In this document: piece after piece, positions 1 through 64,000 of the stretch
How the letters are laid out: every line of letters starts with the position of its first letter
How positions within the stretch are numbered: position 1 is the first letter of the stretch
Position numbers and translations under genes: made by a program
The notes under the pieces: generated by a model
What the model was told of the DNA's origin: nothing
Seen by the model: the letters and a program-made list of their open reading frames with translations, nothing else
The model's database searches: none
Source: Ilyobacter polytropus DSM 2926
GTDB taxonomy: Bacteria; Fusobacteriota; Fusobacteriia; Fusobacteriales; Fusobacteriaceae
Reading direction: 5' to 3'
NCBI RefSeq assembly: GCF_000165505.1
Contig: NC_014633.1
Location: 682,001-746,000 of the forward strand
DNA length: 64,000 nucleotides

Positions 1-1255
1 TTAATCCTGTTACAAATCCTTCACCCCTCTTATTGGATCTGAATATTTCCTGTACAAGAGCCACAACAAATAAAACCATTATAGCATTGAAAGCTGAAAG
101 TTTTGGAGAATGTCTCATTACCATAAGTTCATATACTAGCATCCCAAGAGGTATCAAATAGTGTCCCCCTGATTTAACCGTCTTAAAAAAGTTAGGAAGA
201 TCGGCTTTTGGAAGACCCTTTAAGCCCAATTTTAAAGCTTCTAAATGAGTTATGTAAAATAAAGCAAAGTATGATACAAAGGCCGGCACCGCTGCTGCTT
301 TTATCACTTCTATATATGAGATTCCTAGATATTCGGCTATGATAAAGGCGGCGGCTCCCATTATAGGTGGCATCAGTTGACCATTTGTACTTGCGGCAAC
401 TTCTGTAGCTGCAGCTATTTTGGCGGGATATCCGGCTTTTTTCATCAAAGGAATTGTAAAGGTTCCCGTAGTAACAACATTTGCTATACTTGATCCAGAA
501 ATAAGTCCACTTAAGCCACTTGATACAACAGAGGCTTTTGCAGGTCCACCCTTGTATTTACCCAACAAAGAGAATGATAGATCGTTAAAAAACTGCCCTG
601 CCCCGACTTTATCAAGGAGTGCTCCAAGTAGTACAAACAAAAATACCGTGTTTGCTGAAACATCCAACGGGATTCCGTATATCCCTTCTGTGGATAAAGA
701 TATCTGACTGATATATTTTGTAAGGGACACCCCTTTGAAAGCAAATATTCCGGGCATATTAGGCCCCATAAAGGCATATGTTGATATCAGTATGGATATT
801 ATCGGCAAGGCCGGCCCGATCATTCTATATGCTGCTAAAAGTACAATTATAACTGTACTTGTTCCAAAAATATAGTCAGTCTGGTTTGGCATCCCAGATC
901 TCGACGCTATCCCTCCCTTGTCTAAAATTATATAAAGGATTACCCCTATAGACACAAAGGCAAGCAGCATGTCAGACAGCGGAATATAGTCTATTCTGTG
1001 TAAAAACTTCAATTTTTTCAGGGGTTTCTTAACTGCAGGAATACTTAAAAAAGCTAATACAACTGCAAATGTGAGATGTACAGCCCTTGTAGAAACACTG
1101 TCTAGTATTAAAAATTTAGGTAATGCCAACTGAAATACCGCCCATAAAATTGATATCCCAGATATTAATATTCTATCTATTTTTCTGTTGTTTCTTATTT
1201 TACCAGTTTCTTCTAGCAAAAGCTCTTCTGCTATACTTTCATCATTTTCAGACAT
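1..1255 (-). CDS. TRAP transporter fused permease (DctQM type), 3' end cut by window
   Basis: Membrane permease of a TAXI-type tripartite ATP-independent periplasmic transporter, which takes up an organic or amino acid using an ion gradient. The frame is open from the ATG at 1255 down to base 1 (about 418 residues visible, C-terminus missing). After a short polar N-terminus come many hydrophobic segments. The DctM-like part contains a loop with repeated G-S-S-I-A-N-V-V-T-T-G-T-F and the following M-K-K-A-G-Y, typical of the TRAP large subunit. The start is fixed by GGAAGGAG seven bases upstream. The binding-protein gene lies just upstream in the same direction, so the two form one transporter. 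The window edge alone truncates it; no frameshift is visible. Confidence 0.9.
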   Translation of the reverse strand, partial: MSENDESIAEELLLEETGKIRNNRKIDRILISGISILWAVFQLALPKFLILDSVSTRAVHLTFAVVLAFLSIPAVKKPLKKLKFLHRIDYIPLSDMLLAFVSIGVILYIILDKGGIASRSGMPNQTDYIFGTSTVIIVLLAAYRMIGPALPIISILISTYAFMGPNMPGIFAFKGVSLTKYISQISLSTEGIYGIPLDVSANTVFLFVLLGALLDKVGAGQFFNDLSFSLLGKYKGGPAKASVVSSGLSGLISGSSIANVVTTGTFTIPLMKKAGYPAKIAAATEVAASTNGQLMPPIMGAAAFIIAEYLGISYIEVIKAAAVPAFVSYFALFYITHLEALKLGLKGLPKADLPNFFKTVKSGGHYLIPLGMLVYELMVMRHSPKLSAFNAIMVLFVVALVQEIFRSNKRGEGFVTGL

Positions 1256-1333
1256 TCTATTTCTCCTTCCTAAAATTCATAAATAAAATTTATGAATTTC
1301 ACCCTAGTAAAGTATTTCAAGTTCTTTATAATA

Positions 1334-1364
1334 ATAACCCCTGTTTACATGCACCAGGGGTTAT
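1334..1364 (-). terminator. Intercistronic hairpin between TAXI protein and permease genes
   Basis: A perfect 10-bp stem (ATAACCCCTG / CAGGGGTTAT) with an 11-nt loop lies between the two transporter genes. It lacks a strong U-run on the minus strand, so it may act as a leaky terminator or mRNA-stabilising hairpin that sets the excess of binding protein over permease. Confidence 0.6.
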
Positions 1365-1410
1365 GTTGTAAGTAGTTCAATTTAAATTATATTTTCGATA
1401 GTTCAGTTTA

Positions 1411-2430
1411 TTACATAAGATCAGAATTAATGAATTTATCTAACCCAACTTCTTTATAATATTTTATCGCTCCTTTATGAAGAGGTGCAGATAACCCCTG
1501 TAACATGCTTTCTTTAGTTAAAACTGAATATGCAGGGTGAAGTTTTTTGAATTCTTCAAAATTTTCGAAAACTTCTTTAGTGATAGCATATACTATCTCT
1601 TCACTTTCTTCAGCAGATGTTACAAAAGTTGCCTTTACCCCTACTGAATCTATATCTTCTTCATTTACTGCGTTAGGATAATTTTTTGCCTCTATTTTAG
1701 CCTTTGCATAATAAGGCTTTTCTTTAATAAGTTCTTCTATTTCACTTCCAACTATAGGAACTATTTTAACTTTAACTCTTCCTGATGTAGCCTCTTTTAT
1801 AGCTCCACTAGGATGTCCTACTGTATAGAAAAATGCATCTATTCTTTCATCTTGAAGTAGCCCAGGTGCTTCCACAGCTTTTACATTTTCTGCTTTTATA
1901 TCATCTTCTGAGAACCCGAGCGTTCCAAGAACATCTAACGAGTTTTGTAGCTGACCAGATCCTACATTTCCGATATTAACTTTTTTACCTTTTAGATCCT
2001 TTGCTGAATTTATCCCTGCTTCTGATGATGCTACTAAAGTAATTGCTTCCGGGTGAATTGAAAATACTGATCTAAGATCACTCTGAGCTCCTCTTGATTC
2101 CCACTCAGCTTTACCAAAATATGCTTGATACTGTCTATCAGACTGAGCCACTCCAAAATCAAGGTCTCCTGCTAAAACTGCATTAATATTATATACAGAC
2201 CCTGCTGTAGATTCTACCGTCGCCTTGATATTGTAGTCTTCTTTTTTATTGATCATTTTACTTATTGCCCCGCCTGTAGGATAATAAACTCCAGTTACTC
2301 CACCTGTTCCTATGGTGACAAACTGTTTTTTATTGGTTGTTGCCGAGTCTGACTTTTCTGAACCACCACAGCCTACAAATCCAAGTGCCAAAATTAAAGA
2401 TACTGCTGTTCCTAATAAAAACTTTTTCAT
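1411..2430 (-). CDS. TAXI family TRAP transporter solute-binding lipoprotein
   Basis: Extracytoplasmic substrate-capture protein of the TRAP transporter encoded downstream. 339 residues from ATG 2430, which follows a strong GAGGGGGGA ribosome site; an earlier in-frame Met at 2472 lacks a site and sits before the signal peptide. The N-terminus is a lipoprotein signal (MKKFLLGTAV..., lipidated Cys about residue 21, then a Ser/Asp-rich linker). The body opens with I-G-T-G-G-V-T-G-V-Y-Y-P-T-G-G, the hallmark of the TAXI family, which often binds glutamate, glutamine or other dicarboxylates. The substrate cannot be read from sequence. Its transcript starts behind the attenuator RNA at 2599-2708, so expression is probably conditional at the RNA level. 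Confidence 0.92.
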   Translation of the reverse strand: MKKFLLGTAVSLILALGFVGCGGSEKSDSATTNKKQFVTIGTGGVTGVYYPTGGAISKMINKKEDYNIKATVESTAGSVYNINAVLAGDLDFGVAQSDRQYQAYFGKAEWESRGAQSDLRSVFSIHPEAITLVASSEAGINSAKDLKGKKVNIGNVGSGQLQNSLDVLGTLGFSEDDIKAENVKAVEAPGLLQDERIDAFFYTVGHPSGAIKEATSGRVKVKIVPIVGSEIEELIKEKPYYAKAKIEAKNYPNAVNEEDIDSVGVKATFVTSAEESEEIVYAITKEVFENFEEFKKLHPAYSVLTKESMLQGLSAPLHKGAIKYYKEVGLDKFINSDLM

Positions 2431-2598
2431 AAATTTCCCCCCTCTGATTTTATATTGGCATGCTATATACACACCATTTTATTTTTAAACTAAATTTGTT
2501 TAAAATTAAATTCACTTAAATATTTAATATTTTTACTCAGACAAATTATTTTTTAATTTCATTTTTATAAAATTTCATTCAGATATTTCAAATAAAAA

Positions 2599-2708
2599 AA
2601 GTCATAGTACTCCCATTTAAAAATAAAATGAAAGTAAAATGACTTTATATCTTTAAAGGGTAAAATAAAGCTGAACTTTATCTTTTCTTACAAAGATGCC
2701 TTTTACTT
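2599..2708 (-). promoter_or_regulatory. Candidate riboswitch/attenuator RNA, copy A (upstream of TAXI gene)
   Basis: Read on the minus strand, this is a conserved ~65-nt domain followed by an intrinsic terminator (stem bases 2599-2645, then a U-run). In the domain, segment ATCTTTG (2697-2691) pairs with TAAAGAT (2655-2649), and AAAGG pairs with CCTTT, in interlocked order. That is an H-type pseudoknot enclosing a hairpin with loop UUCAG (about 2663-2686). The same arrangement recurs at 53624-53733 and 53821-53930. The 5' segment AAGTAAAA can also pair with TTTTACTT in the terminator arm, a possible antiterminator. I recognise no known riboswitch class; ligand unknown. Confidence 0.72.
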
Positions 2709-2741
2709 AAATAAAAATTAAAATAAATTTCTATTTGATAA

Positions 2742-2800
2742 ATTATATTACATCCGGGACAAATAGTGACTGATGCGGACAAAATAAGACAAAATTTTTA
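2742..2800 (-). promoter_or_regulatory. Promoter with TTTGTC repeats for TAXI transcript
   Basis: On the minus strand a TATAAT (2747-2742) lies about 30 nt before the attenuator domain. Upstream of it are TTTGTCC and TTTTGTC copies (plus-strand GGGACAAA 2756-2763 and GACAAAATAA from 2778) with a GACT between. The same order and spacing is found at 4322-4366 before the aminotransferase gene, suggesting a shared activator or repressor. The protein that binds is unknown. Confidence 0.55.
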
Positions 2801-2859
2801 TATATGAAACAAATGATATTTTAATATAGCATTCATATTCATAATGTGTACCAAACTAA

Positions 2860-4239
2860 TTAACGTCGACCCATAACACGTTTTATAGCTTTTTCATGTG
2901 CATTTATAGTAAAGTTTATATCATCAATAGTATGAGCTGTGGACATCGAATATCTATTTAAAGGCTTAGAATAAACTCCCAATTCTAATAAAGCATAATC
3001 AATCTCTTTTCTTAATTTACTATCAGCAGAGTTCATATCACGATAATTTTTGATCTTTTTGTCAGTGAGGACAATATTAAAGATACTACCCATACCTACT
3101 GTTTGCATTGGAATATTATAGGATTTATATAATCCTTCTAGTTTTTCTCTCAAGTAGTTGGTATTTTCAATCAAAGAATTCATAACATTATCTTTTTCTA
3201 GCTCATTGATCGTTGCCAGTCCTGCAGCCAATACAGTAGGATGTCCGTTATAGGTACCGCTGTGAAAAAGACCCAAAGATTTATCATCATTGCTGGCACT
3301 AGGTGTAAGTATATCTCCGTATCCAGTTGGGCTGACAATTTCAAGTATCTCTTTTTTCCCTCCTACCGCTCCTACTGGAAAACCTCCTCCTAAAACTTTC
3401 CCCAATGAAGTCAGATCCGGCTTTATACCGTAGATGTCTTGAGCTCCTCCAAGAGTTAATCTAAACCCTGTTTTTACCTCGTCATATATTAGTAAAATAT
3501 CTAATTCTTCTGTAACTTTACGTAATTCTTGCATAAATTCAAGATCTGCAGGTATAAATCCACTTTGTACCGGCTCCATGATTACCGCTGAAATATCATC
3601 TGCATGTTTTTTTAGTATTTTTTTTGTTGATTCTATATCGTTAAAAGGTAAAATTACAGTGTTGTTTACATAATAATCAGAGATACCTCTTGATTCTTTA
3701 ATTGTTTTAGGTTCTTTAGCATCACCAGCTTTTTGAATATCTGGATGTACACTTAGTAAAACCTGATCATAACCACCGTGATAATGGCCTTCAAATTTTG
3801 CTATTTTAGATTTTCCATTATAAGCCATGGCCATTCTTATGGCAAATAAAGTTGCTTCTGTTCCGGAATTTGTAAACCTAACCATTTCTATACCAGAAAA
3901 TAATTCAATTATTTTTTTTGCCATAGTGGTTTCATTTATATGTGGTGTCCCAAATATTGCAGTTCCGTTGACCTGTAGTTGTTTATTTACAGCTTCTACA
4001 ACACTAGTATGTCCATGACCCAATATCATCGCCCCATAACACAGTAAATAATCTACATATTCGTTCCCGTCCACATCATAGAGCTTGGATTTACCCGCCT
4101 TTTTCATCACTATCGGGTGAGGTTCGAAATATTTAATGTTTGCTGAAACACCACCTGGTATAACTTCACAGGCCTTTTCATACATCTTTCTAGAGTTACC
4201 AGTTTTTTTCTCGTAAAGTTTAAACTCCTCATTGATCAT
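2860..4239 (-). CDS. Class III PLP-dependent aminotransferase, glutamate-1-semialdehyde aminomutase-like
   Basis: 459 residues. A pyridoxal-phosphate enzyme of the HemL/class III aminotransferase fold; it moves an amino group on an amino-acid or amino-aldehyde substrate. Visible landmarks are the N-terminal V-I-P-G-G-V-S, N-S-G-T-E-A (cofactor phosphate), H-Y-H-G-G, Y-D-E-V-K-T-G-F and the Schiff-base lysine in L-G-K-V-L-G-G-G-F-P. No haem-synthesis gene lies nearby. It is instead upstream of a TAXI transporter in the same orientation, so a catabolic or racemase/aminomutase role on the transported compound is more likely than haem synthesis. The ATG follows GGGGG about 8 nt upstream. A TTTGTC-repeat promoter at 4322-4366 matches the one of the downstream transporter. 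Confidence 0.82.
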   Translation of the reverse strand: MINEEFKLYEKKTGNSRKMYEKACEVIPGGVSANIKYFEPHPIVMKKAGKSKLYDVDGNEYVDYLLCYGAMILGHGHTSVVEAVNKQLQVNGTAIFGTPHINETTMAKKIIELFSGIEMVRFTNSGTEATLFAIRMAMAYNGKSKIAKFEGHYHGGYDQVLLSVHPDIQKAGDAKEPKTIKESRGISDYYVNNTVILPFNDIESTKKILKKHADDISAVIMEPVQSGFIPADLEFMQELRKVTEELDILLIYDEVKTGFRLTLGGAQDIYGIKPDLTSLGKVLGGGFPVGAVGGKKEILEIVSPTGYGDILTPSASNDDKSLGLFHSGTYNGHPTVLAAGLATINELEKDNVMNSLIENTNYLREKLEGLYKSYNIPMQTVGMGSIFNIVLTDKKIKNYRDMNSADSKLRKEIDYALLELGVYSKPLNRYSMSTAHTIDDINFTINAHEKAIKRVMGRR

Positions 4240-4727
4240 TTTTAATCCCCCCGTATCTAAAATTTAATGGTTAGTTAAAATTTTAGTCTAAATAATAAAT
4301 TGCTATAAATATATTCTACTGGGGACAAAAGATGACTATTATAGACAAAATAATACAATATTTTTTTATTTTTTATAAATATCTCTAATTTTATTTAGCA
4401 ATCGCCTTAATTATCTAAGAAAATAAAGCATAATTTAAAAATAAACTAAATTTATTCAGCCCCTGACTTTATTTTTTGATTTTTCTAGTATGTAAATCAG
4501 CAAAATAATTAGCCAACTAAAATAAAAAAACTTTATAAGAATTCCTGTATAAGATAATCAGAAAAATAGCGCTTATCATGATGATACACTAAAAAATTGA
4601 TAATCAAATATAAAAACAGACCCTCAGAATATTTTATTCTCGAGAGCCTGTAGATTTATTTAGTAATTAAGTTTTATAGAAAACACAAAACTTGTTATAA
4701 CCAATTTTAAAATTCAAATTTAATTAA
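4240..4727. other. Intergenic region: promoter motif and terminator, no gene
   Basis: 488 bp, very AT-rich. It holds the promoter-like TTTGTC repeat block for the aminotransferase (4322-4366, with TATATT near 4308-4313) and the terminator of the upstream Hdr-Flx-Frd operon (4616-4651). I see no coding sequence. Confidence 0.6.
4616..4651 (-). terminator. Terminator of the hdr-flx-frd operon
   Basis: On the minus strand an imperfect ~15-bp stem (ACAGGCTCTC... / ...GAGGGTCTGT) is followed by UUUUUAUAUUU. It lies about 75 bp after the frdA stop. A close copy of this hairpin and about 50 bp of flank recurs at 25871-25965. Confidence 0.75.
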
Positions 4728-6344
4728 CTAGTTTTTTTCATCCTCTTCTCTTCCGTGGGTATAGCTAGGTAAAAGTATAGGCGAGACTCTATCTGTTTCA
4801 ACACCGTTATATTTCATCTCATCGCTATATTTCTTAATATGGTCTAGAGTAAGTTCTTTTACCTCTATACTCTTATACTTTTCCCCTGCATCCTTTCCGG
4901 CTCTTCTTCCGAAAACTATTATATCCAATAAAGAATTACCCATAAGTCTGTTTTTACCGTGTATTCCTCCGGCACATTCTCCTGCCACATATAAGTTTTC
5001 CACCTGAGTTTCTCCATTTTCCTTTATCAACAATCCACCATTCTGATAGTGAAGAGTAGGATATACAAGAATAGGTTCTTTTCTCATATCTATTCCGAAT
5101 TTCAGATACATTCTCATCATAGCTGGAATTCTCTTTTCTATAGTCCCTTCTCCGTGAATTATCTCAATAAGTGGAGTATCTAGCCACACACCCGACCCGC
5201 CACTAGGAGTAGGGAGCCCTTTTCCCTTGACATTACACTCTCTTATTATTGCAGAAGCCTCTACATCCCTTGTCTCAAGATGATATACAAACTGCTCTCC
5301 GTCTACGTTAAGAGGAGTCGCTCCCAGGCTACGTACTTTTTCCGTAACTAAGGCTCCGAAGATCTGAGCCGGATAAGCTACTCCTGTAGGATGATACTGG
5401 ATAGTATCAGCAAAGGCCAGCTCTACTCCTACTCTGTATCCCATCACAAGACCGTCTGCTGTGGCCCCATAGTGGTTAGATGTAGGGAATCCCTGATAGT
5501 GAAGTCTTCCTGCTCCTCCAGTTGCCATTATTACAGTTTTCGCTCTCGCCACAAGGTATCTACCAGTTTCAAGATCGTGCAATACTGCACCTGCTGCTTT
5601 CCCGTCGCTGTCAAGAATCAGCTCTACCACAGGGGAGAACTCTAAAACCTCTATACCTTTATTTCTCACTTCATCTCTTAACACACGCATTATCTCTGCT
5701 CCACTGTAGTCTGCAGCCGCATGCATTCTTTTCCTTGAAGTTCCTCCACCGTGAGTTGTTACCATAGTTCCGTCTGCTTCCTTGTCAAACATTACTCCTA
5801 GGTCGTCTAACCATTTTATGGCAGAGGGAGCATCTTTTACCAAAGCAGCTGCAAGTTCAGGTACATTGGTGTAATGTCCCCCTCCCATTACATCCAAGTA
5901 ATGTTTGTCAGGGGAATCATTTTCTTTATCTGCAGCCTGTATTCCACCCTCAGCCATCATCGTATTGGCATCTCCAAAACGAAGTTTCGTTGTTATGAGC
6001 ACCTTGGCACCTTTTTCATCGGCTTCTAAAGCTGCAGCAGCTCCTGCTCCACCTCCGCCTATAATCAAAACGTCTACATCATAATCTATTTTTCCAAGGT
6101 TTATATCTATATTTTCTAGCTTACTCTTAGCCTCTATAAGATCAGCAAGTTCTTTTGGAACTCTCTGTCCCTTATTTACTCCGTGCTTTAAAACTCTGAA
6201 ACCCTTGTCAGTGTAATCAGGATGATTTTCATTTAAAACATCTATCTTTTCTTCAGGACTCATCCTAGGAAAATCTTTTCCTAATCTTTGGGAACGTGTT
6301 TCCACTACTTTTTTCATCAGTTCCCTCATATCTGCCGTGTACAT
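4728..6344 (-). CDS. frdA: Fumarate reductase/succinate dehydrogenase-type flavoprotein subunit
   Basis: 538 residues, the last gene of the nine-gene operon. FAD-binding V-L-I-I-G-G-G-G-A-G-A-A-A is at about residues 92-105. Active-site signatures are Y-H-P-T-G (substrate His), the T-L-H-Y-Q-N-G-G loop and the Arg-bearing G-K-N-R-L-M-G-N-S. The position where membrane Frd/Sdh proteins carry the covalent-FAD histidine reads N-T-M-M-A-E-G-G, so FAD is predicted to be non-covalent, as in soluble fumarate reductases and L-aspartate oxidase. No membrane anchor gene follows, so the enzyme is probably cytoplasmic and takes electrons from the adjacent FrdB/Hdr/Flx proteins. An N-terminal ~85-residue extension precedes the FAD domain. 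AGGAGGT lies upstream of the ATG. NadB was considered, but the FrdB neighbour argues for fumarate reductase. Confidence 0.85.
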   Translation of the reverse strand: MYTADMRELMKKVVETRSQRLGKDFPRMSPEEKIDVLNENHPDYTDKGFRVLKHGVNKGQRVPKELADLIEAKSKLENIDINLGKIDYDVDVLIIGGGGAGAAAALEADEKGAKVLITTKLRFGDANTMMAEGGIQAADKENDSPDKHYLDVMGGGHYTNVPELAAALVKDAPSAIKWLDDLGVMFDKEADGTMVTTHGGGTSRKRMHAAADYSGAEIMRVLRDEVRNKGIEVLEFSPVVELILDSDGKAAGAVLHDLETGRYLVARAKTVIMATGGAGRLHYQGFPTSNHYGATADGLVMGYRVGVELAFADTIQYHPTGVAYPAQIFGALVTEKVRSLGATPLNVDGEQFVYHLETRDVEASAIIRECNVKGKGLPTPSGGSGVWLDTPLIEIIHGEGTIEKRIPAMMRMYLKFGIDMRKEPILVYPTLHYQNGGLLIKENGETQVENLYVAGECAGGIHGKNRLMGNSLLDIIVFGRRAGKDAGEKYKSIEVKELTLDHIKKYSDEMKYNGVETDRVSPILLPSYTHGREEDEKN

Positions 6345-6405
6345 CCAAATACCTCCTCGCTATCCAAAAATTATGACTTTTTAAATAAATCTAATTATTT
6401 CAAAA

Positions 6406-7086
6406 TTATTTTGTTATATCTCTATTATTATATAACTCTTTCAGTTCATCGATACTCTTGTTCATCATATCTTCCATAACCTCGTCGTATTCTCCGGCCT
6501 CTGCCATGGCTACCTTATCTTTTAGATGCTGAGTCTGCGGTGCAATATACTTTCCCGTTAGACGACGGGCTAGAAGTCCTACATTATAATGAGTTATATT
6601 AGCCGGACATCTTGATGCACAAATTCCACAGGCCACGCAGTCAAAGGATTCATGAGCACATTTTTCCAGTTCCCCTCTCTGAGCATAGGCTATATACTGC
6701 ATTACATTTAGATCCTGAGAACATCCCTTTGTACATGAATTGCACCCTATACAGCTATAGATTTCTGGATAGAGTTTAGCCATCGTATCTGCATTTGGTT
6801 CTAGTTCATTTATATCATAAGCTGGTTTTTCTCCAGGGAAAAACGGCAGCTGAGTGAAATACATCCCGTCTTCTACTGTGGTCTGACATGCCAGTGCCAC
6901 CTTCAGTTCCTTTTGACCCTCTGTCCTGTATATTGTTGCACATGCCCCGCAGAAACCAGACCTGCATCCGCACCCTCTAGTCAGTTTATATCCTGCATAT
7001 TCCATTGAATCCATTATTGTCAAGCTGGCAGGCACGGTATATTTTTTACCTAATATATATACATCAACCATTTCTCTTTTAGACAT
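6406..7086 (-). CDS. frdB: Fumarate reductase iron-sulfur subunit (FrdB/TfrB-like)
   Basis: 226 residues. The N-terminal half is a plant-type [2Fe-2S] ferredoxin fold with C-G-C-R-S-G-F-C-G-A-C and a later Cys near residue 67. The C-terminal half has two cysteine clusters, C-I-G-C-N-S-C-T-K-G-C and C-V-A-C-G-I-C-A-S-R-C-P, which ligate [4Fe-4S]-type centres. This is the relay between an electron donor and the FrdA flavin. The gene sits 17 bp upstream of flxA's stop side and about 60 bp before frdA, all minus, with AAGGAGG before its ATG. There is no membrane-anchor subunit, so quinone is an unlikely donor. The Hdr/Flx proteins encoded upstream are the obvious partner (inference). Confidence 0.85.
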   Translation of the reverse strand: MSKREMVDVYILGKKYTVPASLTIMDSMEYAGYKLTRGCGCRSGFCGACATIYRTEGQKELKVALACQTTVEDGMYFTQLPFFPGEKPAYDINELEPNADTMAKLYPEIYSCIGCNSCTKGCSQDLNVMQYIAYAQRGELEKCAHESFDCVACGICASRCPANITHYNVGLLARRLTGKYIAPQTQHLKDKVAMAEAGEYDEVMEDMMNKSIDELKELYNNRDITK

Positions 7087-7103
7087 TTATGCCTCCTTAA
7101 TTA

Positions 7104-7943
7104 TTAATATTCATCTGGTAGTTCTGTGATCTCATCGCATCTGAACACAGGACCGTCTTTACACACATATTTATCCCCTATATTACAACGTCCGCATTTA
7201 CCAAATCCACATTTCATCTTAAGCTCTAGGGTAGTATAGACCTGGTCCTTTTTAAACCCTATTTCCTCTAAGGACTGAAGGGTGTATTTTATCATTATAG
7301 GTGGTCCGCAGACCAAGGCAACCTTATTTGTATCAAAGGCTAGCTCTCCCACATAGCTAGGTACAAATCCCACATGTCCTTTCCAGGTATCTACCTCTTT
7401 GTCCACAGTAAGATGAACTTTTGTCCCATCCTTTTCCGGCCAGACTTCAAATATATCCTTTGGATGTACAAGGTCTTCAGGAGTACGTGCTCCGTATACT
7501 ATATCCACCTTCCCATAGTCTTTTCGGTTAGCCATGGCATAGTTTATAACAGAACGAAGAGGAGCTAACCCTATCCCTCCTGCGATGAATAGAAGATCTT
7601 TTCCCTTGAGTTCTTCCACCGGGAAATTATTTCCATAAGGCCCTCTTATTCCTATTTCAGAACCCTCTTCAAGCTGGTGAAGATAATCAGTTACATTTCC
7701 GCATCTTTTTATGCTGCATTCGATATATCCTTCTTCTGTAGGTGAGGAAGTTATAGAAAATATTGCCTCCCCTATAGGAGGTGCAGATATCATGGCACAT
7801 TGTCCTGGCATAAATTCAAAAGGTTTCCCTCCGTCGGGATTAACTATCTTAAAAGTTGTGACATCGTGGGTGTCTACCCTCACATCTTCTACAACTGCTA
7901 TTTGAGGCATCAATGGATCGTTGTCGTGACAAGTGCAACTCAT
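7104..7943 (-). CDS. flxA: NAD(P)H:FAD oxidoreductase subunit, FlxA/sulfhydrogenase-gamma-like
   Basis: 279 residues. A ferredoxin-reductase-fold protein that oxidises NAD(P)H. It shows a FAD-binding segment (F-S-I-T-S-S), a nucleotide-binding G-G-I-G-L-A-P-L-R-S and C-G-P-P-I-M-I, and a C-terminal cysteine set C-G-F-G-K-C-G-R-C that would hold a [2Fe-2S] cluster. In Flx-Hdr systems this is the NADH entry point. The start overlaps the stop of the preceding gene as TAATG, implying translational coupling. The N-terminus M-S-C-T-C-H is cysteine-rich, slightly unusual. Dihydroorotate dehydrogenase PyrK has the same fold but not this neighbourhood. Confidence 0.84.
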   Translation of the reverse strand: MSCTCHDNDPLMPQIAVVEDVRVDTHDVTTFKIVNPDGGKPFEFMPGQCAMISAPPIGEAIFSITSSPTEEGYIECSIKRCGNVTDYLHQLEEGSEIGIRGPYGNNFPVEELKGKDLLFIAGGIGLAPLRSVINYAMANRKDYGKVDIVYGARTPEDLVHPKDIFEVWPEKDGTKVHLTVDKEVDTWKGHVGFVPSYVGELAFDTNKVALVCGPPIMIKYTLQSLEEIGFKKDQVYTTLELKMKCGFGKCGRCNIGDKYVCKDGPVFRCDEITELPDEY

Positions 7944-8983
7944 TATTTTTCACCGCCTAATTTTTTGATAACTTTTACTATATCCAAATGAACAGGACAT
8001 TTGTCCACACATCTTCCGCAGCCTACACATGAATAGACTCCTTCATGATTTTTAGGATAATAGACAAGTTTATGCATAAACCTCTGTCTTACCCTCTGCA
8101 TCTGGCTTGTTCGCGGATTTCCATGAGCCATAAGTGTAAAATCAGAGGACATACACGAATCCCAGCAACGGAATCTTTCTCCGCTTTTCCCACCGTCATA
8201 GTCTTTTACATCATAACAATGACAGGTAGGACATACATAAGAACACGTTCCGCAGGCGAGACATCTTTCACTGAACTCGTTCCACATCTCTTCTTTATCA
8301 AATATTTCCTGCTGAGTTCCCTCTATTTTGGAAGGATCTATTTTTGAAAAAGGAAGTTCTTCCATCTTCTCTTTTATCTCATTTTGTATCTCTTTGAGTT
8401 TTTTCTCATTTTCTTCCCCGGCATCTTCCAAAAGATCCATAACACTAATAGTTAGAGCCTCTCCCTTTTCACTCTGAGACTTCCAAAGAAGTTCAGAACC
8501 AATATCCCACAGAGCTATGTCAGCATCTTTTGGAGCCGAATCAGGTTCTATCCCGAAAGACCCGCAAAAACAAGTTTCTTCAGGGTCATTACATCCCAAT
8601 GATATTATTGTTCCTTTGTCTCTGTGAGCCTTATAATAAGTGTCCACAGGCTCTCTCAAAAATATATTATCAAGAAGTTTAAAACTTGCTATGTCACAAG
8701 GTCTTGCTCCGAAGACTACATAATTGTCTCCCTGGGCGGCAACACTCTTAAGACTTAGTTTTTTACCCTCATTTTTAAATTTAAGGTAGGTTTCCGTTTG
8801 AGGAAAAACAATATTTTTAAGAGGCATATTGGTTCTCAATTTTTTCAGATTCACCTTTTCTCCATCTTCCCACATGGAAAAATTAAGTGTTTTATCTTTT
8901 TCAACAGGGAGAAACAGATCAAAATCACCACTGATTTTTTGCCACAACTGAGGCAATTTATCTTTTGATATTTTTTTCATCAT
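7943..8983 (-). CDS. flxB: 4Fe-4S dicluster electron-transfer protein, FlxB-like
   Basis: 346 residues. The C-terminal half carries two [4Fe-4S] motifs, C-L-A-C-G-T-C-S-Y-V-C-P and C-V-G-C-G-R-C-V-D-K-C-P. An internal C-N-D-P-E-E-T-C-F-C and C-H-C-Y/C-W-D-S-C add further cysteines. It resembles the hydrogenase/sulfur-reductase beta-type subunits found beside FAD/NAD subunits. It would carry electrons between FlxA and FlxC/FlxD. Its ATG overlaps the flxC stop by 4 bp (ATGA), and its stop overlaps the flxA start. Which of the two dicluster proteins corresponds to FlxB or FlxC in Desulfovibrio is assigned from order only. Confidence 0.75.
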   Translation of the reverse strand: MMKKISKDKLPQLWQKISGDFDLFLPVEKDKTLNFSMWEDGEKVNLKKLRTNMPLKNIVFPQTETYLKFKNEGKKLSLKSVAAQGDNYVVFGARPCDIASFKLLDNIFLREPVDTYYKAHRDKGTIISLGCNDPEETCFCGSFGIEPDSAPKDADIALWDIGSELLWKSQSEKGEALTISVMDLLEDAGEENEKKLKEIQNEIKEKMEELPFSKIDPSKIEGTQQEIFDKEEMWNEFSERCLACGTCSYVCPTCHCYDVKDYDGGKSGERFRCWDSCMSSDFTLMAHGNPRTSQMQRVRQRFMHKLVYYPKNHEGVYSCVGCGRCVDKCPVHLDIVKVIKKLGGEK

Positions 8984-9954
8984 TTCCCTCCTTTTTTAAA
9001 TGTGTCTCTATCATTAACCTCAAAGGTCACAAGAGGGGCTGCAGTCGTAGAATCCGATCCTGCATCAAATTCCCCATAATTCTCATTTATATCTTTTATT
9101 ATTTTACGATTAAGTTTGTCTAAAGGTATCCCCGACGGACATACTCTTGCACATTCGCCGCAATCCACACAACGTCCTGCCACATGGTAGGCTCTTATCA
9201 TATGGAAAAAGGCATCTTCACTCTCTACTCTTGCTTTCCCAGACAAATCTGCATCATTATTGTCAAATATACACTTTACACAGCTGCATGCAGGGCATAT
9301 ATCACGGCAAGCATTACATCTTATACATTTTTTAAACTGTTCTGCCCAAAAATCATAACGTTCATCGGGAGACATGGCTTCTATCTCTTCTACTCCCTTA
9401 AACCTGTCATCTATACTTACTTCTCTTGCTACTTTTTCTCCCATAAGTTCATCATAAACTACAGGATTAGGATAAAGACACAGTGCACATTTATCATACT
9501 CTACACTTTCGGCAGATATATTTTTATCGCCGTCCTTAGTCACTAGAGTAACTGTATCTCCGCAACGTGTAACTTTTTTTAAACCTTTATTCAATTCAAG
9601 ATCTTTTATTTTCTCAGGGTCTATCATTCCTTCACAAGGTATTCCGTAGAGCACCACTCGTTTTCTGTTTACCCTGTTGTCTTTTAACAATTGGTTAAAA
9701 GAAGTAGAGTCACATCCCTTTACAAAAATACCAACTTTATCATTTTTTTGAAGTTCCTTTATAAGATACTTGCTCAGATTATTTACACAGAAAGAATCCC
9801 ATACGATAGAATCTATATCCTCAACTTTAGCAATAAAGGCAGGGTGTGAGTCATACCACAAGTCTCCTTTTTTCCACGCCAGTACTTTATCTACTTCTTT
9901 ATTTTCAAGGGCACGTTTTGCAGTTTCCCTTATCTTTTCCCCTATCTTTCCCAT
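8980..9954 (-). CDS. flxC: 4Fe-4S dicluster electron-transfer protein, FlxC-like
   Basis: 324 residues. The N-terminal ~170 residues resemble the F420-hydrogenase beta-like cysteine-poor domain (V-K-G-C-D-S-T-S-F and Y-G-I-P-C-E-G-M). Then come two ferredoxin clusters, C-I-R-C-N-A-C-R-D-I-C-P and C-V-D-C-G-E-C-A-R-V-C-P. It probably bridges FlxB and FlxD/HdrA. Both ends overlap the neighbours (13 bp with flxD, 4 bp with flxB), so it belongs to a tightly coupled operon. The B/C assignment is positional. Confidence 0.75.
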   Translation of the reverse strand: MGKIGEKIRETAKRALENKEVDKVLAWKKGDLWYDSHPAFIAKVEDIDSIVWDSFCVNNLSKYLIKELQKNDKVGIFVKGCDSTSFNQLLKDNRVNRKRVVLYGIPCEGMIDPEKIKDLELNKGLKKVTRCGDTVTLVTKDGDKNISAESVEYDKCALCLYPNPVVYDELMGEKVAREVSIDDRFKGVEEIEAMSPDERYDFWAEQFKKCIRCNACRDICPACSCVKCIFDNNDADLSGKARVESEDAFFHMIRAYHVAGRCVDCGECARVCPSGIPLDKLNRKIIKDINENYGEFDAGSDSTTAAPLVTFEVNDRDTFKKGGK

Positions 9955-10373
9955 CTTGCATCCCTCAACTTTCTGTTTGGACCAAGTTTATGAACATTCT
10001 CTAAAACCTCATTCATAACACTTGCAAATTTATTTGCCTCTGCAGCAGATATCCAGTCAACCTTAAACCTTCCGTTTTCTATTCCCATATATTCCATAAG
10101 ATTGGTCACAAGGGAAAACCGTCTTCTGGTATAATAGTTCCCCGTAGAATAATGGCAGTCTCCAGGATGACACCCTGCGATAACTACCCCGTCTGCACCT
10201 CTTTGAAAGGCTCTTAATACAAAGTTGGCATTTACTCTGCATGAACATGGAACTCTTATTATTTTTACATTTGCAGGATAGTTCAGTCTGCTATTCCCAG
10301 CTAGATCAGCCCCTGCATAACTACACCAGTTGCAGCAAAAGGCAACTATCAAGGGTTTAAATTCTACTGACAT
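9942..10373 (-). CDS. flxD: MvhD/FlxD-type iron-sulfur adaptor
   Basis: 143 residues, the usual size of MvhD. It has five well-placed cysteines: C-C-N-W-C at about residues 13-17, V-P-C-S-C-R near residue 55, and G-C-H-P-G-D-C-H-Y, the pattern that binds a [2Fe-2S] cluster. In methanogens and Desulfovibrio this subunit links a hydrogenase or Flx module to HdrA. It overlaps hdrA by 10 bp upstream and flxC by 13 bp downstream, so stoichiometric translation is likely. No hydrogenase large subunit is encoded nearby; electrons presumably arrive from NADH through FlxA. Confidence 0.85.
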   Translation of the reverse strand: MSVEFKPLIVAFCCNWCSYAGADLAGNSRLNYPANVKIIRVPCSCRVNANFVLRAFQRGADGVVIAGCHPGDCHYSTGNYYTRRRFSLVTNLMEYMGIENGRFKVDWISAAEANKFASVMNEVLENVHKLGPNRKLRDARWER

Positions 10374-12349
10374 ATTGCATCTACCTCCGCTAAAATTTGT
10401 TTATTTGTAAATCCTTTAAGGTCAATAGCTCCAGGACGGCATGTAACCGTACATCCTCCGCATCCTTGACAGAGAGCTTCATTTACCTTTGCTACCACTT
10501 TTTTGGTTATTTTCCCATGATCATTTATCTCAATTTCTTCTGAAGATATTGCATCATATGGACACATTTTTGTACAAGCTAGACATCCGCTGCAGAGATC
10601 TTTATCCACTTTGGATACACACGGATTATTTACAAGTTTTGCCTTATTTAAGAGACCTATGGCTTTTGCTGCTGCGGCACTTGCCTGAGCCACCGTTTCC
10701 GGTATATCCTTTGGACCCTGACATGCTCCTGCCAAATATATCCCTGCTGAAGCAGTCTCTACCGGTTTCAGTTTTGCATGTGCTTCAGTAAAAAAGTTGT
10801 CTGAATCTGTACTTATATTTAATTTTCTTTTGAGATCCACTGCGTCATCTTTTGCCTTGGTCGCTGCAGCTAACACCACCATGTCAGCATCTATCACCAG
10901 GGTTTCTCCGCTCATGGTATCTACTCCGTGAACCATCAGCTTATCACCCTCAGGAAATACTTTTCCCACCATACCTTTGATGTAATTTACACCGTAATCT
11001 TCTACAGCTCTTCTGTAAAATTCATCAAAGTTTTTCCCCGGAGTACGTACATCTATATAAAATACATAGGCCTCTATATCCGGATATTTTTCCTTTATGA
11101 GCATTGCATGCTTAGCCGTGTACATACAGCATATTTTGGAACAATATGATTTTCCTCTCTCCGTCTTATCCCTTGATCCTACACACTGGACAAAGACCAT
11201 TTTTTTTGGCCTATTCCCGTCAGAAGGACGGACAAATTTACCGCTTGTCGGCCCTGCAGCATTTGTTATTCTCTCAAATTCTAAGGAAGTTACCACATCT
11301 GGATGGTCGCTGTACTGGTACTCTCCAAACTTATCAAGGTTTATAAGGTCATATCCAGTCGCAACTACTATCGCTCCATAATTCTCAGTTATTACCTCTT
11401 CTTTATCGTCAAATTTTATAGCTCCTGCTGAACACAGCTTTTCACAAAGTCCGCATTTACCTGTTTTAAGTTTTATACATTCTTTTTCATCTATCACAGG
11501 TACATTCGGTACTGCCTGGGCAAATGGAGTATATATTGCTCCTCTCTTTGAAAGCCCTTCTTCAAATTCATTCTTTGCTTTTTTAGACGGACATTTTTCT
11601 GTACAAACTCCGCATCCTGTGCATTTATCCATATCCACATAACGGGCTTTTTTCCTTATATCCACCTGGAAATTACCAACATATCCTTCCACATTTTTTA
11701 CCTCACTATATGTGTGAAGGGTTATATTAGGATGCTGGGCAGCATCCACCATTTTGGGGGTCAGTATACAGGCAGAACAATCTAGTGTAGGGAAAGTCTT
11801 GTCAATCTGAGCCATCTTTCCGCCGATACTAGGTGACTGTTCTAAAATGTCTACCTTGTATCCAGCCTCGGCTATGTCAAGGGCTGTTTGGATCCCGGCT
11901 ATTCCTCCACCTATAACAAGGGCTTTTTTCGTTACTCCTATCTCTCCAGGAACCAGTTCCTGATTCAGAGCCACTTTGGCCACTGCCGCTCTTGTGAGAG
12001 CTATAGCTTTTTCTGTTCCTGCAGCCTTGTCTTTATGAACCCAAGAACACTGCTCTCTTATGTTTGCTACTTCTATGAGATAAGGATTTATCCCTGCAGC
12101 TTTGGCAGCCTTACGAAAGGTAACCTCATGCATTCTAGGAGAACAAGATGATATCACCAATCTGTCTAGGTTATGCTCTTTCACAGCATCCTTTAACATA
12201 TTCTGCCCTATCTCAGAGCACATATATTGATAATTGCTGGAATAAACTACTCCCGGCATATTTTTTATCTCTTCAGATACCTTTTCTACATCTACGGTGG
12301 CAGCTATATTAGAACCGCACCAACACACAAAAACTCCAATTCTTTGCAA
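10364..12349 (-). CDS. hdrA: Heterodisulfide reductase subunit A (bifurcating flavoprotein)
   Basis: 661 residues, full length for HdrA. An N-terminal domain with C-W-C-G-S-N-I is followed by a FAD site G-G-G-I-A-G-I-Q and the HdrA-specific I-G-G-K-M-A-Q-I-D plus T-L-D-C-S-A-C. Ferredoxin clusters are C-T-G-C-G-V-C-T-E-K-C-P and C-G-L-C-E-K-L-C in the middle, and C-S-G-C-L-A-C-T-K-M-C-P and C-Q-G-C-G-G-C-T-V-T-C near the C-terminus. In studied systems the HdrA FAD splits an electron pair between a high- and a low-potential acceptor (ferredoxin). Its partners HdrB/C lie upstream and FlxD downstream. All cluster cysteines expected are present by eye. Confidence 0.92.
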   Translation of the reverse strand: MQRIGVFVCWCGSNIAATVDVEKVSEEIKNMPGVVYSSNYQYMCSEIGQNMLKDAVKEHNLDRLVISSCSPRMHEVTFRKAAKAAGINPYLIEVANIREQCSWVHKDKAAGTEKAIALTRAAVAKVALNQELVPGEIGVTKKALVIGGGIAGIQTALDIAEAGYKVDILEQSPSIGGKMAQIDKTFPTLDCSACILTPKMVDAAQHPNITLHTYSEVKNVEGYVGNFQVDIRKKARYVDMDKCTGCGVCTEKCPSKKAKNEFEEGLSKRGAIYTPFAQAVPNVPVIDEKECIKLKTGKCGLCEKLCSAGAIKFDDKEEVITENYGAIVVATGYDLINLDKFGEYQYSDHPDVVTSLEFERITNAAGPTSGKFVRPSDGNRPKKMVFVQCVGSRDKTERGKSYCSKICCMYTAKHAMLIKEKYPDIEAYVFYIDVRTPGKNFDEFYRRAVEDYGVNYIKGMVGKVFPEGDKLMVHGVDTMSGETLVIDADMVVLAAATKAKDDAVDLKRKLNISTDSDNFFTEAHAKLKPVETASAGIYLAGACQGPKDIPETVAQASAAAAKAIGLLNKAKLVNNPCVSKVDKDLCSGCLACTKMCPYDAISSEEIEINDHGKITKKVVAKVNEALCQGCGGCTVTCRPGAIDLKGFTNKQILAEVDAICQ

Positions 12350-12401
12350 TGCTATACCTCCTTACAAGATGACACCCCTATAAATATGGGGTTTTATGAA
12401 T

Positions 12402-12815
12402 CTATTTGTTATATTTACGGAATGCACTGACTACAGCCTGCTGAGGCATTTTTTTGTCTTCCATTAACTCAGATACAGTTTCAGGTTTCAGTCTGTCACT
12501 TCCTTTTTTTCTCACTATGAGAAGACGTGCAGCCTCTATTAGTCTTGCCAGGTCTACATTTCTAGGACAACGGGATGCACATGCAAAACATGAAGCACAG
12601 CTCCATATAGTCTTGCTTTCTATGACTTTTTTTACCTGTCCCAGCTGGAGATCTCTTATTATCTGATGAGGGAGGATATCCATTCCACCAGTTGCAGGAC
12701 AGCCTGCAGTACACTTACCACACTGCATACAGTCGTTTATCGTTTCACCGCTGATTTTTAAGATTTCAGATAGCTCTTTTTTATCATTATCAGGAACAAC
12801 TTTTGATCTTACCAC
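12402..12815 (-). CDS. hdrC: Heterodisulfide reductase subunit C
   Basis: 137 residues. Two [4Fe-4S] motifs, C-M-Q-C-G-K-C-T-A-G-C-P and C-A-S-C-F-A-C-A-S-R-C-P, are followed by a basic helical tail. HdrC relays electrons between HdrA and the catalytic HdrB. Its length is slightly short compared with some HdrC proteins (150-190), but both clusters are complete. It lies 26 bp after hdrB and 52 bp before hdrA, same strand, so it is the second gene of the operon. Confidence 0.9.
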   Translation of the reverse strand: MVRSKVVPDNDKKELSEILKISGETINDCMQCGKCTAGCPATGGMDILPHQIIRDLQLGQVKKVIESKTIWSCASCFACASRCPRNVDLARLIEAARLLIVRKKGSDRLKPETVSELMEDKKMPQQAVVSAFRKYNK

Positions 12816-12841
12816 TCTAATTCCTCCTATTTTGAATATTA

Positions 12842-13630
12842 TTACTTCACTCCCAGGGCCTCAGCTAAAAGTTCTGTGAAATAACTAACCCCTATATTTT
12901 TATTACCTGCTTCTCCACTTTCCTCTAAGTTGTACTTGCAGAGAGGACAGGCAGTTACAATCTCTTCCACCTTATTCATAGCCGCTGATTTCACTATATT
13001 TTCCGTCATCTCATCTGTCACAGCTTTATTATCAGTTATGAGGTAACCTCCGCAGCACTCTGTCCTATATGGATATTTTACAGGTTCAGCACCTAAGGCA
13101 GCTATGAAGTTTTCAATAATGACAGGATTTTCAGGATCATCAAAATTCATTTCTCTATTCGGTCTCAATAACAGACATCCATAATAAGCTCCTATTTTAC
13201 GACCTTTCAGAGGATTAGTAACTTTTTCAGCTAGTTTATCAAAACCTATATCGTCTCTGAGCATCTCTAGGAAGTGTATTACCTCTCCTTCACCGCTGTA
13301 GATTTTTTCAAGTTCTAAATAGTTGTTCACCTTTTCTCTGATTGCCGAGTCATTTTTCATATCATCGTTGACTCTCTTTATAACATGGTGGCATGCAGAA
13401 CATAGGGTCACCAATTTTTCTCCTTTGTCCCTTGCAGCTGCAAGGCTTCTCACCGAAGATAGTTTTGTAGCCACTTCATCTTTCCCCATTGGATATACAG
13501 CACCACAGCACTGCCAATCTTTCTGTTCCTCCATTATTACACCTAGTTCATTTGCAGAATCTAGAGCAAACTTTTCCAGTTCCTGTGCCTTAGTTTTCAA
13601 GGTACATCCAGGATAATAACTATACTTCAT
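12842..13630 (-). CDS. hdrB: Heterodisulfide reductase subunit B (CCG-domain protein)
   Basis: 262 residues, first gene of the operon. Two CCG cysteine repeats: Y-P-G-C-T ... W-Q-C-C-G ... C-S-A-C, and Y-Y-G-C-L ... T-E-C-C-G-G ... C-P-L-C. These bind the non-cubane [4Fe-4S] clusters that cleave heterodisulfides in methanogens. Fusobacteria lack CoM/CoB, so the natural substrate here is unknown. It may be a small thiol/disulfide protein, or HdrB may simply pass electrons on to FrdAB. The ATG at 13630 lies after a weak upstream purine tract; the next Met does not fit better. Confidence 0.9.
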   Translation of the reverse strand: MKYSYYPGCTLKTKAQELEKFALDSANELGVIMEEQKDWQCCGAVYPMGKDEVATKLSSVRSLAAARDKGEKLVTLCSACHHVIKRVNDDMKNDSAIREKVNNYLELEKIYSGEGEVIHFLEMLRDDIGFDKLAEKVTNPLKGRKIGAYYGCLLLRPNREMNFDDPENPVIIENFIAALGAEPVKYPYRTECCGGYLITDNKAVTDEMTENIVKSAAMNKVEEIVTACPLCKYNLEESGEAGNKNIGVSYFTELLAEALGVK

Positions 13631-13964
13631 CTATTCGATCTGAATTCATATTTTGATCCAGATCTTCACCTCCTCTCAAATTATAAATAATATTTTTAAT
13701 AACTTTGTTACTTTTTTAACAAATAAAATTATTTAAAACTTAAAATCAATATTAAGCTTTGACTTACTTCTTCTTTAAATTTACAGATAATATAATTTAC
13801 TATTGTAACGTTTAGAAGGATTTAAAAAATAATCAATACTTTTTGTTACAATCTACTACACGATTATATTTCATCTATAAAATAAATACAAGGCCATACT
13901 TAATAAGTTAATTAAATAAATCACTTTTTTTAATTAAATTAAGTAATTTAAAATTCCTTATTTC
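13631..13964. other. Intergenic region upstream of the hdr operon
   Basis: About 330 AT-rich bases that must contain the operon promoter. I see several A/T tracts and a GTTACAAT-like stretch near 13840-13855, but no convincing -35/-10 pair, operator or small gene. Confidence 0.4.
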
Positions 13965-14007
13965 ATTAAAAATCCCAGCCAAATTACTTTAGACTGGGAT
14001 TTTTAAT
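13965..14007 (-). terminator. Terminator after aspA
   Basis: A perfect 14-bp inverted repeat (ATTAAAAATCCCAG / CTGGGATTTTTAAT) with U-rich flanks on both strands. It terminates aspA on the minus strand and could also block read-through from the other side. Confidence 0.85.
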
Positions 14008-14053
14008 TTATCTTGATAATTGAAGAAAATTACTTTTTCAAAAAATTTGCCTT

Positions 14054-15469
14054 TTATCTAGGCAACAGTTCTTTTCCAGAGATTCCCGGATTGGTCATGT
14101 TAAAAGGGTTCAATATTACATCTATAGCTTCCTGGCTTATAAGACCTTTTCTCACGAGAAGTGTTGCCACAGGGATCCCTTTCTTTAGAGACTCTTTTGC
14201 TATATCCGAAGCATTTTTGTATCCAATATGCGGATTCAGTGCCGTAAGAATCCCAATACTGTCATCTACCATCTTCTTGCATCTTGCTTCATTTGCCGTT
14301 ATTCCCTCTATACAATTTTCAACCAGTGTATCCACTCCATTTTTCAAAATTTCGATGGACTGAAACAAATTAAAGAAAAGAACAGGTTCAAATACATTGA
14401 GTTCAAGCTGTCCAGCTTCTGCCGCCTTTGTTATAGTGAGATCATTTCCAAACACTTGAAAAGATACCTGATTCATTACTTCTAAAATTACAGGATTTAC
14501 TTTTCCAGGCATTATTGAAGATCCTGGCTGCATCTGGGGAAGGTTTATCTCATTAAAACCTGCAGTAGGTCCTGAAGCCATGAGTCTTAAATCATTTACC
14601 ATTTTAGAAAGATTCACTGCACATATTTTTAGTGCTGAGGACATCCAGACAAATACATCCAAATTTCTAGTTCCGTCTACAAGATCTTCTGACTGGATAA
14701 GCTCTATTCCGCTAACATCTGATAAAAATCTAACAACACTTTTAACATAGCTCACATCTGCATTCAGACCGGTACCTACCGCTGTAGCCCCCATATTCAC
14801 ATTTTGAAAATCTTCTAGAACTGATTTAATTCTGTTTATATCCCTTTTTATAGGTTGTGCATAAGCCCTAAACTCCTGACCTAATCTAATTGGTATAGCA
14901 TCTTGAAGATGGGTCCTTCCCATTTTTATAACCCCATCAAACTCTTTTGATTTTTCCATAAGAGCATCATATAGCTTTTCAAGGCTTACAAGCATCTTTC
15001 TACTCATTCTTAGAATTGTCAACTTTCCAGTTGTAGGTATTACATCATTAGTAGACTGGCAATAATTTACATGATCATTGGGGTGTACTAGATCATAGAC
15101 ACCCTTTTCTCCACCTAAAATCTCATTAGCCCTGTTTGCAATTACTTCATTCATGTTCATATTCATGCTGGTTCCGGCTCCGCCTTGTATAACATCAGTT
15201 ATAAACTGATCATGCATCTTCCCAGCAATGATTTCGTCTCCAGCCATTATTATTGCATCAGAAACTTTCTTTGAAATGACACCTGCTTCGCAATTGGCCA
15301 TTGCAGCAGCCTTCTTTACCATCGCCATGGAATTCATAAAAAGCGGAGAAACTTTGTAGCCAGTTATATGAAAATTATTTTTCCCTCTTAGAGTCTGCGC
15401 TCCATAATATGCCTCTGCCGGTACTTGAATTCCCCCAATTGAATCAAATTCAGTTCTAAACTTGCTCAT
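14054..15469 (-). CDS. aspA: Aspartate ammonia-lyase
   Basis: 471 residues. Converts L-aspartate to fumarate plus ammonia in the cytoplasm. The fumarase/aspartase signature G-S-S-I-M-P-G-K-V-N-P lies at about 317-327. The N-terminus shows D-S-I-G-G-I-Q-V-P-A-E-A-Y-Y-G-A-Q-T, more aspartase- than fumarase-like, and the C-terminus (L-N-P-H-I-G-Y) is also typical. The start at 15469 follows GGGGGGAT; an upstream in-frame Met at 15511 lacks a site. The gene lies directly upstream of the Hdr-Flx-Frd operon on the same strand, separated by a terminator, so it probably supplies fumarate as electron acceptor. Fumarase C is the alternative. Confidence 0.88.
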   Translation of the reverse strand: MSKFRTEFDSIGGIQVPAEAYYGAQTLRGKNNFHITGYKVSPLFMNSMAMVKKAAAMANCEAGVISKKVSDAIIMAGDEIIAGKMHDQFITDVIQGGAGTSMNMNMNEVIANRANEILGGEKGVYDLVHPNDHVNYCQSTNDVIPTTGKLTILRMSRKMLVSLEKLYDALMEKSKEFDGVIKMGRTHLQDAIPIRLGQEFRAYAQPIKRDINRIKSVLEDFQNVNMGATAVGTGLNADVSYVKSVVRFLSDVSGIELIQSEDLVDGTRNLDVFVWMSSALKICAVNLSKMVNDLRLMASGPTAGFNEINLPQMQPGSSIMPGKVNPVILEVMNQVSFQVFGNDLTITKAAEAGQLELNVFEPVLFFNLFQSIEILKNGVDTLVENCIEGITANEARCKKMVDDSIGILTALNPHIGYKNASDIAKESLKKGIPVATLLVRKGLISQEAIDVILNPFNMTNPGISGKELLPR

Positions 15470-15974
15470 TTTAATCCCCCCAAAAATTAAATTACGCTGA
15501 TCATAAAACAATAATTTACCACTATGCCCGTCTTTTAGATTGAATATATAATTTTAAAAATAATTAAAAACTTTTTGTAATATAACACTTTATTTACTTT
15601 TCTCTCTTTACAGGCCAATATTACCAGCTAAATTTTCCTAAGTCAACAGTTTTTGAATGTCTTTCCTTCAAAAACTTGTTTTATGATTTTTTTTCTTCAC
15701 AAACTTTTTATTTAAATTTCACTTTCATTTGATCTGTTTGTTGTTCTCTTAATAGTATTTTAATTTTTATATTCTAAATCTTGAGACAGAAAATTACAAT
15801 GTATGTCAGCCCTAGATTTATTGTGTTTCAGCACAAAGAAATAAAAATACATTTATCTATTCATAATATTACTATTTTTTTAATACAACTGTTTTTAATA
15901 ATTAGGCAAGAGATCCTTAATATATTGGTTTTATCCTAAAGGGTGGGTTATTTTTAAATAAATAAACTTCTGAT
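15470..15974. other. Intergenic region upstream of aspA
   Basis: About 500 bp, strongly AT-rich, separating the divergent aspA and the small CxxC gene. It should hold the aspA promoter. Apart from the palindrome at 15975-15988 I see no gene or clear site. Confidence 0.4.
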
Positions 15975-15988
15975 TGTGCTATAGCACA
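15975..15988. promoter_or_regulatory. 14-bp perfect palindrome upstream of CxxC microprotein gene
   Basis: TGTGCTATAGCACA, a perfect inverted repeat 91 bp before the ATG of the 31-residue CxxC protein. The identical 14 bases occur at 49230-49243 upstream of its paralogue. This looks like a dimeric regulator's operator (Crp/Fnr-like half-sites in size); the regulator is not known. Confidence 0.65.
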
Positions 15989-16078
15989 TTTTTTTTCAGG
16001 TTTACGCCTATTGTATTTAAACCAAAAAAAACTAAACTATCTCATATCAGACAAATTAAAAAATTAGGGGGCTTAAAA

Positions 16079-16174
16079 ATGTGTAAAAAATGTGAATCTA
16101 AAGGATTGGTAACAAAATGTTCTGCATGTATAGTTATGTTTAAAAAAATGGAAAAGTTAGTTAATTCAAATTAA
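16079..16174 (+). CDS. CxxC-CxxC microprotein (31 residues)
   Basis: The protein begins MCKKCESKGLVTKCSACIVM and ends in a short basic/hydrophobic tail. It has two C-x-x-C pairs at residues 2/5 and 14/17, a spacing suited to binding one zinc or iron ion or to thiol redox. The ATG at 16079 follows AGGGGG; a longer in-frame reading from 15974 would run through the palindrome and lacks a ribosome site. A paralogue of 52 residues at 48875-49033 shares the L-V-T-x-C-S-A-C-I-V-x-F-K-K-M core, which argues strongly that both are real. Function unknown; I do not recognise the family. Confidence 0.78.
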   Translation: MCKKCESKGLVTKCSACIVMFKKMEKLVNSN

Positions 16175-16643
16175 GAAATAATCTAATATTTTGTTTTAAA
16201 AATATTAGATCCAAACATAATTTTACTTATAAACACATCGATTCTAGCAACTTAGAATCTAAAGCACATTACGAGTAATTAGTTAATATAATACATAGTG
16301 CACAGACAAGTCTTAGAAGGTCTATACTCCAACAAATAATAAAATTAATAAAGATTCAAAATATATCAGGTGAAACCTCATCCTAGTTTATGCATCAATC
16401 ATACTTTCAATTATTATTTTTTTGATTTAAAAAACCTTGTAAAAATAAGCGATCTACAATTTTTTTATCTTCAAAATTCATAATAAATTTTATAAATTTA
16501 ATTGTTTTATAGATTAAATTGCTTTTGATAATCTTTTGAGGTAAATAAATTATATAGTTATATTTTTTAGTAGGATTTTTTGTGTAACTTAATTGTTATA
16601 AGCTTCTTAAAAAAATTTAAAATATTAACTTCGGGAGGTAAAC
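16175..16643. other. Intergenic region, no gene seen
   Basis: About 470 AT-rich bases between the microprotein gene and the methyltransferase gene. A short hairpin (GATTCT...AGAATC near 16239-16259) is present; nothing else is recognisable. Confidence 0.4.
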
Positions 16644-16710
16644 GTGGTAACTCTTTTTACAGAAAATGATAAAGTCAAGATAAAAAACGATATTGAAAAC
16701 AAGTACCAAA

Positions 16711-16714
16711 AGGT
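16711..16714 (+). repeat. Target-site duplication of the IS (left copy)
   Basis: AGGT at 16711-16714 is repeated at 17991-17994 immediately outside the right end, the direct repeat expected from IS3-family insertion. Confidence 0.75.
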
Positions 16715-16736
16715 TGGTCTTCTGTCAATATAGTAG

Positions 16737-17627
16737 TCAACCTAACACCAATTTTTTCTGTATTTTTTCAAACTCAACAGGGGAGACATTTCCTAAGAAA
16801 CTGTGTCTCCTCTCTTTATTATAAAATTCTATGTAATCAAATACCATTGCCTTCATATACCTTTTAGTTACTAAACCTTCTACATAAATCATCTCTTTCT
16901 TCAAAGAAGCATGAAAGGATTCTATTACTGCATTATCATAACAGTTCCCACGTCTACTCATAGATTGGATTAATCCTAGCTTCTTTACAAGGTTAGAGTA
17001 CTCCCTACTCGAATATTGCGATCCTTGATCACTATGAATTATCAGTTCTTCCTCTGGTTCCTCCAGTAAAAATGACCTTGTTAAAGTATCTATTACTAAC
17101 TCACTAGTCATGCGCTTACCTATATCGTAGGCGATAATCCTTCTAGAAAAAAGATCCATAATTGTGCTTAAATATAGCCAACCTTCGCTTGTCCAAATAT
17201 ATGTGATATCTGTAACCCAGACCTCATTTTTTCTACCTACTTTGAATTTTCTTTTTACAATATTTCCTGTGATATTTTCTCTTTTACTCTTTTCATTTCC
17301 TGTTTTAAACTTCTTGGTAGAATTAACTGATATATCATTTTCTTTCATTATTCTATTTATTCGTCTTTCGCTTGTTATTATGCCATATTCATCTTTGAGC
17401 TCAACCTTTAGTCTAGGGGCTCCATAGCTCCTCTTATGTCTGTTCTTTCTGACCTCTAGAATACTATCTAGAATCCCTTGATCCTTTTTCTTTCTCTCAG
17501 TAGTTTTGTTATTCTGAAACTTATTAAAACCACTTCGAGAGACTTCTAGGGCTCTACATATCTGAGATATAGAATGAACATTTCTGTGTATTTCAACGAA
17601 GATAAAGAGTTCCCTCTTAGTTATCTT
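16737..17627 (-). CDS. IS3-family transposase OrfB (made by -1 frameshift)
   Basis: DDE integrase-core transposase. It is entered by slippage on the A7 run at 17626-17632, where OrfA ends. An in-frame ATG at 17348 would give only the last 203 residues. Upstream of it, the frame is open back to the slippery site and encodes the usual C-R-A-L-E-V-S-R-S-G-F and R-S-Y-G-A-P-R-L segments. The catalytic acids are in T-D-I-T-Y, H-S-D-Q-G-S-Q-Y and A-V-I-E-S-F-H. No stop interrupts it, so the fused OrfAB enzyme should be functional. Confidence 0.88.
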   Translation of the reverse strand, partial: KITKRELFIFVEIHRNVHSISQICRALEVSRSGFNKFQNNKTTERKKKDQGILDSILEVRKNRHKRSYGAPRLKVELKDEYGIITSERRINRIMKENDISVNSTKKFKTGNEKSKRENITGNIVKRKFKVGRKNEVWVTDITYIWTSEGWLYLSTIMDLFSRRIIAYDIGKRMTSELVIDTLTRSFLLEEPEEELIIHSDQGSQYSSREYSNLVKKLGLIQSMSRRGNCYDNAVIESFHASLKKEMIYVEGLVTKRYMKAMVFDYIEFYNKERRHSFLGNVSPVEFEKIQKKLVLG

Positions 17628-17914
17628 TTTTTCCTTGAGAATATGGCTGTAGCCTTTTTTAAGATCTCTATATCCTCTTCTTTTTCCTTAAGTAGATTTT
17701 TCAACCTGATAATTTCTTTGTCTTGAGCGCTTAACTCCATGTCCTTCTTAGGACCTCCAAAGTATTTCTTTTCCCAGGCAGCAACAGTATTAGTGGTAAT
17801 ACCGTATTCATTTGATAGCTCTACCTTTGTTTTTATTTTAAGGAAAGAAAGCTCAGCGATTTGCTTCTGTTTCTCCTCTGAAAATCTTGCATATCTTCTT
17901 TTTTCTTCCATCAT
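17621..17914 (-). CDS. IS3-family transposase OrfA
   Basis: 97 residues: a helix-turn-helix (T-K-V-E-L-S-N-E-Y-G-I ... V-A-A-W-E-K-K-Y) that binds the IS ends, then a leucine-zipper-like coiled coil (I-I-R-L-K-N-L-L-K-E-K-E-E-D). The ATG at 17914 is chosen because AGGAG lies five bases before it; the GTG at 17920 overlaps that site. It ends at TAA 17621-17623 just past the A7 slippery run. Confidence 0.88.
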   Translation of the reverse strand: MMEEKRRYARFSEEKQKQIAELSFLKIKTKVELSNEYGITTNTVAAWEKKYFGGPKKDMELSAQDKEIIRLKNLLKEKEEDIEILKKATAIFSRKKR

Positions 17915-18547
17915 AGCCACTCCTAAATATGTTTATTTTTTATTATATATTTTTGAGTGCTAAACTGTCTACTAAACCATCATAACACCAAGGTTGCGTC
18001 CACTGCCGAGGGACAGTTTAAATATCCTACAGGTAGAGAAGCACTGGAAAGATTAAAATATGATCCTGTAATTCTTAGAACACTTCCAGAGTCAGTAACA
18101 AATTCCTACTGCGGTACTGGAAATCCATTTTCCATGGAAACTATAGGGGCTGAAGAGATACTTTTAGATTTTGGGTGTGGAGCAGGTGTTGATGCCATCT
18201 TTGCTGCCAAAATGACCAAGAATACAGGCAGAATTATAGGTCTAGATATAGTTTCAGAGATGATTAAAAAAGCCGAAATAAATAAAAAAACTCTAGGTAT
18301 TACAAACCTAGAGTTAACCTTATCTAATGGAACTATATTAGAGTTTGCAGATGAATATTTCAACACTATTATCTCCAACAGTGTGATCAATCTTGTTCCT
18401 GACAAAGAGACAATTCTTAAGGAGTTTTATAGATGTCTGAAACCAGGGGGAAAGCTCCTATTGGTAGATCAAGTTTTTAAAGGAACGAAGATCAAAGAAC
18501 ATCCTGCTAGAGTTAAAAGCTGGTTCCAATGAGAAGGTGGAGCTGTA

Positions 18548-18566
18548 CCAGAAAAGGTTTTTCTGG
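18548..18566 (+). promoter_or_regulatory. Candidate bacterial SECIS hairpin
   Basis: Starting 18 nt after the T of TGA 18530: eight perfect base pairs CCAGAAAA/TTTTCTGG closing a GGU loop. Bacterial SECIS elements recognised by SelB are short hairpins at this distance, with G and U exposed at the apex. Position and loop both fit. Confidence 0.78.
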
Positions 18567-18733
18567 AAATGTTAAAAAACACAGGTTTTAACCATCTGAA
18601 AGTTTGGGGAGAAACTGGATTTAATAGTTCTCCTAAAACTAAAGGGATTTTGATCAGCTGTAAAAAACCACAGGCTTCAGAGTATTGTAAGCCTAAAGAT
18701 TAGAAGGTTTAACCTCTTTTTTTATAAAAATAA

Positions 18734-18763
18734 ATAATGGAGCTCCATTTGGAACTCCATTAT
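18734..18763. terminator. Bidirectional terminator between convergent genes
   Basis: ATAATGGAG ... CTCCATTAT with an inner TCC/GGA continuation, placed between the methyltransferase gene (plus) and the rhodanese gene (minus). A-rich and T-rich flanks are modest. Confidence 0.65.
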
Positions 18764-18813
18764 ACATCTAGAAATCAAATTCACATATTACTTGATAATG
18801 ATTAAAATTTTAT

Positions 18814-19728
18814 TTAACCTTTATCTGCAGGAAGCTTTTTATTGTACGACCACTCTATCCAAGAACCATCGAAGTTTCTAACTTTTTTATATCCCAGAAG
18901 CTGTGTAAGTACAAATGTAGTATGTGCAGATCTAACTCCAGACTGACAGTATGCAATCACTTGAGAATTCGAATCAATACCATGCTCTGCATATATTTCC
19001 TTAAGCTGACTTATGCTTTTGAAAGTTTTATCAGAGTCATTGTGTACTGCTGTTTCCCAAGGGATAAATGTTTTGCTAGGAATACGTCCTGGTCTAAAAG
19101 CACCTTTTTTTGTTACTCTTCCTAAGTGCTCTTTTTCAGACCTTGTATCAACAATTATAGTTTTTTTGTTTTCTACAGCTTGTTTTACATCGTTTAAATA
19201 AGCAAGTTTGGAGTAATCAGTTTTTTTATTGAAATTGTATACTTTTTTATCTTTCTTTTTGGCAAATCCAACTTCCAAAGAAAGTCCGGCTGCTTTCCAT
19301 CCATCAATTCCTCCATCTATAAGAGAAATTTTTTCATGACCGTACATATCTAATATCCACCATAGTCTTGCGGCATCATAGTCAGCCTTTGCATCATAAA
19401 TAAGTATATGTGTATTTGAGTCTACTCCATATTGTCCAAGAACATTTTCCATTTTTTCTACCGTAGCTCTCATTCCACCAAATGGATATTCATTTTTGTC
19501 TGCAGATATGTCATTTCTCCAAATATCAACAGCTCCAGGAATATGTCCAACCATGAATTCAGCACTTCTTCTTACGTCAAATACTACAACATTTTTGTTA
19601 CTCTCCATAATTTTTTTTGCTTTTTCAGGACTTACTAAGGCTTCTGGATTGGCGTATTGAGAATAATCTTTTGCCATTGCTACAGATACAATAAATAATC
19701 CCATCAAAAATACAACAAGTTTTTTCAC
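18814..19728 (-). CDS. Exported two-domain thiosulfate sulfurtransferase (rhodanese)
   Basis: 304 residues. It has a cleavable signal peptide (MKKLVVFLMGLFIVSVAMA) and then two rhodanese domains. The first has D-V-R-R-S-A-E-F but no active Cys. The second has D-T-R-S-E-K-E-H and the catalytic loop A-Y-C-Q-S-G-V-R-S. It transfers sulfane sulfur from thiosulfate or a similar donor to an acceptor, outside the cytoplasm. The GTG start at 19728 is chosen because GGGGAGGAA lies eight bases before it and it begins the signal peptide; the ATG 13 codons upstream precedes the ribosome site. The gene shares an orientation with the peroxide-stress genes upstream but is separated by a terminator. Confidence 0.88.
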   Translation of the reverse strand: MKKLVVFLMGLFIVSVAMAKDYSQYANPEALVSPEKAKKIMESNKNVVVFDVRRSAEFMVGHIPGAVDIWRNDISADKNEYPFGGMRATVEKMENVLGQYGVDSNTHILIYDAKADYDAARLWWILDMYGHEKISLIDGGIDGWKAAGLSLEVGFAKKKDKKVYNFNKKTDYSKLAYLNDVKQAVENKKTIIVDTRSEKEHLGRVTKKGAFRPGRIPSKTFIPWETAVHNDSDKTFKSISQLKEIYAEHGIDSNSQVIAYCQSGVRSAHTTFVLTQLLGYKKVRNFDGSWIEWSYNKKLPADKG

Positions 19729-19855
19729 TTTAAAAATTCCTCCCCTAATTTCAAAATTAAAAGACACTTTTTACAGAGTGTTTTTGTACTACGGATTATA
19801 TTGTTCTTTACCGCTTTTGTCAATTAAAAAGTTGCATTTACTTTGACATAAAAAA

Positions 19856-19878
19856 AGAGCTCCCCAAAATAGAGCTCT
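19856..19878 (-). terminator. Terminator after the Dps-like gene
   Basis: AGAGCTC...GAGCTCT stem with nine-base loop, followed on the minus strand by a run of U. Lies about 58 bp after the stop at 19937. Confidence 0.8.
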
Positions 19879-19936
19879 AAATAAATTAAATTTCATGATA
19901 TGAATATGAAAGTTTACATAAAATTTAAAGACTTAA

Positions 19937-20440
19937 CTACCCCTTAAATCTTTCTCTCATAATTTCAATATCTTCAAAAATAGCCTGGAGATCTTCTTCG
20001 TGTTCCTCTTCCTGTTCCAATATTTTAAGTGCCATGTTGTAAGTTACCATATCCTTATCCTTGGTAATATCCATTATATTTTTATAGACACTTATAGCAC
20101 ACTGCTCACCTTTTATATTTTGTTTTAATATCTCTTCTACATAGGGATCAGCTGGGGCGTCATAGCCACAGTGAGTTTTTTCTAGTATTTCTTCAAAAGA
20201 AATAGGTGGAGTACCTCCCAATTGCATTATTCTGTCACTGACCCACTGTGCATGAGTAAATTCTTCAGTTGCGTGTTGCAATAATTCTGTCACAGTAGCT
20301 TCTCTCATAGGCCCCTTTATAACTTGAGCCCCTATCCAATATTGGTAATATGCAAGCCATTCATCGGCATAGGCACTTTTTAATAATTTTAAAAGTTCAT
20401 CTACATCTAAATCTATAATTTCTCTACTTCTTGTTCCCAT
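19937..20440 (-). CDS. Ferritin-like Dps-type protein (DPSL family)
   Basis: 167 residues, all-helical ferritin fold. Di-iron ligands are seen in Y-A-D-E-W-L-A-Y-Y-Q-Y, E-E-F-T-H-A-Q-W, G-E-Q-C and E-Q-E-E-E-H-E-E-D. It carries a cysteine pair (T-H-C-G-Y and G-E-Q-C-A, 22 residues apart) resembling the pair known in thermostable Dps-like proteins. It would oxidise iron with peroxide and store it, protecting DNA. It lies directly downstream of the 94-residue membrane protein gene and near PerR and rubrerythrin, all minus, consistent with a peroxide-defence cluster. Bacterioferritin is the alternative, but the haem Met is not obvious. The GGGGGA ribosome site precedes ATG 20440. Confidence 0.82.
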   Translation of the reverse strand: MGTRSREIIDLDVDELLKLLKSAYADEWLAYYQYWIGAQVIKGPMREATVTELLQHATEEFTHAQWVSDRIMQLGGTPPISFEEILEKTHCGYDAPADPYVEEILKQNIKGEQCAISVYKNIMDITKDKDMVTYNMALKILEQEEEHEEDLQAIFEDIEIMRERFKG

Positions 20441-20455
20441 TTAAATCTCCCCCTC

Positions 20456-20740
20456 TTATATTATATTTGTTGCTTTATATACATTACCACTCCAAGTTGA
20501 AGCTATAGCAGCGTAACTCCTATCATCAGAACCACTGCTCCAGTCAGATGCTCTTTTGGCATAACTTATACCGCTTTCTGCCAAAATATTCTTGCTCCAA
20601 TTAGATGCTATACTTGAGTAATTTTTGCTACCATTAAATTTTATAGAATTCAAGTTACTTGTAAATAAAATACTCCCAATAAATACTAATATACCTGATA
20701 CAATTAATATGCTCTTTATTCTCTCAACTGCTAACTTCAT
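20456..20740 (-). CDS. Small membrane-anchored protein with three S-x-W-S repeats
   Basis: 94 residues. Residues 9-28 form one hydrophobic segment (I-K-S-I-L-I-V-S-G-I-L-V-F-I-G-S), then an exported or lumenal tail with three copies of a short unit: Y-S-S-I-A-S-N-W-S-K-N, Y-A-K-R-A-S-D-W-S-S and Y-A-A-I-A-S-T-W-S-G-N. I do not recognise the family. It starts after GGAGGGAA and ends 15 bp before the Dps-like gene, so the two are probably co-transcribed. A role in anchoring or sensing at the membrane is only a guess. Confidence 0.65.
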   Translation of the reverse strand: MKLAVERIKSILIVSGILVFIGSILFTSNLNSIKFNGSKNYSSIASNWSKNILAESGISYAKRASDWSSGSDDRSYAAIASTWSGNVYKATNII

Positions 20741-20805
20741 AATTCCCTCCTGATTTTTTTTATTTATGTATTTTAAGCCATGATTTCAGGCAAGTTATTT
20801 TCTAA

Positions 20806-21219
20806 TTAATTTTTCTTTTTTTGCAGGCACTTTTTACAAATACCTTTGTAATATATATGCTGCTCGTCTATTTGAAAATTTCCAAGTGACTCTATTTCAG
20901 AAATTTTACTATCAATCTCAATATCATAAATTGTTTTGCATTTTTCACACTTAAAATGTCCGTGTGTGTTCATATGAGCATCATATCTTGTTTCATTTTC
21001 CTCGATTATAATAACATTAGCGATTTTCTTCTCAACAAATAAATTAAGAGTATTATAAACTGTTGTTTTAGAAAGTGTTGGAATCTCATTTACCAGCTCT
21101 TTATAGATCATTTCAACTGTTGGGTGGTTTTCTTTAGTTACTAAATATTCAAAAATTTTTATTCTTTGAAAAGAAGGCTTAACTCCATTATTTTTTAAAT
21201 GACCGATGACATCGTTCAT
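20806..21219 (-). CDS. perR: Fur-family repressor, PerR-like
   Basis: 137 residues. An N-terminal winged helix (V-K-P-S-F-Q-R-I-K-I-F-E-Y-L, T-L-S-K-T-T-V-Y-N-T-L) is followed by the metal-sensing H-M-N-T-H-G-H-F-K-C-E-K-C. The C-terminal C-K-K-C completes the structural zinc site. The Fur/PerR distinction is by context: rubrerythrin is immediately upstream and a Dps-like gene downstream. A PerR-box-like palindrome lies before rubrerythrin at 21863-21877, so PerR probably represses that gene and itself until peroxide inactivates it. Confidence 0.83.
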   Translation of the reverse strand: MNDVIGHLKNNGVKPSFQRIKIFEYLVTKENHPTVEMIYKELVNEIPTLSKTTVYNTLNLFVEKKIANVIIIEENETRYDAHMNTHGHFKCEKCKTIYDIEIDSKISEIESLGNFQIDEQHIYYKGICKKCLQKKKN

Positions 21220-21281
21220 ATCATAACCTCCTTGTGTTTTGACTGAAGAGAAAACTCATGCTATCTCTTCAGTCAGTTTAA

Positions 21282-21827
21282 TTACTTCTTGAAATGTCTT
21301 TCTAAAAGTCCCAAAAATGCTCTACCATGTCTAGCTTCATCTTTTGCCATCTCGTGTACTGTATCGTGGATAGCATCAAATCCTAGCTGCTTAGCTCTCT
21401 TTGCGATATCGAATTTTCCTGCAGTAGCACCGTATTCTGCCTCCACCCTCTTACTTAAGTTTTCCTCAGTTGACGCAGATACACACTCACCTAATAGTTC
21501 AGCAAACTTTGCAGCGTGCTCAGCTTCCTCAAATGCTATTCTCTTGTAGGCCTCTGCTACTTCTGGGTATCCCTCTCTGTCTGCAACTCTTGACATTGCA
21601 AGATACATACCTACTTCAGTGCATTCACCTTCAAAATTGGCTCTTAATCCTGCGATTATCTCTTCGTCACCACAAGCCAATCCTTCTCCAACAATGTGCT
21701 CTGTAGCCCATACTCTTTTTTCGTCAGCTTTTATTTCCTCAAACTTATCTGATCCTGCCTTACATACTGGACAAACTTCAATTCCTGCTTCAATAATCTC
21801 CCCACATACTGTACATCTAAATTTCAT
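21282..21827 (-). CDS. Rubrerythrin, reverse type (rubredoxin domain first)
   Basis: 181 residues. The N-terminal rubredoxin-like Fe(Cys)4 site is C-T-V-C-G ... C-P-V-C, followed by a di-iron four-helix domain with E-G-E-C-T-E, E-E-A-E-H-A-A and D-E-A-R-H-G. Domain order is reversed relative to classical rubrerythrin, as in clostridial revRbr. It reduces hydrogen peroxide to water using NADH through a reductase and is a main defence of strict anaerobes. It starts after a GGAGGTAGG site. The 15-bp palindrome TTGTAATAGTTACAA 36 bp upstream suggests PerR control. Confidence 0.92.
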
Positions 21828-22309
21828 TTACCTACCTCCATTATTTTATATTCATTCTAGAATTGTAATAGTTACAAATCTGATAACGAAGTAAGTATAT
21901 ATCCAATATAAAAAAATGTCAACACTTTTTATAAAAAATATAATTTTTTATGAGTCTCTTATAGTTACACTTTGAAATATAGAGATGGGTGATTTCAGTT
22001 GTTTTTTGCAGATGCTGTGTAGACTGCAAGGATTTTTCAGGATATACTTATTTTAAGCGATGGAATTATCTAAATTAGCATTCGAGGAACTGTTAGCTAT
22101 ATCTAATTTTCACCATGCAAATTTTTGGCCTATACTTTGTATCTGAAATAATAAGAAAAAAAGTTCAGGGAGTAGCTCATGAATGAGGTTGTAAAAACAG
22201 CTACATACTTTTATTAAAAGGACACTTTAAACAGAAATTTATTGGATCAGATACTTGAAAACCAGATAAGAATGAAAGAAGGAATAGAGCTTCCTTCCTA
22301 GGAGGTATA
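21828..22309. other. Intergenic region upstream of rubrerythrin
   Basis: Holds the PerR-box-like palindrome (21863-21877). The rest (21900-22300) is AT-rich with no open frame I can support, apart from the ribosome site of the next gene at 22300. Confidence 0.45.
21863..21877. promoter_or_regulatory. PerR/Fur-box-like palindrome
   Basis: TTGTAATAGTTACAA is a perfect 6-3-6 inverted repeat. It differs from the Bacillus PerR box (TTATAATNATTATAA) at only three positions and lies just upstream of rubrerythrin. Confidence 0.62.
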
Positions 22310-22564
22310 ATGATGAGAGATAACTTTTTTTCAGAAGAATGCATTGATGAAGAAAAAAGAAGAGTAAAGTCTCAACATGAAAAATGTCCTATTTGCGGAT
22401 TTTCACTTGTGGCCACCATATTATATGGTGACATTGGGTATAGTTTGCAACTGTCAGAGCAGATGGAAAAAAGAGAAGTAGTTCTGGGAGGATGCTCTAT
22501 ACATCCTGACATGCCTAGATGGCAGTGTACCAAGTGTGGGACAAAGTTCTACAAGGTTAGATAA
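22310..22564 (+). CDS. Small zinc-ribbon protein, unknown function
   Basis: 84 residues. Cysteine pairs C-P-I-C-G-F (about 26-30) and C-T-K-C-G-T-K-F (about 75-80) look like one split zinc ribbon. Between them are a hydrophobic stretch around A-T-I-L-Y-G-D-I-G-Y and a G-G-C-S-I-H-P-D motif. AGGAGGT lies six bases before ATG 22310, giving a convincing start. It stands alone on the plus strand between the peroxide genes and the selC-associated remnants. I do not recognise the family. Confidence 0.65.
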   Translation: MMRDNFFSEECIDEEKRRVKSQHEKCPICGFSLVATILYGDIGYSLQLSEQMEKREVVLGGCSIHPDMPRWQCTKCGTKFYKVR

Positions 22565-22599
22565 AGATGAAAAAGATTTTAAGAATCCGCAGTCTTACT

Positions 22600-22931
22600 T
22601 TTATTTTAGTAAGTTTATAAAATTTTTCATAGAAATCACCTGATTTTAAATGATCATACCGAGGTAATTTTGTGACTCACAATAATTCCCGGTATAATTT
22701 CTTACTCATGACGATTCAATTTCTAACTAGCATAAATCCTACTTTTGTTAATTTCATTTGAAGGGAAAAAACAAAGCATGGCCAGCTCGGTTCATCATTT
22801 TTTTGTATAATCAGAAAAAAAATCCAAAATTTAAGATAAAAGAGGCCTGTTTGTGTAACATTAAAAAAGTATGGTGAAAATGTGTAGAAACCCTACCAAC
22901 TATTCACACAGCCCATACGATTTTGATGACT
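22600..22931 (-). pseudogene. Decayed integrase 5' end and tRNA-Sec 3' fragment (old attachment junction)
   Basis: This stretch is a degenerate copy of 30130-30430. It shares the start region of the integrase (G-T-G-A-C-T-C-x-C-A-A), the upstream CATGGCCAGCTCGGTTCATC block (about 22777-22799 vs 30284-30303), and a decayed 3' half of tRNA-Sec (22871-22931: ATGTGTAG, CCTACC, TTTTGA still recognisable). It carries many substitutions and is not functional. It probably marks an early integration at selC pushed away by later ones. Confidence 0.68.
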
Positions 22932-22989
22932 TTTTCAAATTATATGTGTGTAATCTAACTTGAATTGTATAATTTAATTTCAACAAAAA

Positions 22990-23160
22990 AAAGATCCATA
23001 GATATTTCCTTAGTATAATGTAAGTCCGATCAAACATTAAAAAAGGAATATCTATGAATCATAAATATTTTACCATTGATGAGAGAGAAAGTATGTTTAA
23101 ATATTCAACTTGAAAAAAGTAGATAATTTTTATGTCGTGCTGACATACACATGGAACCAC
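22990..23160 (+). mobile_element. IS30-like transposase remnant
   Basis: A 19-codon frame at 23054-23113 beginning M-N-H-K-Y-F-T-I-D-E-R-E-S resembles the N-terminus of IS30-family transposases and ends in a stop. AGATATTTCC (near 23003) and GGAATATCT (near 23046) upstream resemble each other inverted. Only a stub remains. Confidence 0.5.
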
Positions 23161-23163
23161 TTT

Positions 23164-24510
23164 TCAATAAGTACTCTGATTTTTAACTAGATTATCTCTT
23201 TTTTTCTTAAAAATATATGGAATCCCTAAGATCAAAGTATTCAAAACAAATGCAAATATTATATATATATTTCCACTCTGTCCGCCATATATTTTTCCAA
23301 TTAATGCCAGTCCTCCACCTGCAAAAATAGCCAAAATAACGTATCCTTTAGAAGCTCTGTATCCTAATATTCCTAAAAAAGTCGGTATAATAAACGCTCC
23401 TGAATATATCGAGAATGCCAAAAATATTGAAGACAGAATAAATTTCATCTTAAGTGCTATATATATTGAGACAACACCTAAAAATATAATAAAGATCCTT
23501 GTAATACCGATGCTTTTTTTATTTTTTAAATTTCCAATAAATATTTGTGTCAACATAGATGACGCTGTTAATAATGTCGTATCTGCAGACGATATTACTG
23601 CTGATAAAAGACAAAAGTACATAAGTACTGCCATGGATTTTGGTAGAATTTCTTCTATTAAAAAGATTAGTGATGAATCTACAACTCGGTCTCCAATAAG
23701 AGCTGCAGCGTGTATCCCCAAAGAAGAAAGTATGTATGATAATGGTAGTAAAATTACTATAGATAAAATTATCGCTTTTTTAGCTGTTTTTAGGTCCTTT
23801 GCACAAAATATTCTAGAGTAAATGTCCGGTCCGACAAAGAAAGTGGTTGAGTATGTAAGTAACATGACAACCAATTCTTTATATCCAAATTTATAGCTTA
23901 TTAAAGGTAAAGCATCACCTAGATCATAGTTAAAGCTTGTATACATGAAACAGAAAAACAAACCAAAAATTATAAATAAAAATTGAATAAAATCTGTTTT
24001 TATTATAGAAAGCTGTCCTCCTAAACAAGTATATGCAATAAATACTAAACCACTAATCCAAATCCCACTGGTATAAGCAATACTTGTCATCTTGGACACA
24101 ATCATTGCTGCGCCCATTATTTGAGATGCGACTATACCTGTCCATGCAATAGGAATCACAAATGAAGCGATTTTGTTTACTTCTATTCCATAAAAGTCAC
24201 CTAGTAACTCTGGAAGATTATATCCTTTAAATGTTCTTAACTTTTCTAAAATGAAATATAAGACACCTAAACCCAGAGCGGCGCAAATCATAAACCATGA
24301 ACCAGCCCATCCATTTCTAGTAGAAAAATTTACACTTCCAATAATAGCAGAGCTCCCTAATATAGTGGCAAGCAAACTACCTGTAAGTCTGAGAACACTC
24401 GCATTCCCTCCAGCAATATAAAAATCTTTGGTTCCTCCAATTTTTTTGTAAGATGCTACACCCACTAAAAAAATTCCAAAGATATATAAATAAAATAATA
24501 AATCACTCAT
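23164..24510 (-). CDS. Sodium:solute symporter (SSS family)
   Basis: 448 residues and about 13 hydrophobic segments. The family's Na-binding region is visible as S-S-A-D-T-T-L-L-T-A-S-S (about residue 305), with an early G-G-T-K-D-F-Y-I-A-G-G typical of this family. It imports a small solute with Na+, in keeping with organisms that run a sodium economy; the substrate cannot be assigned. It lies between two truncated tRNA-Sec copies, so it may belong to cargo of an older selC-integrated element (inference). The start follows AAGGAGTG. Confidence 0.87.
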   Translation of the reverse strand: MSDLLFYLYIFGIFLVGVASYKKIGGTKDFYIAGGNASVLRLTGSLLATILGSSAIIGSVNFSTRNGWAGSWFMICAALGLGVLYFILEKLRTFKGYNLPELLGDFYGIEVNKIASFVIPIAWTGIVASQIMGAAMIVSKMTSIAYTSGIWISGLVFIAYTCLGGQLSIIKTDFIQFLFIIFGLFFCFMYTSFNYDLGDALPLISYKFGYKELVVMLLTYSTTFFVGPDIYSRIFCAKDLKTAKKAIILSIVILLPLSYILSSLGIHAAALIGDRVVDSSLIFLIEEILPKSMAVLMYFCLLSAVISSADTTLLTASSMLTQIFIGNLKNKKSIGITRIFIIFLGVVSIYIALKMKFILSSIFLAFSIYSGAFIIPTFLGILGYRASKGYVILAIFAGGGLALIGKIYGGQSGNIYIIFAFVLNTLILGIPYIFKKKRDNLVKNQSTY

Positions 24511-24688
24511 TTTTTCGCACTCCTTATATATTGTACATTTCTATTTCTTTACTCTTTATTGCCTCTATTCTATTTTATATATATACCTCTTAATTTATGA
24601 GTTTCATTAAATAATCGTATAATTTGATAGAAGCTTCTCTAAATCTTAAATTTTTATAAAATTATTCCAAAATATTTAAGGTACATAT

Positions 24689-24731
24689 TTTGAAATTAAT
24701 TAATTTCAAATAGGTTCCAGTTGGAACCTAT
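24689..24731. repeat. Two abutting perfect palindromes
   Basis: TTTGAAATTAATTAATTTCAAA (24689-24710) runs directly into ATAGGTTCCAGTTGGAACCTAT (24710-24731). Both are 22-base inverted repeats, the second with a 2-base centre. They lie between the flavin reductase and symporter genes and have no U-run. They could be an operator pair, a transcription stop or an element end. Confidence 0.6.
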
Positions 24732-24785
24732 ATAAATATTTAAGAATATAATTTACATGTCAGATGAAAAAGATTCTAAGAAAAT

Positions 24786-25286
24786 CTATCTAAACTTTAA
24801 AAGATCTATTTTTGAATAATCAATACTTCCGTTTTCTTTTATAAGATCTTCCTTAGCATGCACATACTCTACCTTTCCCACAAACATTTCATGAGACCCT
24901 GTCATTATCGAATCTACAACTTTACATTCAATGCTTACAGGACTGTCTAAAAGTAAAGGTGCGTTGACTTTAACTCCTTCACCAACATTCATTCCTAGTG
25001 CTTTTAATTTATCTTCGTCTCGTCCACTACGACTCCCCAAGTATGCATACTGTTCTCTCTGATCTTCAGAAACTAAATTCACAACAAATACCCCTGTTTC
25101 TTTTATCATATTGTATGAATGTCGACTTGGAACTATACCCACCATAATCATCGGAGGATTATAACTGCAGTTACCAGCATACCTTACAGCTAAGGCATTG
25201 TCCTCACCATCTTTACTTCTGCACGAAACAAGTATGTCCGGCATTGGTTTTAAACAACTTTTAAAATCAGTCACATTTTTTTCCAT
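24786..25286 (-). CDS. Flavin reductase/flavoredoxin family protein (FMN split barrel)
   Basis: 166 residues. The flavin-reductase-like fold shows N-P-P-M-I-M-V-G-I-V, the K-E-T-G-V-F-V-V-N-L-V motif and G-S-H-E-M-F-V-G-K-V-E. These small FMN proteins transfer electrons or reduce free flavin in anaerobes. The ATG follows GGGGG eight bases upstream. It lies 275 bp upstream of the symporter gene, same strand, with tandem palindromes between. Its partner is not evident. Confidence 0.83.
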   Translation of the reverse strand: MEKNVTDFKSCLKPMPDILVSCRSKDGEDNALAVRYAGNCSYNPPMIMVGIVPSRHSYNMIKETGVFVVNLVSEDQREQYAYLGSRSGRDEDKLKALGMNVGEGVKVNAPLLLDSPVSIECKVVDSIMTGSHEMFVGKVEYVHAKEDLIKENGSIDYSKIDLLKFR

Positions 25287-25870
25287 ATTAATAAATCCCC
25301 CTTATTCAAATTACAAAATTTTATTTAATCTTCATGTAATAAATTGCTTTATATTTAAAATAATGATTTGTGCGGCTCTTATTATTAGATATTTACTTAG
25401 AAAAAATTAAAAGCTGATAATAGCCTCTTTGAGACTTATACACTTAATTTACAGTATTAATAAAATTAATACCGTTAATTTTTCGTATATCAAGTAATAA
25501 TAATTACCCCTAGAAAAATCATCTGACACATTTCATAATGTGCATATGCTCAGTTAACTTTATCTCTTTTTTCTTCTTTTGTCAACGTTATCCATCATAA
25601 AACTAGAATTGTGTAATTAATGTTTGACAGGGTCACAGTCTTATGGAACTGTATAATTTGAATGGCAACATTTTTTAGACACCTTTTTGAGATTATGACA
25701 GGAAGTTATTTGTCCATTTACAGAAGAACTTCACATTCCTAATCCAAGGAAGTATTTTCACCTAATATGTCTCTTTTGAAGCAGTTATATCTTGTAGTAA
25801 TTGATCTAGATAAGAAATGGGATAGGAGTTTTAAAAGAGGTTGGGATCAGATTCTTGGGCAAATAGCAAT

Positions 25871-25965
25871 TAAATATGAAAACAGACTCTCAGAATATTT
25901 ATTTTAGAGAGAGCCTGTTGGTTTATTCAGTAATTAAGATTTGGAGAATACACAAAAGGTGTTAC
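25871..25965 (-). repeat. Copy of the frd terminator region
   Basis: About 95 bp closely resembling 4606-4700, both including an ACAGRC...GCCTGT hairpin (here 25882-25918) and the trailing TTTATT-AGTAATTAAG stretch. It may be a duplicated terminator or the end of a shared mobile element. Confidence 0.6.
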
Positions 25966-25971
25966 ATTACC

Positions 25972-26029
25972 CGGAAATGTGTAGGAATCGAACCTACCGA
26001 CGACTCACGCCGTCCACACGGTTTTGAAG
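25972..26029 (-). repeat. Truncated tRNA-Sec 3' copy: distal attachment site
   Basis: 58 bases identical, save one, to the 3' part of tRNA-Sec (30390-30447), including the T-arm and variable arm up to the anticodon loop. The 5' half is absent, so it cannot make tRNA. It has the same orientation as selC, as expected for the far attachment site left by integration at a tRNA 3' end. Confidence 0.82.
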
Positions 26030-26196
26030 TTTCCTAAACCACCATAACTTCTCTAGAACTTTCTAATAAAGGCATAGAACCAAAGTGTTACTTTCAACCG
26101 ACACGGTCTAGGTAAAAATTGATTATTTTTACAACACATATTTACTGATTAAAGACCGATAGAAATATAATGGTTACTATATGCTTATATAATATT

Positions 26197-26712
26197 TTAA
26201 CTTAGATATGCAATACTTCCTTGAAACTTTTGATTAAAAATAAATACATAACCCAGTATCTCTATTCTTCTAAGACAGGTTCGATGACTTTTTTTACAGA
26301 TTTTACATTTCTTCTGATCTTTTGCAGCAACTTCAGCTTGTTTGATATCTGGATCATTAGGTGCATATTGTAGATAATGCCAAGCATAACCTGCTCTTAC
26401 AACCTCTTCATTTAGATATGTGCCATTGCCATAGTAGATCTTCCCAACTTTTATTGGTCAGTATCCATTACCTGTATTTTGACAGTCTTTCCAACTACTC
26501 TTTCAGAAACAAATTCCTTGGCTTCGAGTCCGTATTTCTGAGAACTTTCAGGGACATCGACACCGTAAAATTTGATTTTATACTTTTCACCATTAGAAAT
26601 TAGTTGTAGTGTGTCTCCGTCACTTACATAGCTGACATTGCCTGGGATGGTTTGTGTAAAGACTGTAATTGATAAGAGGAAAAAGACTACTAGTAATTTT
26701 TAATTTTTGCAT
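26197..26712 (-). pseudogene. Thermonuclease (SNase-like) pseudogene
   Basis: Across two frame changes the minus strand encodes a signal peptide (L-L-V-V-F-F-L-L-S), then V-S-D-G-D-T-L-Q-L, K-F-Y-G-V-D-V-P-E-S and, in another frame, V-G-K-I-Y-Y-G-N-G-T-Y-L-N. V-V-R-A-G-Y-A-W-H-Y closes the core, all typical of staphylococcal-nuclease-like secreted enzymes. Frame breaks near 26694 and near 26450 disable it. It ends in a short cysteine-containing tail (C-K-I-C). It lies inside the putative selC island. Confidence 0.75.
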
Positions 26713-26925
26713 AAGATCCGTCTTTCTATTCGATTTCAACGGTATTATATATTTCTTTGATTATAAATGCTACATTGAGTTTTACAAGTTCAGAAGTTAA
26801 TGCTGTTACATATTTATATTAAATATAATTTTTTTGTTATTGCAGTTTGACATGGATATAATTAAATAATATACTAAAGTAGCGACACACAATTGACACA
26901 TACTTGCAAACGGAAGGAGATTAGT

Positions 26926-27942
26926 TTGAAAAAAGGATTTACAATTATAGAATTAATGATAGTTATCTCTATTATTTCACTTATATCAGCTATTGTTATC
27001 CCAAAATATAGCAATATTACATCAGAAGCTAAGATAGCAAATGTTCAAGCTAACCTTTCTAATTTAAATACTGCAATATCTTTGTACAAATTAAAAAATG
27101 AAAGTTATCCTGATTTGGTCGGAAATGAAGATGATTTAGGTGATTTTACAGATGTCTATTCTAAAAGTAAAATGCCAGACACACCTAACTATTCTGGAGG
27201 GTCAAAATCTAATACTATTTATAGCAGTAGGTCTAATACCGGAGGGTGGATTTATATTGAAAGTGATGGTGTAATATATGCTAATTTGGAAGACGGAACA
27301 TACAGTGGTGACACTGACACTGAGATATGGAGTGGAGAAAGTGAAACTTCTAACTCTATTTTATACGACTTTGACGATGATGACGGATTAATTTTTAAAT
27401 TAGGTAGTACCGGTACATGGGCAATCTCTGAAGATGGGACACTATATTCAACTGGCGGATGGAATGGATATGTCTTCATGGAAAACCCTTATTCAGAATA
27501 TACAATAGAGACGACAACAACTTTACTTGGTCTTGACAATGGTTACGGTTTATTTATCCAATCGGATGAAGACGGTTCAGGATATGTACTTCAGTTTGAT
27601 TATGGTCTCAATGCAATAGTAATAAAAGAGCGTGATTCGTATGGAAATGAAATTTCTAGTTCTACTCAATACATACTTAATGGTAACGATGACGGTAACG
27701 AATACATGGATGTTAATGATGAGGATTACGATGGATGGTGGACAGACGAGCATGATATATCTGTAAGTGTAACGAGTAACGGTGATGGAACTAATTCTGT
27801 AGCAGTAAGCATTGATGATGAAGAGATAACAGATGAAGATATAATAATTGACGAGGGTACATCTGACACTAACTACACAGGATTCAGGTCTTGGGGTGAG
27901 GCAGATGTGGAAGTTGAAAGTCTTAGTATTACCGAGATTTAA
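26926..27942 (+). CDS. Prepilin-like protein with LamG/laminin-like C-terminal domain
   Basis: 338 residues from a TTG start preceded by AAGGAG; a longer in-frame Met at 26893 lies before that site. The class III/IV prepilin signal L-K-K-G-F-T-I-I-E-L-M has the peptidase site after Gly and Glu at mature position 5. A hydrophobic helix follows. After a pilin-like body (residues to about 150) comes an acidic beta-rich part (G-L-F-I-Q-S-D, V-L-Q-F-D-Y, S-W-G-E-A-D-V) resembling concanavalin/LamG folds. It is very Asp/Glu-rich. It is paralogous to the gene at 28064 over about 110 residues. No pilus machinery is nearby, so it must be processed by genes elsewhere. A surface-exposed minor pilin is the best guess. 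Confidence 0.75.
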   Translation: MKKGFTIIELMIVISIISLISAIVIPKYSNITSEAKIANVQANLSNLNTAISLYKLKNESYPDLVGNEDDLGDFTDVYSKSKMPDTPNYSGGSKSNTIYSSRSNTGGWIYIESDGVIYANLEDGTYSGDTDTEIWSGESETSNSILYDFDDDDGLIFKLGSTGTWAISEDGTLYSTGGWNGYVFMENPYSEYTIETTTTLLGLDNGYGLFIQSDEDGSGYVLQFDYGLNAIVIKERDSYGNEISSSTQYILNGNDDGNEYMDVNDEDYDGWWTDEHDISVSVTSNGDGTNSVAVSIDDEEITDEDIIIDEGTSDTNYTGFRSWGEADVEVESLSITEI

Positions 27943-28063
27943 AAATATAAATAAGAACAGAGTTAATTTGTTAAAATTAATAGTTTAGTATTATTTTTAA
28001 TGTTGTAATCACTTCACAAGGAAAGTTGATATAATTATAGGCATGGAAATAAAAGGAGCATAA

Positions 28064-28897
28064 ATGAAGAAAGCCTTTACTTTAATAGAACTTATGATAG
28101 TAATATCTGTAATAGGATTACTTTCAGCTATAGCCATTTCAAAGTTCACAGATATTAACAAGAGTGCAAAAGTTGCCAATGTACAAGGAAATTTGGAAAA
28201 TCTGAGAACTGCCATAGGCATCTATTATGTGAAAACTTCAAGTTATCCTGACATTGAGAATAATGAAGATTTGGAATCTATTATAAATTTAGGATATAAA
28301 TTTACTGAATTTTATAGCAGGTCAACAATGCCTGAAACCCCATCTTCTGATACGACTTCAGAGACCAATAATGTTGTAAGCGACAGAGACAACACAGGTG
28401 GATGGTTATATTATTACGATGAAGGGGAAATTTATGCAAACTTAGAAAACGGGACATATACAGGATATGAGTCTACTGAAATATGGGAAGAAGAGGATGA
28501 ATCTGCAACAGAAATTGAAGAACTAACTTCTTTAGGAAGCACTTTTGAAGAGATATCTTCAGCAATAATCTCTTTAATGGAAACACTGGTAATGGAAACA
28601 GGGAAATATGGAAGAACGTGGGGAGATTATAGATATACAGATCTTGGACTAGATCCAGAAGAATGGGCAGAGGCCATTGATCATATTTATTACAAACCAA
28701 GTGGAAGTACATTACTTATTGAACCTGAAGACGGTTATACTTTTATAGTTACAGACTCAGACGGTAACACCAGAGAACTGTCGTCAACATTAAATTGGAA
28801 TCTTATTTATGATGATTCAGATGGAAATTGGTACTATCATACAGTAGATGAAGATAATATTATAGATATAAGTACCCTTCAAGTTGTAGAAAGTTAA
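28064..28897 (+). CDS. Prepilin-like protein, paralogue of the upstream gene
   Basis: 277 residues. The signal M-K-K-A-F-T-L-I-E-L-M shows Ala instead of Gly before the cleavage site, with Glu5 kept. The mature part I-N-K-S-A-K-V-A-N-V-Q-G-N-L-E-N-L-R-T-A-I closely follows its neighbour, including G-G-W-(L/I)-Y-(Y/I) and I-Y-A-N-L-E-(N/D)-G-T-Y. The C-terminal half differs (acidic, Y-G-R-T-W-G-D-Y) and has no recognised domain. GGAG precedes ATG 28064. The pair likely arose by duplication with exchange of C-terminal domains. Confidence 0.75.
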   Translation: MKKAFTLIELMIVISVIGLLSAIAISKFTDINKSAKVANVQGNLENLRTAIGIYYVKTSSYPDIENNEDLESIINLGYKFTEFYSRSTMPETPSSDTTSETNNVVSDRDNTGGWLYYYDEGEIYANLENGTYTGYESTEIWEEEDESATEIEELTSLGSTFEEISSAIISLMETLVMETGKYGRTWGDYRYTDLGLDPEEWAEAIDHIYYKPSGSTLLIEPEDGYTFIVTDSDGNTRELSSTLNWNLIYDDSDGNWYYHTVDEDNIIDISTLQVVES

Positions 28898-29091
28898 CTT
28901 TTATGGATTATGTTTTCGGTATTATCCTCACTTTTCTATCACAAGGTATACCTTGTGAGACAAAGTTTTTATAACGTATTTACTGGGCTAGAGAGCCGTA
29001 TTTCTGCGTAAAAAGTTATCATAATTCACATTGACCTTTTGGAACATTTTATATTACAGTTTCTAGTGAGATAGATTGTCGGAGGTGTGAA

Positions 29092-29285
29092 ATGAAATAC
29101 GGTTATGTGAGAGTATCAACTAAAGAGCAAAATGAGGAGAAACAGGTCGATCAAGTAAGAGTGATGCCATCACAAAAGAACAGGGATTTAGCATAAGCTT
29201 GAGGATAAAACTTACCAACTGCATAAATCTAACAGAGCTGAGCAGACCCACTTTATGTAGAATAAAAAACGGAGACCTTAAATAG
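29092..29285 (+). pseudogene. Serine recombinase (resolvase) remnant
   Basis: Starts M-K-Y-G-Y-V-R-V-S-T-K-E-Q-N, the catalytic N-terminus of resolvases with the active Ser, after GGAGGTG. It runs about 20 codons and then, after an internal deletion and frame change, ends in a helix-turn-helix-like L-S-R-P-T-L-C-R-I-K-N-G. Most of the catalytic domain is gone. Confidence 0.72.
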
Positions 29286-29359
29286 ACCTCATTATAAATA
29301 AAAATGTATAATGTTAGTTTGCTAAACTTAAATAATAATAAGTTAGGGAATGTCTCAAA

Positions 29360-30236
29360 TTATATATATTCTTTTAATAGTGAGAACTTTTTATGTTTCT
29401 GTTTAAGATCCTCTATATCCAACTGAATGTACCTCCTAGTAGTAAGAAGGGTACTATGTCCCATGATCCTTTGAAAAGTAAATATATCCCCCCTTTACGG
29501 ATAAAATTAGTAGCAAAGGTATGTCTAAATACATGAGGACTACACCTTCAATTTATACCTGCCTTTTTTCCATAATTTCTAAAGCACCAACTCACAGTTG
29601 CATAACTAAGTTTACCTCCTAGTTCATTTAAAAAAACGTAATTGCTCTTATATTCCTTGGACATCTTTATAATCTCTCTGAATTTTTTGCAGGTGTCTAA
29701 GCTTATTGGAAGTTCTCGGAATGATCTAGTCTTTGAAATTTCCCCACGAATAACGATAACTCCTCTTTTGATATCTACATCAGCGATTTTCAGGTTAACT
29801 GCCTCCTTTACCCTAATACCTGTATCCAGCATAAGTAACATCAATAAGTAATCTCTGTAGTCATTGTATAAAGTTTTATTCGGAAGTCTGAGCATTTTTC
29901 TTATATCTTCTTTAGGTAAAGGCTGTACCAGATCAACAGGGATTCTCATTAGCTTTATACCTTTATAGAGTTTGTCATCGATATATCCTTCTTGTATAAC
30001 CAGTGAAAATAGGCTTTAAGGGTACGCAGTCTTAAATTTATTGTAGCAGGTTTATACTGTTTTTCATAATCCTCCAAGGTCCTATCAGATATACCCTCCA
30101 GCTTTTTCACTTCCAAAAATTTTTTATAAAATTCGAAGAAATCATCGAATTTTAGCTGATCAGACCGAGGTGATTTTGTGACTCGCAACGGTCCTCGGTC
30201 TAAATTCTCATTCATAACGATTCTCTTTCTATCCAT
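29360..30236 (-). pseudogene. Tyrosine recombinase (integrase) pseudogene beside selC
   Basis: Three pieces remain: an N-terminal SAM-like domain (to 29955, missing its middle), the core with L-D-T-G-I-R-V-K-E-A (catalytic Arg), and, after a TGA near 29547, H-V-F-R-H-T-F. A further frame break precedes G-H-S-T-L-L-T-T-R-R-Y (catalytic Tyr). At least two stops and a frameshift make it inactive. It begins 150 bp from the 3' end of tRNA-Sec and points away from it, the standard place for the integrase of a tRNA-integrated element. Confidence 0.85.
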
Positions 30237-30386
30237 TGTAAATCCTCCTTTTGTTAATTTCCTATGAAGGTAAAAAAAACAACATGGCCAGCTCGGTTCA
30301 TCATTTTTTTGAAATTTATAAAAAAATCCAAAAAATAAAATAACAGGGGTCTATTTCTCTCTAGACACCTGTATCATTAAAAATTA

Positions 30387-30480
30387 TGGCGGAAATGTGT
30401 AGGAATCGAACCTACCGACGACTCACGCCGCCCACACGGTTTTGAAGACCGGGAAGAACACCAGTTGCTCATACACTTCC
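30387..30480 (-). tRNA. selC: tRNA-Sec (UCA anticodon)
   Basis: 94 nt including an encoded CCA (30389-30387). The acceptor strands GGAAGTGT and ACATTTCC make the 8 bp typical of Sec tRNA. The anticodon loop C-U-U-C-A-A-A reads UGA. A long variable arm (GGGCGGCGTGAGTCGTC) and a T-arm with GTTCGATTC follow. It is adjacent to selA/selB, which lie divergently upstream. Its 3' part is repeated at 25972-26029 and, decayed, at 22871-22931. Confidence 0.95.
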
Positions 30481-30694
30481 ATTTTTTCAATATGTAGTAT
30501 ACCATTGTCAGATATGAGCGTCAACAATTTAAAAAAATAGCTTTACTAATTTAAAGTTAGATATTACAATTTTTTTATATAATAACATACTGATAGTTCA
30601 AAATATTGAGATATTACCTTTAAAATGGTATTATTCTATTTGAATGTGTATATATCATGAAATTTGAGACAAATTGATAAAAAGGAGAAATATA

Positions 30695-31207
30695 GTGGAT
30701 AAAATAAATATTTCAAAAATAAGGAAAACAGCTGAAGATTATTATAAAAATGGTGATTTTTATTGTTCAGAGGCTGTTATAAAAACTTTAAAAGATGTCT
30801 TTAAACCTGAAATAGGAGATGAAGTGATCGCATTGGCATCAGGATTTCCTGTGGGAATGGGAAACGCAGGTTGTACCTGTGGTGCTGTTGTGGGAGCACA
30901 AATGTCCTTAGGACTTATCTTCGGAAGGCAAAAGGCCAAGGGAAAAGAGGTAAAAAAAACTATGGAATTATCCAAAGAGATTCATGATATATTTAGAGAA
31001 AATAACAAAACTCTTTGCTGTCGAATACTCACAAAAGATATGAAACTAGGTTCTAAAAATCATATGACACAGTGTGTGAAATTCACCGGAGATATGGCAG
31101 AAGCTGCAGCAAAAATAATTGCAAGGGAGTTATCTATAGAAACTGAAGAAGGTCATATAGACTCAACAGATAAAAAAAACTTTATAAGTAAAATTTTTGG
31201 AAGGTAA
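30695..31207 (+). CDS. C_GCAxxG_C_C family putative redox protein
   Basis: 170 residues. The family-naming cysteine pattern is present: F-Y-C-S-E-A, then G-C-T-C-G-A-V-V-G-A, then a C-C-R and a late Cys (T-Q-C-V-K-F). These proteins are thought to be redox-active; selenocysteine forms are known in the family, but all four positions are Cys here. The GTG start at 30695 follows AAGGAG; the ATG seven codons earlier lies before the site. It is immediately upstream of selA-selB on the same strand, so it may be co-expressed with the Sec machinery. Confidence 0.75.
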   Translation: MDKINISKIRKTAEDYYKNGDFYCSEAVIKTLKDVFKPEIGDEVIALASGFPVGMGNAGCTCGAVVGAQMSLGLIFGRQKAKGKEVKKTMELSKEIHDIFRENNKTLCCRILTKDMKLGSKNHMTQCVKFTGDMAEAAAKIIARELSIETEEGHIDSTDKKNFISKIFGR

Positions 31208-31284
31208 AAATTATTACTTTTATAAAAACAGATAAAGCTAATTGTTTTCAGTATTTAGTGAGTTTGAAAGGTAGGTTATAAATT

Positions 31285-32673
31285 GTGAAAAAAAAGTTAT
31301 TCAAACAACTTCCAAAAGTAGATGAAATATTAAAAATACCTGAGATAATTGAACTCTCTAAAAATATAGATTATTTCAATTTTACAGAGGGAATTAGAGA
31401 AGGAATTGATTACTATAGGCAGGAAATTGCAAAGGAAAGTATAACTGAACTTCATATAAAAGATGTCGTAGAAAATATTAAAATTATTCTCAAAAAAAGA
31501 TCTCTTATGAATCTAAGAAATGTGATTAATGCAACTGGAACATTGGTACATACAAACCTCGGAAGATCACTGATCTCTGAAAAGGCAGCCAAAAATGTAT
31601 TTGACGTAATAACATCATACAATAACCTTGAATATAATCTCCAAGAGGGAAACAGAGGCAGCAGATATGATCATATAGAAAAACTAGTCTGTACAGTTAC
31701 AGGTGCTGAGGGGGCTATCCTTACAAATAACAATGCTGCAGCAGTAATGCTTGCACTAAATGAATTTGCAAAAGACGGAGAAGCTGTTGTATCTAGAGGA
31801 GAACTGGTAGAGATTGGGGGTTCTTTCAGAGTCCCAGATATAATGAAAATATCAGGAACAAAACTTATAGAGGTAGGAACAACAAACAGAACTCACCCAA
31901 AGGATTATAGGGAAGCAATAACAGAAAATACATCTGTGCTTCTTAAAATTCATACATCTAACTATAAAATTGTAGGTTTTACCAAGGAAGTCACAAATAG
32001 TGAGCTTGCTGAGATAGGACGAGAAAATAATGTCCTTACAATGGAGGACCTTGGAAGTGGAGTCCTTGTTAACTTTGGTAAGTACGGGATAAAAAAAGAA
32101 CCTACAGTACAGGAGAGTATAGCGTCTGGAATAGATCTAATAACTTTTAGTGGAGACAAGCTTTTAGGAGGACCTCAGGCTGGGATAATAGTTGGAAAGA
32201 AAAAATATATCGACAGGCTAAAAAAGAATCAGCTTCTAAGAGCCTTAAGAGTCAGTAAAATGACGCTGGCAGCTTTAGAATCAACCTTGAGGTATTATCT
32301 GGACGAAAGAGAGGCTATAGAGGAAATTCCCACTCTAAAAATGATATTAGAGGACAGTGTTAAGGTGAAGGAAAGAGCTGCAAAGTTGTTTGAAATTCTT
32401 CAAAAGAACGATGTAAAATGTAGCATTGTGGAAACTGAAGCCACAATAGGTGGTGGTTCTATGCCTGGAGAAACAGTAAAGAGCTGTGGGGTGGGTATAG
32501 AGGGCAGTCCTCTAGAACTAGAAAGAGAGTTTAGACTAGGGACACCTCATATTATTGGAATAATAAGAAATAACCTTTTTATATTAGATGTTAAAGCTGT
32601 TAAGAATGATGAACTTTATTTAGTTGCAAAAAAAGCAGCTGAAATTATTAAAAAACAAATAATAAAAATCTGA
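31285..32673 (+). CDS. selA: L-seryl-tRNA(Sec) selenium transferase
   Basis: 462 residues, full length. PLP enzyme that converts Ser-tRNA(Sec) to Sec-tRNA(Sec) with selenophosphate. Family landmarks are V-I-N-A-T-G-T-L-V-H-T-N-L-G-R, E-G-N-R-G-S-R, T-N-N-N-A-A-A-V and F-S-G-D-K-L-L-G-G-P-Q-A-G with the PLP lysine. The C-terminus shows G-G-G-S-M-P-G-E. Start GTG 31285 lies after AGGTAGG. selB follows by 94 bp. selD is not in this window. Confidence 0.96.
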   Translation: MKKKLFKQLPKVDEILKIPEIIELSKNIDYFNFTEGIREGIDYYRQEIAKESITELHIKDVVENIKIILKKRSLMNLRNVINATGTLVHTNLGRSLISEKAAKNVFDVITSYNNLEYNLQEGNRGSRYDHIEKLVCTVTGAEGAILTNNNAAAVMLALNEFAKDGEAVVSRGELVEIGGSFRVPDIMKISGTKLIEVGTTNRTHPKDYREAITENTSVLLKIHTSNYKIVGFTKEVTNSELAEIGRENNVLTMEDLGSGVLVNFGKYGIKKEPTVQESIASGIDLITFSGDKLLGGPQAGIIVGKKKYIDRLKKNQLLRALRVSKMTLAALESTLRYYLDEREAIEEIPTLKMILEDSVKVKERAAKLFEILQKNDVKCSIVETEATIGGGSMPGETVKSCGVGIEGSPLELEREFRLGTPHIIGIIRNNLFILDVKAVKNDELYLVAKKAAEIIKKQIIKI

Positions 32674-32767
32674 AATCATTTATAATAAAGAAAGGAAGTA
32701 ATTATAAAAATCCAGATATTAACTTAAAGAAAGATTTAAATAACAAATTTTTCAAAGAGGTGAAGAT

Positions 32768-34675
32768 ATGAGAAATATTGTAATTGGTACAGCAGGGCAC
32801 ATAGACCATGGTAAAACTACCCTTGTAAGAAACCTCACAGGAATAGATACAGATACACTGCCAGAAGAGAAGAAAAGGGGAATGACTATTAACCTTGGAT
32901 TTACATATCTTACACTGGAATCAGGTAAAAAAATTGGTCTAGTAGATGTACCGGGACACGAAAAATTTATAAAAAACATGGTGTCTGGAGTAAGTGGTAT
33001 CGACTTTATGATATTAATAGTAGCAGCAGATGATGGTGTAATGCCCCAGACAAGAGAACATTTTAATGTAATAAAGCTCCTAGGTGTAAAAAAAGGAGTA
33101 GTGGTAATTACCAAAAGTGACCTTGTTTCTACTGAAAGAGTGGCAAAGGTAAGGAATGAAATAAGGAAAGAGTTTGAAGGAAGTTTTATAGATCAATGTG
33201 AAATATTAGAAGTAAATTCTTTAGATTTAAAAAGCTATGAACCCTTAAAAAAGCTTTTGAATTATGAGGTAGAAAATATAAAAGATAAGAATAAAGATAA
33301 GAATAACTTCAGACTGCATGTGGACAGAGTATTCAATGTAAAAGGATTCGGAACCGTTGTAACTGGTACTTCCATGGGAACTTTGGTACACGAAGGTGAT
33401 ATTCTGACTCTATATCCTCAGATGAAAAATGTGAGAGTAAAAGGGATACAAAACCACGGCGAAACACTAACAAGTTTAAAACCTGGTAACAGATGTGCAT
33501 TAAATCTAGGCGGAGTCCAAGTAAAGGATATAAAAAGAGGGGATATCTTAGGAACTCCGGAAACACTTTCCATGTCAGATAGAATCGATGTAAACCTTCA
33601 TATTCTAAAAGGAAAGAAAAAGATAAAAAATAACCATAGAATAAGACTTCACCTAGGAACAACAGAGGTAATAGGAAGAATAAAGCTTTTTGGAAAAGAT
33701 GACGTTGAAGGAGGGGATGAAAGTCTTGCTCAACTTTTATTGGAAAATACTATAGTTGGTCTTCCTGGAGATATAGGTATCATTAGAAACTTCTCTCCCA
33801 TGGACACCATCGGCAATATAAAAATTTTGAGTATGAAAGGAGAAAGAGTAAAAAGAAAAAACTCTAAATATATAGATTCTCTGACTAATTTGTTAAATGG
33901 AACTTCACACAACAAAATAGAAAGTTGGATAATCAAAAACAGTGAATTTTTTCCCACCCTAAAGGATATACTCTTAGCTACTGGAAGTGAAACCGCCGAA
34001 GAAGTTTTGGAAAGTCTTATTGAAGATAAAAAAGTATTCTGCCTAAAAGAATTGGGGTTCAAGAGATACTTTCATATAAATTATCTAATAAAGATGGAAA
34101 AAGAAATATCTTTATTATTAAAAGATTACCACGAAAAAAATCCTCTTAGATCAGGAGCCAATAAATCCGAGATAAAGAATAAATATTTTGATAAAAAACT
34201 AAAAGTTAAAAATTTCAACGAAATTCTTGACCTTCTAGAAAAAAGAAAAAGCATCAAAGTAAGTGAAAATACTGTACACCTTTCAGACTTTAAAATCCGC
34301 CTGAATAAGGAACAAAAAAAAATAAAAGATATTATCCTTATCAAATATAAAGAACAAGGATTTAAACCTCCAAAATACATTGAACTTGAAACTCTTGTTG
34401 AAGATAAAAAAGCTCTTGAAAAAATACATTCTATTCTTATAGATACAGGACTCCTTATTCCGTTAGATGAAGATATCTGTTTCATGAAGGGATTTTTTAA
34501 TGAAGGAGAAAAAAGAATAAAAGAAAAAGCTAAAGAAACTGGAAAGATTACCCTAGGTGAAACGAGAGAAATACTTGGAACAAGCAGAAAATTTGCACTG
34601 GCATTTTTAGAAAAACTTGATTCCATGGGTATAACCAAAAGAATTGAAGATTATAGAATTGTGTTATCTAATTAA
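32768..34675 (+). CDS. selB: Selenocysteine-specific elongation factor
   Basis: 635 residues. EF-Tu-like GTPase: G-T-A-G-H-I-D-H-G-K-T-T (P-loop), R-G-M-T-I, D-V-P-G-H and T-K-S-D in the first 120 residues. Beta-barrel domains follow, then a C-terminal winged-helix region (from about residue 390) that binds SECIS hairpins. It delivers Sec-tRNA to UGA codons. AGAGGTG precedes the ATG. Its predicted client in the window is the ArsM-like gene at 16644-18703. Ends in a terminator shared with convergent argF. Confidence 0.96.
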   Translation: MRNIVIGTAGHIDHGKTTLVRNLTGIDTDTLPEEKKRGMTINLGFTYLTLESGKKIGLVDVPGHEKFIKNMVSGVSGIDFMILIVAADDGVMPQTREHFNVIKLLGVKKGVVVITKSDLVSTERVAKVRNEIRKEFEGSFIDQCEILEVNSLDLKSYEPLKKLLNYEVENIKDKNKDKNNFRLHVDRVFNVKGFGTVVTGTSMGTLVHEGDILTLYPQMKNVRVKGIQNHGETLTSLKPGNRCALNLGGVQVKDIKRGDILGTPETLSMSDRIDVNLHILKGKKKIKNNHRIRLHLGTTEVIGRIKLFGKDDVEGGDESLAQLLLENTIVGLPGDIGIIRNFSPMDTIGNIKILSMKGERVKRKNSKYIDSLTNLLNGTSHNKIESWIIKNSEFFPTLKDILLATGSETAEEVLESLIEDKKVFCLKELGFKRYFHINYLIKMEKEISLLLKDYHEKNPLRSGANKSEIKNKYFDKKLKVKNFNEILDLLEKRKSIKVSENTVHLSDFKIRLNKEQKKIKDIILIKYKEQGFKPPKYIELETLVEDKKALEKIHSILIDTGLLIPLDEDICFMKGFFNEGEKRIKEKAKETGKITLGETREILGTSRKFALAFLEKLDSMGITKRIEDYRIVLSN

Positions 34676-34689
34676 TAATTTATAAGTGG

Positions 34690-34725
34690 ATAAAACAAAA
34701 GACCCCAAGGGGTCTTTTGTTTTAT
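34690..34725. terminator. Bidirectional terminator overlapping the argF stop codon
   Basis: A 17-bp perfect stem (ATAAAACAAAAGACCCC / GGGGTCTTTTGTTTTAT) with a two-base centre. U-runs result on both strands, so it serves selB and argF. The argF stop codon (34722-34724) lies within the hairpin arm. Confidence 0.9.
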
Positions 34726-35705
34726 CTTCCAAGAGTTGCAACCATAACAGCTTTTATAGTATGCAGTCTGTTTTCAGCCTGATCAAATACCACTGAATTT
34801 GGTCCTTCAAAAACTTCATCTGATACTTCCATCTCTGTAATTGCAAATTTATCAAAAATATCTCTTCCTACACTTGTTTCTAAATCATGAAAGGCAGGAA
34901 GACAGTGAAGAAATATAGCGTCATCCTTTGCGTGAGACATAGCCTCGCTATTAACTTGATAAGGTTTCAGGAATTCTATTCTTTCCTCCCATACTTTATC
35001 TGGCTCACCCATAGATACCCACACATCTGTATACACTGCATCTGCATCCTTTAGGCCCTCTTCCACAGATTCTGTGAAAGTAAGTTTAGCCCCAGTTAAT
35101 TTGGATATTTCTAGACACTGATTAATCAACTTCTGTGTAGGAAAAAGTGACTTTGGACCTACTATCCTAAAATCCATCCCCATCTTGGCAGCTCCAACCA
35201 TTAGAGAGTTACCCATATTATTTCTTCCATCTCCCATATACACAAGTTTAACTCCTTGAAGCTTACCCTTGTGCTCTAAAATAGTCATAAAATCTGCTAA
35301 TATCTGAGTAGGGTGAAACTCTGTCGTCAGTCCGTTCCAAACAGAAACTCCAGAATGTTCTGCTAGTTCTTCCACTACCTTTTGCCCATAGCCTCTATAC
35401 TCTATCGCATCAAACATTCTTCCGAGGACCCTTGCAGTATCCTTGATAGACTCTTTTTTACCTATCTGAGATCCAGATGGCCCAAGATAAGTCACATGTG
35501 CTCCTTGATCATAGGCCGCCACCTCAAAAGAACATCTGGTTCTTGTAGAATCCTTTTCAAAAATAAGGGCAATATTTTTACCCATAAGTTTTTTATCTTC
35601 TTTTCCTGATTTCTTATCATCTTTGAGTTTTTTCGAGAGATCGAGAAGTTCCTGTATCTCTTCAGGTTTAAAATCTAGTAATTTTAAAAAATGTTTATGT
35701 TCCAT
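34722..35705 (-). CDS. argF: Ornithine carbamoyltransferase
   Basis: 327 residues. Makes citrulline from ornithine and carbamoyl phosphate. Carbamoyl-phosphate site S-T-R-T-R, the H-P-T-Q segment, and the ornithine-site H-C-L-P-A-F-H are all present. Last gene of the argC-argJ-carAB-argB-argD-argF operon, 18 bp after argD. Having carAB in the same operon supplies its carbamoyl phosphate. An anabolic role is favoured over the catabolic arcB, since no arcA or arcC is nearby. Confidence 0.95.
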
Positions 35706-35722
35706 CTTGCCCCCTAGTAAAT

Positions 35723-36892
35723 CTAAAGTTCTTCAAACACCTCTTTTATTATCTGAAGTGCCTTATCCAGTTCTTCATACGTAACATTCAGAGGAGGTAC
35801 AAGTCTTACTACATTATTCCCTGCTCCTACAAGCATAAGTCCCTTTTCAAAAGCTTTTCCGACAAAAGTTTTAGCCTCAAGCTCCTCTTTCAATTTTATT
35901 CCAAGAAGGAGTCCCATTCCGTTTACTTTTTCGATTACAGAGTGCTCTTTCATCATTTTTTCTATTGCTTTCCTTGTATAATCACTCTTTTTATCTACTT
36001 CAGCTATTATTCCACCCTCTACAAGTTCATCTATAATTGTAACTGCCACTGCACACGCTAAAGGATTCCCTCCAAAGGTAGCACCGTGGTCCCCAGGTAC
36101 AAGGGTGTCAGAAGCCTCTCCTTTTGTAAGGACAGCCCCTATAGGAAACCCTCCTCCCAGTCCTTTTGCCATGGTAACTATATCAGGAACTACTCCAAAT
36201 TTTTGGTATGCAAAATATGTCCCTAATCTACCTGCTCCACATTGAACTTCGTCAAAGATTAAAAGTGCGTTGTTCTTATCGCAGAGCTCTCTTATTTTTT
36301 CAAGAAACTCTTTTTCCGCACTTATGATTCCTCCCTCTCCCTGGATAACCTCCATGATTACTCCACAGACATCATCATCCATCTTAGATACAAAGTCCTC
36401 TATATCGTTATACTCACATTCTACTACTCCTCCGATAAGAGGTCTGTAAGGGTCCTGATATTTCTTCTGACCAGTTACAGAAAGAGCTCCCATTGTTCTC
36501 CCGTGAAATGAGTTTTTCATATAGATTATCTTGTGCTTGCCTTGAGAAAACTCTTTACCAAATTTTCTTGCAATCTTGAGCGCCAGCTCATTTGCCTCTG
36601 TCCCACTGTTACAGAAAAACATTTTCTCTAAATCCCCTAGCTGAGAAAGTTTTTTAGCAAGAGTAATCTGTTTTTCATTCCAGTAAAGATTTGATATATG
36701 CATCAAAGTTTCACTTTGATTTTTTATTGTCTCTACGATTTTAGGATTACTATGCCCTAGGCAGTTTACTGCCACACCGGCTACAAAATCTATATATTCC
36801 TTTCCAGTTTCATCGTAGGCATATACTCCATTACCTCTGACAAATGTAGGTTCAAATCTATTATAAGTATTCATTACATTGCTTTTTCCCAT
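35723..36892 (-). CDS. argD: Acetylornithine aminotransferase
   Basis: 389 residues, class III PLP aminotransferase. Motifs [28 protein letters not shown] and the lysine in [11 protein letters not shown]. It converts N-acetylglutamate semialdehyde to N-acetylornithine. Lies 17 bp after argB. GGGGAGG precedes the ATG. Confidence 0.94.
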
Positions 36893-36908
36893 TATACCTC
36901 CCCTGACA

Positions 36909-37799
36909 CTATCTAACTATTCTATAATCTTTTACTATCATTGTACCTATACCAGAGTCTGTAAAGAGCTCTAGTAAAATAGTGTGTTTTACTCTTCCAT
37001 CTATAATATGGACATTTTCAGCTCCGGCGTCTAAAGCAGTCATGCAGGCATCAATTTTCGGAAGCATACCCCCGCTTATTGTTCCGTCTTCTATAAGGTC
37101 CTTTGCCTCATTATATTTCAGCACACTTATCTTGCTGCTAGGATCATTTATATCCCTCAGAAGTCCCGGAACATCTGTCATAAATAAAAACTTGTCGGCA
37201 TTTAAGGCCCCTGCAATTGCTCCTGCCACATAGTCGGCATTTATATTATATGTATTTCCATCTTCATCTACACCTACTGTTGATATTACAGGGATAAAGC
37301 CGTCTTTTTGCAGATCCTCTATAATACTGGCATTGATCTTCTTTACCTCTCCTACAAAGCCGATATCGACCTTTTCTTTTCCATCCATGAGGTATTTTTT
37401 TCTTGCTAAAATTAGATTTCCGTCCTTACCGCTAAGGCCGATGGCTTTCCCACCATGCCGATTGATACCAGCTACGATGCCCTTATTCACTTTTCCAGAT
37501 AATACCATCTCCACTATTTCCATGGTTTCCTCATCTGTTACTCTATTTCCCATTTTAAACTCTGCTTCTTTACCTATTTTTGCAAGCATACTATTTATTG
37601 CAGGTCCTCCCCCATGAACTATCACCGGGTTAACACCTACATATTTCATGAGAACTATATCCTTCATGACCTGATCTTTTATCTCGTCATTTATCATGGC
37701 ATTCCCGCCGTACTTTACAACTACTGTTTTACCTGCAAATTTTTTTATATATGGAAGTGCCTCTACTAACATCTCAGCCTTTTCTATTTGTTTTTGCAT
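36909..37799 (-). CDS. argB: Acetylglutamate kinase
   Basis: 296 residues. Phosphorylates N-acetylglutamate. Amino-acid-kinase motifs V-V-K-Y-G-G-N-A-M, V-H-G-G-G-P, G-L-S-G-K-D-G and the C-terminal G-G-M-L-P-K-I are visible. The ~20-residue N-terminal helix typical of hexameric, arginine-inhibited enzymes is present (M-Q-K-Q-I-E-K-A-E-M-L), so feedback inhibition is plausible. Located 24 bp after carB. Confidence 0.95.
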   Translation of the reverse strand: MQKQIEKAEMLVEALPYIKKFAGKTVVVKYGGNAMINDEIKDQVMKDIVLMKYVGVNPVIVHGGGPAINSMLAKIGKEAEFKMGNRVTDEETMEIVEMVLSGKVNKGIVAGINRHGGKAIGLSGKDGNLILARKKYLMDGKEKVDIGFVGEVKKINASIIEDLQKDGFIPVISTVGVDEDGNTYNINADYVAGAIAGALNADKFLFMTDVPGLLRDINDPSSKISVLKYNEAKDLIEDGTISGGMLPKIDACMTALDAGAENVHIIDGRVKHTILLELFTDSGIGTMIVKDYRIVR

Positions 37800-37822
37800 A
37801 TATTCCTCCTCAAAGGTATGAT

Positions 37823-40800
37823 TTAAAGTCCTAGATAGTACCTCATATGATTATATGTCACAGGTTTATTGGATTTTTTAACCTCTATAGCCTTCATAAA
37901 TAAAGACGCTGTATCTATAGAAGTAAAGGCAGGAATCCTGTACTCAGAAGCCTTTCTTCTGATTCCAAATCCGTATCTGCTTCTGTCGTCTCCTATTGTA
38001 GGTGTATTTATTATGAGGTTTATGACTCCATCTGATATAAGTTCTTTTAATTTTTCACCTTGTATATACTCGGCCTCTATACCCTTTTTATTCAGGTACT
38101 CCGCCGTCCCCTTAGAAGCGCATACAGAAAATCCTAGTTCTTTGTAATCTTTTATTGTTTCAAGTCCCATATCTTTGCTGACATCATTTAAGGATACATA
38201 AAGTTTACCGTCTACTGGTATTTTCATTCCCACAGCAGAGAACCCCTTGTACACAGCCACATCAAAATTCTGATCCACTCCTAAAACCTCTCCGGTAGAT
38301 TTCATCTCTGGACTTAGGAATGTATCCACATCACTAAGTTTTTCAGTTGAGAATACAGGAAGTTTTACTGCATAGAAGTTTTTGTTTTGTCTGAGACCAG
38401 TACCATATTCCAGGTCTTTTAGTTTTTTTCCTAGCATAGTCTCTACTGCCACTTTTACCATAGGCACCCCTGTTACCTTACTTAAAATCGGTACAGTTCT
38501 AGAAGCTCTCGGATTTACTTCTATTATATAAAGTTTCTTTCCGTCAAATACATACTGAATATTTATTATTCCCAAAGTTTTTATATTTACTGCTATTTTT
38601 CTTGTGCTTTCCACAAGCTCGGCTATTACCTCATCACTCAGACTTATAGTCGGATAGCTTGTTATACTATCTCCAGAGTGGACTCCGGTTTTTTCTATAT
38701 GCTCCATTATACCAGGAATCAATATATCCTCACCATCACAGATTGCATCCACTTCTATCTCTGTCCCGTAGACATATTTATCTATAAGAATCGTAGTTTC
38801 TTTAGACATATCAATGGCATGGGTCATATACTCTGTTAAACTTTCCTTGTTGTGTACTACCCTCATGGCTCTACCACCTATTACATAAGATGGTCTCACA
38901 ACTACAGGGTAGCCTATCTTTTCTGCCGCTGCATAAGATTCTTCTAGATTTTTTGCAGCATAACCTTCAGGACTTTCTATTCCGAGACCTTCAAGGAAGT
39001 TTCGGAATTTATCTCTATCTTCTGCAAGGTCGATAGATTCGTATTTTGTTCCTAGGATATTTACACCGGACTCTTCTAGTCTTTTTGCTAGATTTATAGA
39101 GGTCTGTCCTCCGAACTGCACTATTACTCCGTAAGGATTTTCCTCACGAATAACATTTAAGACATCATCGATATATAGAGACTCAAAATACAGCTTGTCA
39201 GATGTGTCAAAGTCAGTACTTACAGTTTCAGGGTTATTGTTTATAATAATAGACTGGTAACCAGCTTCTTTTATGGCCCACACACCATGTACAGAGCAAT
39301 AGTCAAATTCCACTCCCTGTCCAATTCTTATAGGTCCAGATCCTATAACCACTATTTTTTTATCCTCTGAAAGTATATTTTCATCTTCCTTTTCATAACA
39401 CGAGTAATAATAAGGGGTAACGGCTTCAAATTCACCACTGCATGTATCTACCATCTTATATACAGGATACATTCCCTTTTCTTGTCTCATTTTATCTACT
39501 TCTGATTTATCCCAGTTACTGAGCCTCAAGATCTCATCATCGGTGAATCCCATAGTTTCAGCTTTTTCTAGAATTTTATGAGAAAGACTATTTTCAGAAA
39601 GTTCTTTTTCAAGGTCAATTATATTTTTGATTCCGTTTAGAAACCATCTGTCGACCTTACTCACTTCATGTATCTCCTCTATACCTACGCCTATTCTCAT
39701 GGCCTGAGCTATGGCAAAGATCCTCTCATCGTCACACTCTTTTATCTTTGTAAGTAGTTCCTCTTTTGTGAGGCTGTTAAATGCAGGTAGGTTTATACCT
39801 GAAAGTCCTCCCTCAAGGCATGTTATCGCCTTTAAAAGTGAGGCCTCAAAGGTTCTGTCAATTGCCATTACCTCTCCAGTAGCCTTCATCTGGGTACCAA
39901 GTTTTTTAGAAGCCGATCTGAATTTATCAAAAGGCCATTTAGGTATCTTCATTACAACATAATCAAGGGCCGGTTCAAAGAAGGCACTAGAATAACCTGT
40001 AACATAGTTTTTAAGCTCATCTAAGTTATAACCTAAGGCTATCTTTGCCGCTATCTTTGCAATGGGATAACCTGTGGCCTTAGATGCTAGGGCAGATGAT
40101 CTACTTACCCTAGGGTTTACCTCAATTACTATATAATTATGAGAATGAGGGTCTAGGGCAAACTGTACATTACACCCTCCCTCTATCTTTAATTCATCTA
40201 TTATCTTAAGAGAAGACTGTCTAAGCATCTGATATTCATAATTTGTCAGAGTCTGAGAGGGAGCTATTACAATACTGTCTCCAGTATGAATTCCCACAGG
40301 GTCAAAGTTTTCCATGTTACACACAGTTATGCAGTTCCCTTTAGAGTCCCTCATAACCTCATATTCTATCTCTTTCCACCCTGCCACACTTTGCTCAAGA
40401 AGAAGCTGCTTTATAGGGCTCATTATAAGGCCCTTAGAACAGATATCCTTAAAGTCCTCCATATTGTCGGCTATTCCTCCCCCTGTTCCTCCCATTGTAT
40501 AGGCAGGTCTCACTATTATAGGGAAGCCGTTTGTCTCTGCAAATTTTACACACTCGTCCATTGTAGATGCTATTCCACTTATCGCCACAGGTTCTCCTAG
40601 TTTTTCAAGAAGTTCCTTAAACTCCTCTCTGTCTTCAGCTCTTCTTATAGCCTCACTGTTTATCCCAAAAAGTTTAACATTATATTTATCAAGAATCCCC
40701 TGACCTTCTAGTTCCATAGCCAGATTTAAGGCTGTCTGACCTCCAAAACCTGCAAGAATTCCCTGAGGTTTCTCTTTTTTAATAATCTCCTCAGCAACTT

Positions 40801-41008
40801 CTACTGTAAGAGGTTCTATATATACCTTATCAGCTATATTGTTGTCTGTCATTATTGTAGCCGGGTTACTGTTTAAAAGGACTATTTCAATTCCCTCTTC
40901 TTTTATGGCCTTACATGCCTGTGTACCAGAATAGTCAAATTCTGCAGCCTGTCCGATGATTATTGGTCCGGAACCTATAATCATTACCTTTTCTATATTA
41001 TGCTTCAT
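37823..41008 (-). CDS. carB: Carbamoyl-phosphate synthase large subunit
   Basis: 1061 residues, full length, with two homologous ATP-grasp halves (I-I-G-S-G-P-I-I-I-G-Q-A-A-E and V-I-G-S-G-P-I-R-I-G-Q-G-V-E) and a C-terminal allosteric MGS-like domain. It makes carbamoyl phosphate from ammonia delivered by CarA, bicarbonate and two ATP. Its ATG overlaps the carA stop by 11 bp, so the two are translationally coupled. Placement in an arginine operon suggests regulation by arginine; whether a second, pyrimidine-linked copy exists elsewhere is unknown. Confidence 0.97.
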   Translation of the reverse strand: MKHNIEKVMIIGSGPIIIGQAAEFDYSGTQACKAIKEEGIEIVLLNSNPATIMTDNNIADKVYIEPLTVEVAEEIIKKEKPQGILAGFGGQTALNLAMELEGQGILDKYNVKLFGINSEAIRRAEDREEFKELLEKLGEPVAISGIASTMDECVKFAETNGFPIIVRPAYTMGGTGGGIADNMEDFKDICSKGLIMSPIKQLLLEQSVAGWKEIEYEVMRDSKGNCITVCNMENFDPVGIHTGDSIVIAPSQTLTNYEYQMLRQSSLKIIDELKIEGGCNVQFALDPHSHNYIVIEVNPRVSRSSALASKATGYPIAKIAAKIALGYNLDELKNYVTGYSSAFFEPALDYVVMKIPKWPFDKFRSASKKLGTQMKATGEVMAIDRTFEASLLKAITCLEGGLSGINLPAFNSLTKEELLTKIKECDDERIFAIAQAMRIGVGIEEIHEVSKVDRWFLNGIKNIIDLEKELSENSLSHKILEKAETMGFTDDEILRLSNWDKSEVDKMRQEKGMYPVYKMVDTCSGEFEAVTPYYYSCYEKEDENILSEDKKIVVIGSGPIRIGQGVEFDYCSVHGVWAIKEAGYQSIIINNNPETVSTDFDTSDKLYFESLYIDDVLNVIREENPYGVIVQFGGQTSINLAKRLEESGVNILGTKYESIDLAEDRDKFRNFLEGLGIESPEGYAAKNLEESYAAAEKIGYPVVVRPSYVIGGRAMRVVHNKESLTEYMTHAIDMSKETTILIDKYVYGTEIEVDAICDGEDILIPGIMEHIEKTGVHSGDSITSYPTISLSDEVIAELVESTRKIAVNIKTLGIINIQYVFDGKKLYIIEVNPRASRTVPILSKVTGVPMVKVAVETMLGKKLKDLEYGTGLRQNKNFYAVKLPVFSTEKLSDVDTFLSPEMKSTGEVLGVDQNFDVAVYKGFSAVGMKIPVDGKLYVSLNDVSKDMGLETIKDYKELGFSVCASKGTAEYLNKKGIEAEYIQGEKLKELISDGVINLIINTPTIGDDRSRYGFGIRRKASEYRIPAFTSIDTASLFMKAIEVKKSNKPVTYNHMRYYLGL

Positions 41009-42077
41009 TTTTACTCTCCTTCATAAATTTTATAAACTTGTCAAAAAGATAGGTCGTATCCTCAGGCCCCGGTGCTCCCTCAGGATGGAATTGCACAGAA
41101 AATACCGGATAATTTTCCATTTCTATCCCCTCTACAGTGTTATCATTCAAATTTATAAAATTTACTCTAGCTCCTGTACCTGCAAGACTTTTTTCCTCAG
41201 TGGCATATCCGTGGTTTTGAGAACTGATAAAAGATTTATTTCTATCAATATCTAAAACTCCGTGATTTCCTCCCCTGTGTCCAAATTTTGTCTTGTAGGT
41301 GTCTCCCCCTATAGCCAGGGAGATAACCTGATGACCAAGACAGATTCCAAACATAGGAATTTTTCCTATGAAATCCTTAGCAGCCTCTATACCCTCTACT
41401 GCAAATTTTGGGTCTCCAGGTCCGTTACTAAGAAGTACACCGTCAGGATTTCCTGCCATAACCTCTTCACTTGTTGCGTTAAATGGATATACAGTTACAT
41501 GACAGCCTCTCTTTTGGAGGTTCCTTATTATATTCTCTTTTACACCAAAGTCTATAAGAGCCACTCTAAACCCGTCTCCTGGTACTTTGTAGGCTTTTTG
41601 AGTCCCTACTACTCTCATCCAGTCATCCTCAGTCTTGATGGTCCCCATATGCTCATCTATTTCAGACTGAGTAAGCTTTCTGCTAGATATAACACATTTC
41701 ATAGCCCCATTGTCTCTTATCTTTTTGGTGACAGCTCTCGTATCTACTCCATATACCCCTACAATCTTCATTTTTTTCAGGAATTTATCAAAATCCCCTT
41801 CACTCATAAAGTTGCTTGGATTTTCAGATACAGCCTTTACAACCATACCCTTTGCATAAGACTTGTCTGCCTCATTAAAGGTTTCATTTACTCCATAATT
41901 TCCAATAAGTGGGTAGGTCATGGTAATAACCTGACCTGCATATGAAGGATCTGTCAGTATCTCTTGGTAGCCAGTCATAGATGTATTAAAAACCAGCTCG
42001 CCACTGGAAACTCCCTCGTATCCAAATCCTTTGCCTTCGTACACAGTACCGTCTTCTAGGTAAAGCGCTCCGTACAT
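40998..42077 (-). CDS. carA: Carbamoyl-phosphate synthase small subunit
   Basis: 359 residues. N-terminal CarA-specific domain (L-E-D-G-T-V-Y-E-G) followed by a class I glutamine amidotransferase with G-I-C-L-G-H-Q (nucleophile Cys) and F-H-P-E-G (His/Glu). It hydrolyses glutamine and channels ammonia to CarB. ATG 42077 is chosen over an in-frame Met at 42104 because GGGGGAAAC lies directly before it. Confidence 0.96.
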   Translation of the reverse strand: MYGALYLEDGTVYEGKGFGYEGVSSGELVFNTSMTGYQEILTDPSYAGQVITMTYPLIGNYGVNETFNEADKSYAKGMVVKAVSENPSNFMSEGDFDKFLKKMKIVGVYGVDTRAVTKKIRDNGAMKCVISSRKLTQSEIDEHMGTIKTEDDWMRVVGTQKAYKVPGDGFRVALIDFGVKENIIRNLQKRGCHVTVYPFNATSEEVMAGNPDGVLLSNGPGDPKFAVEGIEAAKDFIGKIPMFGICLGHQVISLAIGGDTYKTKFGHRGGNHGVLDIDRNKSFISSQNHGYATEEKSLAGTGARVNFINLNDNTVEGIEMENYPVFSVQFHPEGAPGPEDTTYLFDKFIKFMKESKNEA

Positions 42078-42141
42078 AATTAAGTTTCCCCCTTTTTTAA
42101 TCAAATAAGACTATTTCTGCCTAATAACTCAACACTAGTTA

Positions 42142-43359
42142 TTAGGTTCTGTATGCTCCGTTTATTTCCACATATTTATAACTAAGATCGCATCCCCAAG
42201 CAGTCGCCTCAGCTTCTCCTATTTTCATATCTATATAAACAGTTACCTCTTTTTCTTTTAGAATTTCCGAGGCAAGGAGTTCGTCAAATGCCATCCCTCT
42301 CCCGTTTTCAGCAACCTGTATTGAAAGTCCATTTGACTTCAGGAAAATATCGATTTTTTCAGGATCAAAATCAGCTTCAGAATACCCTACTGCACATAGG
42401 ATTCTACCCCAGTTTGCATCTTCACCGAAGAATGCACACTTTGTAAGGTTAGAAGTTATTACAGACTTAGCAGCCGACTTGGCACTTTTTACATCCTTTG
42501 CATTTACTACATTTGCCTCTAGAAGTTTTGTGGCACCCTCTCCGTCTATTGCTATCAGTTTTGCTAACTCTTTATTAAGATAGTCAAGGGCAGCCTTAAA
42601 CTTCATGAAATCCTCATTTTCACTATCTATCAGTTTGTTTTCGGCCATACCATTTGCCATTACTACTACCATGTCATTTGTGCTCGTATCTCCGTCTACT
42701 GAGATCATGTTGTAAGAGTCATCTACACTTCCCTTAAAAGCCTTTTCAAGCATAGCCTTTGTTATATTTATATCTGTAACCACAGTTCCTAGCATAGTTG
42801 CCATATTTGGATGAATCATCCCAGATCCTTTTGCCATACCTGCTATAGTTACAGGCTTCCCATCTACTTCTATCTCTATTGCCACCTCTTTTACAAAAAG
42901 ATCTGTGGTCATTATTGCTTCTGCTGCATCGTGTCCACCTTCTGCTGACACTGATTTACAAGCCTCTTCTATTCCTGAAACAATTTTATCCATTGGAAGC
43001 TGTACCCCTATAACTCCTGTAGATTCTACAATGACCTCCTTTGGATCAATTGCAAAGTGCTCTGCTACTACCTTACCCATTTTTACAGAATTTTCATATC
43101 CCTCTTTACCTGTACAGGCATTTGCATTTCCGCTGTTTACCACAATGGCTCTTATAGTATCATTTTTTATATTTTCCATATCTAGAAAAAGAGGTGCAGC
43201 CTTTACCTTATTTGTTGTAAACACCGCTGATCCCACAGCTTCTTTCTCACTGTAAACAACGCACACATCTTTTCTTCCGCTCTTTTTTATTCCTGCCGTT
43301 ATTCCTGCTGCCTTTATACCCTGTACAGCAGTTATGGATTTTCCTTCTAATATTTTCAT
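42142..43359 (-). CDS. argJ: Bifunctional ornithine acetyltransferase/N-acetylglutamate synthase
   Basis: 405 residues. The self-cleavage motif K-G-S-G-M-I-H-P-N-M-A-T-M-L is intact, giving alpha and beta chains. N-terminal G-I-K-A-A-G-I and C-terminal G-C-D-L-S-Y-K-Y-V-E-I-N-G-A-Y match the family. It recycles the acetyl group from acetylornithine to glutamate, so no separate argE is needed for the cyclic route. 18 bp after argC; GGGAGG before the ATG. Confidence 0.95.
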   Translation of the reverse strand: MKILEGKSITAVQGIKAAGITAGIKKSGRKDVCVVYSEKEAVGSAVFTTNKVKAAPLFLDMENIKNDTIRAIVVNSGNANACTGKEGYENSVKMGKVVAEHFAIDPKEVIVESTGVIGVQLPMDKIVSGIEEACKSVSAEGGHDAAEAIMTTDLFVKEVAIEIEVDGKPVTIAGMAKGSGMIHPNMATMLGTVVTDINITKAMLEKAFKGSVDDSYNMISVDGDTSTNDMVVVMANGMAENKLIDSENEDFMKFKAALDYLNKELAKLIAIDGEGATKLLEANVVNAKDVKSAKSAAKSVITSNLTKCAFFGEDANWGRILCAVGYSEADFDPEKIDIFLKSNGLSIQVAENGRGMAFDELLASEILKEKEVTVYIDMKIGEAEATAWGCDLSYKYVEINGAYRT

Positions 43360-43376
43360 TATTTCCCTCCCTATAA

Positions 43377-44417
43377 TTATGGATTCATTGCCAAAATATC
43401 TAAACCGTCGTTTTCCTCAAGACCAAACATGATATTCATATTCTGTATTGCCTGTCCTGCAGCACCTTTTATAAGGTTATCTATTGCAGATATTGCTATC
43501 ACTCTATTTGTCCTTTTGTCCACCCTTACTGCGATATCACAGAGGTTAGTTCCCCTTACAAATCTAGTTTCAGGAAGGTCATTTATAACCCTTACAAAAT
43601 ACTCATTTTCATAGAACTTGTTATATAGGTCATAAATCTCTTTTTCACTGATATCTTTTTTCAGCTTTGAATAAGTCACAGAAAGTATCCCTCTGTTCAT
43701 TGGTACAAGATGAGGCGTGAATGTTAAGGCTATGTTTTCCTCTCCTATCTTAGATAACTCTTGCTCAATCTCTGCTGTATGTCTGTGAGTTGTCACACCA
43801 TAAGCCTTTATAGATTCGTTGCACTCTGTATAAAGGGATGCTATCTTTGCAGATCTACCTGCCCCTGAGACTCCCGACTTTGCATCTATCACAATAGAAT
43901 CCTTTTCTATAAGGTCATTTTCTAAAAGGGGAGCTAGAGCCAATATGCTAGCAGTAGGATAACATCCTGGATTTGCTATTATTTTGCAGTTTTTTATCTC
44001 TTCTCTTCTTTTCAGTTCAGGCAGACCATAAACTGCATCTTTTATGAATTCAGGATGTTTATAATCGTCTTTGTACCACTCTTTAAAGGTTTCTTCACTA
44101 TCTAGCCTAAAGTCTGCACCTAGGTCTATAGCTTTTATACCCTTGTCCATTGCGAGCTTTACAAAGGGAGCAGATTTACCGTGAGGAAGAGCCATAAAAA
44201 GAACATCTATCTCATCTAACTTAGATTCTACATCTTCTACCCCTATAAGCTTGTCATCTAAAAACTTTTTAAAGTTCCTATAGATTTCGCTGAACTCCTG
44301 TCCTACATAGCTATTTGATACCATAAACTTTATCTCTGCATTCTTGTGCATATTTAGATACCATACAAGCTGTTGTCCAGCATAGCCAGTGGCTCCGATT
44401 ATTCCTACTCTCACCAT
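43377..44417 (-). CDS. argC: N-acetyl-gamma-glutamyl-phosphate reductase
   Basis: 346 residues. NADPH-binding G-I-I-G-A-T-G-Y-A-G-Q-Q and the catalytic-Cys region I-A-N-P-G-C-Y-P-T are present. First structural gene of the arg operon. ATG 44417 is selected since GGGAGGAA lies just upstream; the in-frame Met at 44438 precedes that site. A leader peptide and two terminators lie between it and the promoter at 44794-44823. Confidence 0.95.
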   Translation of the reverse strand: MVRVGIIGATGYAGQQLVWYLNMHKNAEIKFMVSNSYVGQEFSEIYRNFKKFLDDKLIGVEDVESKLDEIDVLFMALPHGKSAPFVKLAMDKGIKAIDLGADFRLDSEETFKEWYKDDYKHPEFIKDAVYGLPELKRREEIKNCKIIANPGCYPTASILALAPLLENDLIEKDSIVIDAKSGVSGAGRSAKIASLYTECNESIKAYGVTTHRHTAEIEQELSKIGEENIALTFTPHLVPMNRGILSVTYSKLKKDISEKEIYDLYNKFYENEYFVRVINDLPETRFVRGTNLCDIAVRVDKRTNRVIAISAIDNLIKGAAGQAIQNMNIMFGLEENDGLDILAMNP

Positions 44418-44535
44418 TTTACAATTCCTCCCGTTCATATTTATATATAGTACATATTACTCTTTTAGATGATTTGATTTGACTACCTTTTTTATTCTAC
44501 TTTAATTTCTATTTTAGTATAAAGCTTATAAAAAA

Positions 44536-44574
44536 AACCGGTATCCGCCTAAGTTTATCTGGCTAATACCGGTT
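44536..44574 (-). terminator. Second leader terminator before argC
   Basis: On the minus strand: AACCGGTAT...ATACCGGTT, a 9-bp GC-containing stem followed by UUUUUUU. It lies 120 bp before argC, downstream of the first leader terminator, so it is a second checkpoint rather than the end of an operon. Confidence 0.8.
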
Positions 44575-44584
44575 CATCCTTTTA

Positions 44585-44615
44585 AAAAAAAACCAACAGA
44601 TTTATACTGTCGGCT
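44585..44615 (-). terminator. Leader terminator with competing antiterminator
   Basis: On the minus strand: CCGACAG (44613-44607) / CTGTTGG (44599-44593) and then nine U residues. The segment AGCCGA (44615-44610) can instead pair with TCGGCT (44647-44642) upstream, which would dismantle the terminator. Mutually exclusive pairings of this kind are the signature of an attenuator. Confidence 0.75.
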
Positions 44616-44754
44616 TTATCAACTTTTGTATACTCATAGAGAGCCGATTCTCTCTAATCTTTTCAAAAGAAATTTTGATGTCAATTAGCCATTTAGAACA
44701 ATAAGGTTTTTTAATTTTTTTATTTCTCCTCATCCTTCTTATCCTGAACAACAT
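44602..44754 (-). CDS. Putative arginine leader peptide (50 residues)
   Basis: Starts at ATG 44754, seven bases after a perfect AGGAGG. It opens M-L-F-R-I-R-R-M-R-R-N-K-K: five Arg codons (AGG/AGA) within the first ten, then further Arg at residues 34 and 37. It ends at TAA 44602-44604, inside the loop of the first leader terminator. Length is long for a classical leader. It is transcribed from the TTGACA/TATTAT promoter just upstream and precedes argC. The likely role is sensing charged tRNA-Arg by ribosome stalling; it has no evident protein function. Confidence 0.68.
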   Translation of the reverse strand: MLFRIRRMRRNKKIKKPYCSKWLIDIKISFEKIRENRLSMSIQKLIKPTV

Positions 44755-44793
44755 TCCAATTCCTCCTAATTTTTAGCTAGCTTTATTAAGAAG

Positions 44794-44823
44794 ATAATAC
44801 CAAAAAAAACATATACCTGTCAA
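44794..44823 (-). promoter_or_regulatory. Promoter of the arg operon
   Basis: On the minus strand TTGACA (44823-44818), 18-bp spacer, TATTAT (44799-44794). This is a near-consensus sigma-70 promoter about 40 bp before the leader peptide ATG. No clear ArgR box was identified. Confidence 0.78.
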
Positions 44824-45059
44824 TTGTTTTTTATACACTCCACTAGAATTCCTCTTGAAAAGGTCATAATTTAATTAATTCCTTTTGGATCACAGTGACA
44901 CCTGACTTCTTAATTCTCATAGTTATATAACCTAATGTTACCCTGTGGTTTTCTATATTTATTTAAACTTTAAGATTTTAAAAACTTCATTTACCAAATT
45001 AAAAAAAATATTCAATTTTCACTTACCATTCTTTACGTTACTATATATTATTTTTAATA

Positions 45060-46319
45060 TTATTCAACAATAGTTTTTAAAGCTTCAATTATATTATCAT
45101 TTGAAAAAGTTGACTGTTCAATATAATCTTTAGCATCATCTAAAATTTTATCTACATCATTCATCTGCTTATATTTTTTAAACTTATCTTCTCTTTCAAT
45201 GCCTAAAGCTTCTGCAATTAAAGAAACATAATTAACAACCGAATAATTATATTTTTGTTCTCTATCTATAAAAACTTCATGACAATAATGACATACATCT
45301 ACCAATAACTCTGCTTTTGTTTCTGCAGCTTCATTCATACGTTCCTTTCTTACTGTATCAAAGCTTTCTTTAAAAAAAGTTACTGCTCCACTGCCGCAGC
45401 AAGAGGTATTTTTACCATGACGTGGCATTTCTACCAAAGAAACCCCTGGAAGTTTTTTCAAAATATTCCTAGCACCATTTAAATCCAATCCCGTAAAAGC
45501 TGACTTACAAGCTTCGTGTAAAGTAACTGTTTTATTTATTTCTTTTTTAAATGACAGGCTATCTATATTCTCTGCAACAAATTCAGGAAAAGAAATCATT
45601 TTAAAAGGAATATCCACTGCAAAAGTTAATGTTTTCTCAAAACGACATAAACAAGTTGGACACCAGAAGATAACTGTTTTAGGAGTGTAAGATGACAGTT
45701 TATCAATTAATTTCCTAGATATACTGTCAGCTTCTTTTATTGCACCTGCCCCTATATGAGACTCTCCACAACAAAAATCCAACCCCGGCACAAAAGCCAA
45801 GTCCTTACCTATAAGATCCAGTATGTCCAAAGCATTTAAAAGCTTTTCAGGCTGAAAGTAGACGTTGCACCCAGGGAAAAATACATAATCGGCTTTTGAA
45901 GAAGGGGAGAAGGTTAGTAATTTATCATAGTCCTCTTTATTTATCTGTGTGCTGGATATAATTCTATGTAAAGAATTTTTATCCTTAGGGTCAGTATATT
46001 TAGATTCAATCAGATTGTTACGTCTATAATCCCATTTGATCATATCATTAATAAGCATAGGATCTAAACCTTGGGGACAACAGGCATCAACACATCCAAA
46101 ACATTCCATACAAGAAAAGCCCCTGTTATATACAGTTTCATTTGGAATCCCTTCTTTCAAAAATTTAATAACTTCTTTCTGTATATTTTGAGGTGTAATA
46201 TTTTTCAATTTAGTATTTTTTATAATTGGACACTTTTTAATACATAAACCACATTGAGTGCATTTTTTTAAAATATTTTTCCGTTGATTGTTCATATAGT
46301 TGACCAATAAATCTTTCAT
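45060..46319 (-). CDS. CCG-domain (Fe-S)-binding oxidoreductase, HdrD/GlpC-like
   Basis: 419 residues. The N-terminal ferredoxin part has C-T-Q-C-G-L-C-I-K-K-C-P and C-M-E-C-F-G-C-V-D-A-C-C-P. Two CCG units follow: P-G-C-N ... F-C-C-G-E ... C-P-T-C, and H-E-A-C-K ... S-C-C-G-S-G ... C-H-Y-C. It combines HdrC- and HdrB-like parts as in HdrD, GlpC or LldE-type proteins, moving electrons to or from a thiol or hydroxy-acid oxidase partner. No flavoprotein partner is adjacent. It is isolated between the arg leader and the folate gene. A short lysine-rich C-terminal extension is unusual. Confidence 0.8.
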   Translation of the reverse strand: MKDLLVNYMNNQRKNILKKCTQCGLCIKKCPIIKNTKLKNITPQNIQKEVIKFLKEGIPNETVYNRGFSCMECFGCVDACCPQGLDPMLINDMIKWDYRRNNLIESKYTDPKDKNSLHRIISSTQINKEDYDKLLTFSPSSKADYVFFPGCNVYFQPEKLLNALDILDLIGKDLAFVPGLDFCCGESHIGAGAIKEADSISRKLIDKLSSYTPKTVIFWCPTCLCRFEKTLTFAVDIPFKMISFPEFVAENIDSLSFKKEINKTVTLHEACKSAFTGLDLNGARNILKKLPGVSLVEMPRHGKNTSCCGSGAVTFFKESFDTVRKERMNEAAETKAELLVDVCHYCHEVFIDREQKYNYSVVNYVSLIAEALGIEREDKFKKYKQMNDVDKILDDAKDYIEQSTFSNDNIIEALKTIVE

Positions 46320-46504
46320 AAATTTAACTCCTTTGGAAATCTCCTTATCGCATCATTAGTATACTATAAAATTTAATTAAGATTTCCATTAAATCCAACT
46401 ATTATCGTTATATCTATCTCAAATCTAACTGTTTTTTCAAGCTTCTTTATTAGACTAAGCAAAACATATTTATAAAATAAAAAGAAGAGTATTTTCAACT
46501 CTTC

Positions 46505-47080
46505 CTAGCAAACAAATATATAAGTATGTGACTCTGTAATAAGACCGCTTATTCTTTTATCGTGCTTTTCTGTTGGCACTTCATCCACCATTTGGACATT
46601 GTACCCTAGAGCCACCTTAGAAACTTCTTTATCTATGCCGTCAAAGAATTTGTCATAAAATCCTCCTCCGTAGCCTACCCTGTAACCATTTATGTCAAAC
46701 CCAACTCCTGGAACTACCACTAAGTCCAGTTCTTCAGCGGCAGCCTTTGATTTTTCCTCAGAAGGTTCTAATATTCCATAGTAACCCTCTTTTAGTTCGT
46801 CCATGCTTTCTATTTTAAATACTTCCATAACTTTATCTTTTGAATTTATTTTGGGAACGCATACATTTTTTCCGTCATTTATGGCTTGTTCTATTATTAT
46901 ATGAGTATTTACCTCACTTCCAAAGCTTACAAATATAAAAATTGTCTCTGCATTTTTATAAAAAATACTTTTTGTAAAATTACTAAGTATTTGCTTATCT
47001 AGATTCTCTTTTTGGGCTGAACTTAACTGATCTCTTTTGTCTAAAAGTATCTTTCTCATCTCTGTTTTCTTTTTTTTCAT
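46505..47080 (-). CDS. 5-formyltetrahydrofolate cyclo-ligase
   Basis: 191 residues. ATP-dependent conversion of 5-formyl-THF to 5,10-methenyl-THF. Signature V-V-P-G-V-G-F-D-I-N-G-Y-R-V-G-Y-G-G-G-F-Y-D-K is complete, with the basic N-terminus (M-R-K-I-L-L-D-K-R) that binds substrate. ATG 47080 is chosen because GGAGG lies just before it; the in-frame GTG at 47092 overlaps that site. Confidence 0.92.
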   Translation of the reverse strand: MKKKKTEMRKILLDKRDQLSSAQKENLDKQILSNFTKSIFYKNAETIFIFVSFGSEVNTHIIIEQAINDGKNVCVPKINSKDKVMEVFKIESMDELKEGYYGILEPSEEKSKAAAEELDLVVVPGVGFDINGYRVGYGGGFYDKFFDGIDKEVSKVALGYNVQMVDEVPTEKHDKRISGLITESHTYIFVC

Positions 47081-47498
47081 AGTTTCCTCCACCCATATTT
47101 AGATTTCATAAAAATGTTTTATATCATATATTATAGCTTATTATTACATAAAAACAAAATTAAACTTGTCAGACCAATTCTGATCCCCTATATTCCTTGC
47201 ATTCTTATTTCCTTCCCCTCTTAATTTTTCTCGCCTTATTTTATACTATTATTAATAGTAATAATTTGAATTTTAGAATAATTCTCTCAAGTTGCTTTTT
47301 AAAATAAATTTCAATAAATCACCTAATTATTCCGCTATTTTTCTCTTAATCAATAAAATATAACTATATTCTAATATAAAAAATTCCTTTATAAGCCATC
47401 ATTTTTACTATCTTTTAAGTTTTCCATTAGGGCTTACTCTTGAAGATAAATAATTAGTATGATAAATTATATAAAAGAAGATTTACAAGGAGAAAAAG
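47081..47498. other. Divergent intergenic region
   Basis: About 420 AT-rich bases between the folate gene and the first PucR gene. It should hold both promoters. TCAGACCAATTCTGA (47169-47183) is a small inverted repeat; no further gene or RNA is evident. Confidence 0.4.
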
Positions 47499-48650
47499 AT
47501 GATAGTCAAATTAAGGGAATTGTATGGTTCAGTTAAAGATCAAGAAATAAAGCTTATTGCCGGAAAAAAAGGCCTAGACAATATTGTAAGATGGGTACAT
47601 ATGGTCGAAAATATTGAAATATCTGTTTTTTTAGACGGTCAGGAGATTGCCTTTACCACAGGTATCGGTCTAGAAAAGAAAAGTGATCTGCTTGATCTGG
47701 TTAAACACGCTTACAATAACCGGTGTAGTGGTATGGTTATTAACATCGGTCCTTTTATCGATGAGATTTCAGATGAGATCATAGCCTTTGCCAACGAGCA
47801 TAATTTTCCTATTTTTGAAGTCCCATGGCATGTACATGTAGCCGAAATAATGCGTATCTTCTGCTATAACATAACAATATCTGATAGGATCAATACTGAA
47901 TTATCCGGTGCTTTCAAAAACTCCATCTTTTTCCAAAACCAAGAAGAATTGTATGTACCACAGCTCGAAAGGTACGACTTCAATGCCAATTGGTCATACT
48001 GCCTTGCTATTATGGAACCTGTAAACATGAATACTGATAAAAGATCTAAAATATTAAAAACTATTGAAAATACTGTAAGTTCTATAACCCAAAAATCCTT
48101 TGTTTTCGAATTAGAGGGTAAATTTGTCTTGGTCTTTGCAGAGTATACAGAGGAAGAAATAAGGGAAATCATTAAAATTACAAAGGATAAATGTTCACCT
48201 TTGTTGAAAGGCAACGAAGAGATTTATTGTGGAATAGGGAAGAGTACCAGAAATATCAAGTGTATTGCAAAAAGTTATAAAAGAGCATCAGATGTATTAA
48301 AACTTCAAAAGAGCAGCGATAATAATGATATAATTATATACCGTGAGTTAGGTTTGTATAAACTTCTCCTTTCCCTCGAGGATGAAGAGGTTGTACAGGA
48401 ATATTACCAGGAGACACTAGACCCCCTTGTAAAACACGACCAGTTAAATAACACAGATTATGTGGAAGTACTAGATACCTACCTCAAAAACAACGGAAGT
48501 CTCAAAGGAGTGGCTGCGGAACTTTTTTATCACCGAAACACAATTACATATAAATTAAATAAAATCCAAGAGATACTTTCTTGTGATCTGTCAGAGCTTA
48601 ATACAAAGCTTGCCTACAGTATCGCCCTTATGTTGAAAGAGATTATCTAA
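47499..48650 (+). CDS. PucR-family transcriptional regulator (copy 1)
   Basis: 383 residues. N-terminal PucR sensing domain (R-W-V-H-M-V-E-N, T-G-I-G-L, F-P-I-F-E-V-P-W), a central GGDEF-like CdaR region, and a C-terminal helix-turn-helix with F-Y-H-R-N-T-I-T-Y-K-L-N-K-I. These regulators control purine, GABA or amine catabolism. It flanks the permease-aminotransferase-dehydrogenase cluster, with a close paralogue at 54392 on the other side, so control of that cluster is likely (inference). GGAG precedes the ATG. Confidence 0.88.
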   Translation: MIVKLRELYGSVKDQEIKLIAGKKGLDNIVRWVHMVENIEISVFLDGQEIAFTTGIGLEKKSDLLDLVKHAYNNRCSGMVINIGPFIDEISDEIIAFANEHNFPIFEVPWHVHVAEIMRIFCYNITISDRINTELSGAFKNSIFFQNQEELYVPQLERYDFNANWSYCLAIMEPVNMNTDKRSKILKTIENTVSSITQKSFVFELEGKFVLVFAEYTEEEIREIIKITKDKCSPLLKGNEEIYCGIGKSTRNIKCIAKSYKRASDVLKLQKSSDNNDIIIYRELGLYKLLLSLEDEEVVQEYYQETLDPLVKHDQLNNTDYVEVLDTYLKNNGSLKGVAAELFYHRNTITYKLNKIQEILSCDLSELNTKLAYSIALMLKEII

Positions 48651-48776
48651 ATTTACTTTAATTATACTGTAAACTATCTATAAATATATTCTCCATATAG
48701 TCTTTGGAGTTCAATAATATGACCATTTTTTCAATATTATAAGATATATCTCTTGTAATATTGAAGGAAATATAAA

Positions 48777-48822
48777 AATCCAGCCCTTATATCTCTTGTA
48801 TAGAGGTATAAGGGCTGGATTA
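48777..48822. terminator. Terminator between PucR-1 and the CxxC gene
   Basis: AATCCAGCCCTTAT / ATAAGGGCTGGATT, a 14-bp stem followed by TTTTT on the plus strand and preceded by A-rich sequence, so it can serve both convergent genes. Confidence 0.85.
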
Positions 48823-48874
48823 ATTTTTAAATTTTATTTTTTTTTATTTATTAGCATCTGAGACGTAAGAATTT

Positions 48875-49033
48875 CTATGAAACCCTTTTCTGAGATACAT
48901 TTATAACTTTTTGTTCTGGAAGTTTTTGTGGCTCAGGCATCTCTTTAGATAGCTCTTTGGCCATTTTTTTAAATTTTACAATACAAGCTGAACAATTTGT
49001 AACTAATCTCTCTTCAATACATCTTTTGCACAT
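48875..49033 (-). CDS. CxxC-CxxC microprotein (52 residues), paralogue of 16079-16174
   Basis: Begins MCKRCIEERLVTNCSACIVK, then F-K-K-M and a proline-containing tail (E-P-Q-K-L-P-E-Q-K-V). The C-x-x-C pairs at 2/5 and 14/17 match the 31-residue protein exactly in spacing. A perfect GGAGGTG lies ten bases before ATG 49033. The TGTGCTATAGCACA palindrome lies about 200 bp upstream. Metal or thiol chemistry is likely, but the function is unknown. Confidence 0.8.
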   Translation of the reverse strand: MCKRCIEERLVTNCSACIVKFKKMAKELSKEMPEPQKLPEQKVINVSQKRVS

Positions 49034-49458
49034 TATCGACACCTCCAAATGGCTTAAGCCATTTATATAAAATTATAAAATTAATATTGGCCATAGACTC
49101 TGAGAAATACTTCCCATTACACAAAAACAGTTCCCTTTACATATTTAAAAATTAATTTCTTTCTTTGTCTTATGATTAATTTTAGAGCTTTTTCACTTCA
49201 ATTACAATGTGTGACGACATTAAAAAATATGTGCTATAGCACAAAATTTGCCTCTTAAAAAAAGAAAAAACATCAAAGAGTCGCCTCTGATATTTTTATT
49301 ATATGAATAACCACGCTTTCCATATACTCTGCAAATGTTACTTCAGGAATGCAAACTTATTAAGTTTAAAACTTTTTTTCAAATTTTATAATGTTTACCG
49401 ACACGAAATTGAATGTGCTGCAGAACAAATATTTATATAACATCATGCACAATAAAAA
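49034..49458. other. Intergenic region with the shared palindrome
   Basis: About 425 bases upstream of the CxxC gene. It holds TGTGCTATAGCACA (49230-49243) and an imperfect hairpin near 49272-49293. No gene is seen. Confidence 0.45.
49230..49243. promoter_or_regulatory. 14-bp perfect palindrome upstream of CxxC paralogue
   Basis: TGTGCTATAGCACA, identical to 15975-15988. The flanking DNA of the two copies otherwise differs, so the conserved core probably is a protein-binding site. Confidence 0.65.
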
Positions 49459-49500
49459 CAGGACACAGACTATATTTATAAAAATATAGTCTGTGTCCTG
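49459..49500 (-). terminator. Terminator of the permease-aminotransferase-dehydrogenase cluster
   Basis: A 19-bp perfect stem with a four-base loop, followed on the minus strand by UUUUUAUU; 44 bp after the alcohol dehydrogenase stop. Confidence 0.9.
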
Positions 49501-49543
49501 AATATATATACTATAACTGTGAGTTTCCCTCTTTAATTATCAA

Positions 49544-50662
49544 TTAATATAAATCTTTATATATAGTCATTATCTGTTTTTTTGATAAGTCTGCATAATT
49601 ATTTGATAAAAGTCTCTGTTGTTTTTCAATTACACTTTCAGTAAATTCTAAAATTTCTTTTTCTTCCATTCCAAAGAAATTAAGCTTTTTCTTTTCCCAT
49701 ATAGAATTAAAGAGTTGATCTAATGCTGCATAAACATCGGATTCTTTATCTAGTTCCAATGTTGAAATTACCAAGTCATTGAATTTTTTTATTTTACCCT
49801 CTGGAGCTATCTCAGTATAAGCTTTAAAAACCGGTGTAAAAAATTCATAGTTACACTCTCCATGTGCCACATGGTATTTTCCCCCAAGCGGATATGATAA
49901 GGCGTGTACCGGGCCTACACCTGTATTTCCAAAAGCTATTCCTGCATAATTACTCCCTATAAGGAAATCCTCTATGATTTCAGAATAACAGTCTTTCCCA
50001 TTTTCAGCTATTACCTTGTACCCCTTTAGGATAATCTCTATTGCATTTTGAGCAAAAATATCTGTATAGGGGTTTGACCCAGGTGAAACAAAGGACTCTG
50101 CCGCATGTACAAGGGCATCTAAAGTGCTGAATGCAAAGAACTTATAAGGAATATTTCGTAGAAGTTCAGGAATGAGAACTGCATAATCAGGTAGGAACTC
50201 TTCTATTCCTATACCCATTTTTGTCCCTTTTGATTTTATTTCTGCTACTGAATATGACGTGACCTCACTCCCTGTACCACAGGTTGTAGGGATGGCAATT
50301 AATTCTTTTATTTTATTGAACTCAATTTTTCTTTCAAACACATCTAGAGTTTCACTTACGTTTTCAATAACAAGGAATTTGGATATATCCATTACTGCTC
50401 CGCCTCCGATTGCGATCACCCTGTCAAAATCGTGTTGAGAAGCTTCTGCAAGTACTTTATCTATGATCTCATCTGATGGTTCTCCGTCTCCATATTTTTT
50501 GGGAGATATAAATATGCTTTTCAGATCAAGTTTTTTTATAAATTTGTTATAAATCGAGTTATTTACTACTATTAGATCTTTGTCACTGACACCGAATTCT
50601 AAAACAAACTCACTAAAGTTATCAAATTTATGAATTTCAGGTTGTAATTTAAATAATTTCAT
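49544..50662 (-). CDS. Iron-containing alcohol dehydrogenase
   Basis: 372 residues. NAD(P)-binding G-G-G-A-V-M-D-I-S-K, and the Fe-coordinating histidines in L-V-H-A-A-E-S-F and H-A-L-S-Y-P-L-G-G-K-Y-H-V-A-H-G. Group III alcohol dehydrogenases include succinate-semialdehyde reductase (4-hydroxybutyrate dehydrogenase). Following a GABA-type aminotransferase and a permease, that is an attractive role: it would reduce the aldehyde formed by transamination. Other aldehydes cannot be excluded. Confidence 0.82.
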   Translation of the reverse strand: MKLFKLQPEIHKFDNFSEFVLEFGVSDKDLIVVNNSIYNKFIKKLDLKSIFISPKKYGDGEPSDEIIDKVLAEASQHDFDRVIAIGGGAVMDISKFLVIENVSETLDVFERKIEFNKIKELIAIPTTCGTGSEVTSYSVAEIKSKGTKMGIGIEEFLPDYAVLIPELLRNIPYKFFAFSTLDALVHAAESFVSPGSNPYTDIFAQNAIEIILKGYKVIAENGKDCYSEIIEDFLIGSNYAGIAFGNTGVGPVHALSYPLGGKYHVAHGECNYEFFTPVFKAYTEIAPEGKIKKFNDLVISTLELDKESDVYAALDQLFNSIWEKKKLNFFGMEEKEILEFTESVIEKQQRLLSNNYADLSKKQIMTIYKDLY

Positions 50663-50692
50663 AATCTGCTGCTCCTTATTTATAAAATAATA

Positions 50693-50737
50693 ACTATCGA
50701 GATAATGTATACTAAATTACGCTATTATCCCGATAGT
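50693..50737 (-). promoter_or_regulatory. Intercistronic hairpin between aminotransferase and dehydrogenase
   Basis: ACTATCGAGATAAT / ATTATCCCGATAGT pairs 13 of 14 positions around a 17-base loop. Followed by an A/U-rich tail without a clean U-run on the minus strand; could be a partial terminator or processing site. Confidence 0.5.
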
Positions 50738-50776
50738 TTTGGATTTTAATTATATTGTATAGTATTCAGTATAAAC

Positions 50777-52120
50777 TTAACTTAAAGCTTTTTCAAGTGA
50801 TTTCTCAAGAACATCCAGACCATATTCCAACTGCTCATCAGTCATTACCAAAGGTGGAAGGAATCTGAGGACGTTCCCATAAATTCCTGCACTTATGAAT
50901 ATTACTCCCTCTTGAAGGCTTTCTTTTGTTATTTTCCCTATAATTTCCTTATTAGGTTCTTTTGATTCAGGATCTGTTATGAACTCCACAGCACACATTG
51001 CTCCAAGCCCTCTTATATCACCGATAACAGGATATTTTTTTTGCATTTCAGAAAGTCTTGATTTAATCTTTTCACCGATAGCATTAGCTCTTTCTGTTAA
51101 TTTTTCTTTTTCTATTTTTTCAAGGACTTTGATAGCAGCAGCACAGGCAACAGGGTTACCGCTAAAAGTCCCACCTATAGATCCCACAATTGGATTTTCC
51201 ATTATTTCCTCTTTTCCGACTACTGCGGCTAAAGGCATTCCGGCAGCTAGTGATTTGGACATTGTCATCATATCAGGCTCTATATCAAACTGCTCAGATG
51301 CAAAGAGAGTACCTGTTCTGGCAAAACCTGCCTGTATTTCGTCAACTATGAAAAGAATATTATTATCATTGCATATCTTTTGAAGTCTTTGTAAATATCC
51401 CTTTGGAGGCACTATGAATCCCCCTTCACCCTGGACAGGTTCCACTACTAAAGCGGCTATCATATCAGCCGAAAGTTCACCTTTAAGCAAGTCTTCTAAT
51501 TTTTGAGCACACTCTAAATTGCAACCAGGATGTTTTTTTCCAAATTGACATCTGTAACAATAAGGTGACGGAATTTTATGTGTGTCACTGTTATATGGCG
51601 CAAACCCATATTTATAAGGCTTTACCTTACTTGTAAGTGTCATAGACATATAAGTTCTTCCGTGGAAGGCGTTTTCCAAGGATAAAATCATCGGTTTACC
51701 AGTATATTTTCTTGCAATTTTAACTGCATTTTCTACAGCCTCGGTACCACTGTTTATAAGTAAAGCTTTTTTATCGTAATCCCCAGGAGTCGCTGCAACC
51801 AGTTTTTCGGCTAAATTAATATAGGGTTCATACATGGCAACATTAAAAGATGTGTGTATATTTTTTTCAACCTGTGATTTTATTGTTTCTACTATTTCCT
51901 CGTCACAGTGTCCGACATTTTGTACCCCTATACCTGCTGCAAAATCAACAAATACATTGCCGTCAATATCCTTTATAAGAGCACCTTTGGCCTCATCTAC
52001 AAATACCTCTGTAGAATAACTGACACCTCTAGCAACATATTTGAGTCTTTTTTCCAAAAGTTCCTTAGACTTTGGACCTGGAATTGCCGTTGTAATTTTT
52101 GCATTTTTTTCTAAAATCAT
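50777..52120 (-). CDS. gabT: Class III aminotransferase, 4-aminobutyrate aminotransferase-like
   Basis: 447 residues. PLP motifs N-S-G-T-E-A-V-E-N-A, F-H-G-R-T-Y-M-S-M, F-I-V-D-E-I-Q-A-G-F-A-R-T-G and the lysine in T-M-S-K-S-L-A-A-G-M-P. A cysteine-bearing P-Y-C-Y-R-C-Q-F-G insert occurs in many GabT proteins. Predicted to transaminate GABA or another omega-amino acid. ATG 52120 follows GGAGGT; the in-frame ATG at 52135 does not. It lies between the APC permease and alcohol dehydrogenase genes, same strand. Confidence 0.83.
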   Translation of the reverse strand: MILEKNAKITTAIPGPKSKELLEKRLKYVARGVSYSTEVFVDEAKGALIKDIDGNVFVDFAAGIGVQNVGHCDEEIVETIKSQVEKNIHTSFNVAMYEPYINLAEKLVAATPGDYDKKALLINSGTEAVENAVKIARKYTGKPMILSLENAFHGRTYMSMTLTSKVKPYKYGFAPYNSDTHKIPSPYCYRCQFGKKHPGCNLECAQKLEDLLKGELSADMIAALVVEPVQGEGGFIVPPKGYLQRLQKICNDNNILFIVDEIQAGFARTGTLFASEQFDIEPDMMTMSKSLAAGMPLAAVVGKEEIMENPIVGSIGGTFSGNPVACAAAIKVLEKIEKEKLTERANAIGEKIKSRLSEMQKKYPVIGDIRGLGAMCAVEFITDPESKEPNKEIIGKITKESLQEGVIFISAGIYGNVLRFLPPLVMTDEQLEYGLDVLEKSLEKALS

Positions 52121-52204
52121 GATTGGTACCTCCAATATATGTTTAAATTTTTATATCCTATAGTTTTTCTTTTTATTTTAAAGAATAAACGCTTTATTCT
52201 CCAT

Positions 52205-53599
52205 TTATCCTAGAGCCTCTTCCTCTGCATGCTTTCCGAATTCAACATATGACATTTTTGACCATGTATAAAATACAGCACCTAGAACAAACCACCCAGT
52301 TACAATAGCCCATTCATAAGACACAAGTGCAGAAGGAGCTCCCGGAAGATAAAGGAATATACATAATCCGCTCAATAGAACAGCTATTGAACCTACTAAA
52401 ACACCTTTTCTAACCTTGTAAGGTCTAGGCATATCAGGCTCTTTATATCTTAGGACTATAAATGATATTGATACTATAAGGTAAGATATCACTATGGTAA
52501 ATCCGCCTGCATCAACAAGCCAAACAAGCATTTTTCTCCCTAAAAGAGGAGCCAGTGTGGATAATATACCGATTAAAAGTACAGCATTTACAGGTGTTTT
52601 GTATTTTGGATGCAGTTTCCCTAGGAATTCAGGAAGCATTTTTGAATCAGCCATAGAGTATATAGCTCTGCTTCCGCCTACAAAGAATGAGTTCCAGCTT
52701 GTTATTATTCCTCCGATTCCGGCTATAACCATTATCTTAGATGCTAATGGACTGTCAAAGAATACAGCTTTCATTGCATCGGCAGTTGCAAGCTTAGAAG
52801 CTGCTAGCGCACTGCTGTCCATAGCAAGGGATACTCCATAAATTATCATTACATACCATATAACAGCCATAACAACTGAAAGTACTAATATTTGACCGAT
52901 CTTTTTAAATGGAAGATTTATCTCTTCTGCAGCCTGAGGGATAACATCAAATCCTACATACATAAAAGGTGTCATAACAGCTACTGCAAGAACCCCTTTG
53001 TTTCCGTCGCTGAAAAGTGTCGTGATATTGGCAGAATCACCGTTGACAACTGCTCCCCCGAAAAAGCTCAAGCCTACCGCCCCTATAATAAGAGTAAGTA
53101 CACCTTGCAAAAATGCAGCAGGTTTAACTCCGAAATAATTAATAACTGTTATTGCAATAGAGCTTATCATACCCACAAGTACCCAGGTAAAGTAAACGTC
53201 ATACCCTGCTACCGTATACATCTTTCCTTGTATATAGCCAGGCACCAGATATTCCAAAACAGTGGGAAAAGCCACAGCCTCAAAAGCCACTACTGACACA
53301 TATCCCAATATGATTGCCCATGTACATATAAAAGAAGCATTTGTTCCCAAAGCTCTCAGACTAAATACGTGTTCACCTCCGCATTTAGGCATAGCAGAAG
53401 TTAGCTCTGCATAAGTTAGTCCTACAAATAAAACCATAATTCCACCCATTATAAAGGCTATTATTGCTCCTAGGGTACCGGCAGTTTCTATCCAGCTACC
53501 TGCCATAACTACCCATCCCCAACCTATCATCGCACCAAAGGCAAGAGCCAATACATCTTTTTTTGATAATACCCTGTCAAAAGATTCCTGTTTCGTCAT
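52205..53599 (-). CDS. APC-superfamily amino acid permease
   Basis: 464 residues, about 12 hydrophobic segments. The first contains G-A-M-I-G-W-G-W-V-V-M-A-G-S-W, the substrate-binding helix-1 break of the APC fold. Y-A-E-L-T-S-A-M-P-K-C-G-G-E is the conserved cytoplasmic loop. It likely imports the amine or amino acid handled by the adjacent aminotransferase. It is the first gene behind two tandem copies of the attenuator RNA and has GGGGG before its ATG. Confidence 0.87.
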   Translation of the reverse strand: MTKQESFDRVLSKKDVLALAFGAMIGWGWVVMAGSWIETAGTLGAIIAFIMGGIMVLFVGLTYAELTSAMPKCGGEHVFSLRALGTNASFICTWAIILGYVSVVAFEAVAFPTVLEYLVPGYIQGKMYTVAGYDVYFTWVLVGMISSIAITVINYFGVKPAAFLQGVLTLIIGAVGLSFFGGAVVNGDSANITTLFSDGNKGVLAVAVMTPFMYVGFDVIPQAAEEINLPFKKIGQILVLSVVMAVIWYVMIIYGVSLAMDSSALAASKLATADAMKAVFFDSPLASKIMVIAGIGGIITSWNSFFVGGSRAIYSMADSKMLPEFLGKLHPKYKTPVNAVLLIGILSTLAPLLGRKMLVWLVDAGGFTIVISYLIVSISFIVLRYKEPDMPRPYKVRKGVLVGSIAVLLSGLCIFLYLPGAPSALVSYEWAIVTGWFVLGAVFYTWSKMSYVEFGKHAEEEALG

Positions 53600-53623
53600 A
53601 TTTTTACCCCCTTATTTAATAAA

Positions 53624-53733
53624 AAGTTATACTACCCATATTTGATAATTAAATAAAAGTAACATGACTTTATATCTTTGAAGGGTAAAATAAAGCTGAA
53701 CCTTATTTTTTCTTACAAAGACGCCCTTTACTC
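53624..53733 (-). promoter_or_regulatory. Candidate riboswitch/attenuator RNA, copy C (gene-proximal)
   Basis: Same fold as copies A and B, immediately before the permease. The pseudoknot helices are GTCTTTG/CAAAGAT (53722-53716 with 53680-53674) and AAGGG/CCCTT (53728-53724 with 53685-53681), around the UUCAG-loop hairpin. The terminator stem (53624-53670) is weaker than in copies A/B, with two mismatches, but keeps a U-run. The A-to-G change in the outer helix keeps pairing as G-U. Confidence 0.72.
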
Positions 53734-53820
53734 AATGAAAATTTTTCTGTTTTAATTTAACTTTGTAGTGGGATAGTTACGCTGTTAGAAAATACATTAT
53801 TTAGAACAATTAAAATAAAA

Positions 53821-53930
53821 AAGTCATACTACTCCCATTTAAAGATCAAATGAAAGTAACATGACTTTATATCTTTGAAGGGTAAAATAAAGCTGAACCT
53901 TATTTTTTCTTACAAAGATGCCCTTTACTT
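53821..53930 (-). promoter_or_regulatory. Candidate riboswitch/attenuator RNA, copy B (gene-distal)
   Basis: On the minus strand, pseudoknot segments AAGGG (53925-53921) with CCCTT (53882-53878) interlock with ATCTTTG (53919-53913) and CAAAGAT (53877-53871). A 9-bp hairpin with loop UUCAG (53884-53906) lies inside. A strong terminator follows: AAGTCAT..ATGACTT with inner 10-bp ACTTTCATTT/AAATGGGAGT (53821-53867), then U-run. A TATAAT at 53961-53956 lies about 25 bp upstream, so the domain is the very 5' end of the transcript. Two complete units in series precede the permease. Confidence 0.75.
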
Positions 53931-54391
53931 AATGAAAATCATTCTATTTAATGTCATTATATAGCCAGGTTTATATCTTTTCAGGGCATAAAAGAAAATC
54001 TCTTTTTTCTGATAAGATTTAACCTGCTTTTTATTATCCGTAAAAAGTCCAGTGAGAGATTTTTATTTTCTCTTGGTGAGAAATTTTTTAATCAGCTCTC
54101 AAATTTGCTATAATTAATTGTAATTTTTTTTTAAATGAATTACAATGGATTACTATCCGAAAAATTTTGTGCTGGAGTTGAAAATAATATTTCTAAACCT
54201 TTTAATTTCACGACTAATATAGACTTATATGGAAAATCCATTGTGGTAAAAACACTTGGGTTCAGTTTTGTATTTTAATATCGTTGTAGAAAAAATTGAC
54301 AAATGAATTATATAGAGATAATATTATTAATCAATGTAATTTTAGATTCTATCAAAGTGAAATATCAAATTATAGGTAGTGAGGTAAAAAA
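53931..54391. other. Intergenic region between permease leader and PucR-2
   Basis: About 460 AT-rich bases. Contains a TATAAT (minus, 53956-53961) for the permease transcript; the PucR-2 promoter must lie near its right end. No gene seen. Confidence 0.45.
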
Positions 54392-55564
54392 ATGGCTATG
54401 ACATTAAGAGAATTATATGAATCTACCAATAAAAGAGATATAAAATTAATCGCTGGTAAAAACGGTTTAGACAATGTGGTAAGATGGGCACATATGATTG
54501 AGGGCAAAGAGATATCAACTTACTTGGAAGGACAAGAACTTTCTTTTGTTACTGGTATCGCTTTGGGCAAGGACGAAAGTTTATTTGAACTAGTTAAGCA
54601 TACTTATTATAATCAAGCTAGTGGTATGGTTATAAATATAGGACCTTATATCGAAGGTATCTCAGAAGAAATTTTACAGTTTTGTGACGAGAACGACTTT
54701 CCTCTCTTCCAAATTCCATGGCATATTTACATGGCTAATTTCATAAAAGATTTTTGTTATCAGATTACAATATCAGACAGGATTAATATAGAGTTACTGT
54801 CTGCAATTAAAAATGCTATATTTTTCCCTGATCAAGAAAATTTATATAAACCTCAATTGGAAATACACAATTTTAGTGCCAACTGGCCATACTGTATTGC
54901 AATTATAGAGATCTTGGAAAACTCTACCGGTGAAATAATTGGTGATGAAAAGAGAGCTAAGTTATTAAAAAATATAGAAAATATCCTTATCTACTCTTAT
55001 AAGAGAACCTTTATATTTGAATTAAAAGGCAGATTTGTTTTGGTATTTGCTGAATATAGTGAAGATGAGATAAGAAATATTGTTCACGAAATAAAAAGAA
55101 AGTGCAGGGAAATTTTAAAGAAGAAAAATAAAATGTATTTTTGTATCGGAGAAACTTCTAAAAATATTGACGATATTTCAAAAAGCTACCACCAGGCAAT
55201 AAGTATATTAAAACTGCAAAAGAAAAGAGAAAATAGTGATGAAATTACTGCCTATAGTGAACTAGGCCTATATAAATTACTTTTATCTATGGAAAACAAA
55301 GAGGCTATGAGTAATTACTACCAAGAAACCTTAGAACCTTTAGCCGAATATGATAAAATTAATGGAACAGACTATATGATAGTATTAGATACTTATTTAA
55401 AAAATAATTGCAGCGTTAAAGAGGTCGCTGCACAACTCTTCTATCATAGAAATTCAATTAATTATAAATTATCAAAAATACAGGAGATCCTATCTTGTGA
55501 TCTGTCTCAGCTTAACACAAGACTTGTTTATAGTATAGCCTTGATGCTTCGAGAAATTATATAA
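54392..55564 (+). CDS. PucR-family transcriptional regulator (copy 2)
   Basis: 390 residues, collinear with the protein at 47499 and highly similar throughout (K-L-I-A-G-K, R-W-A-H-M-I-E, F-P-L-F-Q-I-P-W-H, and Y-H-R-N-S-I-N-Y-K-L-S-K-I at the C-terminal helix-turn-helix). It is divergent from the permease operon, the classic position for its activator. GTGAGG is a modest ribosome site. The two copies suggest duplication around the cluster with separate inducers, or shared control. Confidence 0.88.
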   Translation: MAMTLRELYESTNKRDIKLIAGKNGLDNVVRWAHMIEGKEISTYLEGQELSFVTGIALGKDESLFELVKHTYYNQASGMVINIGPYIEGISEEILQFCDENDFPLFQIPWHIYMANFIKDFCYQITISDRINIELLSAIKNAIFFPDQENLYKPQLEIHNFSANWPYCIAIIEILENSTGEIIGDEKRAKLLKNIENILIYSYKRTFIFELKGRFVLVFAEYSEDEIRNIVHEIKRKCREILKKKNKMYFCIGETSKNIDDISKSYHQAISILKLQKKRENSDEITAYSELGLYKLLLSMENKEAMSNYYQETLEPLAEYDKINGTDYMIVLDTYLKNNCSVKEVAAQLFYHRNSINYKLSKIQEILSCDLSQLNTRLVYSIALMLREII

Positions 55565-55583
55565 ATATAGACTTTTAAATAGA

Positions 55584-55608
55584 AAAGCTGCAAATGGCGG
55601 CTTTTTTT
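55584..55608 (+). terminator. Terminator after PucR-2
   Basis: AAAGCTGC / GCGGCTTT, 8-bp stem with one wobble and a five-base loop, followed by a T-run; 20 bp after the stop. Confidence 0.85.
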
Positions 55609-55745
55609 AGTGCCTATAAATATTAATTAAAAGGATTATTGCAAAAACATAGAGCAAGCTAAAATTGACCGTTTTTATAAAAAAAATTACGACTAACAGA
55701 TTTTTATAGTATAATATCCAAAAGTGATTTTAGGGGGGAATAATT

Positions 55746-56672
55746 TTGGAGAGAATAATAAACAGTGTTACCTTGATAATGTTTCTCATGGGAACAGGTT
55801 GTTTTTTTGCTAGAAAAAATATTTTAGGAGAGCACAGCAATAAACTTTTTTCCTATTTAGTGCTGAATCTATGCCTGCCTTGCCTTATAATTTTAGGGCT
55901 TACAAGCCGTTTTACAAGAGAGGGATTGATGCAATCCACAGAGTGGCTCGGACTTTCTTTTGTAATACTATTAGCACTTATATTGGCAGCCAAGATCTTT
56001 AGTTTCAGCTCTTTCATAAAAAGAAAGGAACTTTTCCAACTTTCCTTTGTCTTTGCCAATACGGTATTTATAGGTCTACCGGTGAATATAGCCTTATTTG
56101 GAGACGAAAGCATACCTTATATATTCCTATACTATTTTGCCAACACTTGTTTCTTTTGGACCTATGGTGTCTATTGTGTCCGTGGAGGAGGAAGCATAAA
56201 AGACGGATTTAAAAAGCTTATGACTCCTGCTACCATATCCTTTTTCGTAGGTATTATTATGATTCTTTTAGACTTAAAAGTCCCTCCGTTTCTGGCAACT
56301 TATATGAAATATCTAGGAGGAATGACAACACCTCTGGCCATGCTCTACTTGGGAACGGCCATATACAGTCTCGGAATAAAATCTTTAAAACCAGATTTTG
56401 AAGGTCTGCTAGATCTTATATCCAAGTTTATCATAGCTCCTATAATAGCCCTGGTGCTTATAAAAATTGCCGATGGTTTTTTAACTCTTCCGGTTCTTTT
56501 GAAAAAGGTATATTTCATACAGACTACCATGCCTATAATGACCAATGTGGCCATTTTGAGCGGATACTACAATAAAAATCCAGAAGACGCCTCAAAAGTA
56601 GTTGGGCTTTCCACCATACTTGTTGTGGTGACTATACCAGTTTATGCTTTCCTTGCAGAGATTCTTTTTTAA
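55746..56672 (+). CDS. AEC (auxin efflux carrier) family transporter
   Basis: 308 residues, about 10 membrane segments in two repeats; L-N-L-C-L-P-C-L-I-I in the first and Q-T-T-M-P-I-M-T-N-V in the last are family-like. Bacterial AEC proteins move malate, malonate or similar acids. Start TTG 55746 follows GGGGGG. It is 70 bp upstream of a tartrate/D-malate dehydrogenase-type gene, so it probably carries the substrate or product of that enzyme. Confidence 0.84.
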   Translation: MERIINSVTLIMFLMGTGCFFARKNILGEHSNKLFSYLVLNLCLPCLIILGLTSRFTREGLMQSTEWLGLSFVILLALILAAKIFSFSSFIKRKELFQLSFVFANTVFIGLPVNIALFGDESIPYIFLYYFANTCFFWTYGVYCVRGGGSIKDGFKKLMTPATISFFVGIIMILLDLKVPPFLATYMKYLGGMTTPLAMLYLGTAIYSLGIKSLKPDFEGLLDLISKFIIAPIIALVLIKIADGFLTLPVLLKKVYFIQTTMPIMTNVAILSGYYNKNPEDASKVVGLSTILVVVTIPVYAFLAEILF

Positions 56673-56743
56673 ACTGAAATAAAGTTAAAAAAAGCATAAT
56701 TATGGGTAATTGTGCTTTTAATATAAAATACAGGGGGGACAAA

Positions 56744-57823
56744 ATGAAAAAATACAAAATCGCTGTAATTCCAGGAGATGGTATCGGAGTAGAAGTAATG
56801 AAAGAGGGAGTAAAAGTCCTAGAGACCTTGTCAAAACTCACAGGAGAAGTTGCCTTTGATTTCACATGGTTTGACTGGGGATGTGAATACTATCTAGAAA
56901 ATGGTAAAATGATGGACGATGACGGCCTCGAAAAACTTAAAAACTTTGATGCCATATTATTAGGGGCAGTTGGATTCCCAGGAGTTCCAGACCACGTTTC
57001 TCTAAGGGATCTGCTTTTAAAAATAAGACAGGGATTCGACCAATATATCAACTACAGACCTGTAAAACTTCTTTCGGAATTGGATTGTCCAATAAAAGGA
57101 AAAAAACCTGGGGACATAGACATGATCTTTATAAGAGAAAATACTGAAGGGGAGTATGCAGGTATCGGGGGAATAGAAAGAGAAGGCAAAGAAGAAGAAA
57201 TAGCTCTTCAGACAAGTGTCTTTACCCGTAAAACTACAGAAAAGGTAATGGACTACGCCTTTGACCTTGCTAAAAAGAGAAACAAGCTAAACCACCTTAC
57301 AAGTATAACAAAATCCAACGCCCTAAACCACAGCATGGTTTTCTGGGACAAGATTTTCAAAGAAAAGAAAGCTAACTATCCAGAGATAAAAACAGCAGAA
57401 TACCATGTAGATGCCGCTGCCATGTATATGATACAAAGACCTGAATCTTTTGATGTTGTTGTAGCCTCAAACTTATTTGGAGATATCCTTACTGACCTAG
57501 GAGCTGCCTTACAGGGTGGTCTTGGATTTGCAGCAGGAGCCAACATCAATCCTGATGGAAAGTATCCTTCTATGTTTGAACCAGTACACGGTTCTGCCCC
57601 TGAGATTGCTGGAAAAGGCCTAGCCAATCCTATAGCAATGATATGGACAATAAAAATTATGCTAGATTTCCTAGGACACGAGTCACTTGCAGATACTGTG
57701 ATGAAGGGTATAGAGGGATCTCTAGAGATGAGAGAGAAGCTTACTCCCGATATGGGTGGTAAAGGTTCTACTAGTCAGGTAGGAGAGATCATCTGCGATA
57801 TCATGAGTAAAAAACTTAATTAG
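56744..57823 (+). CDS. Beta-decarboxylating dehydrogenase, tartrate/D-malate type
   Basis: 359 residues. Isocitrate/isopropylmalate-dehydrogenase family: I-P-G-D-G-I-G at the N-terminus, R-E-N-T-E-G-E-Y-A-G-I-G-G (closer to TtuC/DmlA than to LeuB), the lysine in T-K-S-N-A, and D-V-V-V-A-S-N-L-F-G-D-I-L-T-D binding Mg2+. It would oxidise and decarboxylate D-malate or tartrate with NAD+. No leu genes lie nearby and an acid transporter precedes it. ATG 56744 follows AGGGGGG; the Met at 56702 lacks a site. Confidence 0.85.
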   Translation: MKKYKIAVIPGDGIGVEVMKEGVKVLETLSKLTGEVAFDFTWFDWGCEYYLENGKMMDDDGLEKLKNFDAILLGAVGFPGVPDHVSLRDLLLKIRQGFDQYINYRPVKLLSELDCPIKGKKPGDIDMIFIRENTEGEYAGIGGIEREGKEEEIALQTSVFTRKTTEKVMDYAFDLAKKRNKLNHLTSITKSNALNHSMVFWDKIFKEKKANYPEIKTAEYHVDAAAMYMIQRPESFDVVVASNLFGDILTDLGAALQGGLGFAAGANINPDGKYPSMFEPVHGSAPEIAGKGLANPIAMIWTIKIMLDFLGHESLADTVMKGIEGSLEMREKLTPDMGGKGSTSQVGEIICDIMSKKLN

Positions 57824-57835
57824 TAAATTTATATT

Positions 57836-57887
57836 AAAAAGTTCCCTGAGACTCTGTTGTAAAATGCAGAGTACAGGGAACTTTTTT
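57836..57887. terminator. Bidirectional terminator
   Basis: AAAAAGTTCCCTG / CAGGGAACTTTTT with an inner ACTCTG/CAGAGT helix, between the convergent dehydrogenase and DMT genes; T-runs on both strands. It abuts the DMT stop codon. Confidence 0.9.
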
Positions 57888-58809
57888 ATAGGGTAGTCGT
57901 TTTTGGCTTAAATAATTTTTCAAAGGATATTTTCTTGTCATTAATAAGGACACCAGAAAGGATAAGAAGACCTCCTGTAATCATGAGCGGAGTAATTTTC
58001 TCATCTAAAATAACCACAGAAGATATCATAGCCACAAGCGGTATCAAATAGATAAAGTTCGTTGTCTTTATTATCCCTATTATGTTTATTGACCTGCTCC
58101 ACATTATAAAGCAGATGGAAGAAGCCACTAAAGCAAGATAAAATATGCTAAACGAAACATCTTTATTAAACAAATACTCAAAATGTATTTTTACCTTGAG
58201 TAAGTAAAGTCCAGGTAACATAAACATAAGGCCGTAAAAAAATGTCTTTCTGACAACTAATAGTCCTGAGTAGCTTTTATCCACCTTTCTCAGAAGGTTG
58301 GAGTAGATAGCCCAAATAATGGAGCATACTACGGCCAAAATATCCCCTATAGGATTAATTTTCAAAACTTTGTTTCCATTATAAAGTATTAGGAATATCC
58401 CTGTTATGGCCAGGGCAAAGCCCAAAATAAGGTTTTTATCAAACTTTTCGTCCTCAGTGGTAAAATGAGCTATTATCGATGAGAATATCGGTATAGAGGA
58501 TACTATAAGCCCCACATTAGAAGCCGAAGTATATTTTAGTGCCATATTTTCCACTAGAAAGTAAAGCATTCCTCCTGTAAGTCCTAATAACAAAAACAAC
58601 TTCTCTTCCTGAAAATTAAATTTAAAATTAAATTTAAAATTAAATGTTGGCTTTACAATCAACAAAAATAAATAAGCTATCAAAAATCTCAGAAAAAGCA
58701 CTTCGAACGGTGTAAAATAATTTAACAAATTTTTGGTGATTGCATAAGTTGTACCCCATACAAATATCGTTATAAATGCCATTGTGTATCCTATATATTT
58801 ACTATTCAT
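57886..58809 (-). CDS. EamA/DMT-family transporter
   Basis: 307 residues, ten hydrophobic segments in two EamA repeats (F-V-W-G-T-T-Y-A-I and I-I-W-A-I-Y-S-N-L-L at equivalent places). Probably a metabolite exporter; substrate not readable. A cytoplasmic loop near residues 56-67 carries F-N-F-K-F-N-F-K-F-N-F-Q, encoded by a 12-bp tandem repeat (58617-58646) that could change length by slippage. Confidence 0.86.
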   Translation of the reverse strand: MNSKYIGYTMAFITIFVWGTTYAITKNLLNYFTPFEVLFLRFLIAYLFLLIVKPTFNFKFNFKFNFQEEKLFLLLGLTGGMLYFLVENMALKYTSASNVGLIVSSIPIFSSIIAHFTTEDEKFDKNLILGFALAITGIFLILYNGNKVLKINPIGDILAVVCSIIWAIYSNLLRKVDKSYSGLLVVRKTFFYGLMFMLPGLYLLKVKIHFEYLFNKDVSFSIFYLALVASSICFIMWSRSINIIGIIKTTNFIYLIPLVAMISSVVILDEKITPLMITGGLLILSGVLINDKKISFEKLFKPKTTTL

Positions 58810-58893
58810 ACTGCCCCCTATACTATTCTAACTATATGTATATCTATTTAACATAAATCTTTACGACAAAACTACTGCTCTCACCTTATCATC

Positions 58894-59676
58894 CTATCCT
58901 ATTTTCAGACACCTCATAGAAAGAGATGAGTGGTGTATTTCATCATAGAAAAACTCAGTTTTTTCTCCCGGTGTCTGCATAGCTGCAACATAAATCAAAG
59001 GAAGATAGTGTTCATCTGTAGGAAGGGAAAGTTCTGCACATTCTCCTGCATTTTTATAATCAATAAGATTATTATGTTTATCACTACTTACAGAGTCTGC
59101 TATATATCTGTCAAATTCCACAGCCCAGGAATACGGTTCTGATAAAGTTTCCTTCCCTATATTCTTTAGATTATGTACGATATTGCCGCTTCCTATTACC
59201 AACACTCCCATGTCTCTCAGAAAAGAAAGTTTTTTACCAAGCTGATAATGAGAATCTACGTCTAAATCTACATCCAAACTCAACTGCAGTACAGGAATAT
59301 CTCCATCTGGGAAGATATGAATCAGAATTCCCCACGAACCATGATCTAGGCCCCAGTAATCTACTCCAGTTACTATGGCGCCTTCTGCATTTAAAGTCTC
59401 TATTATATAGTTTGACAGTTTCTCATTTCCTTTAGGCTGATATATAACATTATAAAGTTCCCTTGGAAAACCGTAAAAGTCATATATTTGCTTGGGATCA
59501 TCAGATAAAGTTATACTTGTTCCCTTTGTCTGCCAGTGTGCGGATATTACGACAATGGCGTCAGGTTTTTCTATAGTTTCAGATATTTTCTTCAGTGATT
59601 TTGTGAAGTTATTGTATGAAATGGCATTCATGGGATTGCCGTGACCTATAAATAAAACAGGTTGTTTTCTATTCAT
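58894..59676 (-). CDS. ygiD: DODA-type extradiol ring-opening dioxygenase family protein
   Basis: 260 residues, the size of YgiD/4,5-DOPA dioxygenase. Metal and catalytic histidines appear in I-G-H-G-N-P-M-N-A, I-S-A-H-W, L-D-H-G-S-W-G, G-S-G-N-I-V-H-N and D-E-H-Y-L-P-L. The family opens catechol rings with oxygen, odd for an anaerobe, so the physiological reaction may differ. The ATG follows GGAGG. Monocistronic by appearance. Confidence 0.88.
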   Translation of the reverse strand: MNRKQPVLFIGHGNPMNAISYNNFTKSLKKISETIEKPDAIVVISAHWQTKGTSITLSDDPKQIYDFYGFPRELYNVIYQPKGNEKLSNYIIETLNAEGAIVTGVDYWGLDHGSWGILIHIFPDGDIPVLQLSLDVDLDVDSHYQLGKKLSFLRDMGVLVIGSGNIVHNLKNIGKETLSEPYSWAVEFDRYIADSVSSDKHNNLIDYKNAGECAELSLPTDEHYLPLIYVAAMQTPGEKTEFFYDEIHHSSLSMRCLKIG

Positions 59677-60155
59677 AATGTGCCTCCAAATGCAGATGCA
59701 ATGTATTTCTTTTTATATTATATACGATTCCTCTTATTTTACCCACATAATTATTTTATTTTGGGCCATAATGCCCAACTTATCAACAGAAATCATCATA
59801 ATCCCCTTTTGCATATATCAAATATATAGGTAGGCTATATATTATATAATTGCATTTATTTTTAAAAACAGCTATACTTCATATATAGAATAAATAAAAA
59901 AATATTTTTACATCAACTAAATCAATTTAAACATTTGTATAAATTACAGGAGGTGGTTAATTTGCATAAGATTACCTCATTACCTGGATTTGGAAGATAC
60001 TCAAAAATATGAGGAAATAATTAAACTTAAGTAAAAAATGGGGGAAGTACTTCTAGTAGTACTAGCATAATGAAAAACTCATTATGCGTTTGTAGCGTTG
60101 TAATTGTCAACCAAAATGGTTGATACTGAAATCGCAAAGTAGGAGGGTGATTTTT
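59677..60155. other. Intergenic region with structured leader
   Basis: AT-rich to about 59940, then a possible 16-residue frame at 59962-60012 (TTG start after AGGAGG; L-H-K-I-T-S-L-P-G-F-G-R-Y-S-K-I). Hairpins GCATAATGA/TCATTATGC (60065-60087) and TCAACC/GGTTGA (60107-60123) precede the next gene. The peptide may be a remnant, since K-Y-E-E-I-I-K-L continues in the next frame. Confidence 0.4.
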
Positions 60156-60494
60156 ATGAAAAACTTAAACACAATGGATACCGAGGTATTTTACGAATAT
60201 AAGGAATTAATAATGGACACAAACCACAATGTATATGATGGTGCAGGATCTAGTGAAAACTGTGAAATAATTGAAGAAATTTACAGATTTGAACCAAAAA
60301 CAGATGCTTTTGAAGATATGAAAAATCTTATAGAGGACACAAACCACAATGTATATGACGGTGTTTCTGATTCTGTTCTTTACTGTGATGCAAAGGAAGA
60401 GATCTATAGATTTGAAGAACCAGAGGTTTTCCAAGAGATAAAAGATCTTATAGAAGATACAAACCACTATGTATATGATGGTGTTGCAGTCTAA
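60156..60494 (+). CDS. Three-repeat protein with D-T-N-H-N-V-Y-D-G motif
   Basis: 112 residues, very acidic, no signal or membrane segment. A ~37-residue unit is repeated three times, each ending (L-I)-x-D-T-N-H-(N/Y)-V-Y-D-G and each preceded by an E-I-Y-R-F-E-like segment (twice complete). ATG 60156 follows AGGAGGGTG; an in-frame Met at 60120 has no site. I do not recognise the family. Near-identical repeats suggest recent internal duplication. A repeated substrate, peptide-precursor or metal-binding unit are all open; no modification enzyme is adjacent. Confidence 0.7.
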   Translation: MKNLNTMDTEVFYEYKELIMDTNHNVYDGAGSSENCEIIEEIYRFEPKTDAFEDMKNLIEDTNHNVYDGVSDSVLYCDAKEEIYRFEEPEVFQEIKDLIEDTNHYVYDGVAV

Positions 60495-60521
60495 TTGGTG
60501 ATTTAATAAATATTTAAAATA

Positions 60522-60545
60522 AAATCTCAGATATACCTGGGATTT
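60522..60545 (+). terminator. Terminator after the three-repeat gene
   Basis: AAATCTCAG / CTGGGATTT with a six-base loop and a following T-rich tract, 28 bp after the stop. Confidence 0.8.
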
Positions 60546-60573
60546 TTTATTTTTTTGCAAATTTTTTAGTATA

Positions 60574-60612
60574 AATATAAACAAGACGCCTTAAAGACGC
60601 CTTGTTTATATT
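60574..60612. terminator. Terminator after efp
   Basis: A 12-bp stem AATATAAACAAG / CTTGTTTATATT just past the efp stop, with a GC-rich loop that holds GACGCC twice. Confidence 0.75.
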
Positions 60613-60623
60613 AAAAAGATATT

Positions 60624-61190
60624 TTATTTATTGTTTACTCTCTCTAAGTACTCACCATTTCTTGTATCGATTCTGATAACATCTCCGATATTTACAAAAA
60701 GTGGTACACTTAACTCATATCCAGTCTCTATAGTAGCAGGCTTTAGAACCTTTCCAGTAGTATCTCCTCTTAGTCCTGGCTCTGTGTAAGTAACTTCTCT
60801 CTCTACAGAGTTTGGAAGTTCTACACCTACAGGTCTCTCTTCATATAACAGGATATCTATGAACATTTCTTCTTTTAGGTAATTCGTAGCGTCTCCTAAA
60901 TCATCAGCTGTAAGAGCTATCTGCTCAAAAGTTTCCTGATCCATAAAGTTGTAGTCTCCTCCAACTTCATATAAGAATTGCATTGTTTTTTTGTCAAGTC
61001 TGATATCTTCAAGCTTATCTGCTGCTTTCATAACGTCTTCTTTTACCTGACCTGTAATAAGATTTTTCATTTTGAATTTTACAACTGCAGAGTTTCTCCC
61101 TGATTTGTTGTAAGTAGCCTTTTGAATTATAAATACTTCTTCACCTATTTTGATGATATTTCCAGATGAAATTTCTTGTGCTGTTTTCAA
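60624..61190 (-). CDS. efp: Elongation factor P
   Basis: 188 residues, three beta-barrel domains. Rescues ribosomes stalled at polyproline. The tip of domain I reads N-K-S-G-R-N-S-A, with Arg where EpmA-type EF-P has Lys. This is the residue that EarP rhamnosylates, and earP is the next gene upstream. C-terminal signature G-D-V-I-R-I-D-T-R-N-G-E-Y is intact. The gene starts after AGGAGG. Confidence 0.96.
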   Translation of the reverse strand: MKTAQEISSGNIIKIGEEVFIIQKATYNKSGRNSAVVKFKMKNLITGQVKEDVMKAADKLEDIRLDKKTMQFLYEVGGDYNFMDQETFEQIALTADDLGDATNYLKEEMFIDILLYEERPVGVELPNSVEREVTYTEPGLRGDTTGKVLKPATIETGYELSVPLFVNIGDVIRIDTRNGEYLERVNNK

Positions 61191-61308
61191 TGTTATATCC
61201 TCCTAGTTCCTTTTTCTATATTGTATCACAGTCTTAAAAGATTGGCAAAGTGAATATTTCATTGAAAATTTCAGTGATAACAGTTCTTTTAGACAGATAC
61301 TTTTAATT

Positions 61309-62469
61309 TTAAAAATCATTTTCAGAAAGCTTTTCCTTCAAAAAACAAAGAAGTTTATCTGCTAAGTTTCCGTTTTTTTTGACATAATCTGATATGTATT
61401 CAAAGGCTTTTTTCTCTTTTTCAAAATTTTCAAAAAAATCAGAAAAATCTTCTTCTTCAAGATTATAATGATTTTCGGTTCTGCAGTTATAGTTATAGGT
61501 TATCTTTGAATACTTTTCATAAAAATCTACCGGGGTTTTATCCTTTAAAAATGATAAAAAACCTTTTACCTTATTTAAATGCTCTTTTTCTTCCTGACAG
61601 TAGGCATGCCATAGAAATGGGACTCGTGAAACTATTGCTCTAGAGAAACTCTCCTCACCTCTGACAAAGTTGAAATCTGAGTTATTCAAAATTTCATCAT
61701 AAAGGTTTTGTTCTACATAATCCATAAATATTATTTTTGTATTTTTAAGAGCTTTAATATTTTTTGTGATTAAAAAACCATTTTTACTCATATCTCCAAA
61801 TATCAAAAGAATTATTTTTTTGTCAAAATTTTCAAGGGTATCTAGAAAGTTTTGAAAATTGTATTCATATGAGAAAATAGTCCCTACGAACGTATCCTTA
61901 TCTACCACCAAATCAGAATTGACTGGAAAAAATTTTTCTGAATGACTAGATATCACCTTATTAAAAAACTCGACTCTATCTATGACAGGAACCTGATTAT
62001 CTATAATTAAGCCGCCACTCCAATTTTCAAATCCAGGCATATAAAAATATTTTTTTACACCTTTTACATTGATATAAGAGCTTTGAAGATGGTACTCTTT
62101 TGCCCACTCTTCTGCTGTTAGATATTCAATATTTATGACTATCTTTAATTCTTCAGAAGAATTTTCAAGATAAACTTCTGGTATGTCACATCCATAGGCC
62201 TCTATAGCCACCTCTGAGTTCCCAGCCTTTTTGTAGTCCTCTGAACTCATTATTGTCATATCATAATATGTTATATCTTCTATTATCTGGATTTTTTCCC
62301 CTACAATGATGTTTTTATTTATTTTTGAAAAAGTCTCTGCATCATTAAAAAAAACCCTCACCCTGGCATCTTTCTCTTTTCTTTTTATCTCCTTTGCCAG
62401 CCTGTAGACAAAGCCTATATCACCGAAATTATCTATTATATCACAGAATATATCTATACTTTTTAACAT
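61309..62469 (-). CDS. earP: EF-P arginine rhamnosyltransferase
   Basis: 386 residues. EarP (formerly DUF2331), a GT-B glycosyltransferase that adds rhamnose from dTDP-rhamnose to the EF-P tip arginine. N-terminal I-F-C-D-I-I-D-N-F-G-D-I-G-F-V-Y-R-L-A, N-I-E-Y-L-T-A-E-E-W, F-Y-M-P-G-F and the late F-V-R-G-E-E-S-F-S-R-A are family hallmarks. efp lies 118 bp downstream on the same strand, matching the Arg in EF-P. RmlABCD genes for the sugar donor are not in this window. Confidence 0.92.
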   Translation of the reverse strand: MLKSIDIFCDIIDNFGDIGFVYRLAKEIKRKEKDARVRVFFNDAETFSKINKNIIVGEKIQIIEDITYYDMTIMSSEDYKKAGNSEVAIEAYGCDIPEVYLENSSEELKIVINIEYLTAEEWAKEYHLQSSYINVKGVKKYFYMPGFENWSGGLIIDNQVPVIDRVEFFNKVISSHSEKFFPVNSDLVVDKDTFVGTIFSYEYNFQNFLDTLENFDKKIILLIFGDMSKNGFLITKNIKALKNTKIIFMDYVEQNLYDEILNNSDFNFVRGEESFSRAIVSRVPFLWHAYCQEEKEHLNKVKGFLSFLKDKTPVDFYEKYSKITYNYNCRTENHYNLEEEDFSDFFENFEKEKKAFEYISDYVKKNGNLADKLLCFLKEKLSENDF

Positions 62470-62581
62470 TTCATCCCTCTGTCATCTATTTAAATTTTCC
62501 AAAGTAAATTCTTCGGACAACTTCATTATATCAGTTTTTCAGTCAGAATATGTAGAATAATCTTAAAATTAAATGGTCGTA

Positions 62582-63934
62582 CTCGTACTTCCCTAATTAT
62601 TTTAGCTATGTTACAATAAGTTATACTTGAGTATAGAAAAAGCGGTGGTTGTACTTCCCTAATTATTTTAGCTATGTTACAATATTCTAAATGTGATACC
62701 CTTAGTTTTATTTGTTGTACTTCCCTAATTATTTTAGCTATGTTACAATGACTTGGAAGAGATTTTATCTGCAATAGGAGTTGTACTTCCCTAATTATTT
62801 TAGCTATGTTACAATTTTGATTTATTAGAAACCTAAAGTGATTAGGTTGTACTTCCCTAATTATTTTAGCTATGTTACAATAAGAGGGGAAAAACTAACC
62901 TCTCTTTTTGTGTTGTACTTCCCTAATTATTTTAGCTATGTTACAATACTAGAAGAAAGTAAAGCTTGGATAGACTTGTTGTACTTCCCTAATTATTTTA
63001 GCTATGTTACAATAAAATCTAAAAACTTAATACAGTTTGCAATGTTGTACTTCCCTAATTATTTTAGCTATGTTACAATAGAGAGGATTACATAGTCAAA
63101 GATATAGGTTGTACTTCCCTAATTATTTTAGCTATGTTACAATAGAAGAGAAAAGGCTTCAGACAGATAAAGCGTTGTACTTCCCTAATTATTTTAGCTA
63201 TGTTACAATGGTGGGGTTGTATATGACAGAGAGTTTATAGTTGTACTTCCCTAATTATTTTAGCTATGTTACAATCCTGCCTGCATTTGGCTTTTGGCCT
63301 GCTTCGTTGTACTTCCCTAATTATTTTAGCTATGTTACAATTCACTTTGTCTCAACTACTCCACATTTTCCGTTGTACTTCCCTAATTATTTTAGCTATG
63401 TTACAATTAAAAATAACGCTACAAAGCTTACAGCCGGTTGTACTTCCCTAATTATTTTAGCTATGTTACAATAAAGTGAATGTTATACACGCTGTCAAAG
63501 AGGTTGTACTTCCCTAATTATTTTAGCTATGTTACAATCTAGAGGAGGTATAAATGTTCGGTGTAGGAGTTGTACTTCCCTAATTATTTTAGCTATGTTA
63601 CAATAAGTACCGCCTTACAGTATTCACAATATAAGTTGTACTTCCCTAATTATTTTAGCTATGTTACAATATTATAATTTTTACTATCTACCTTTGATAA
63701 GTTGTACTTCCCTAATTATTTTAGCTATGTTACAATGTATCAAGCGATATTACATATCAGCAAGGGGTTGTACTTCCCTAATTATTTTAGCTATGTTACA
63801 ATAAAATCGGATGGTTCATGGCATGTAGAAGGGTTGTACTTCCCTAATTATTTTAGCTATGTTACAATTCAAAAGAATTAGATTATACAATGGGTTATGT
63901 TGTACTTCCCTAATTATTTTAGCTATGTTACAAT
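62582..63934 (+). CRISPR. CRISPR array, type II-C-like, 21 repeats and 20 spacers
   Basis: 36-bp repeat starting GTTGTACTTCCCTAATTA and ending AGCTATGTTACAAT, with spacers of 30 bp (28 once, 29 once). All repeats look identical except the first (62582-62617), which begins CTC instead of GTT and is probably the leader-distal end. The repeat resembles the Neisseria II-C repeat at both ends (GTTGTA... and ...TACAAT). Each repeat ends TG-T-TACAAT, an extended -10 element, so each spacer may have its own promoter on the plus strand. No cas gene or tracrRNA is in the window; they are expected to the right. Confidence 0.95.
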
Positions 63935-64000
63935 ACGTGTTTTTAAATCCCTATATATTACTAGGGTTTCTAAGGTGTTTTCACTAAAAAAACATCCTTC
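63935..64000. other. Sequence after the last repeat
   Basis: Contains AAATCCCTA ... TAGGGTTT (63953-63971), a short hairpin, directly outside the array. May be leader or the start of a tracrRNA/cas region; too short to tell. Confidence 0.4.

Follow-up and report, generated by a model that had tools for sequence, protein, structure and literature searches.

A candidate transcription-attenuation leader shared by nitrogen-scavenging operons of Ilyobacter polytropus and its congeners

Why should one and the same leader RNA precede transporter genes that are not related to each other? This question is raised by a minus-strand leader of Ilyobacter polytropus DSM 2926 (copy A, 2708-2594(-)) that lies between an upstream class III aminotransferase gene (PF00202) and a downstream gene for a TAXI substrate-binding protein (PF16868), both on the same strand as the leader; positions refer to the window, the whole 64,000-nucleotide stretch of DNA analyzed here. 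The original prediction held that the window contains the same RNA three times, and that the other copies precede an unrelated transporter gene beside another class III aminotransferase gene. Our analysis bears this out: copies A, B (53930-53817(-)) and C (53733-53621(-)) are about 90% alike, and B and C lie 5' of an APC permease gene accompanied by its own PF00202 gene. The proposed boundaries of copy A, 2599 and 2708, were also well chosen, as its outermost helix, P0, begins at 2708 and its terminator stem finishes at 2599, with the U-run (2598-2594) lying just beyond.

The element is composed of a sensor hairpin, an enclosing helix and a long intrinsic terminator. The sensor hairpin comprises helix P1, a short nAG/CUn helix (P1b), an internal loop of approximately nAAA opposite URCC, and helix P2; it is enclosed by P0 (AAGUAAAnGGC with GUCnUnUUACUU), whose 3' strand doubles as the 5' arm of the terminator. 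In copy A, the P0 strands are 2708-2698 and 2643-2632, and the latter is part of the terminator stem that starts at 2645. This copy scores 98.2 bits with the R1 covariance model (E 3.5e-18, whole-genome search), and none of 200 dinucleotide shuffles folds as well (z -4.8). The leader consequently has the anatomy of a transcription attenuator, namely two exclusive helices that share one strand, one of them followed by a U-run.

Both helices find support in a MAFFT alignment of 25 terminator-bearing copies. P0 (columns 1-11 with 68-79) has standard pairs in 98.8% of its cells, P1 together with P1b in 92.9%, the terminator in 92.7%, and P2 in 92.0%, the last value being an under-count since P2 of the nif and ornithine-cyclodeaminase copies is shifted in the MAFFT output. 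The core plus P0 contains 27 double-changed cells versus 7.1 in shuffles and 1-9 in slid structures (in which pairing drops to 36-59%), and the core plus terminator contains 42 versus 12.2; the shuffle control ignores relatedness, the slid-structure control keeps it, and, as the copies are paralogues and orthologues, these cell counts overstate the number of covariation events. Columns 11-68-111 read C-G-C in 21 copies and A-U-A in three, and columns 10-69-110 read G-U-A in 19 copies, G-C-G in three and A-U-A in two. P0 and the terminator hence covary through shared columns, and the antiterminator and the terminator are therefore mutually exclusive. In an alignment that includes divergent copies (A7), columns 10-72 and 11-71 form standard pairs in 27/27 cases, and P0 is kept in copies that have diverged to 74-83% identity or beyond.

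These data also bear on the structural part of the original prediction. The suggested 8-bp antiterminator, AAGTAAAA with TTTTACTT, is real and represents the outer part of P0. From the proposed pseudoknot-terminator, the terminator stands, as it covaries across the 25 copies, but the pseudoknot finds no support: the GG presumed to pair with CCC pairs in P0 instead, with covariation. For the AAGGG/CCCUU pairing, column 8 is able to pair with C in just 7/25 copies, and column 10 changes from G to A in two copies with the proposed C partner unchanged; an alternative register fails as well.

Computed folds capture both states. P0 forms with a probability of 0.75-0.92 in 19/19 leaders that were ended before the terminator 3' arm, and the terminator forms in complete leaders that include this arm and end at the right U-run; the full-leader folds for copies A, D, I, P, K and M ended at an internal T-run with the 3' arm missing and stand outside this terminator result, and a separate full fold of copy A contains the terminator hairpin.

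Some copies consist of the sensor only. They keep AUCUU/AAGAU, AG-nAAA and RCCCU and are devoid of GGC/GUC and the terminator; because they retain the sensor without P0 and terminator, the sensor is separable from the expression platform. Their spacing is variable, about 28-120 nt. Hairpin loops in the aligned copies are UUCAG, UCUAG or YNACC-like, and a second sensor sub-type (A7; L212, L213, L214, L062, L063) is marked by YNACC as its conserved P2 loop, with G-C as the closing pair, unlike the window copies with their UUCAG/UCUAG loops. Conserved unpaired residues are found in the internal loop and in an AUAAA linker.

At the second window locus, copies B and C are arranged in tandem 5' of an operon for the APC-type permease, the class III aminotransferase (its start codon was chosen by us; the longest open reading frame begins at 52135) and an iron alcohol dehydrogenase. 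Copy C has a weaker terminator, which lies about 20 bases 5' of the permease start; its full leader reaches z -2.4 against dinucleotide-preserving shuffles. Upstream of B, a sensor-only copy (54029-53958(-)) without P0 and terminator (R1, 42.1 bits, E 4.3e-5, whole genome) is the first of three sensors in tandem. The predicted number of three copies is consequently correct for those with a terminator in the window, but there is a fourth, sensor-only one, and about 19 exist genome-wide. Divergent from the permease operon, a gene for a PucR-family regulator (PF07905, PF13556) is located at 54392-55564(+), and it perhaps encodes a specific activator of this operon.

Table 1. Positions and gene contexts of the leader copies and neighboring genes (CM, covariance model)
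Feature	Position or context	Strand or source	Evidence
Copy A sensor hairpin (P1, P1b, P2) inside helix P0	2632..2708	-	R1 CM and pair counts
Copy A intrinsic terminator	2594..2645	-	sequence, fold, covariation across 25 copies
TAXI substrate-binding protein, first gene 3' of copy A	1411..2430	-	PF16868, E 1.1e-82
TAXI/TRAP membrane subunit, extends past window start	2..1255	-	PF06808, E 2.3e-52
Class III aminotransferase 5' of copy A	2860..4239	-	PF00202, E 1.6e-62
Copy B: P0, sensor hairpin, terminator	53817..53930	-	R1 CM 96 bits; fold z -6.1
Copy C: P0, sensor hairpin, terminator	53621..53733	-	R1 CM 91.2 bits; folds
Sensor-only copy upstream of B	53958..54029	-	R1 CM
Amino-acid permease (APC family) 3' of B/C	52205..53599	-	PF13520, E 1.4e-37
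Class III aminotransferase, B/C operon	50777..52120	-	PF00202, E 9e-130
Iron-containing alcohol dehydrogenase, B/C operon	49544..50662	-	PF25137 and PF00465
Terminator-bearing copies A, B, C	window	-	CM
Terminator-bearing copy	before M20/M24/TRAP operon	own genome	CM
Terminator-bearing copy	before xanthine-dehydrogenase-type molybdenum hydroxylase operon	own genome	CM
Terminator-bearing copy	before Na+/H+-antiporter-family transporter with class I/II aminotransferase	own genome	CM
Terminator-bearing copy	before nifH	own genome	CM
Terminator-bearing copy	before APC permease with ornithine cyclodeaminase	own genome	CM
Terminator-bearing copy	at end of nifV, leading to modABC	own genome	CM
Terminator-bearing copy	before NRAMP-like transporter with D-glutamate cyclase	own genome	CM
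Terminator-bearing copy	before BMP-type ABC operon	own genome	CM
Terminator-bearing copy	before branched-chain-type ABC operon	own genome	CM
Terminator-bearing copy	before glnK-amtB-glnK	own genome	CM
Terminator-bearing copy	before nitrilase with TRAP transporter	own genome	CM
Terminator-bearing copy	before NCS2 (purine) permease operon	own genome	CM
Doubtful candidate	before Asp-Al_Ex permease and CoA-transferase/mutase operon	L225 8421-8496(-), L229, L217	P0 and sensor, no U-run
Doubtful candidate	before fumarase	CM search	E 0.004

The genome-wide search for the motif and its downstream genes that had been suggested along with the prediction was carried out. Blastn of the window's own genome detected nine places; with three covariance models (R1 from ten copies, R2 from 25 copies with helix P0 added, R3 with divergent copies added), we accepted 15 clear terminator-bearing and four extra sensor-only copies, carried by about fourteen operons. 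The sensor-only copies precede four of the terminator-bearing ones, and every clear copy is followed by an operon transcribed in the same direction. The idea of one RNA with a common ligand or trans-acting factor is supported.

The targets include PII-AmtB and nifH, both classical genes of nitrogen limitation; the nifV-mod targets serve the nitrogenase cofactor, and the remaining ones mostly import or degrade nitrogen compounds (Table 1). The view of two transporter families, each beside an aminotransferase, is accurate for A and B/C but too narrow for the genome: since the list includes glnK-amtB, nifH, nifV-mod, xanthine dehydrogenase, purine, branched-chain amino acid, nitrilase and other operons, it points to general nitrogen supply and not to an aminotransferase substrate. 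A narrower common substrate (GABA, beta-alanine, a keto acid) was considered, and none fits the whole list. Our computations thus assign these genes to a nitrogen-scavenging regulon (ammonium uptake, nitrogen fixation, amino-acid and purine use), and we infer that its members respond to nitrogen status. Even with search filters off, the element is missing from the leaders of one amtB gene, the second of two, and of the single glutamine synthetase gene found (GSIII type); consequently, this RNA is not the sole nitrogen control and the regulon is incomplete.

At the nifV target (L062 10556-10631(-); orthologues L069 and L077), the copy and nifV overlap in the final codons and stop codon of the gene, and the NifV C-terminus and the RNA structure thereby share sequence; small uncharacterized open reading frames (and modD in L077) follow before modABC. 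Neither doubtful candidate stands before an operon with an obvious role in nitrogen use. The one upstream of the CoA-transferase/mutase operon recurs in each of the three genus genomes (three species) and may be either a decayed copy or a case of chance conservation through an overlapping open reading frame.

Two congeneric genomes (G041, G042) carry many copies at the same genes, and G042 has two additional targets, one an SDF symporter with an Asp/Glu racemase, the other a membrane protein accompanied by a B12-binding protein. Of 98 Fusobacteriota genomes searched, only the three of this genus contain the element (R2, E <= 0.05); no convincing copy was found in the 95 others with R2 or R3, in searches whose stricter filters lose weak matches, and this absence serves as an empirical false-positive control as well. 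The one R3 match outside the genus (G091, E 0.034) is taken as chance. Weak R1 matches in G009 and G029 are not leader-like, as that in G009 lies inside an open reading frame and both are without a terminator; they were lost with R2. A loose DNA-pattern scan of wider genome contigs, which is no proof of absence outside Fusobacteriota, yielded at least 118 stretches; the 80 that were listed and re-scored look like chance, with an R2 E no better than 0.27. No match was present in a plasmid collection from which the nearest records to the host genome are possibly absent. As far as these genome sequences tell, the element is apparently restricted to the genus. Ten loci that bear the element, scanned against Rfam 15 with E cutoffs as permissive as 10 or 5, yielded nothing above any family's gathering score, and a search of open-licence papers turned up no account of this kind of element from Fusobacteriota. 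The sole Rfam 15 match in the whole window is a selenocysteine tRNA (RF01852, 64.4 bits; 30391-30480(-)), and its presence makes it probable that the organism makes selenoproteins.

Taken together, with a probability of about 0.78, the element is a transcription-attenuation leader of a genus-specific family that controls the nitrogen-scavenging regulon, and in which an effector in nitrogen shortage holds P0 and allows readthrough. P0 would be able to form first in the course of transcription, thereby masking the 5' arm of the terminator. A common effector that is active when nitrogen is short would bind the sensor hairpin and hold P0, and the polymerase would read on; without the effector, the 3' arm of the terminator would displace P0 and transcription would stop. 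Extra tandem sensor-only hairpins might sharpen or strengthen this response. One nitrogen signal would probably decide whether each target gene is read. From the position of P0, we infer that effector binding would turn the genes ON, presumably with a single effector acting at all copies; as an alternative polarity, an OFF effector may act on the sensor.

Within this attenuator explanation, the effector could be an RNA-binding antiterminator protein of no known family, possibly a dimer on tandem hairpins, a proposal that comes close to an even chance. The sensor is a simple imperfect hairpin with neither junction nor pseudoknot, sensor-only hairpins lie at variable spacing, the element is confined to one genus, and its core varies between two sub-types; the pan motif has been interpreted likewise from the same features (PMC2864571). 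Yet both known antiterminator families that we searched for are undetectable in the three genomes of the genus by HMM searches, which can miss divergent proteins: ANTAR (PF03861) was found in 0/3 versus 23/61 family genomes, and CAT_RBD (PF03123) in 0/3, with hits in four control genomes. Moreover, mini-ykkC reportedly proved to be a guanidine riboswitch. It had earlier been judged protein-binding on such features (PMC2864571). A true riboswitch for a nitrogen-status metabolite (2-oxoglutarate, glutamine or ammonium) falls somewhat short of even odds; it would account for the conservation of unpaired residues in the internal loop and AUAAA linker and for the failure to detect ANTAR and CAT_RBD, and tandem sensors in a nitrogen regulon are known from the glnA RNAs (PMC2864571), but the pocket is small, two core sub-types are tolerated, and the phylogenetic range is narrow. 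That the nitrogen regulon of the genus as such runs through tandem RNA sensors binding a metabolite directly, for instance 2-oxoglutarate or as a new glutamine riboswitch class, is a more tentative proposition. We slightly favor a protein over a metabolite because of the simple hairpin, the tolerance of two core sub-types and the occurrence in one genus, an argument weakened by the mini-ykkC precedent.

Other explanations fare far worse. ANTAR-protein antitermination of the NasR/EutV/AmiR type operates on leader hairpins before terminators in regulons of mostly nitrogen genes (PMC3369931), and its target RNAs resemble our element in the competition of a hairpin with an intrinsic terminator; but the domain is missing from the HMM results of all three genomes, the conserved unpaired residues sit in the internal loop, and dual hairpins with hexaloops carrying A at position 1 and G at position 4 were not found in the aligned copies, so that we judge it very improbable. 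Many similar copies in one genome might suggest a dispersed mobile repeat without positional link to transport genes, or an ordinary unregulated terminator. Co-directional placement of the clear copies 5' of operons, contexts that recur in congeneric genomes, covariation of the alternative helices and retention of P0 despite sequence divergence make either highly improbable. Leader-peptide attenuation draws on AATGGCATC, an ATG in the P0 strand of several copies, but copies A, B, C, D, E and F carry AAAAGGC, AAAGGGC or AAAGGAC there and have no ATG, and neither a common peptide nor a ribosome-binding site is visible; we regard it as the least probable of all.

How does the proposed attenuator compare with established systems? 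The glnA and Downstream-peptide RNAs (cyanobacterial glutamine riboswitches, RF01739 and RF01704) likewise lead nitrogen genes, including those for PII and ammonium transporters, and some are in tandem (PMC2864571). Our element, in contrast, belongs to a genus of Fusobacteriota and combines a single extended hairpin with an antiterminator/terminator platform; the RF01739 and RF01704 consensus had no match in the window and loci scanned. The ribonucleic antiterminators (RAT) of BglG/LicT-SacT systems are imperfect hairpins that overlap a terminator arm and are stabilized to antiterminate, in parallel to the role proposed for P0. RAT sites, about 30-nt hairpins, belong to sugar operons, and their CAT_RBD proteins are those undetected in our genus. 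Tandem glycine riboswitches share two homologous sensors with the platform on the last, yet our element differs from them in its simple hairpin, unrelated genes and absence of an Rfam match; the pan motif and mini-ykkC (guanidine-II) are small tandem hairpins before metabolic operons as well, but with other sequences, genes and organisms, and again without an Rfam match to our copies.

The best reading is consequently that of a new family within a known kind, the terminator/antiterminator leaders, unusual in covering a whole nitrogen regulon, in its tandem sensors, and in having no detectable known antiterminator. Bacterial nitrogen control at the global level is usually described in terms of DNA-binding regulators (NtrC, GlnR, NtcA) and PII proteins; here, by contrast, about fourteen operons, nifH and glnK-amtB included, share one RNA attenuator family without an Rfam match. 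Identifying its effector would reveal a nitrogen-sensing riboswitch of a new kind or else a new class of antiterminators that bind RNA, and the sensor-only copies provide natural minimal constructs for binding tests.

At the TAXI locus, look-alike boxes (GGGACAAA...GACAAAATAAnACAA) are found at 2752-2796 and 4319-4365, 5' of the TAXI leader and of the aminotransferase gene, respectively, and possibly represent a shared transcription-factor site.

Follow-up and report, generated by a model that had tools for sequence, protein, structure and literature searches.

Two cysteine-paired microproteins of Ilyobacter polytropus and their putative place in a nitrogen regulon of Fusobacteriaceae

Ilyobacter polytropus is an anaerobic bacterium from marine mud. 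The stretch of its DNA that was analysed, hereafter the window, covers 64,000 nucleotides of chromosome II of strain DSM 2926 (G000:C2:682001-746000, where G000 is this genome of 3,132,314 bases). Within the window, an earlier note had picked out two very short open reading frames with paired CxxC motifs, which it took to have been missed by ordinary gene calling. The genome paper reports gene calling with Prodigal 1.4 and GenePRIMP (PMC3035301). Are these frames genes at all, how are they related to each other, and which part of the metabolism do they serve? We address these questions through homologues, promoters and gene neighbourhoods in related genomes.

Two short genes of one family

The two frames, of 31 and 52 residues and about 33 kb apart, have in common C-x2-C-x8-C-x2-C and LVTxCSACIVxFKKM when translated, just as the earlier note described, and the strong ribosome sites that it saw are present on both. 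The features are as follows.

16066..16071, plus strand: Shine-Dalgarno sequence of gene 1, AGGGGG, 7 nt before the ATG
16079..16174, plus strand: microprotein gene 1, 31 aa, MCKKCESKGLVTKCSACIVMFKKMEKLVNSN, CxxC-x8-CxxC (translation, orthologues in two congeners, purifying selection)
48875..49033, minus strand: microprotein gene 2, 52 aa, MCKRCIEERLVTNCSACIVKFKKMAKELSKEMPEPQKLPEQKVINVSQKRVS, CxxC-x8-CxxC with a fast-evolving tail (translation, orthologues, codon pattern)
49041..49064, minus strand: inverted repeat AAATGGCTTAAGCCATTT, AAATGGC-N4-GCCATTT at 49047-49064, then the Shine-Dalgarno sequence of gene 2, GGAGGT, 7 nt before the ATG

Searched at the protein level with the 52-residue protein, the whole I. 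polytropus genome returned the protein itself (E=2e-29) and its 31-residue paralogue (E=5e-6); the next match had E=0.14, and no third credible member of the family was found. Among 61 genomes of the family Fusobacteriaceae, both genes have orthologues in both congeners, G041 and G042, with those of gene 2 being 78-79% identical to it. Two metagenome-assembled genomes from two other genera, G043 and G044, carry one copy each. This gives eight genes in five genomes and three genera, all with the full MC..C-x8-CSACI.xFKKM core, although the G044 member is divergent (profile match E=1.3e-6). Twelve positions are invariant in all eight members, namely M1, C2, C5, C14, S15, A16, C17, I18, F21, K22, K23 and M24. 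A phylum-wide profile search of Fusobacteriota found nothing outside Fusobacteriaceae, and a single degenerate peptide pattern run against a genome collection reaching beyond the phylum returned only the same two Fusobacteriaceae loci.

Over codons 1-26 of gene 2, I. polytropus differs from G041 by eight synonymous and no non-synonymous changes, and from G042 by seven synonymous and two non-synonymous changes. The C-terminal tail of gene 2 changes much faster than this 26-residue core. On the evidence of the orthologues and of this codon pattern, both frames are real, selected proteins with a 26-residue functional core, and chance open reading frames are ruled out. The earlier view that these are real, conserved short proteins is thus borne out by homologues in three Fusobacteriaceae genera. 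What does not hold is its description of the pair as independently conserved, because the copies are paralogous and also have a promoter element in common (see below). Sequence comparison makes genes 1 and 2 paralogues of one family rather than separate inventions, and since orthologues of each of the two are found separately in the congeners, the duplication is older than those species. A mobile or phage origin was considered and rejected: there were no relatives in viral contigs, nothing credible in plasmids and no significant PHROG match for either window protein (the best, E=0.003, came from the divergent G044 member only).

Some smaller features accompany the two genes. The Shine-Dalgarno sequence of gene 1 is kept as GGGGG in G041 and G043 and reads GGGAG in G042. 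The inverted repeat before the Shine-Dalgarno sequence of gene 2 folds as a hairpin with a stability not significantly above that of shuffled sequences; its stem is kept in three species (I. polytropus, G041 and G042), with the loop altered. At 16737-17920, an IS3-like transposase pair follows gene 1 at a distance of about 560 bp; the 3' side of gene 1 is therefore rearranged in I. polytropus relative to G041.

A promoter element common to the microproteins and nitrogen genes

Comparison of promoters brought out a composite element consisting of TTGTGC-N4-(G/A)CACA(A/T), the box ATTGTAA exactly 21 nt after CACA, and a -10-like hexamer 16-17 nt further on. The sequence TGTGCTATAGCACA occurs exactly twice in the whole I. 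polytropus genome, once upstream of each microprotein gene. Allowing at most one mismatch, the 3.13 Mb hold three sites, which belong to gene 1, gene 2 and aspartase; relatives hold six (G041), two (G042), three (G043) and two (G056), and a control with the reversed pattern gave two matches over 61 genomes. A position weight matrix (PWM) built from 16 sites scores the five sites of the window at 27-55, whereas eight simulated windows serving as a null reached at most 11.0; three of the five were in the training set, and the distal gene 2 site and the site of the GABA operon are independent finds.

15974..16016, plus strand: element of the gene 1 promoter, TTGTGCTATAGCACAT, 21 nt, -35-like TTGTAT; -10-like TAAACT at 16033-16038; exact match, PWM 47.3
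15794..15836, minus strand: element of the aspartase promoter, divergent from gene 1, TTGTGCTGAAACACAA...TTGTAA, -10-like TAGAAT; exact match, PWM 51.6; conserved in G041 (L026)
49202..49244, minus strand: proximal element of gene 2, the gdhA promoter in congeners, TTGTGCTATAGCACAT, 21 nt, TTGTAA; -10 TAAAAT at 49179-49184; exact match, PWM 54.9
49386..49428, minus strand: distal, degenerate tandem copy for gene 2, PWM 36.8; intact upstream of gdhA in G041 and G042
54140..54182, minus strand: degenerate element heading the GABA operon, PWM 27.2; left half degenerate, 21-nt spacing kept

In the relatives, the element is also found at gene 1 of G041, at the operons of gdhA and gene 2 in G041 and G042, and at the operon of the microprotein and gdhA in G043. 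Gene 1 of G042 is without it, and the corresponding operon of G044 has no strict element, on a contig that ends about 110 bp upstream. Reckoned from the predicted -10 box, the centre of the palindrome lies near -65, a position that would suit an activator. We also considered an intrinsic terminator, which is ruled out by the rigid 21-nt phasing to the -35 and -10 boxes across genera. CRP, FNR, Rex and NtrC operators presumably do not apply either, as we take their half-sites or spacings to misfit the element. A separate palindrome, TGTGCATATGCACA at G000:C1:1705952-1705965, has the same half-site with a different centre, is without the 21-nt partner box and occurs once in each of the three congeners (also at G041:C3:1829803 and G042:C3:260412).

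The genes around the sites in the window are listed below.

14054..15469, minus strand: aspartate ammonia-lyase (aspA), divergent neighbour of gene 1; NF008909, 681.9 bits over a cut-off of 510; synteny kept in G041
47499..48650, plus strand: PucR-type regulator, convergent with gene 2; PF07905, PF13556 and PF17853 over cut-off
49544..53599, minus strand: operon of an amino-acid permease, GABA transaminase and Fe-alcohol dehydrogenase; transaminase TIGR00700, 551.5 bits over a cut-off of 506.65
54392..55564, plus strand: second PucR-type regulator, divergent from the GABA operon (domain match)

In I. polytropus the element would serve aspartase and both microproteins, and probably the GABA operon as well. 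The sites of G041 stand before gdhA (in tandem), aspA, gene 1, a taurine-type aminotransferase operon and a dimethylamine/pyrrolysine operon, the last of which encodes a substrate-binding protein, a corrinoid protein, a dimethylamine methyltransferase-like protein, tRNA-Pyl, PylBCD and PylS. In G056, the element precedes the genes for an ammonium transporter and PII (amtB-glnK). Nearly all of these element-bearing genes would handle the assimilation or release of amino nitrogen, and the membership of genes 1 and 2 in a putative ammonium/amine nitrogen regulon is well supported by their promoters.

Several of these loci hold further features of their own. The pyrrolysine system of G041 chromosome II is complete (L104:8164-14385; tRNA-Pyl, PylB, PylC, PylD and PylS) and lies downstream of the methyltransferase-like gene and the element. 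An exact element in G056 (L055:1100-1140, C176) is close to a convergent gene for a MocR/GntR-type aminotransferase-like regulator. A locus of G041 (L025:9408-15388) combines a taurine-like aminotransferase, an Fe-alcohol dehydrogenase, an ABC transporter and a TauE-like permease, and one of G042 (L028:231-5944) combines a glycyl-radical enzyme and its activase with a permease and an Fe-alcohol dehydrogenase; read from sequence only, both gene sets resemble a taurine/isethionate route in Fusobacteriaceae.

Since PucR-type genes adjoin elements in three genomes (I. polytropus, G041 and G056), a PucR-type protein is the best candidate for the regulator. In the draft genome of G043, which has three elements, no PucR or HTH_30 protein was detected. 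The microprotein would not be needed for the regulon to work, given that G056 has the element and is without the microprotein. To our knowledge, no global nitrogen regulon has been defined in Fusobacteriota, and a literature search for one found none. The element described here links ammonium transport and PII, glutamate dehydrogenase, aspartase and the use of GABA, taurine-type compounds and methylamines with one another and with candidate regulators.

Most known proteins of the PucR type activate the use of amino acids, GABA or purines, and for three of them the binding site is an inverted repeat (PMC7652997). The regulators in the window have PucR, GGDEF-like and HTH_30 domains, as do the known activators of this type (PucR, PutR and AdeR of B. 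subtilis and GabR of C. glutamicum; PMC7652997). They differ from those systems in the element itself: TTGTGC-N4-GCACAA with its 21-nt phasing to the -35 box is described from sequence alone, with PucR as the putative binder.

Linkage to one glutamate dehydrogenase lineage

A gene for a 449-residue NADP-glutamate dehydrogenase (gdhA2) precedes gene 2 in G041 and G042, with about 110-120 bp between the two. The order is reversed in G043 and G044, where the microprotein is found immediately upstream of this gdhA gene. The linked enzyme matches NF006929 with 690 bits over a cut-off of 536. In a maximum-likelihood tree of 20 glutamate dehydrogenases of the family, the four microprotein-linked enzymes form one clade (support 100/98), and the motif is absent from the 2.7-4.7 kb fetched around the other 16 loci. 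This link to one NADP-glutamate dehydrogenase clade, and the rigid element common to both microprotein genes and aspartase, are new here.

The genome of I. polytropus has only the other, chromosomal NADP-glutamate dehydrogenase. Upstream of gene 2, we find instead the following junction.

49137..49145, minus strand: junction at which gdhA2 (449 codons in the congeners) is missing; the sequences on either side of gdhA in G041 and G042 align here without a break, 72-85% identity

The alignment marks this as a clean loss of gdhA2 from between its tandem promoter and gene 2. Because the gdhA promoter region and the spacer between gdhA and gene 2 are joined without a gdhA frame, the linked enzyme was lost and the microprotein kept.

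This loss bears on the first explanation to be weighed, that the microprotein is a dedicated small subunit or inhibitor of GdhA2 that tunes the glutamate dehydrogenase oligomer to ammonium, much as small proteins bind glutamine synthetase. The linkage speaks for it, holding in four of the four linked genomes, in both gene orders and with a single enzyme clade. The I. polytropus copy would then now serve the remaining chromosomal enzyme or be a leftover. However, I. polytropus keeps both microproteins with a conserved core, gene 1 stands beside aspA and away from gdhA in two genomes, and the linked enzyme clade shows no excess of clade-specific residues and no surface signature. We therefore consider a subunit dedicated to GdhA2 doubtful. 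With gdhA2 gone and both microproteins still conserved, GdhA2 is unlikely to be their sole partner; this is moderate evidence, and its weight depends on the date of the loss.

A possible small regulator with four cysteines

Family databases place the microproteins nowhere. Pfam gave sub-threshold matches only; for GATA and other zinc-finger entries the best stood at 13.6 bits against a cut-off of 26.8, and to the second knuckle alone. NCBIfam had no match for the 52-residue protein, and nothing in the PDB was significant (best E=1.8). An AF2 model from four sequences has helices at residues 3-8 and 15-31, each beginning at a CxxC, with pLDDT values of 82, 77 and 70 over residues 1-10, 11-20 and 21-30; with a pTM of 0.28 from four sequences, the predicted fold is weak. 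With four cysteines where the two helices of the model begin, a tetrathiolate metal site would be possible, and the invariance of this four-cysteine core makes a metal-binding role plausible.

Haloarchaeal C(P)XCG zinc-finger micro-proteins (HVO_2753 and HVO_0758; PMC11241148, PMC10716476) and Brz (PMC2253796) are likewise shorter than 70 aa, with two cysteine pairs and a predicted single zinc site. Their C(P)XCG motif has no counterpart in the present family, whose pairs are CKxC (MCKKC or MCKRC) and CSAC-I, followed by an amphipathic FKKM helix; glycine follows the second cysteine in none of the eight members. The family is also bacterial, so far confined to Fusobacteriaceae, and no sequence relationship to those proteins was detected.

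Our preferred reading, to which we give a probability of about one half, is a lineage-specific, metal-binding regulatory microprotein of an amine/ammonium nitrogen regulon, a role drawn from linkage and the shared element. Both genes would be expressed from an activator-type promoter whose operator lies about 65 bp upstream of the predicted start and is rigidly phased to a sigma70-like -35 box. They would have this promoter in common with genes of ammonia and amine metabolism, and a PucR-type protein that senses the supply of nitrogen or amines is the most likely regulator. A single metal ion, most likely zinc, is probably bound by the four cysteines between two short helices, and the invariant CSACI.xFKKM helix may be presented as a protein-binding face. 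Produced once the regulon is switched on, the microprotein may then act as a small accessory regulator of nitrogen metabolism, either by binding an enzyme (NADP-glutamate dehydrogenase or aspartase) or by co-regulating a transcription factor. The selection on both genes, their link to one dehydrogenase clade and the common element with its distribution are shown by the sequences; that the proteins bind metal, which protein is the regulator, and that their role is regulatory and not one of storage or catalysis are points that we infer.

Small proteins in nitrogen control have an experimental precedent in the small inhibitor of ammonium transport of M. mazei (PMC10714827). Like it, and like the cyanobacterial glutamine-synthetase inactivating factors and M. 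mazei sP26, the present proteins are short, would be regulated together with nitrogen genes and would have their place in nitrogen assimilation. Those proteins have been proven experimentally to act on glutamine synthetase or Amt, whereas here the linked enzyme is an NADP-glutamate dehydrogenase, a candidate target picked out by gene linkage and common promoter elements. The likeness to them and to Brz is one of functional analogy, not of family membership. The glutamate dehydrogenase link and the shared promoter together suggest an undescribed small regulator of nitrogen metabolism. If it acts on glutamate dehydrogenase or a regulator, a protein of 31 residues would be a post-translational switch among the smallest known, and I. 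polytropus would be a natural experiment in which the switch has outlasted the linked enzyme. Only tentatively do we entertain the fuller claim of a new metal-binding microprotein family for post-translational control of NADP-glutamate dehydrogenase (or aspartase) in Fusobacteriota, within a new PucR-type nitrogen regulon with a rigid 44-bp element.

A different possibility, by analogy with haloarchaeal Brz, is a zinc-finger-like transcription co-regulator that works with a PucR-type activator at the shared promoters. Brz, a small zinc-finger protein whose gene lies immediately upstream of bop, is required for bop mRNA (PMC2253796). The present family matches that precedent as a basic, CxxC-paired microprotein encoded inside its would-be regulon, whose element also stands in the microprotein's promoter. 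We nevertheless think it unlikely, since G056 combines PucR and the element without a microprotein, and G043 has the element and the microprotein with no PucR detected.

The earlier note had proposed metal or thiol handling. The metal-binding half of that proposal is plausible from the four-cysteine core, but the context points to a putative nitrogen regulon linked to one lineage of NADP-glutamate dehydrogenase. Metal or thiol handling in the strict sense, as a zinc reserve, metallochaperone or redox peptide merely induced with the nitrogen genes, would account for four invariant cysteines within 16 residues, yet no metal transport, thiol or oxidative-stress gene immediately adjoins any copy. 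Moreover, the SA and FKKM residues are as invariant as the cysteines, which fits a binding face better than a metal store and leaves this explanation improbable. Finally, a leader peptide or upstream open reading frame whose translation rather than product controls gdhA, as its place directly upstream of gdhA in G043 and G044 might suggest, is very remote and in effect ruled out by gene order, the microprotein being downstream of gdhA in G041 and G042 and alone in I. polytropus, and by selection on the amino-acid sequence with synonymous sites left free.

Follow-up and report, generated by a model that had tools for sequence, protein, structure and literature searches.

Tandem RNA units before an amino acid permease gene of Ilyobacter polytropus belong to a candidate genus-specific family of nitrogen-regulon antiterminators

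Two RNA units in series before an amino acid permease gene

The leader of an amino acid permease gene in Ilyobacter polytropus contains two similar, structured RNA units, which raises the question of what these units are and which signal they might convey. In the window, by which we mean the whole 64,000-nt stretch of DNA that was analysed, an APC-family permease (52205-53599, minus strand; PF13520, E 1.4e-37; TIGR00909 under cut-off) is the first gene of an operon that continues with a 4-aminobutyrate transaminase (50777-52135, minus strand; TIGR00700, 551.5 bits against a cut-off of 506.65) and, in the same direction, an ORF that by sequence appearance is a putative iron-type alcohol dehydrogenase (49544-50662, minus strand). 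A preliminary description of this locus had reported tandem units before the permease. These are real, and consist of two direct copies of 132 nt each on the minus strand (copy 1, 53818-53949; copy 2, 53621-53752), which are 89% identical and have a spacing of 197 nt. Relative to dinucleotide shuffles, the 361-nt permease leader folds 4.95 SD better (z -4.95), against 2.84 SD for the opposite strand.

In copy 1, a covariance model of the family (R2) delimited an antiterminator hairpin at 53852-53930 (minus strand; 88.4 bits, E 1e-17). Its outer stem, P1, pairs AAGUAA (53930-53925) with UUACUU (53859-53854), and is followed by P1b (GGC, 53922-53920, with GUC, 53865-53863), P2 (5' strand 53919-53913, 3' strand at about 53880-53871) and a P3 hairpin (about 53906-53884). 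The unconstrained minimum free energy (MFE) structure of this copy is exactly the nested P1–P1b–P2–P3 fold (-16.8 kcal/mol, z -2.9), and the inner hairpin with the loop UUCAG was found as previously reported. The 5' arm of an intrinsic terminator (53816-53867, minus strand), which has a 20-bp stem of -22.3 kcal/mol and a U tract, includes the 3' strand of P1/P1b; a consensus terminator scan gave three overlapping matches here against 0.3 expected. Copy 2 (53655-53733, minus strand; R2 83.5 bits; MFE -17.5 kcal/mol) folds like copy 1, with a P1 made of GAGUAA (53733-53728) and UUACUU (53662-53657). Although each unit had been credited with its own terminator, that of copy 2 is only a weak terminator-like hairpin (53621-53670, minus strand; stem -8.6 kcal/mol followed by U5) that was missed by the consensus scan and stops 22 nt 5' of the permease start codon. 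The differences between the copies do keep pairing, as had been proposed, in that A-U pairs of P1 and P2 become G-U pairs, but these changes are one-sided.

A further P2-P3-like hairpin lies upstream of copy 1 (53970-54018, minus strand; R2 26.4 bits, E 0.0023 in the window; z -2.9). It has neither P1 nor terminator and may be a degenerate or accessory copy. Since a TATAAT-like -10 element (53961-53956) sits between this hairpin and copy 1, the hairpin is perhaps untranscribed. Four such hairpins, all lacking P1 and terminator and with a conserved GCCCU or ACCCU bulge, occur roughly 40-180 nt upstream of the window, M20, NhaC-family and xanthine dehydrogenase (XDH) loci, and equivalents are present at L007 and L008 and at counterparts in two other genomes of the genus (G042 and G043).

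Two mutually similar ORFs, PucR-family-like by appearance, flank the permease/GABA operon (47499-48650 and 54392-55564, both plus strand), and in G042 two such PucR-like regulator genes enclose a relative of the RNA element (L154). Elsewhere in the window we noticed a selenocysteine tRNA (30391-30480, minus strand; RF01852, 64.4 bits), so the replicon has part of a selenocysteine system.

A nested hairpin that shares a strand with the terminator

Further copies were collected by blastn against the window's own genome and then with three covariance models, R1 (built from 8 copies), R2 (36 copies) and R3 (53 copies). We found 18 P1-bearing copies at 17 loci in this genome, with R3 scores of 51-86 bits. 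One of them is a third copy within the window, whose antiterminator hairpin (2630-2708, minus strand; R2 88.6 bits, E 1.1e-17; MFE -17.9 kcal/mol, z -4.0) is followed by a terminator recognised in the sequence (2594-2645, minus strand; stem -18.8 kcal/mol followed by T7) and by the gene for a TAXI-family TRAP transporter solute-binding protein (1411-2472, minus strand, corresponding to L015:7412-8473; TIGR02122, 330 bits against a cut-off of 84).

All copies share one long interrupted hairpin in which P1 (RAGURA/UUACUU), a small internal loop, P1b (G-R-Y/R-Y-C), P2, an asymmetric internal loop and P3 follow each other, and nearly every copy gives a near-identical nested hairpin when folded singly and unconstrained. 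We aligned 51 distinct homologous sequences, a few of them partial upstream hairpins. In this alignment, which was fitted to a model of the same structure, standard pairs filled 90.0% of pair cells, against 39-55% with the partners slid. Cells with a double change numbered 134, against 42.6 +/- 5.6 in shuffled and 26-40 in slid controls, and 19 of the 27 pairs showed changes on both sides. A plain MAFFT alignment, not fitted to the model, still gave 58 double-change cells against 20.4 +/- 3.7 in shuffled controls. The shuffled controls leave relatedness in; the slid controls remove it, and the two agree. Together, these results strongly support the interrupted hairpin by covariation, and bear out the earlier view of the units as a structured cis-regulatory RNA. 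P1 itself, which pairs in 95-98% of cells, hardly varies, so that its support comes from complementarity and not from covariation.

The preliminary description had envisaged interlocked helices, that is, a pseudoknot. However, among 47 distinct full copies a GGG/CCC pseudoknot between the 5' G-R and the C-C of the P2/P3 loop would be paired in 71-77% of cells. P1b, in which that 5' G-R-Y has its partner R-Y-C at the base of the terminator arm, is paired in 99.3%. We therefore prefer the nested structure and have abandoned the pseudoknot, which, to judge from the glnK and BMP copies with their ability to pair GA with UC, could be a minor alternative conformation.

One segment, GUC..UUACUU, serves both as the 3' strand of P1b plus P1 and as the terminator's 5' arm. 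P1 thus excludes the terminator and vice versa, P2-P3 is compatible with either, and because of the shared strand we regard the RNA as an antiterminator. The folds, the covariation of P1b, P2 and P3, and the terminator scan together describe a transcription attenuation leader, with an antiterminator and an intrinsic terminator competing for one strand. As expected of a strand with two partners, the segment UUACUUU is near-invariant and its 3' partner in the terminator varies between A-U and G-U pairs.

Predicted energies were about -18.5 kcal/mol for the antiterminated and about -35.7 kcal/mol for the terminated state of copy 1, and -19.6 and -22.3 kcal/mol, about 3 apart, for copy 2. In every copy whose terminator segment had been delimited correctly, the terminator fold was favoured, usually by 8-17 kcal/mol, although these two-state energies rest on an approximate split and are unreliable for glnK, where the T run was set too early, and probably for AspT (1 kcal/mol). 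The folding model thus predicts that the default state is off, the terminator being more stable when no factor is bound, and if so, something must stabilise P1. Two antiterminators lie in the permease leader; a steeper response is known for tandem switches that each have a terminator of their own (PMC9481103). As its terminator is weak, copy 2 may perhaps serve for fine-tuning only.

A putative nitrogen regulon, found in one genus

The element is in sense orientation to the gene that follows it at all 17 loci. It precedes nifH and the nif operon (nifH, 448.9 bits against a cut-off of 394); a locus after a nifV-like gene that includes a ModA-like binding protein; the PII-ammonium transporter-PII genes (glnK-amtB, in 3/3 genomes of the genus); the FAD subunit of xanthine dehydrogenase; the xanthine permease pbuX; a BMP-type ABC transporter with a deaminase; a branched-chain/urea-type ABC transporter (liv); a C-N hydrolase followed by a TRAP transporter; the TAXI TRAP transporter; an M20 amidohydrolase; an NhaC/ArcD-type antiporter with an aminotransferase; an APC permease with an apparent ornithine cyclodeaminase; two Nramp-fold transporters, one adjoining 5-oxoprolinase-like genes; and the window's own APC permease with GABA transaminase. 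Two further targets are carbon-related, namely fumarase/malic-type genes, and an AspT-type antiporter with a succinate CoA-transferase and an apparent methylmalonyl-CoA mutase. The copies at the fumarase and AspT loci are diverged (L144 and L145 in the window's own genome; also L146, L148, L150 and L153), and an FMN riboswitch (L145:640-758; RF00050, 114 bits) precedes the fumarase copy by a few kb. In G043, one copy (L074, G043:C3:282000-293000) stands before an apparent transporter and then glutamate mutase/cobalamin-mutase-like genes, so named by appearance, an arrangement not seen in the window's genome.

The ligand had been sought among the amines or amino acids handled by the permease and its operon. 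That the same element stands before nifH, glnK-amtB, the modA locus, xdh, pbuX, liv and TRAP transporters argues against a ligand tied to this permease and points to general nitrogen status as the signal. Judging from gene content, the common thread of this regulon of about 17 loci appears to be nitrogen acquisition, with purine/guanine use and amino-acid/amide uptake among its parts, and not the permease's own substrate, and the carbon genes within it are possibly a clue to the signal. We also considered control specific to molybdenum or its cofactor, as nif, mod and xdh might suggest, and rejected it since most of the loci are not connected with Mo and Rfam scans showed no known riboswitch at the copies.

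The covariance-model search of Fusobacteriota that had been proposed as a check returned homologues, with covariation, in three genomes of one genus (G000, G042 and G043; 3/3 genomes of that genus). Convincing matches numbered zero in the other 95 of 98 Fusobacteriota genomes, and zero in the other 386 of 389 genomes from 292 genera. The weakest full copies in the genus scored about 48 bits, and the best matches elsewhere 27-34 bits; weak matches in G002, G030 and G096 were dismissed as chance by their genomic context. When 84,980 species were scanned with a strict pattern, only three matches appeared, in unrelated phyla, against a chance estimate of about 3, and searches of plasmids for the element gave no match; the larger searches used stricter filters, through which remote relatives could be missed. 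One sequence from another genus of the same family (G056:C57, L090:1099-1179; R1 E 0.026) has AAGUAA ... UUUACUU and a terminator and no P2/P3, and is perhaps a distant or convergent relative. Specificity to one genus is the best reading of these searches.

Position and orientation also bear on whether the units regulate anything. Copies 1 and 2 are similar enough (89% identity) to imply a recent duplication, which would suit a pair of terminators without regulation, or dispersed repeats (mobile or duplicated) in decay. However, the sense orientation before operons at 17/17 loci, the compensatory changes across strongly diverged copies, and the retention of the element in three genomes at orthologous nifH, mod, glnK, NhaC-family and liv loci make such a non-regulatory origin very improbable, and we rejected a dispersed mobile repeat on the grounds of orientation and covariation. 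Attenuation coupled to a ribosome on a leader peptide would make use of the AUG within RAGUAAAUGR, and many copies do carry an AUG there, together with short open frames. Yet the permease, mod, XDH, NhaC and window TRAP copies have no AUG, the frames vary from locus to locus, as do their lengths, and neither a ribosome-binding site nor a repeated regulatory codon is visible in the sequence; with AUG and frame not conserved, we rejected this mechanism, to which we would grant hardly any chance.

Proposed mechanism, putative trans factor and relation to known systems

We propose, with a probability of roughly 0.8, that the units are genus-specific, cis-acting transcription antiterminators that control a nitrogen regulon and are switched on under nitrogen shortage via a trans factor; the direction of the response, regulation in vivo and the factor are what we infer. 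Each RNA would form either the long interrupted hairpin or the intrinsic terminator, which takes the 3' strand of P1/P1b as its 5' arm. With no factor bound, the more stable terminator would keep the genes off. Under nitrogen shortage, a putative trans factor, either a small molecule or a protein, would stabilise the P1-P1b stem and block the terminator, allowing read-through. In the permease leader, both switches would have to be passed in series, giving tighter or steeper control. Against this proposal stand the two of 17 loci with carbon rather than nitrogen genes and the weak terminator of copy 2. By sequence reading, the promoters next to the nifH, glnK, YcsG and C-N hydrolase copies are sigma70-like (TTGACA-17-TATAAT); two generic NtrC-type sigma54 activators are present in the genome.

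As the factor, an RNA-binding protein seems to us slightly more likely than a small molecule, for example glutamine or 2-oxoglutarate. At about even odds, a putative protein made or activated under nitrogen limitation would bind the P1-IL1-P1b stem and block the terminator, in a LicT/RAT- or ANTAR-like but unrelated manner. This is suggested by where conservation lies: conserved positions cluster in the P1-loop-P1b stem (RAGURAAUGRY // RYCGNNUUACUUUC), with near-invariant RAGURAAUGR and YCG-N-N-UUACUUUC around the duplex, and the distal parts drift. The restriction to one genus likewise fits a co-evolving protein, although the ANTAR and CAT_RBD proteins that were searched for are absent. The same absence would suit a true riboswitch, to which we assign somewhat less than even odds, and in which the hairpin would bind 2-oxoglutarate, glutamine, ammonium or a similar metabolite of nitrogen status, stabilising P1 and turning the genes on; a ligand that signals repletion would instead favour the terminator. 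The regulon-wide distribution, the internal loop IL1 (A7 U8 / G78, about 82% conserved), and the tandem full switches with extra upstream hairpins, which resemble tandem riboswitches (PMC9481103), argue for metabolite binding. However, conservation in the P1/P1b duplex with P2/P3 loops that are unpaired and poorly conserved between loci would be unusual for a metabolite pocket, as a one-genus range would be for a riboswitch class. More tentative still is a new riboswitch class that directly senses nitrogen status, with about 18 copies per genome, as the global regulator of a diazotroph's nitrogenase, ammonium transport, molybdate uptake and organic-nitrogen scavenging. A protein-bound antiterminator fits the conservation pattern at least as well as a riboswitch.

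Several known systems resemble the antiterminator proposed here. ANTAR leaders of the EutV/NasR/AmiR type set antiterminator hairpins against an intrinsic terminator upstream of nitrogen or amine utilisation operons. Both features recur here, but paired small hexaloop hairpins having A1 and G4 in the loop are missing from the present element. ANTAR-dependent antitermination was rejected because the domain gave no match in G000, G042 and G043; 37 of 98 Fusobacteriota had one above cut-off, which shows that the search is able to find it. The RAT hairpins of LicT/SacY/BglG systems are likewise single interrupted hairpins whose 3' strand overlaps the terminator, but the present element is longer (about 78 nt), differs in sequence and is not found at sugar-PTS genes. 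BglG/LicT-type antitermination was also rejected, no CAT_RBD protein having been found in the six genomes searched (0/6), with four named control genomes positive.

The preliminary description had matched the fold to no known class, and in our hands Rfam 15, including the described riboswitch classes and T-box, likewise gave no cis-regulatory match at the gathering threshold for the window copies and nine further loci; a search of the window copies at a permissive E-value returned only miRNA-precursor models, far below cut-off. A literature search found no description of this element, which thus appears to match no described family among those tested, the trpB motif being compared by description only. 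Glutamine riboswitches (glnA RNA and the glutamine-II/downstream-peptide RNA) sense nitrogen status, control nitrogen genes and are often tandem (PMC9481103), as may be the case here, but Rfam recognises none in our element; the pseudoknot on which glutamine-II centres (PMC6698751) has no supported counterpart. The trpB motif, a riboswitch candidate of Firmicutes and Fusobacteria with over 900 representatives near amino-acid transporter genes, is outlined as two hairpins, the second a terminator, with an antiterminator in the right shoulder of P1 (PMC11109978). Its logic is similar, but our element is found in one genus only, a comparison made against that text description. The same source lists the nifV motif from four Geobacter representatives, a candidate RNA also at nitrogenase genes whose structure includes the Shine-Dalgarno sequence, but for which it describes no terminator switch (PMC11109978).

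The family provides a defined, easily assayed RNA with a list of target operons, so that the ligand or protein can be sought directly. Nitrogen fixation and assimilation are usually under DNA-binding regulators (NtrC/NifA, GlnR, NtcA), and to our knowledge nitrogen control in this phylum has been little studied. In the present case, a single RNA element apparently switches an entire nitrogen regulon, nifH and glnK-amtB among its members, at a step after initiation. Should this element bind a metabolite, it would be a riboswitch for global nitrogen status; should it bind a protein, it would represent a new antiterminator family.
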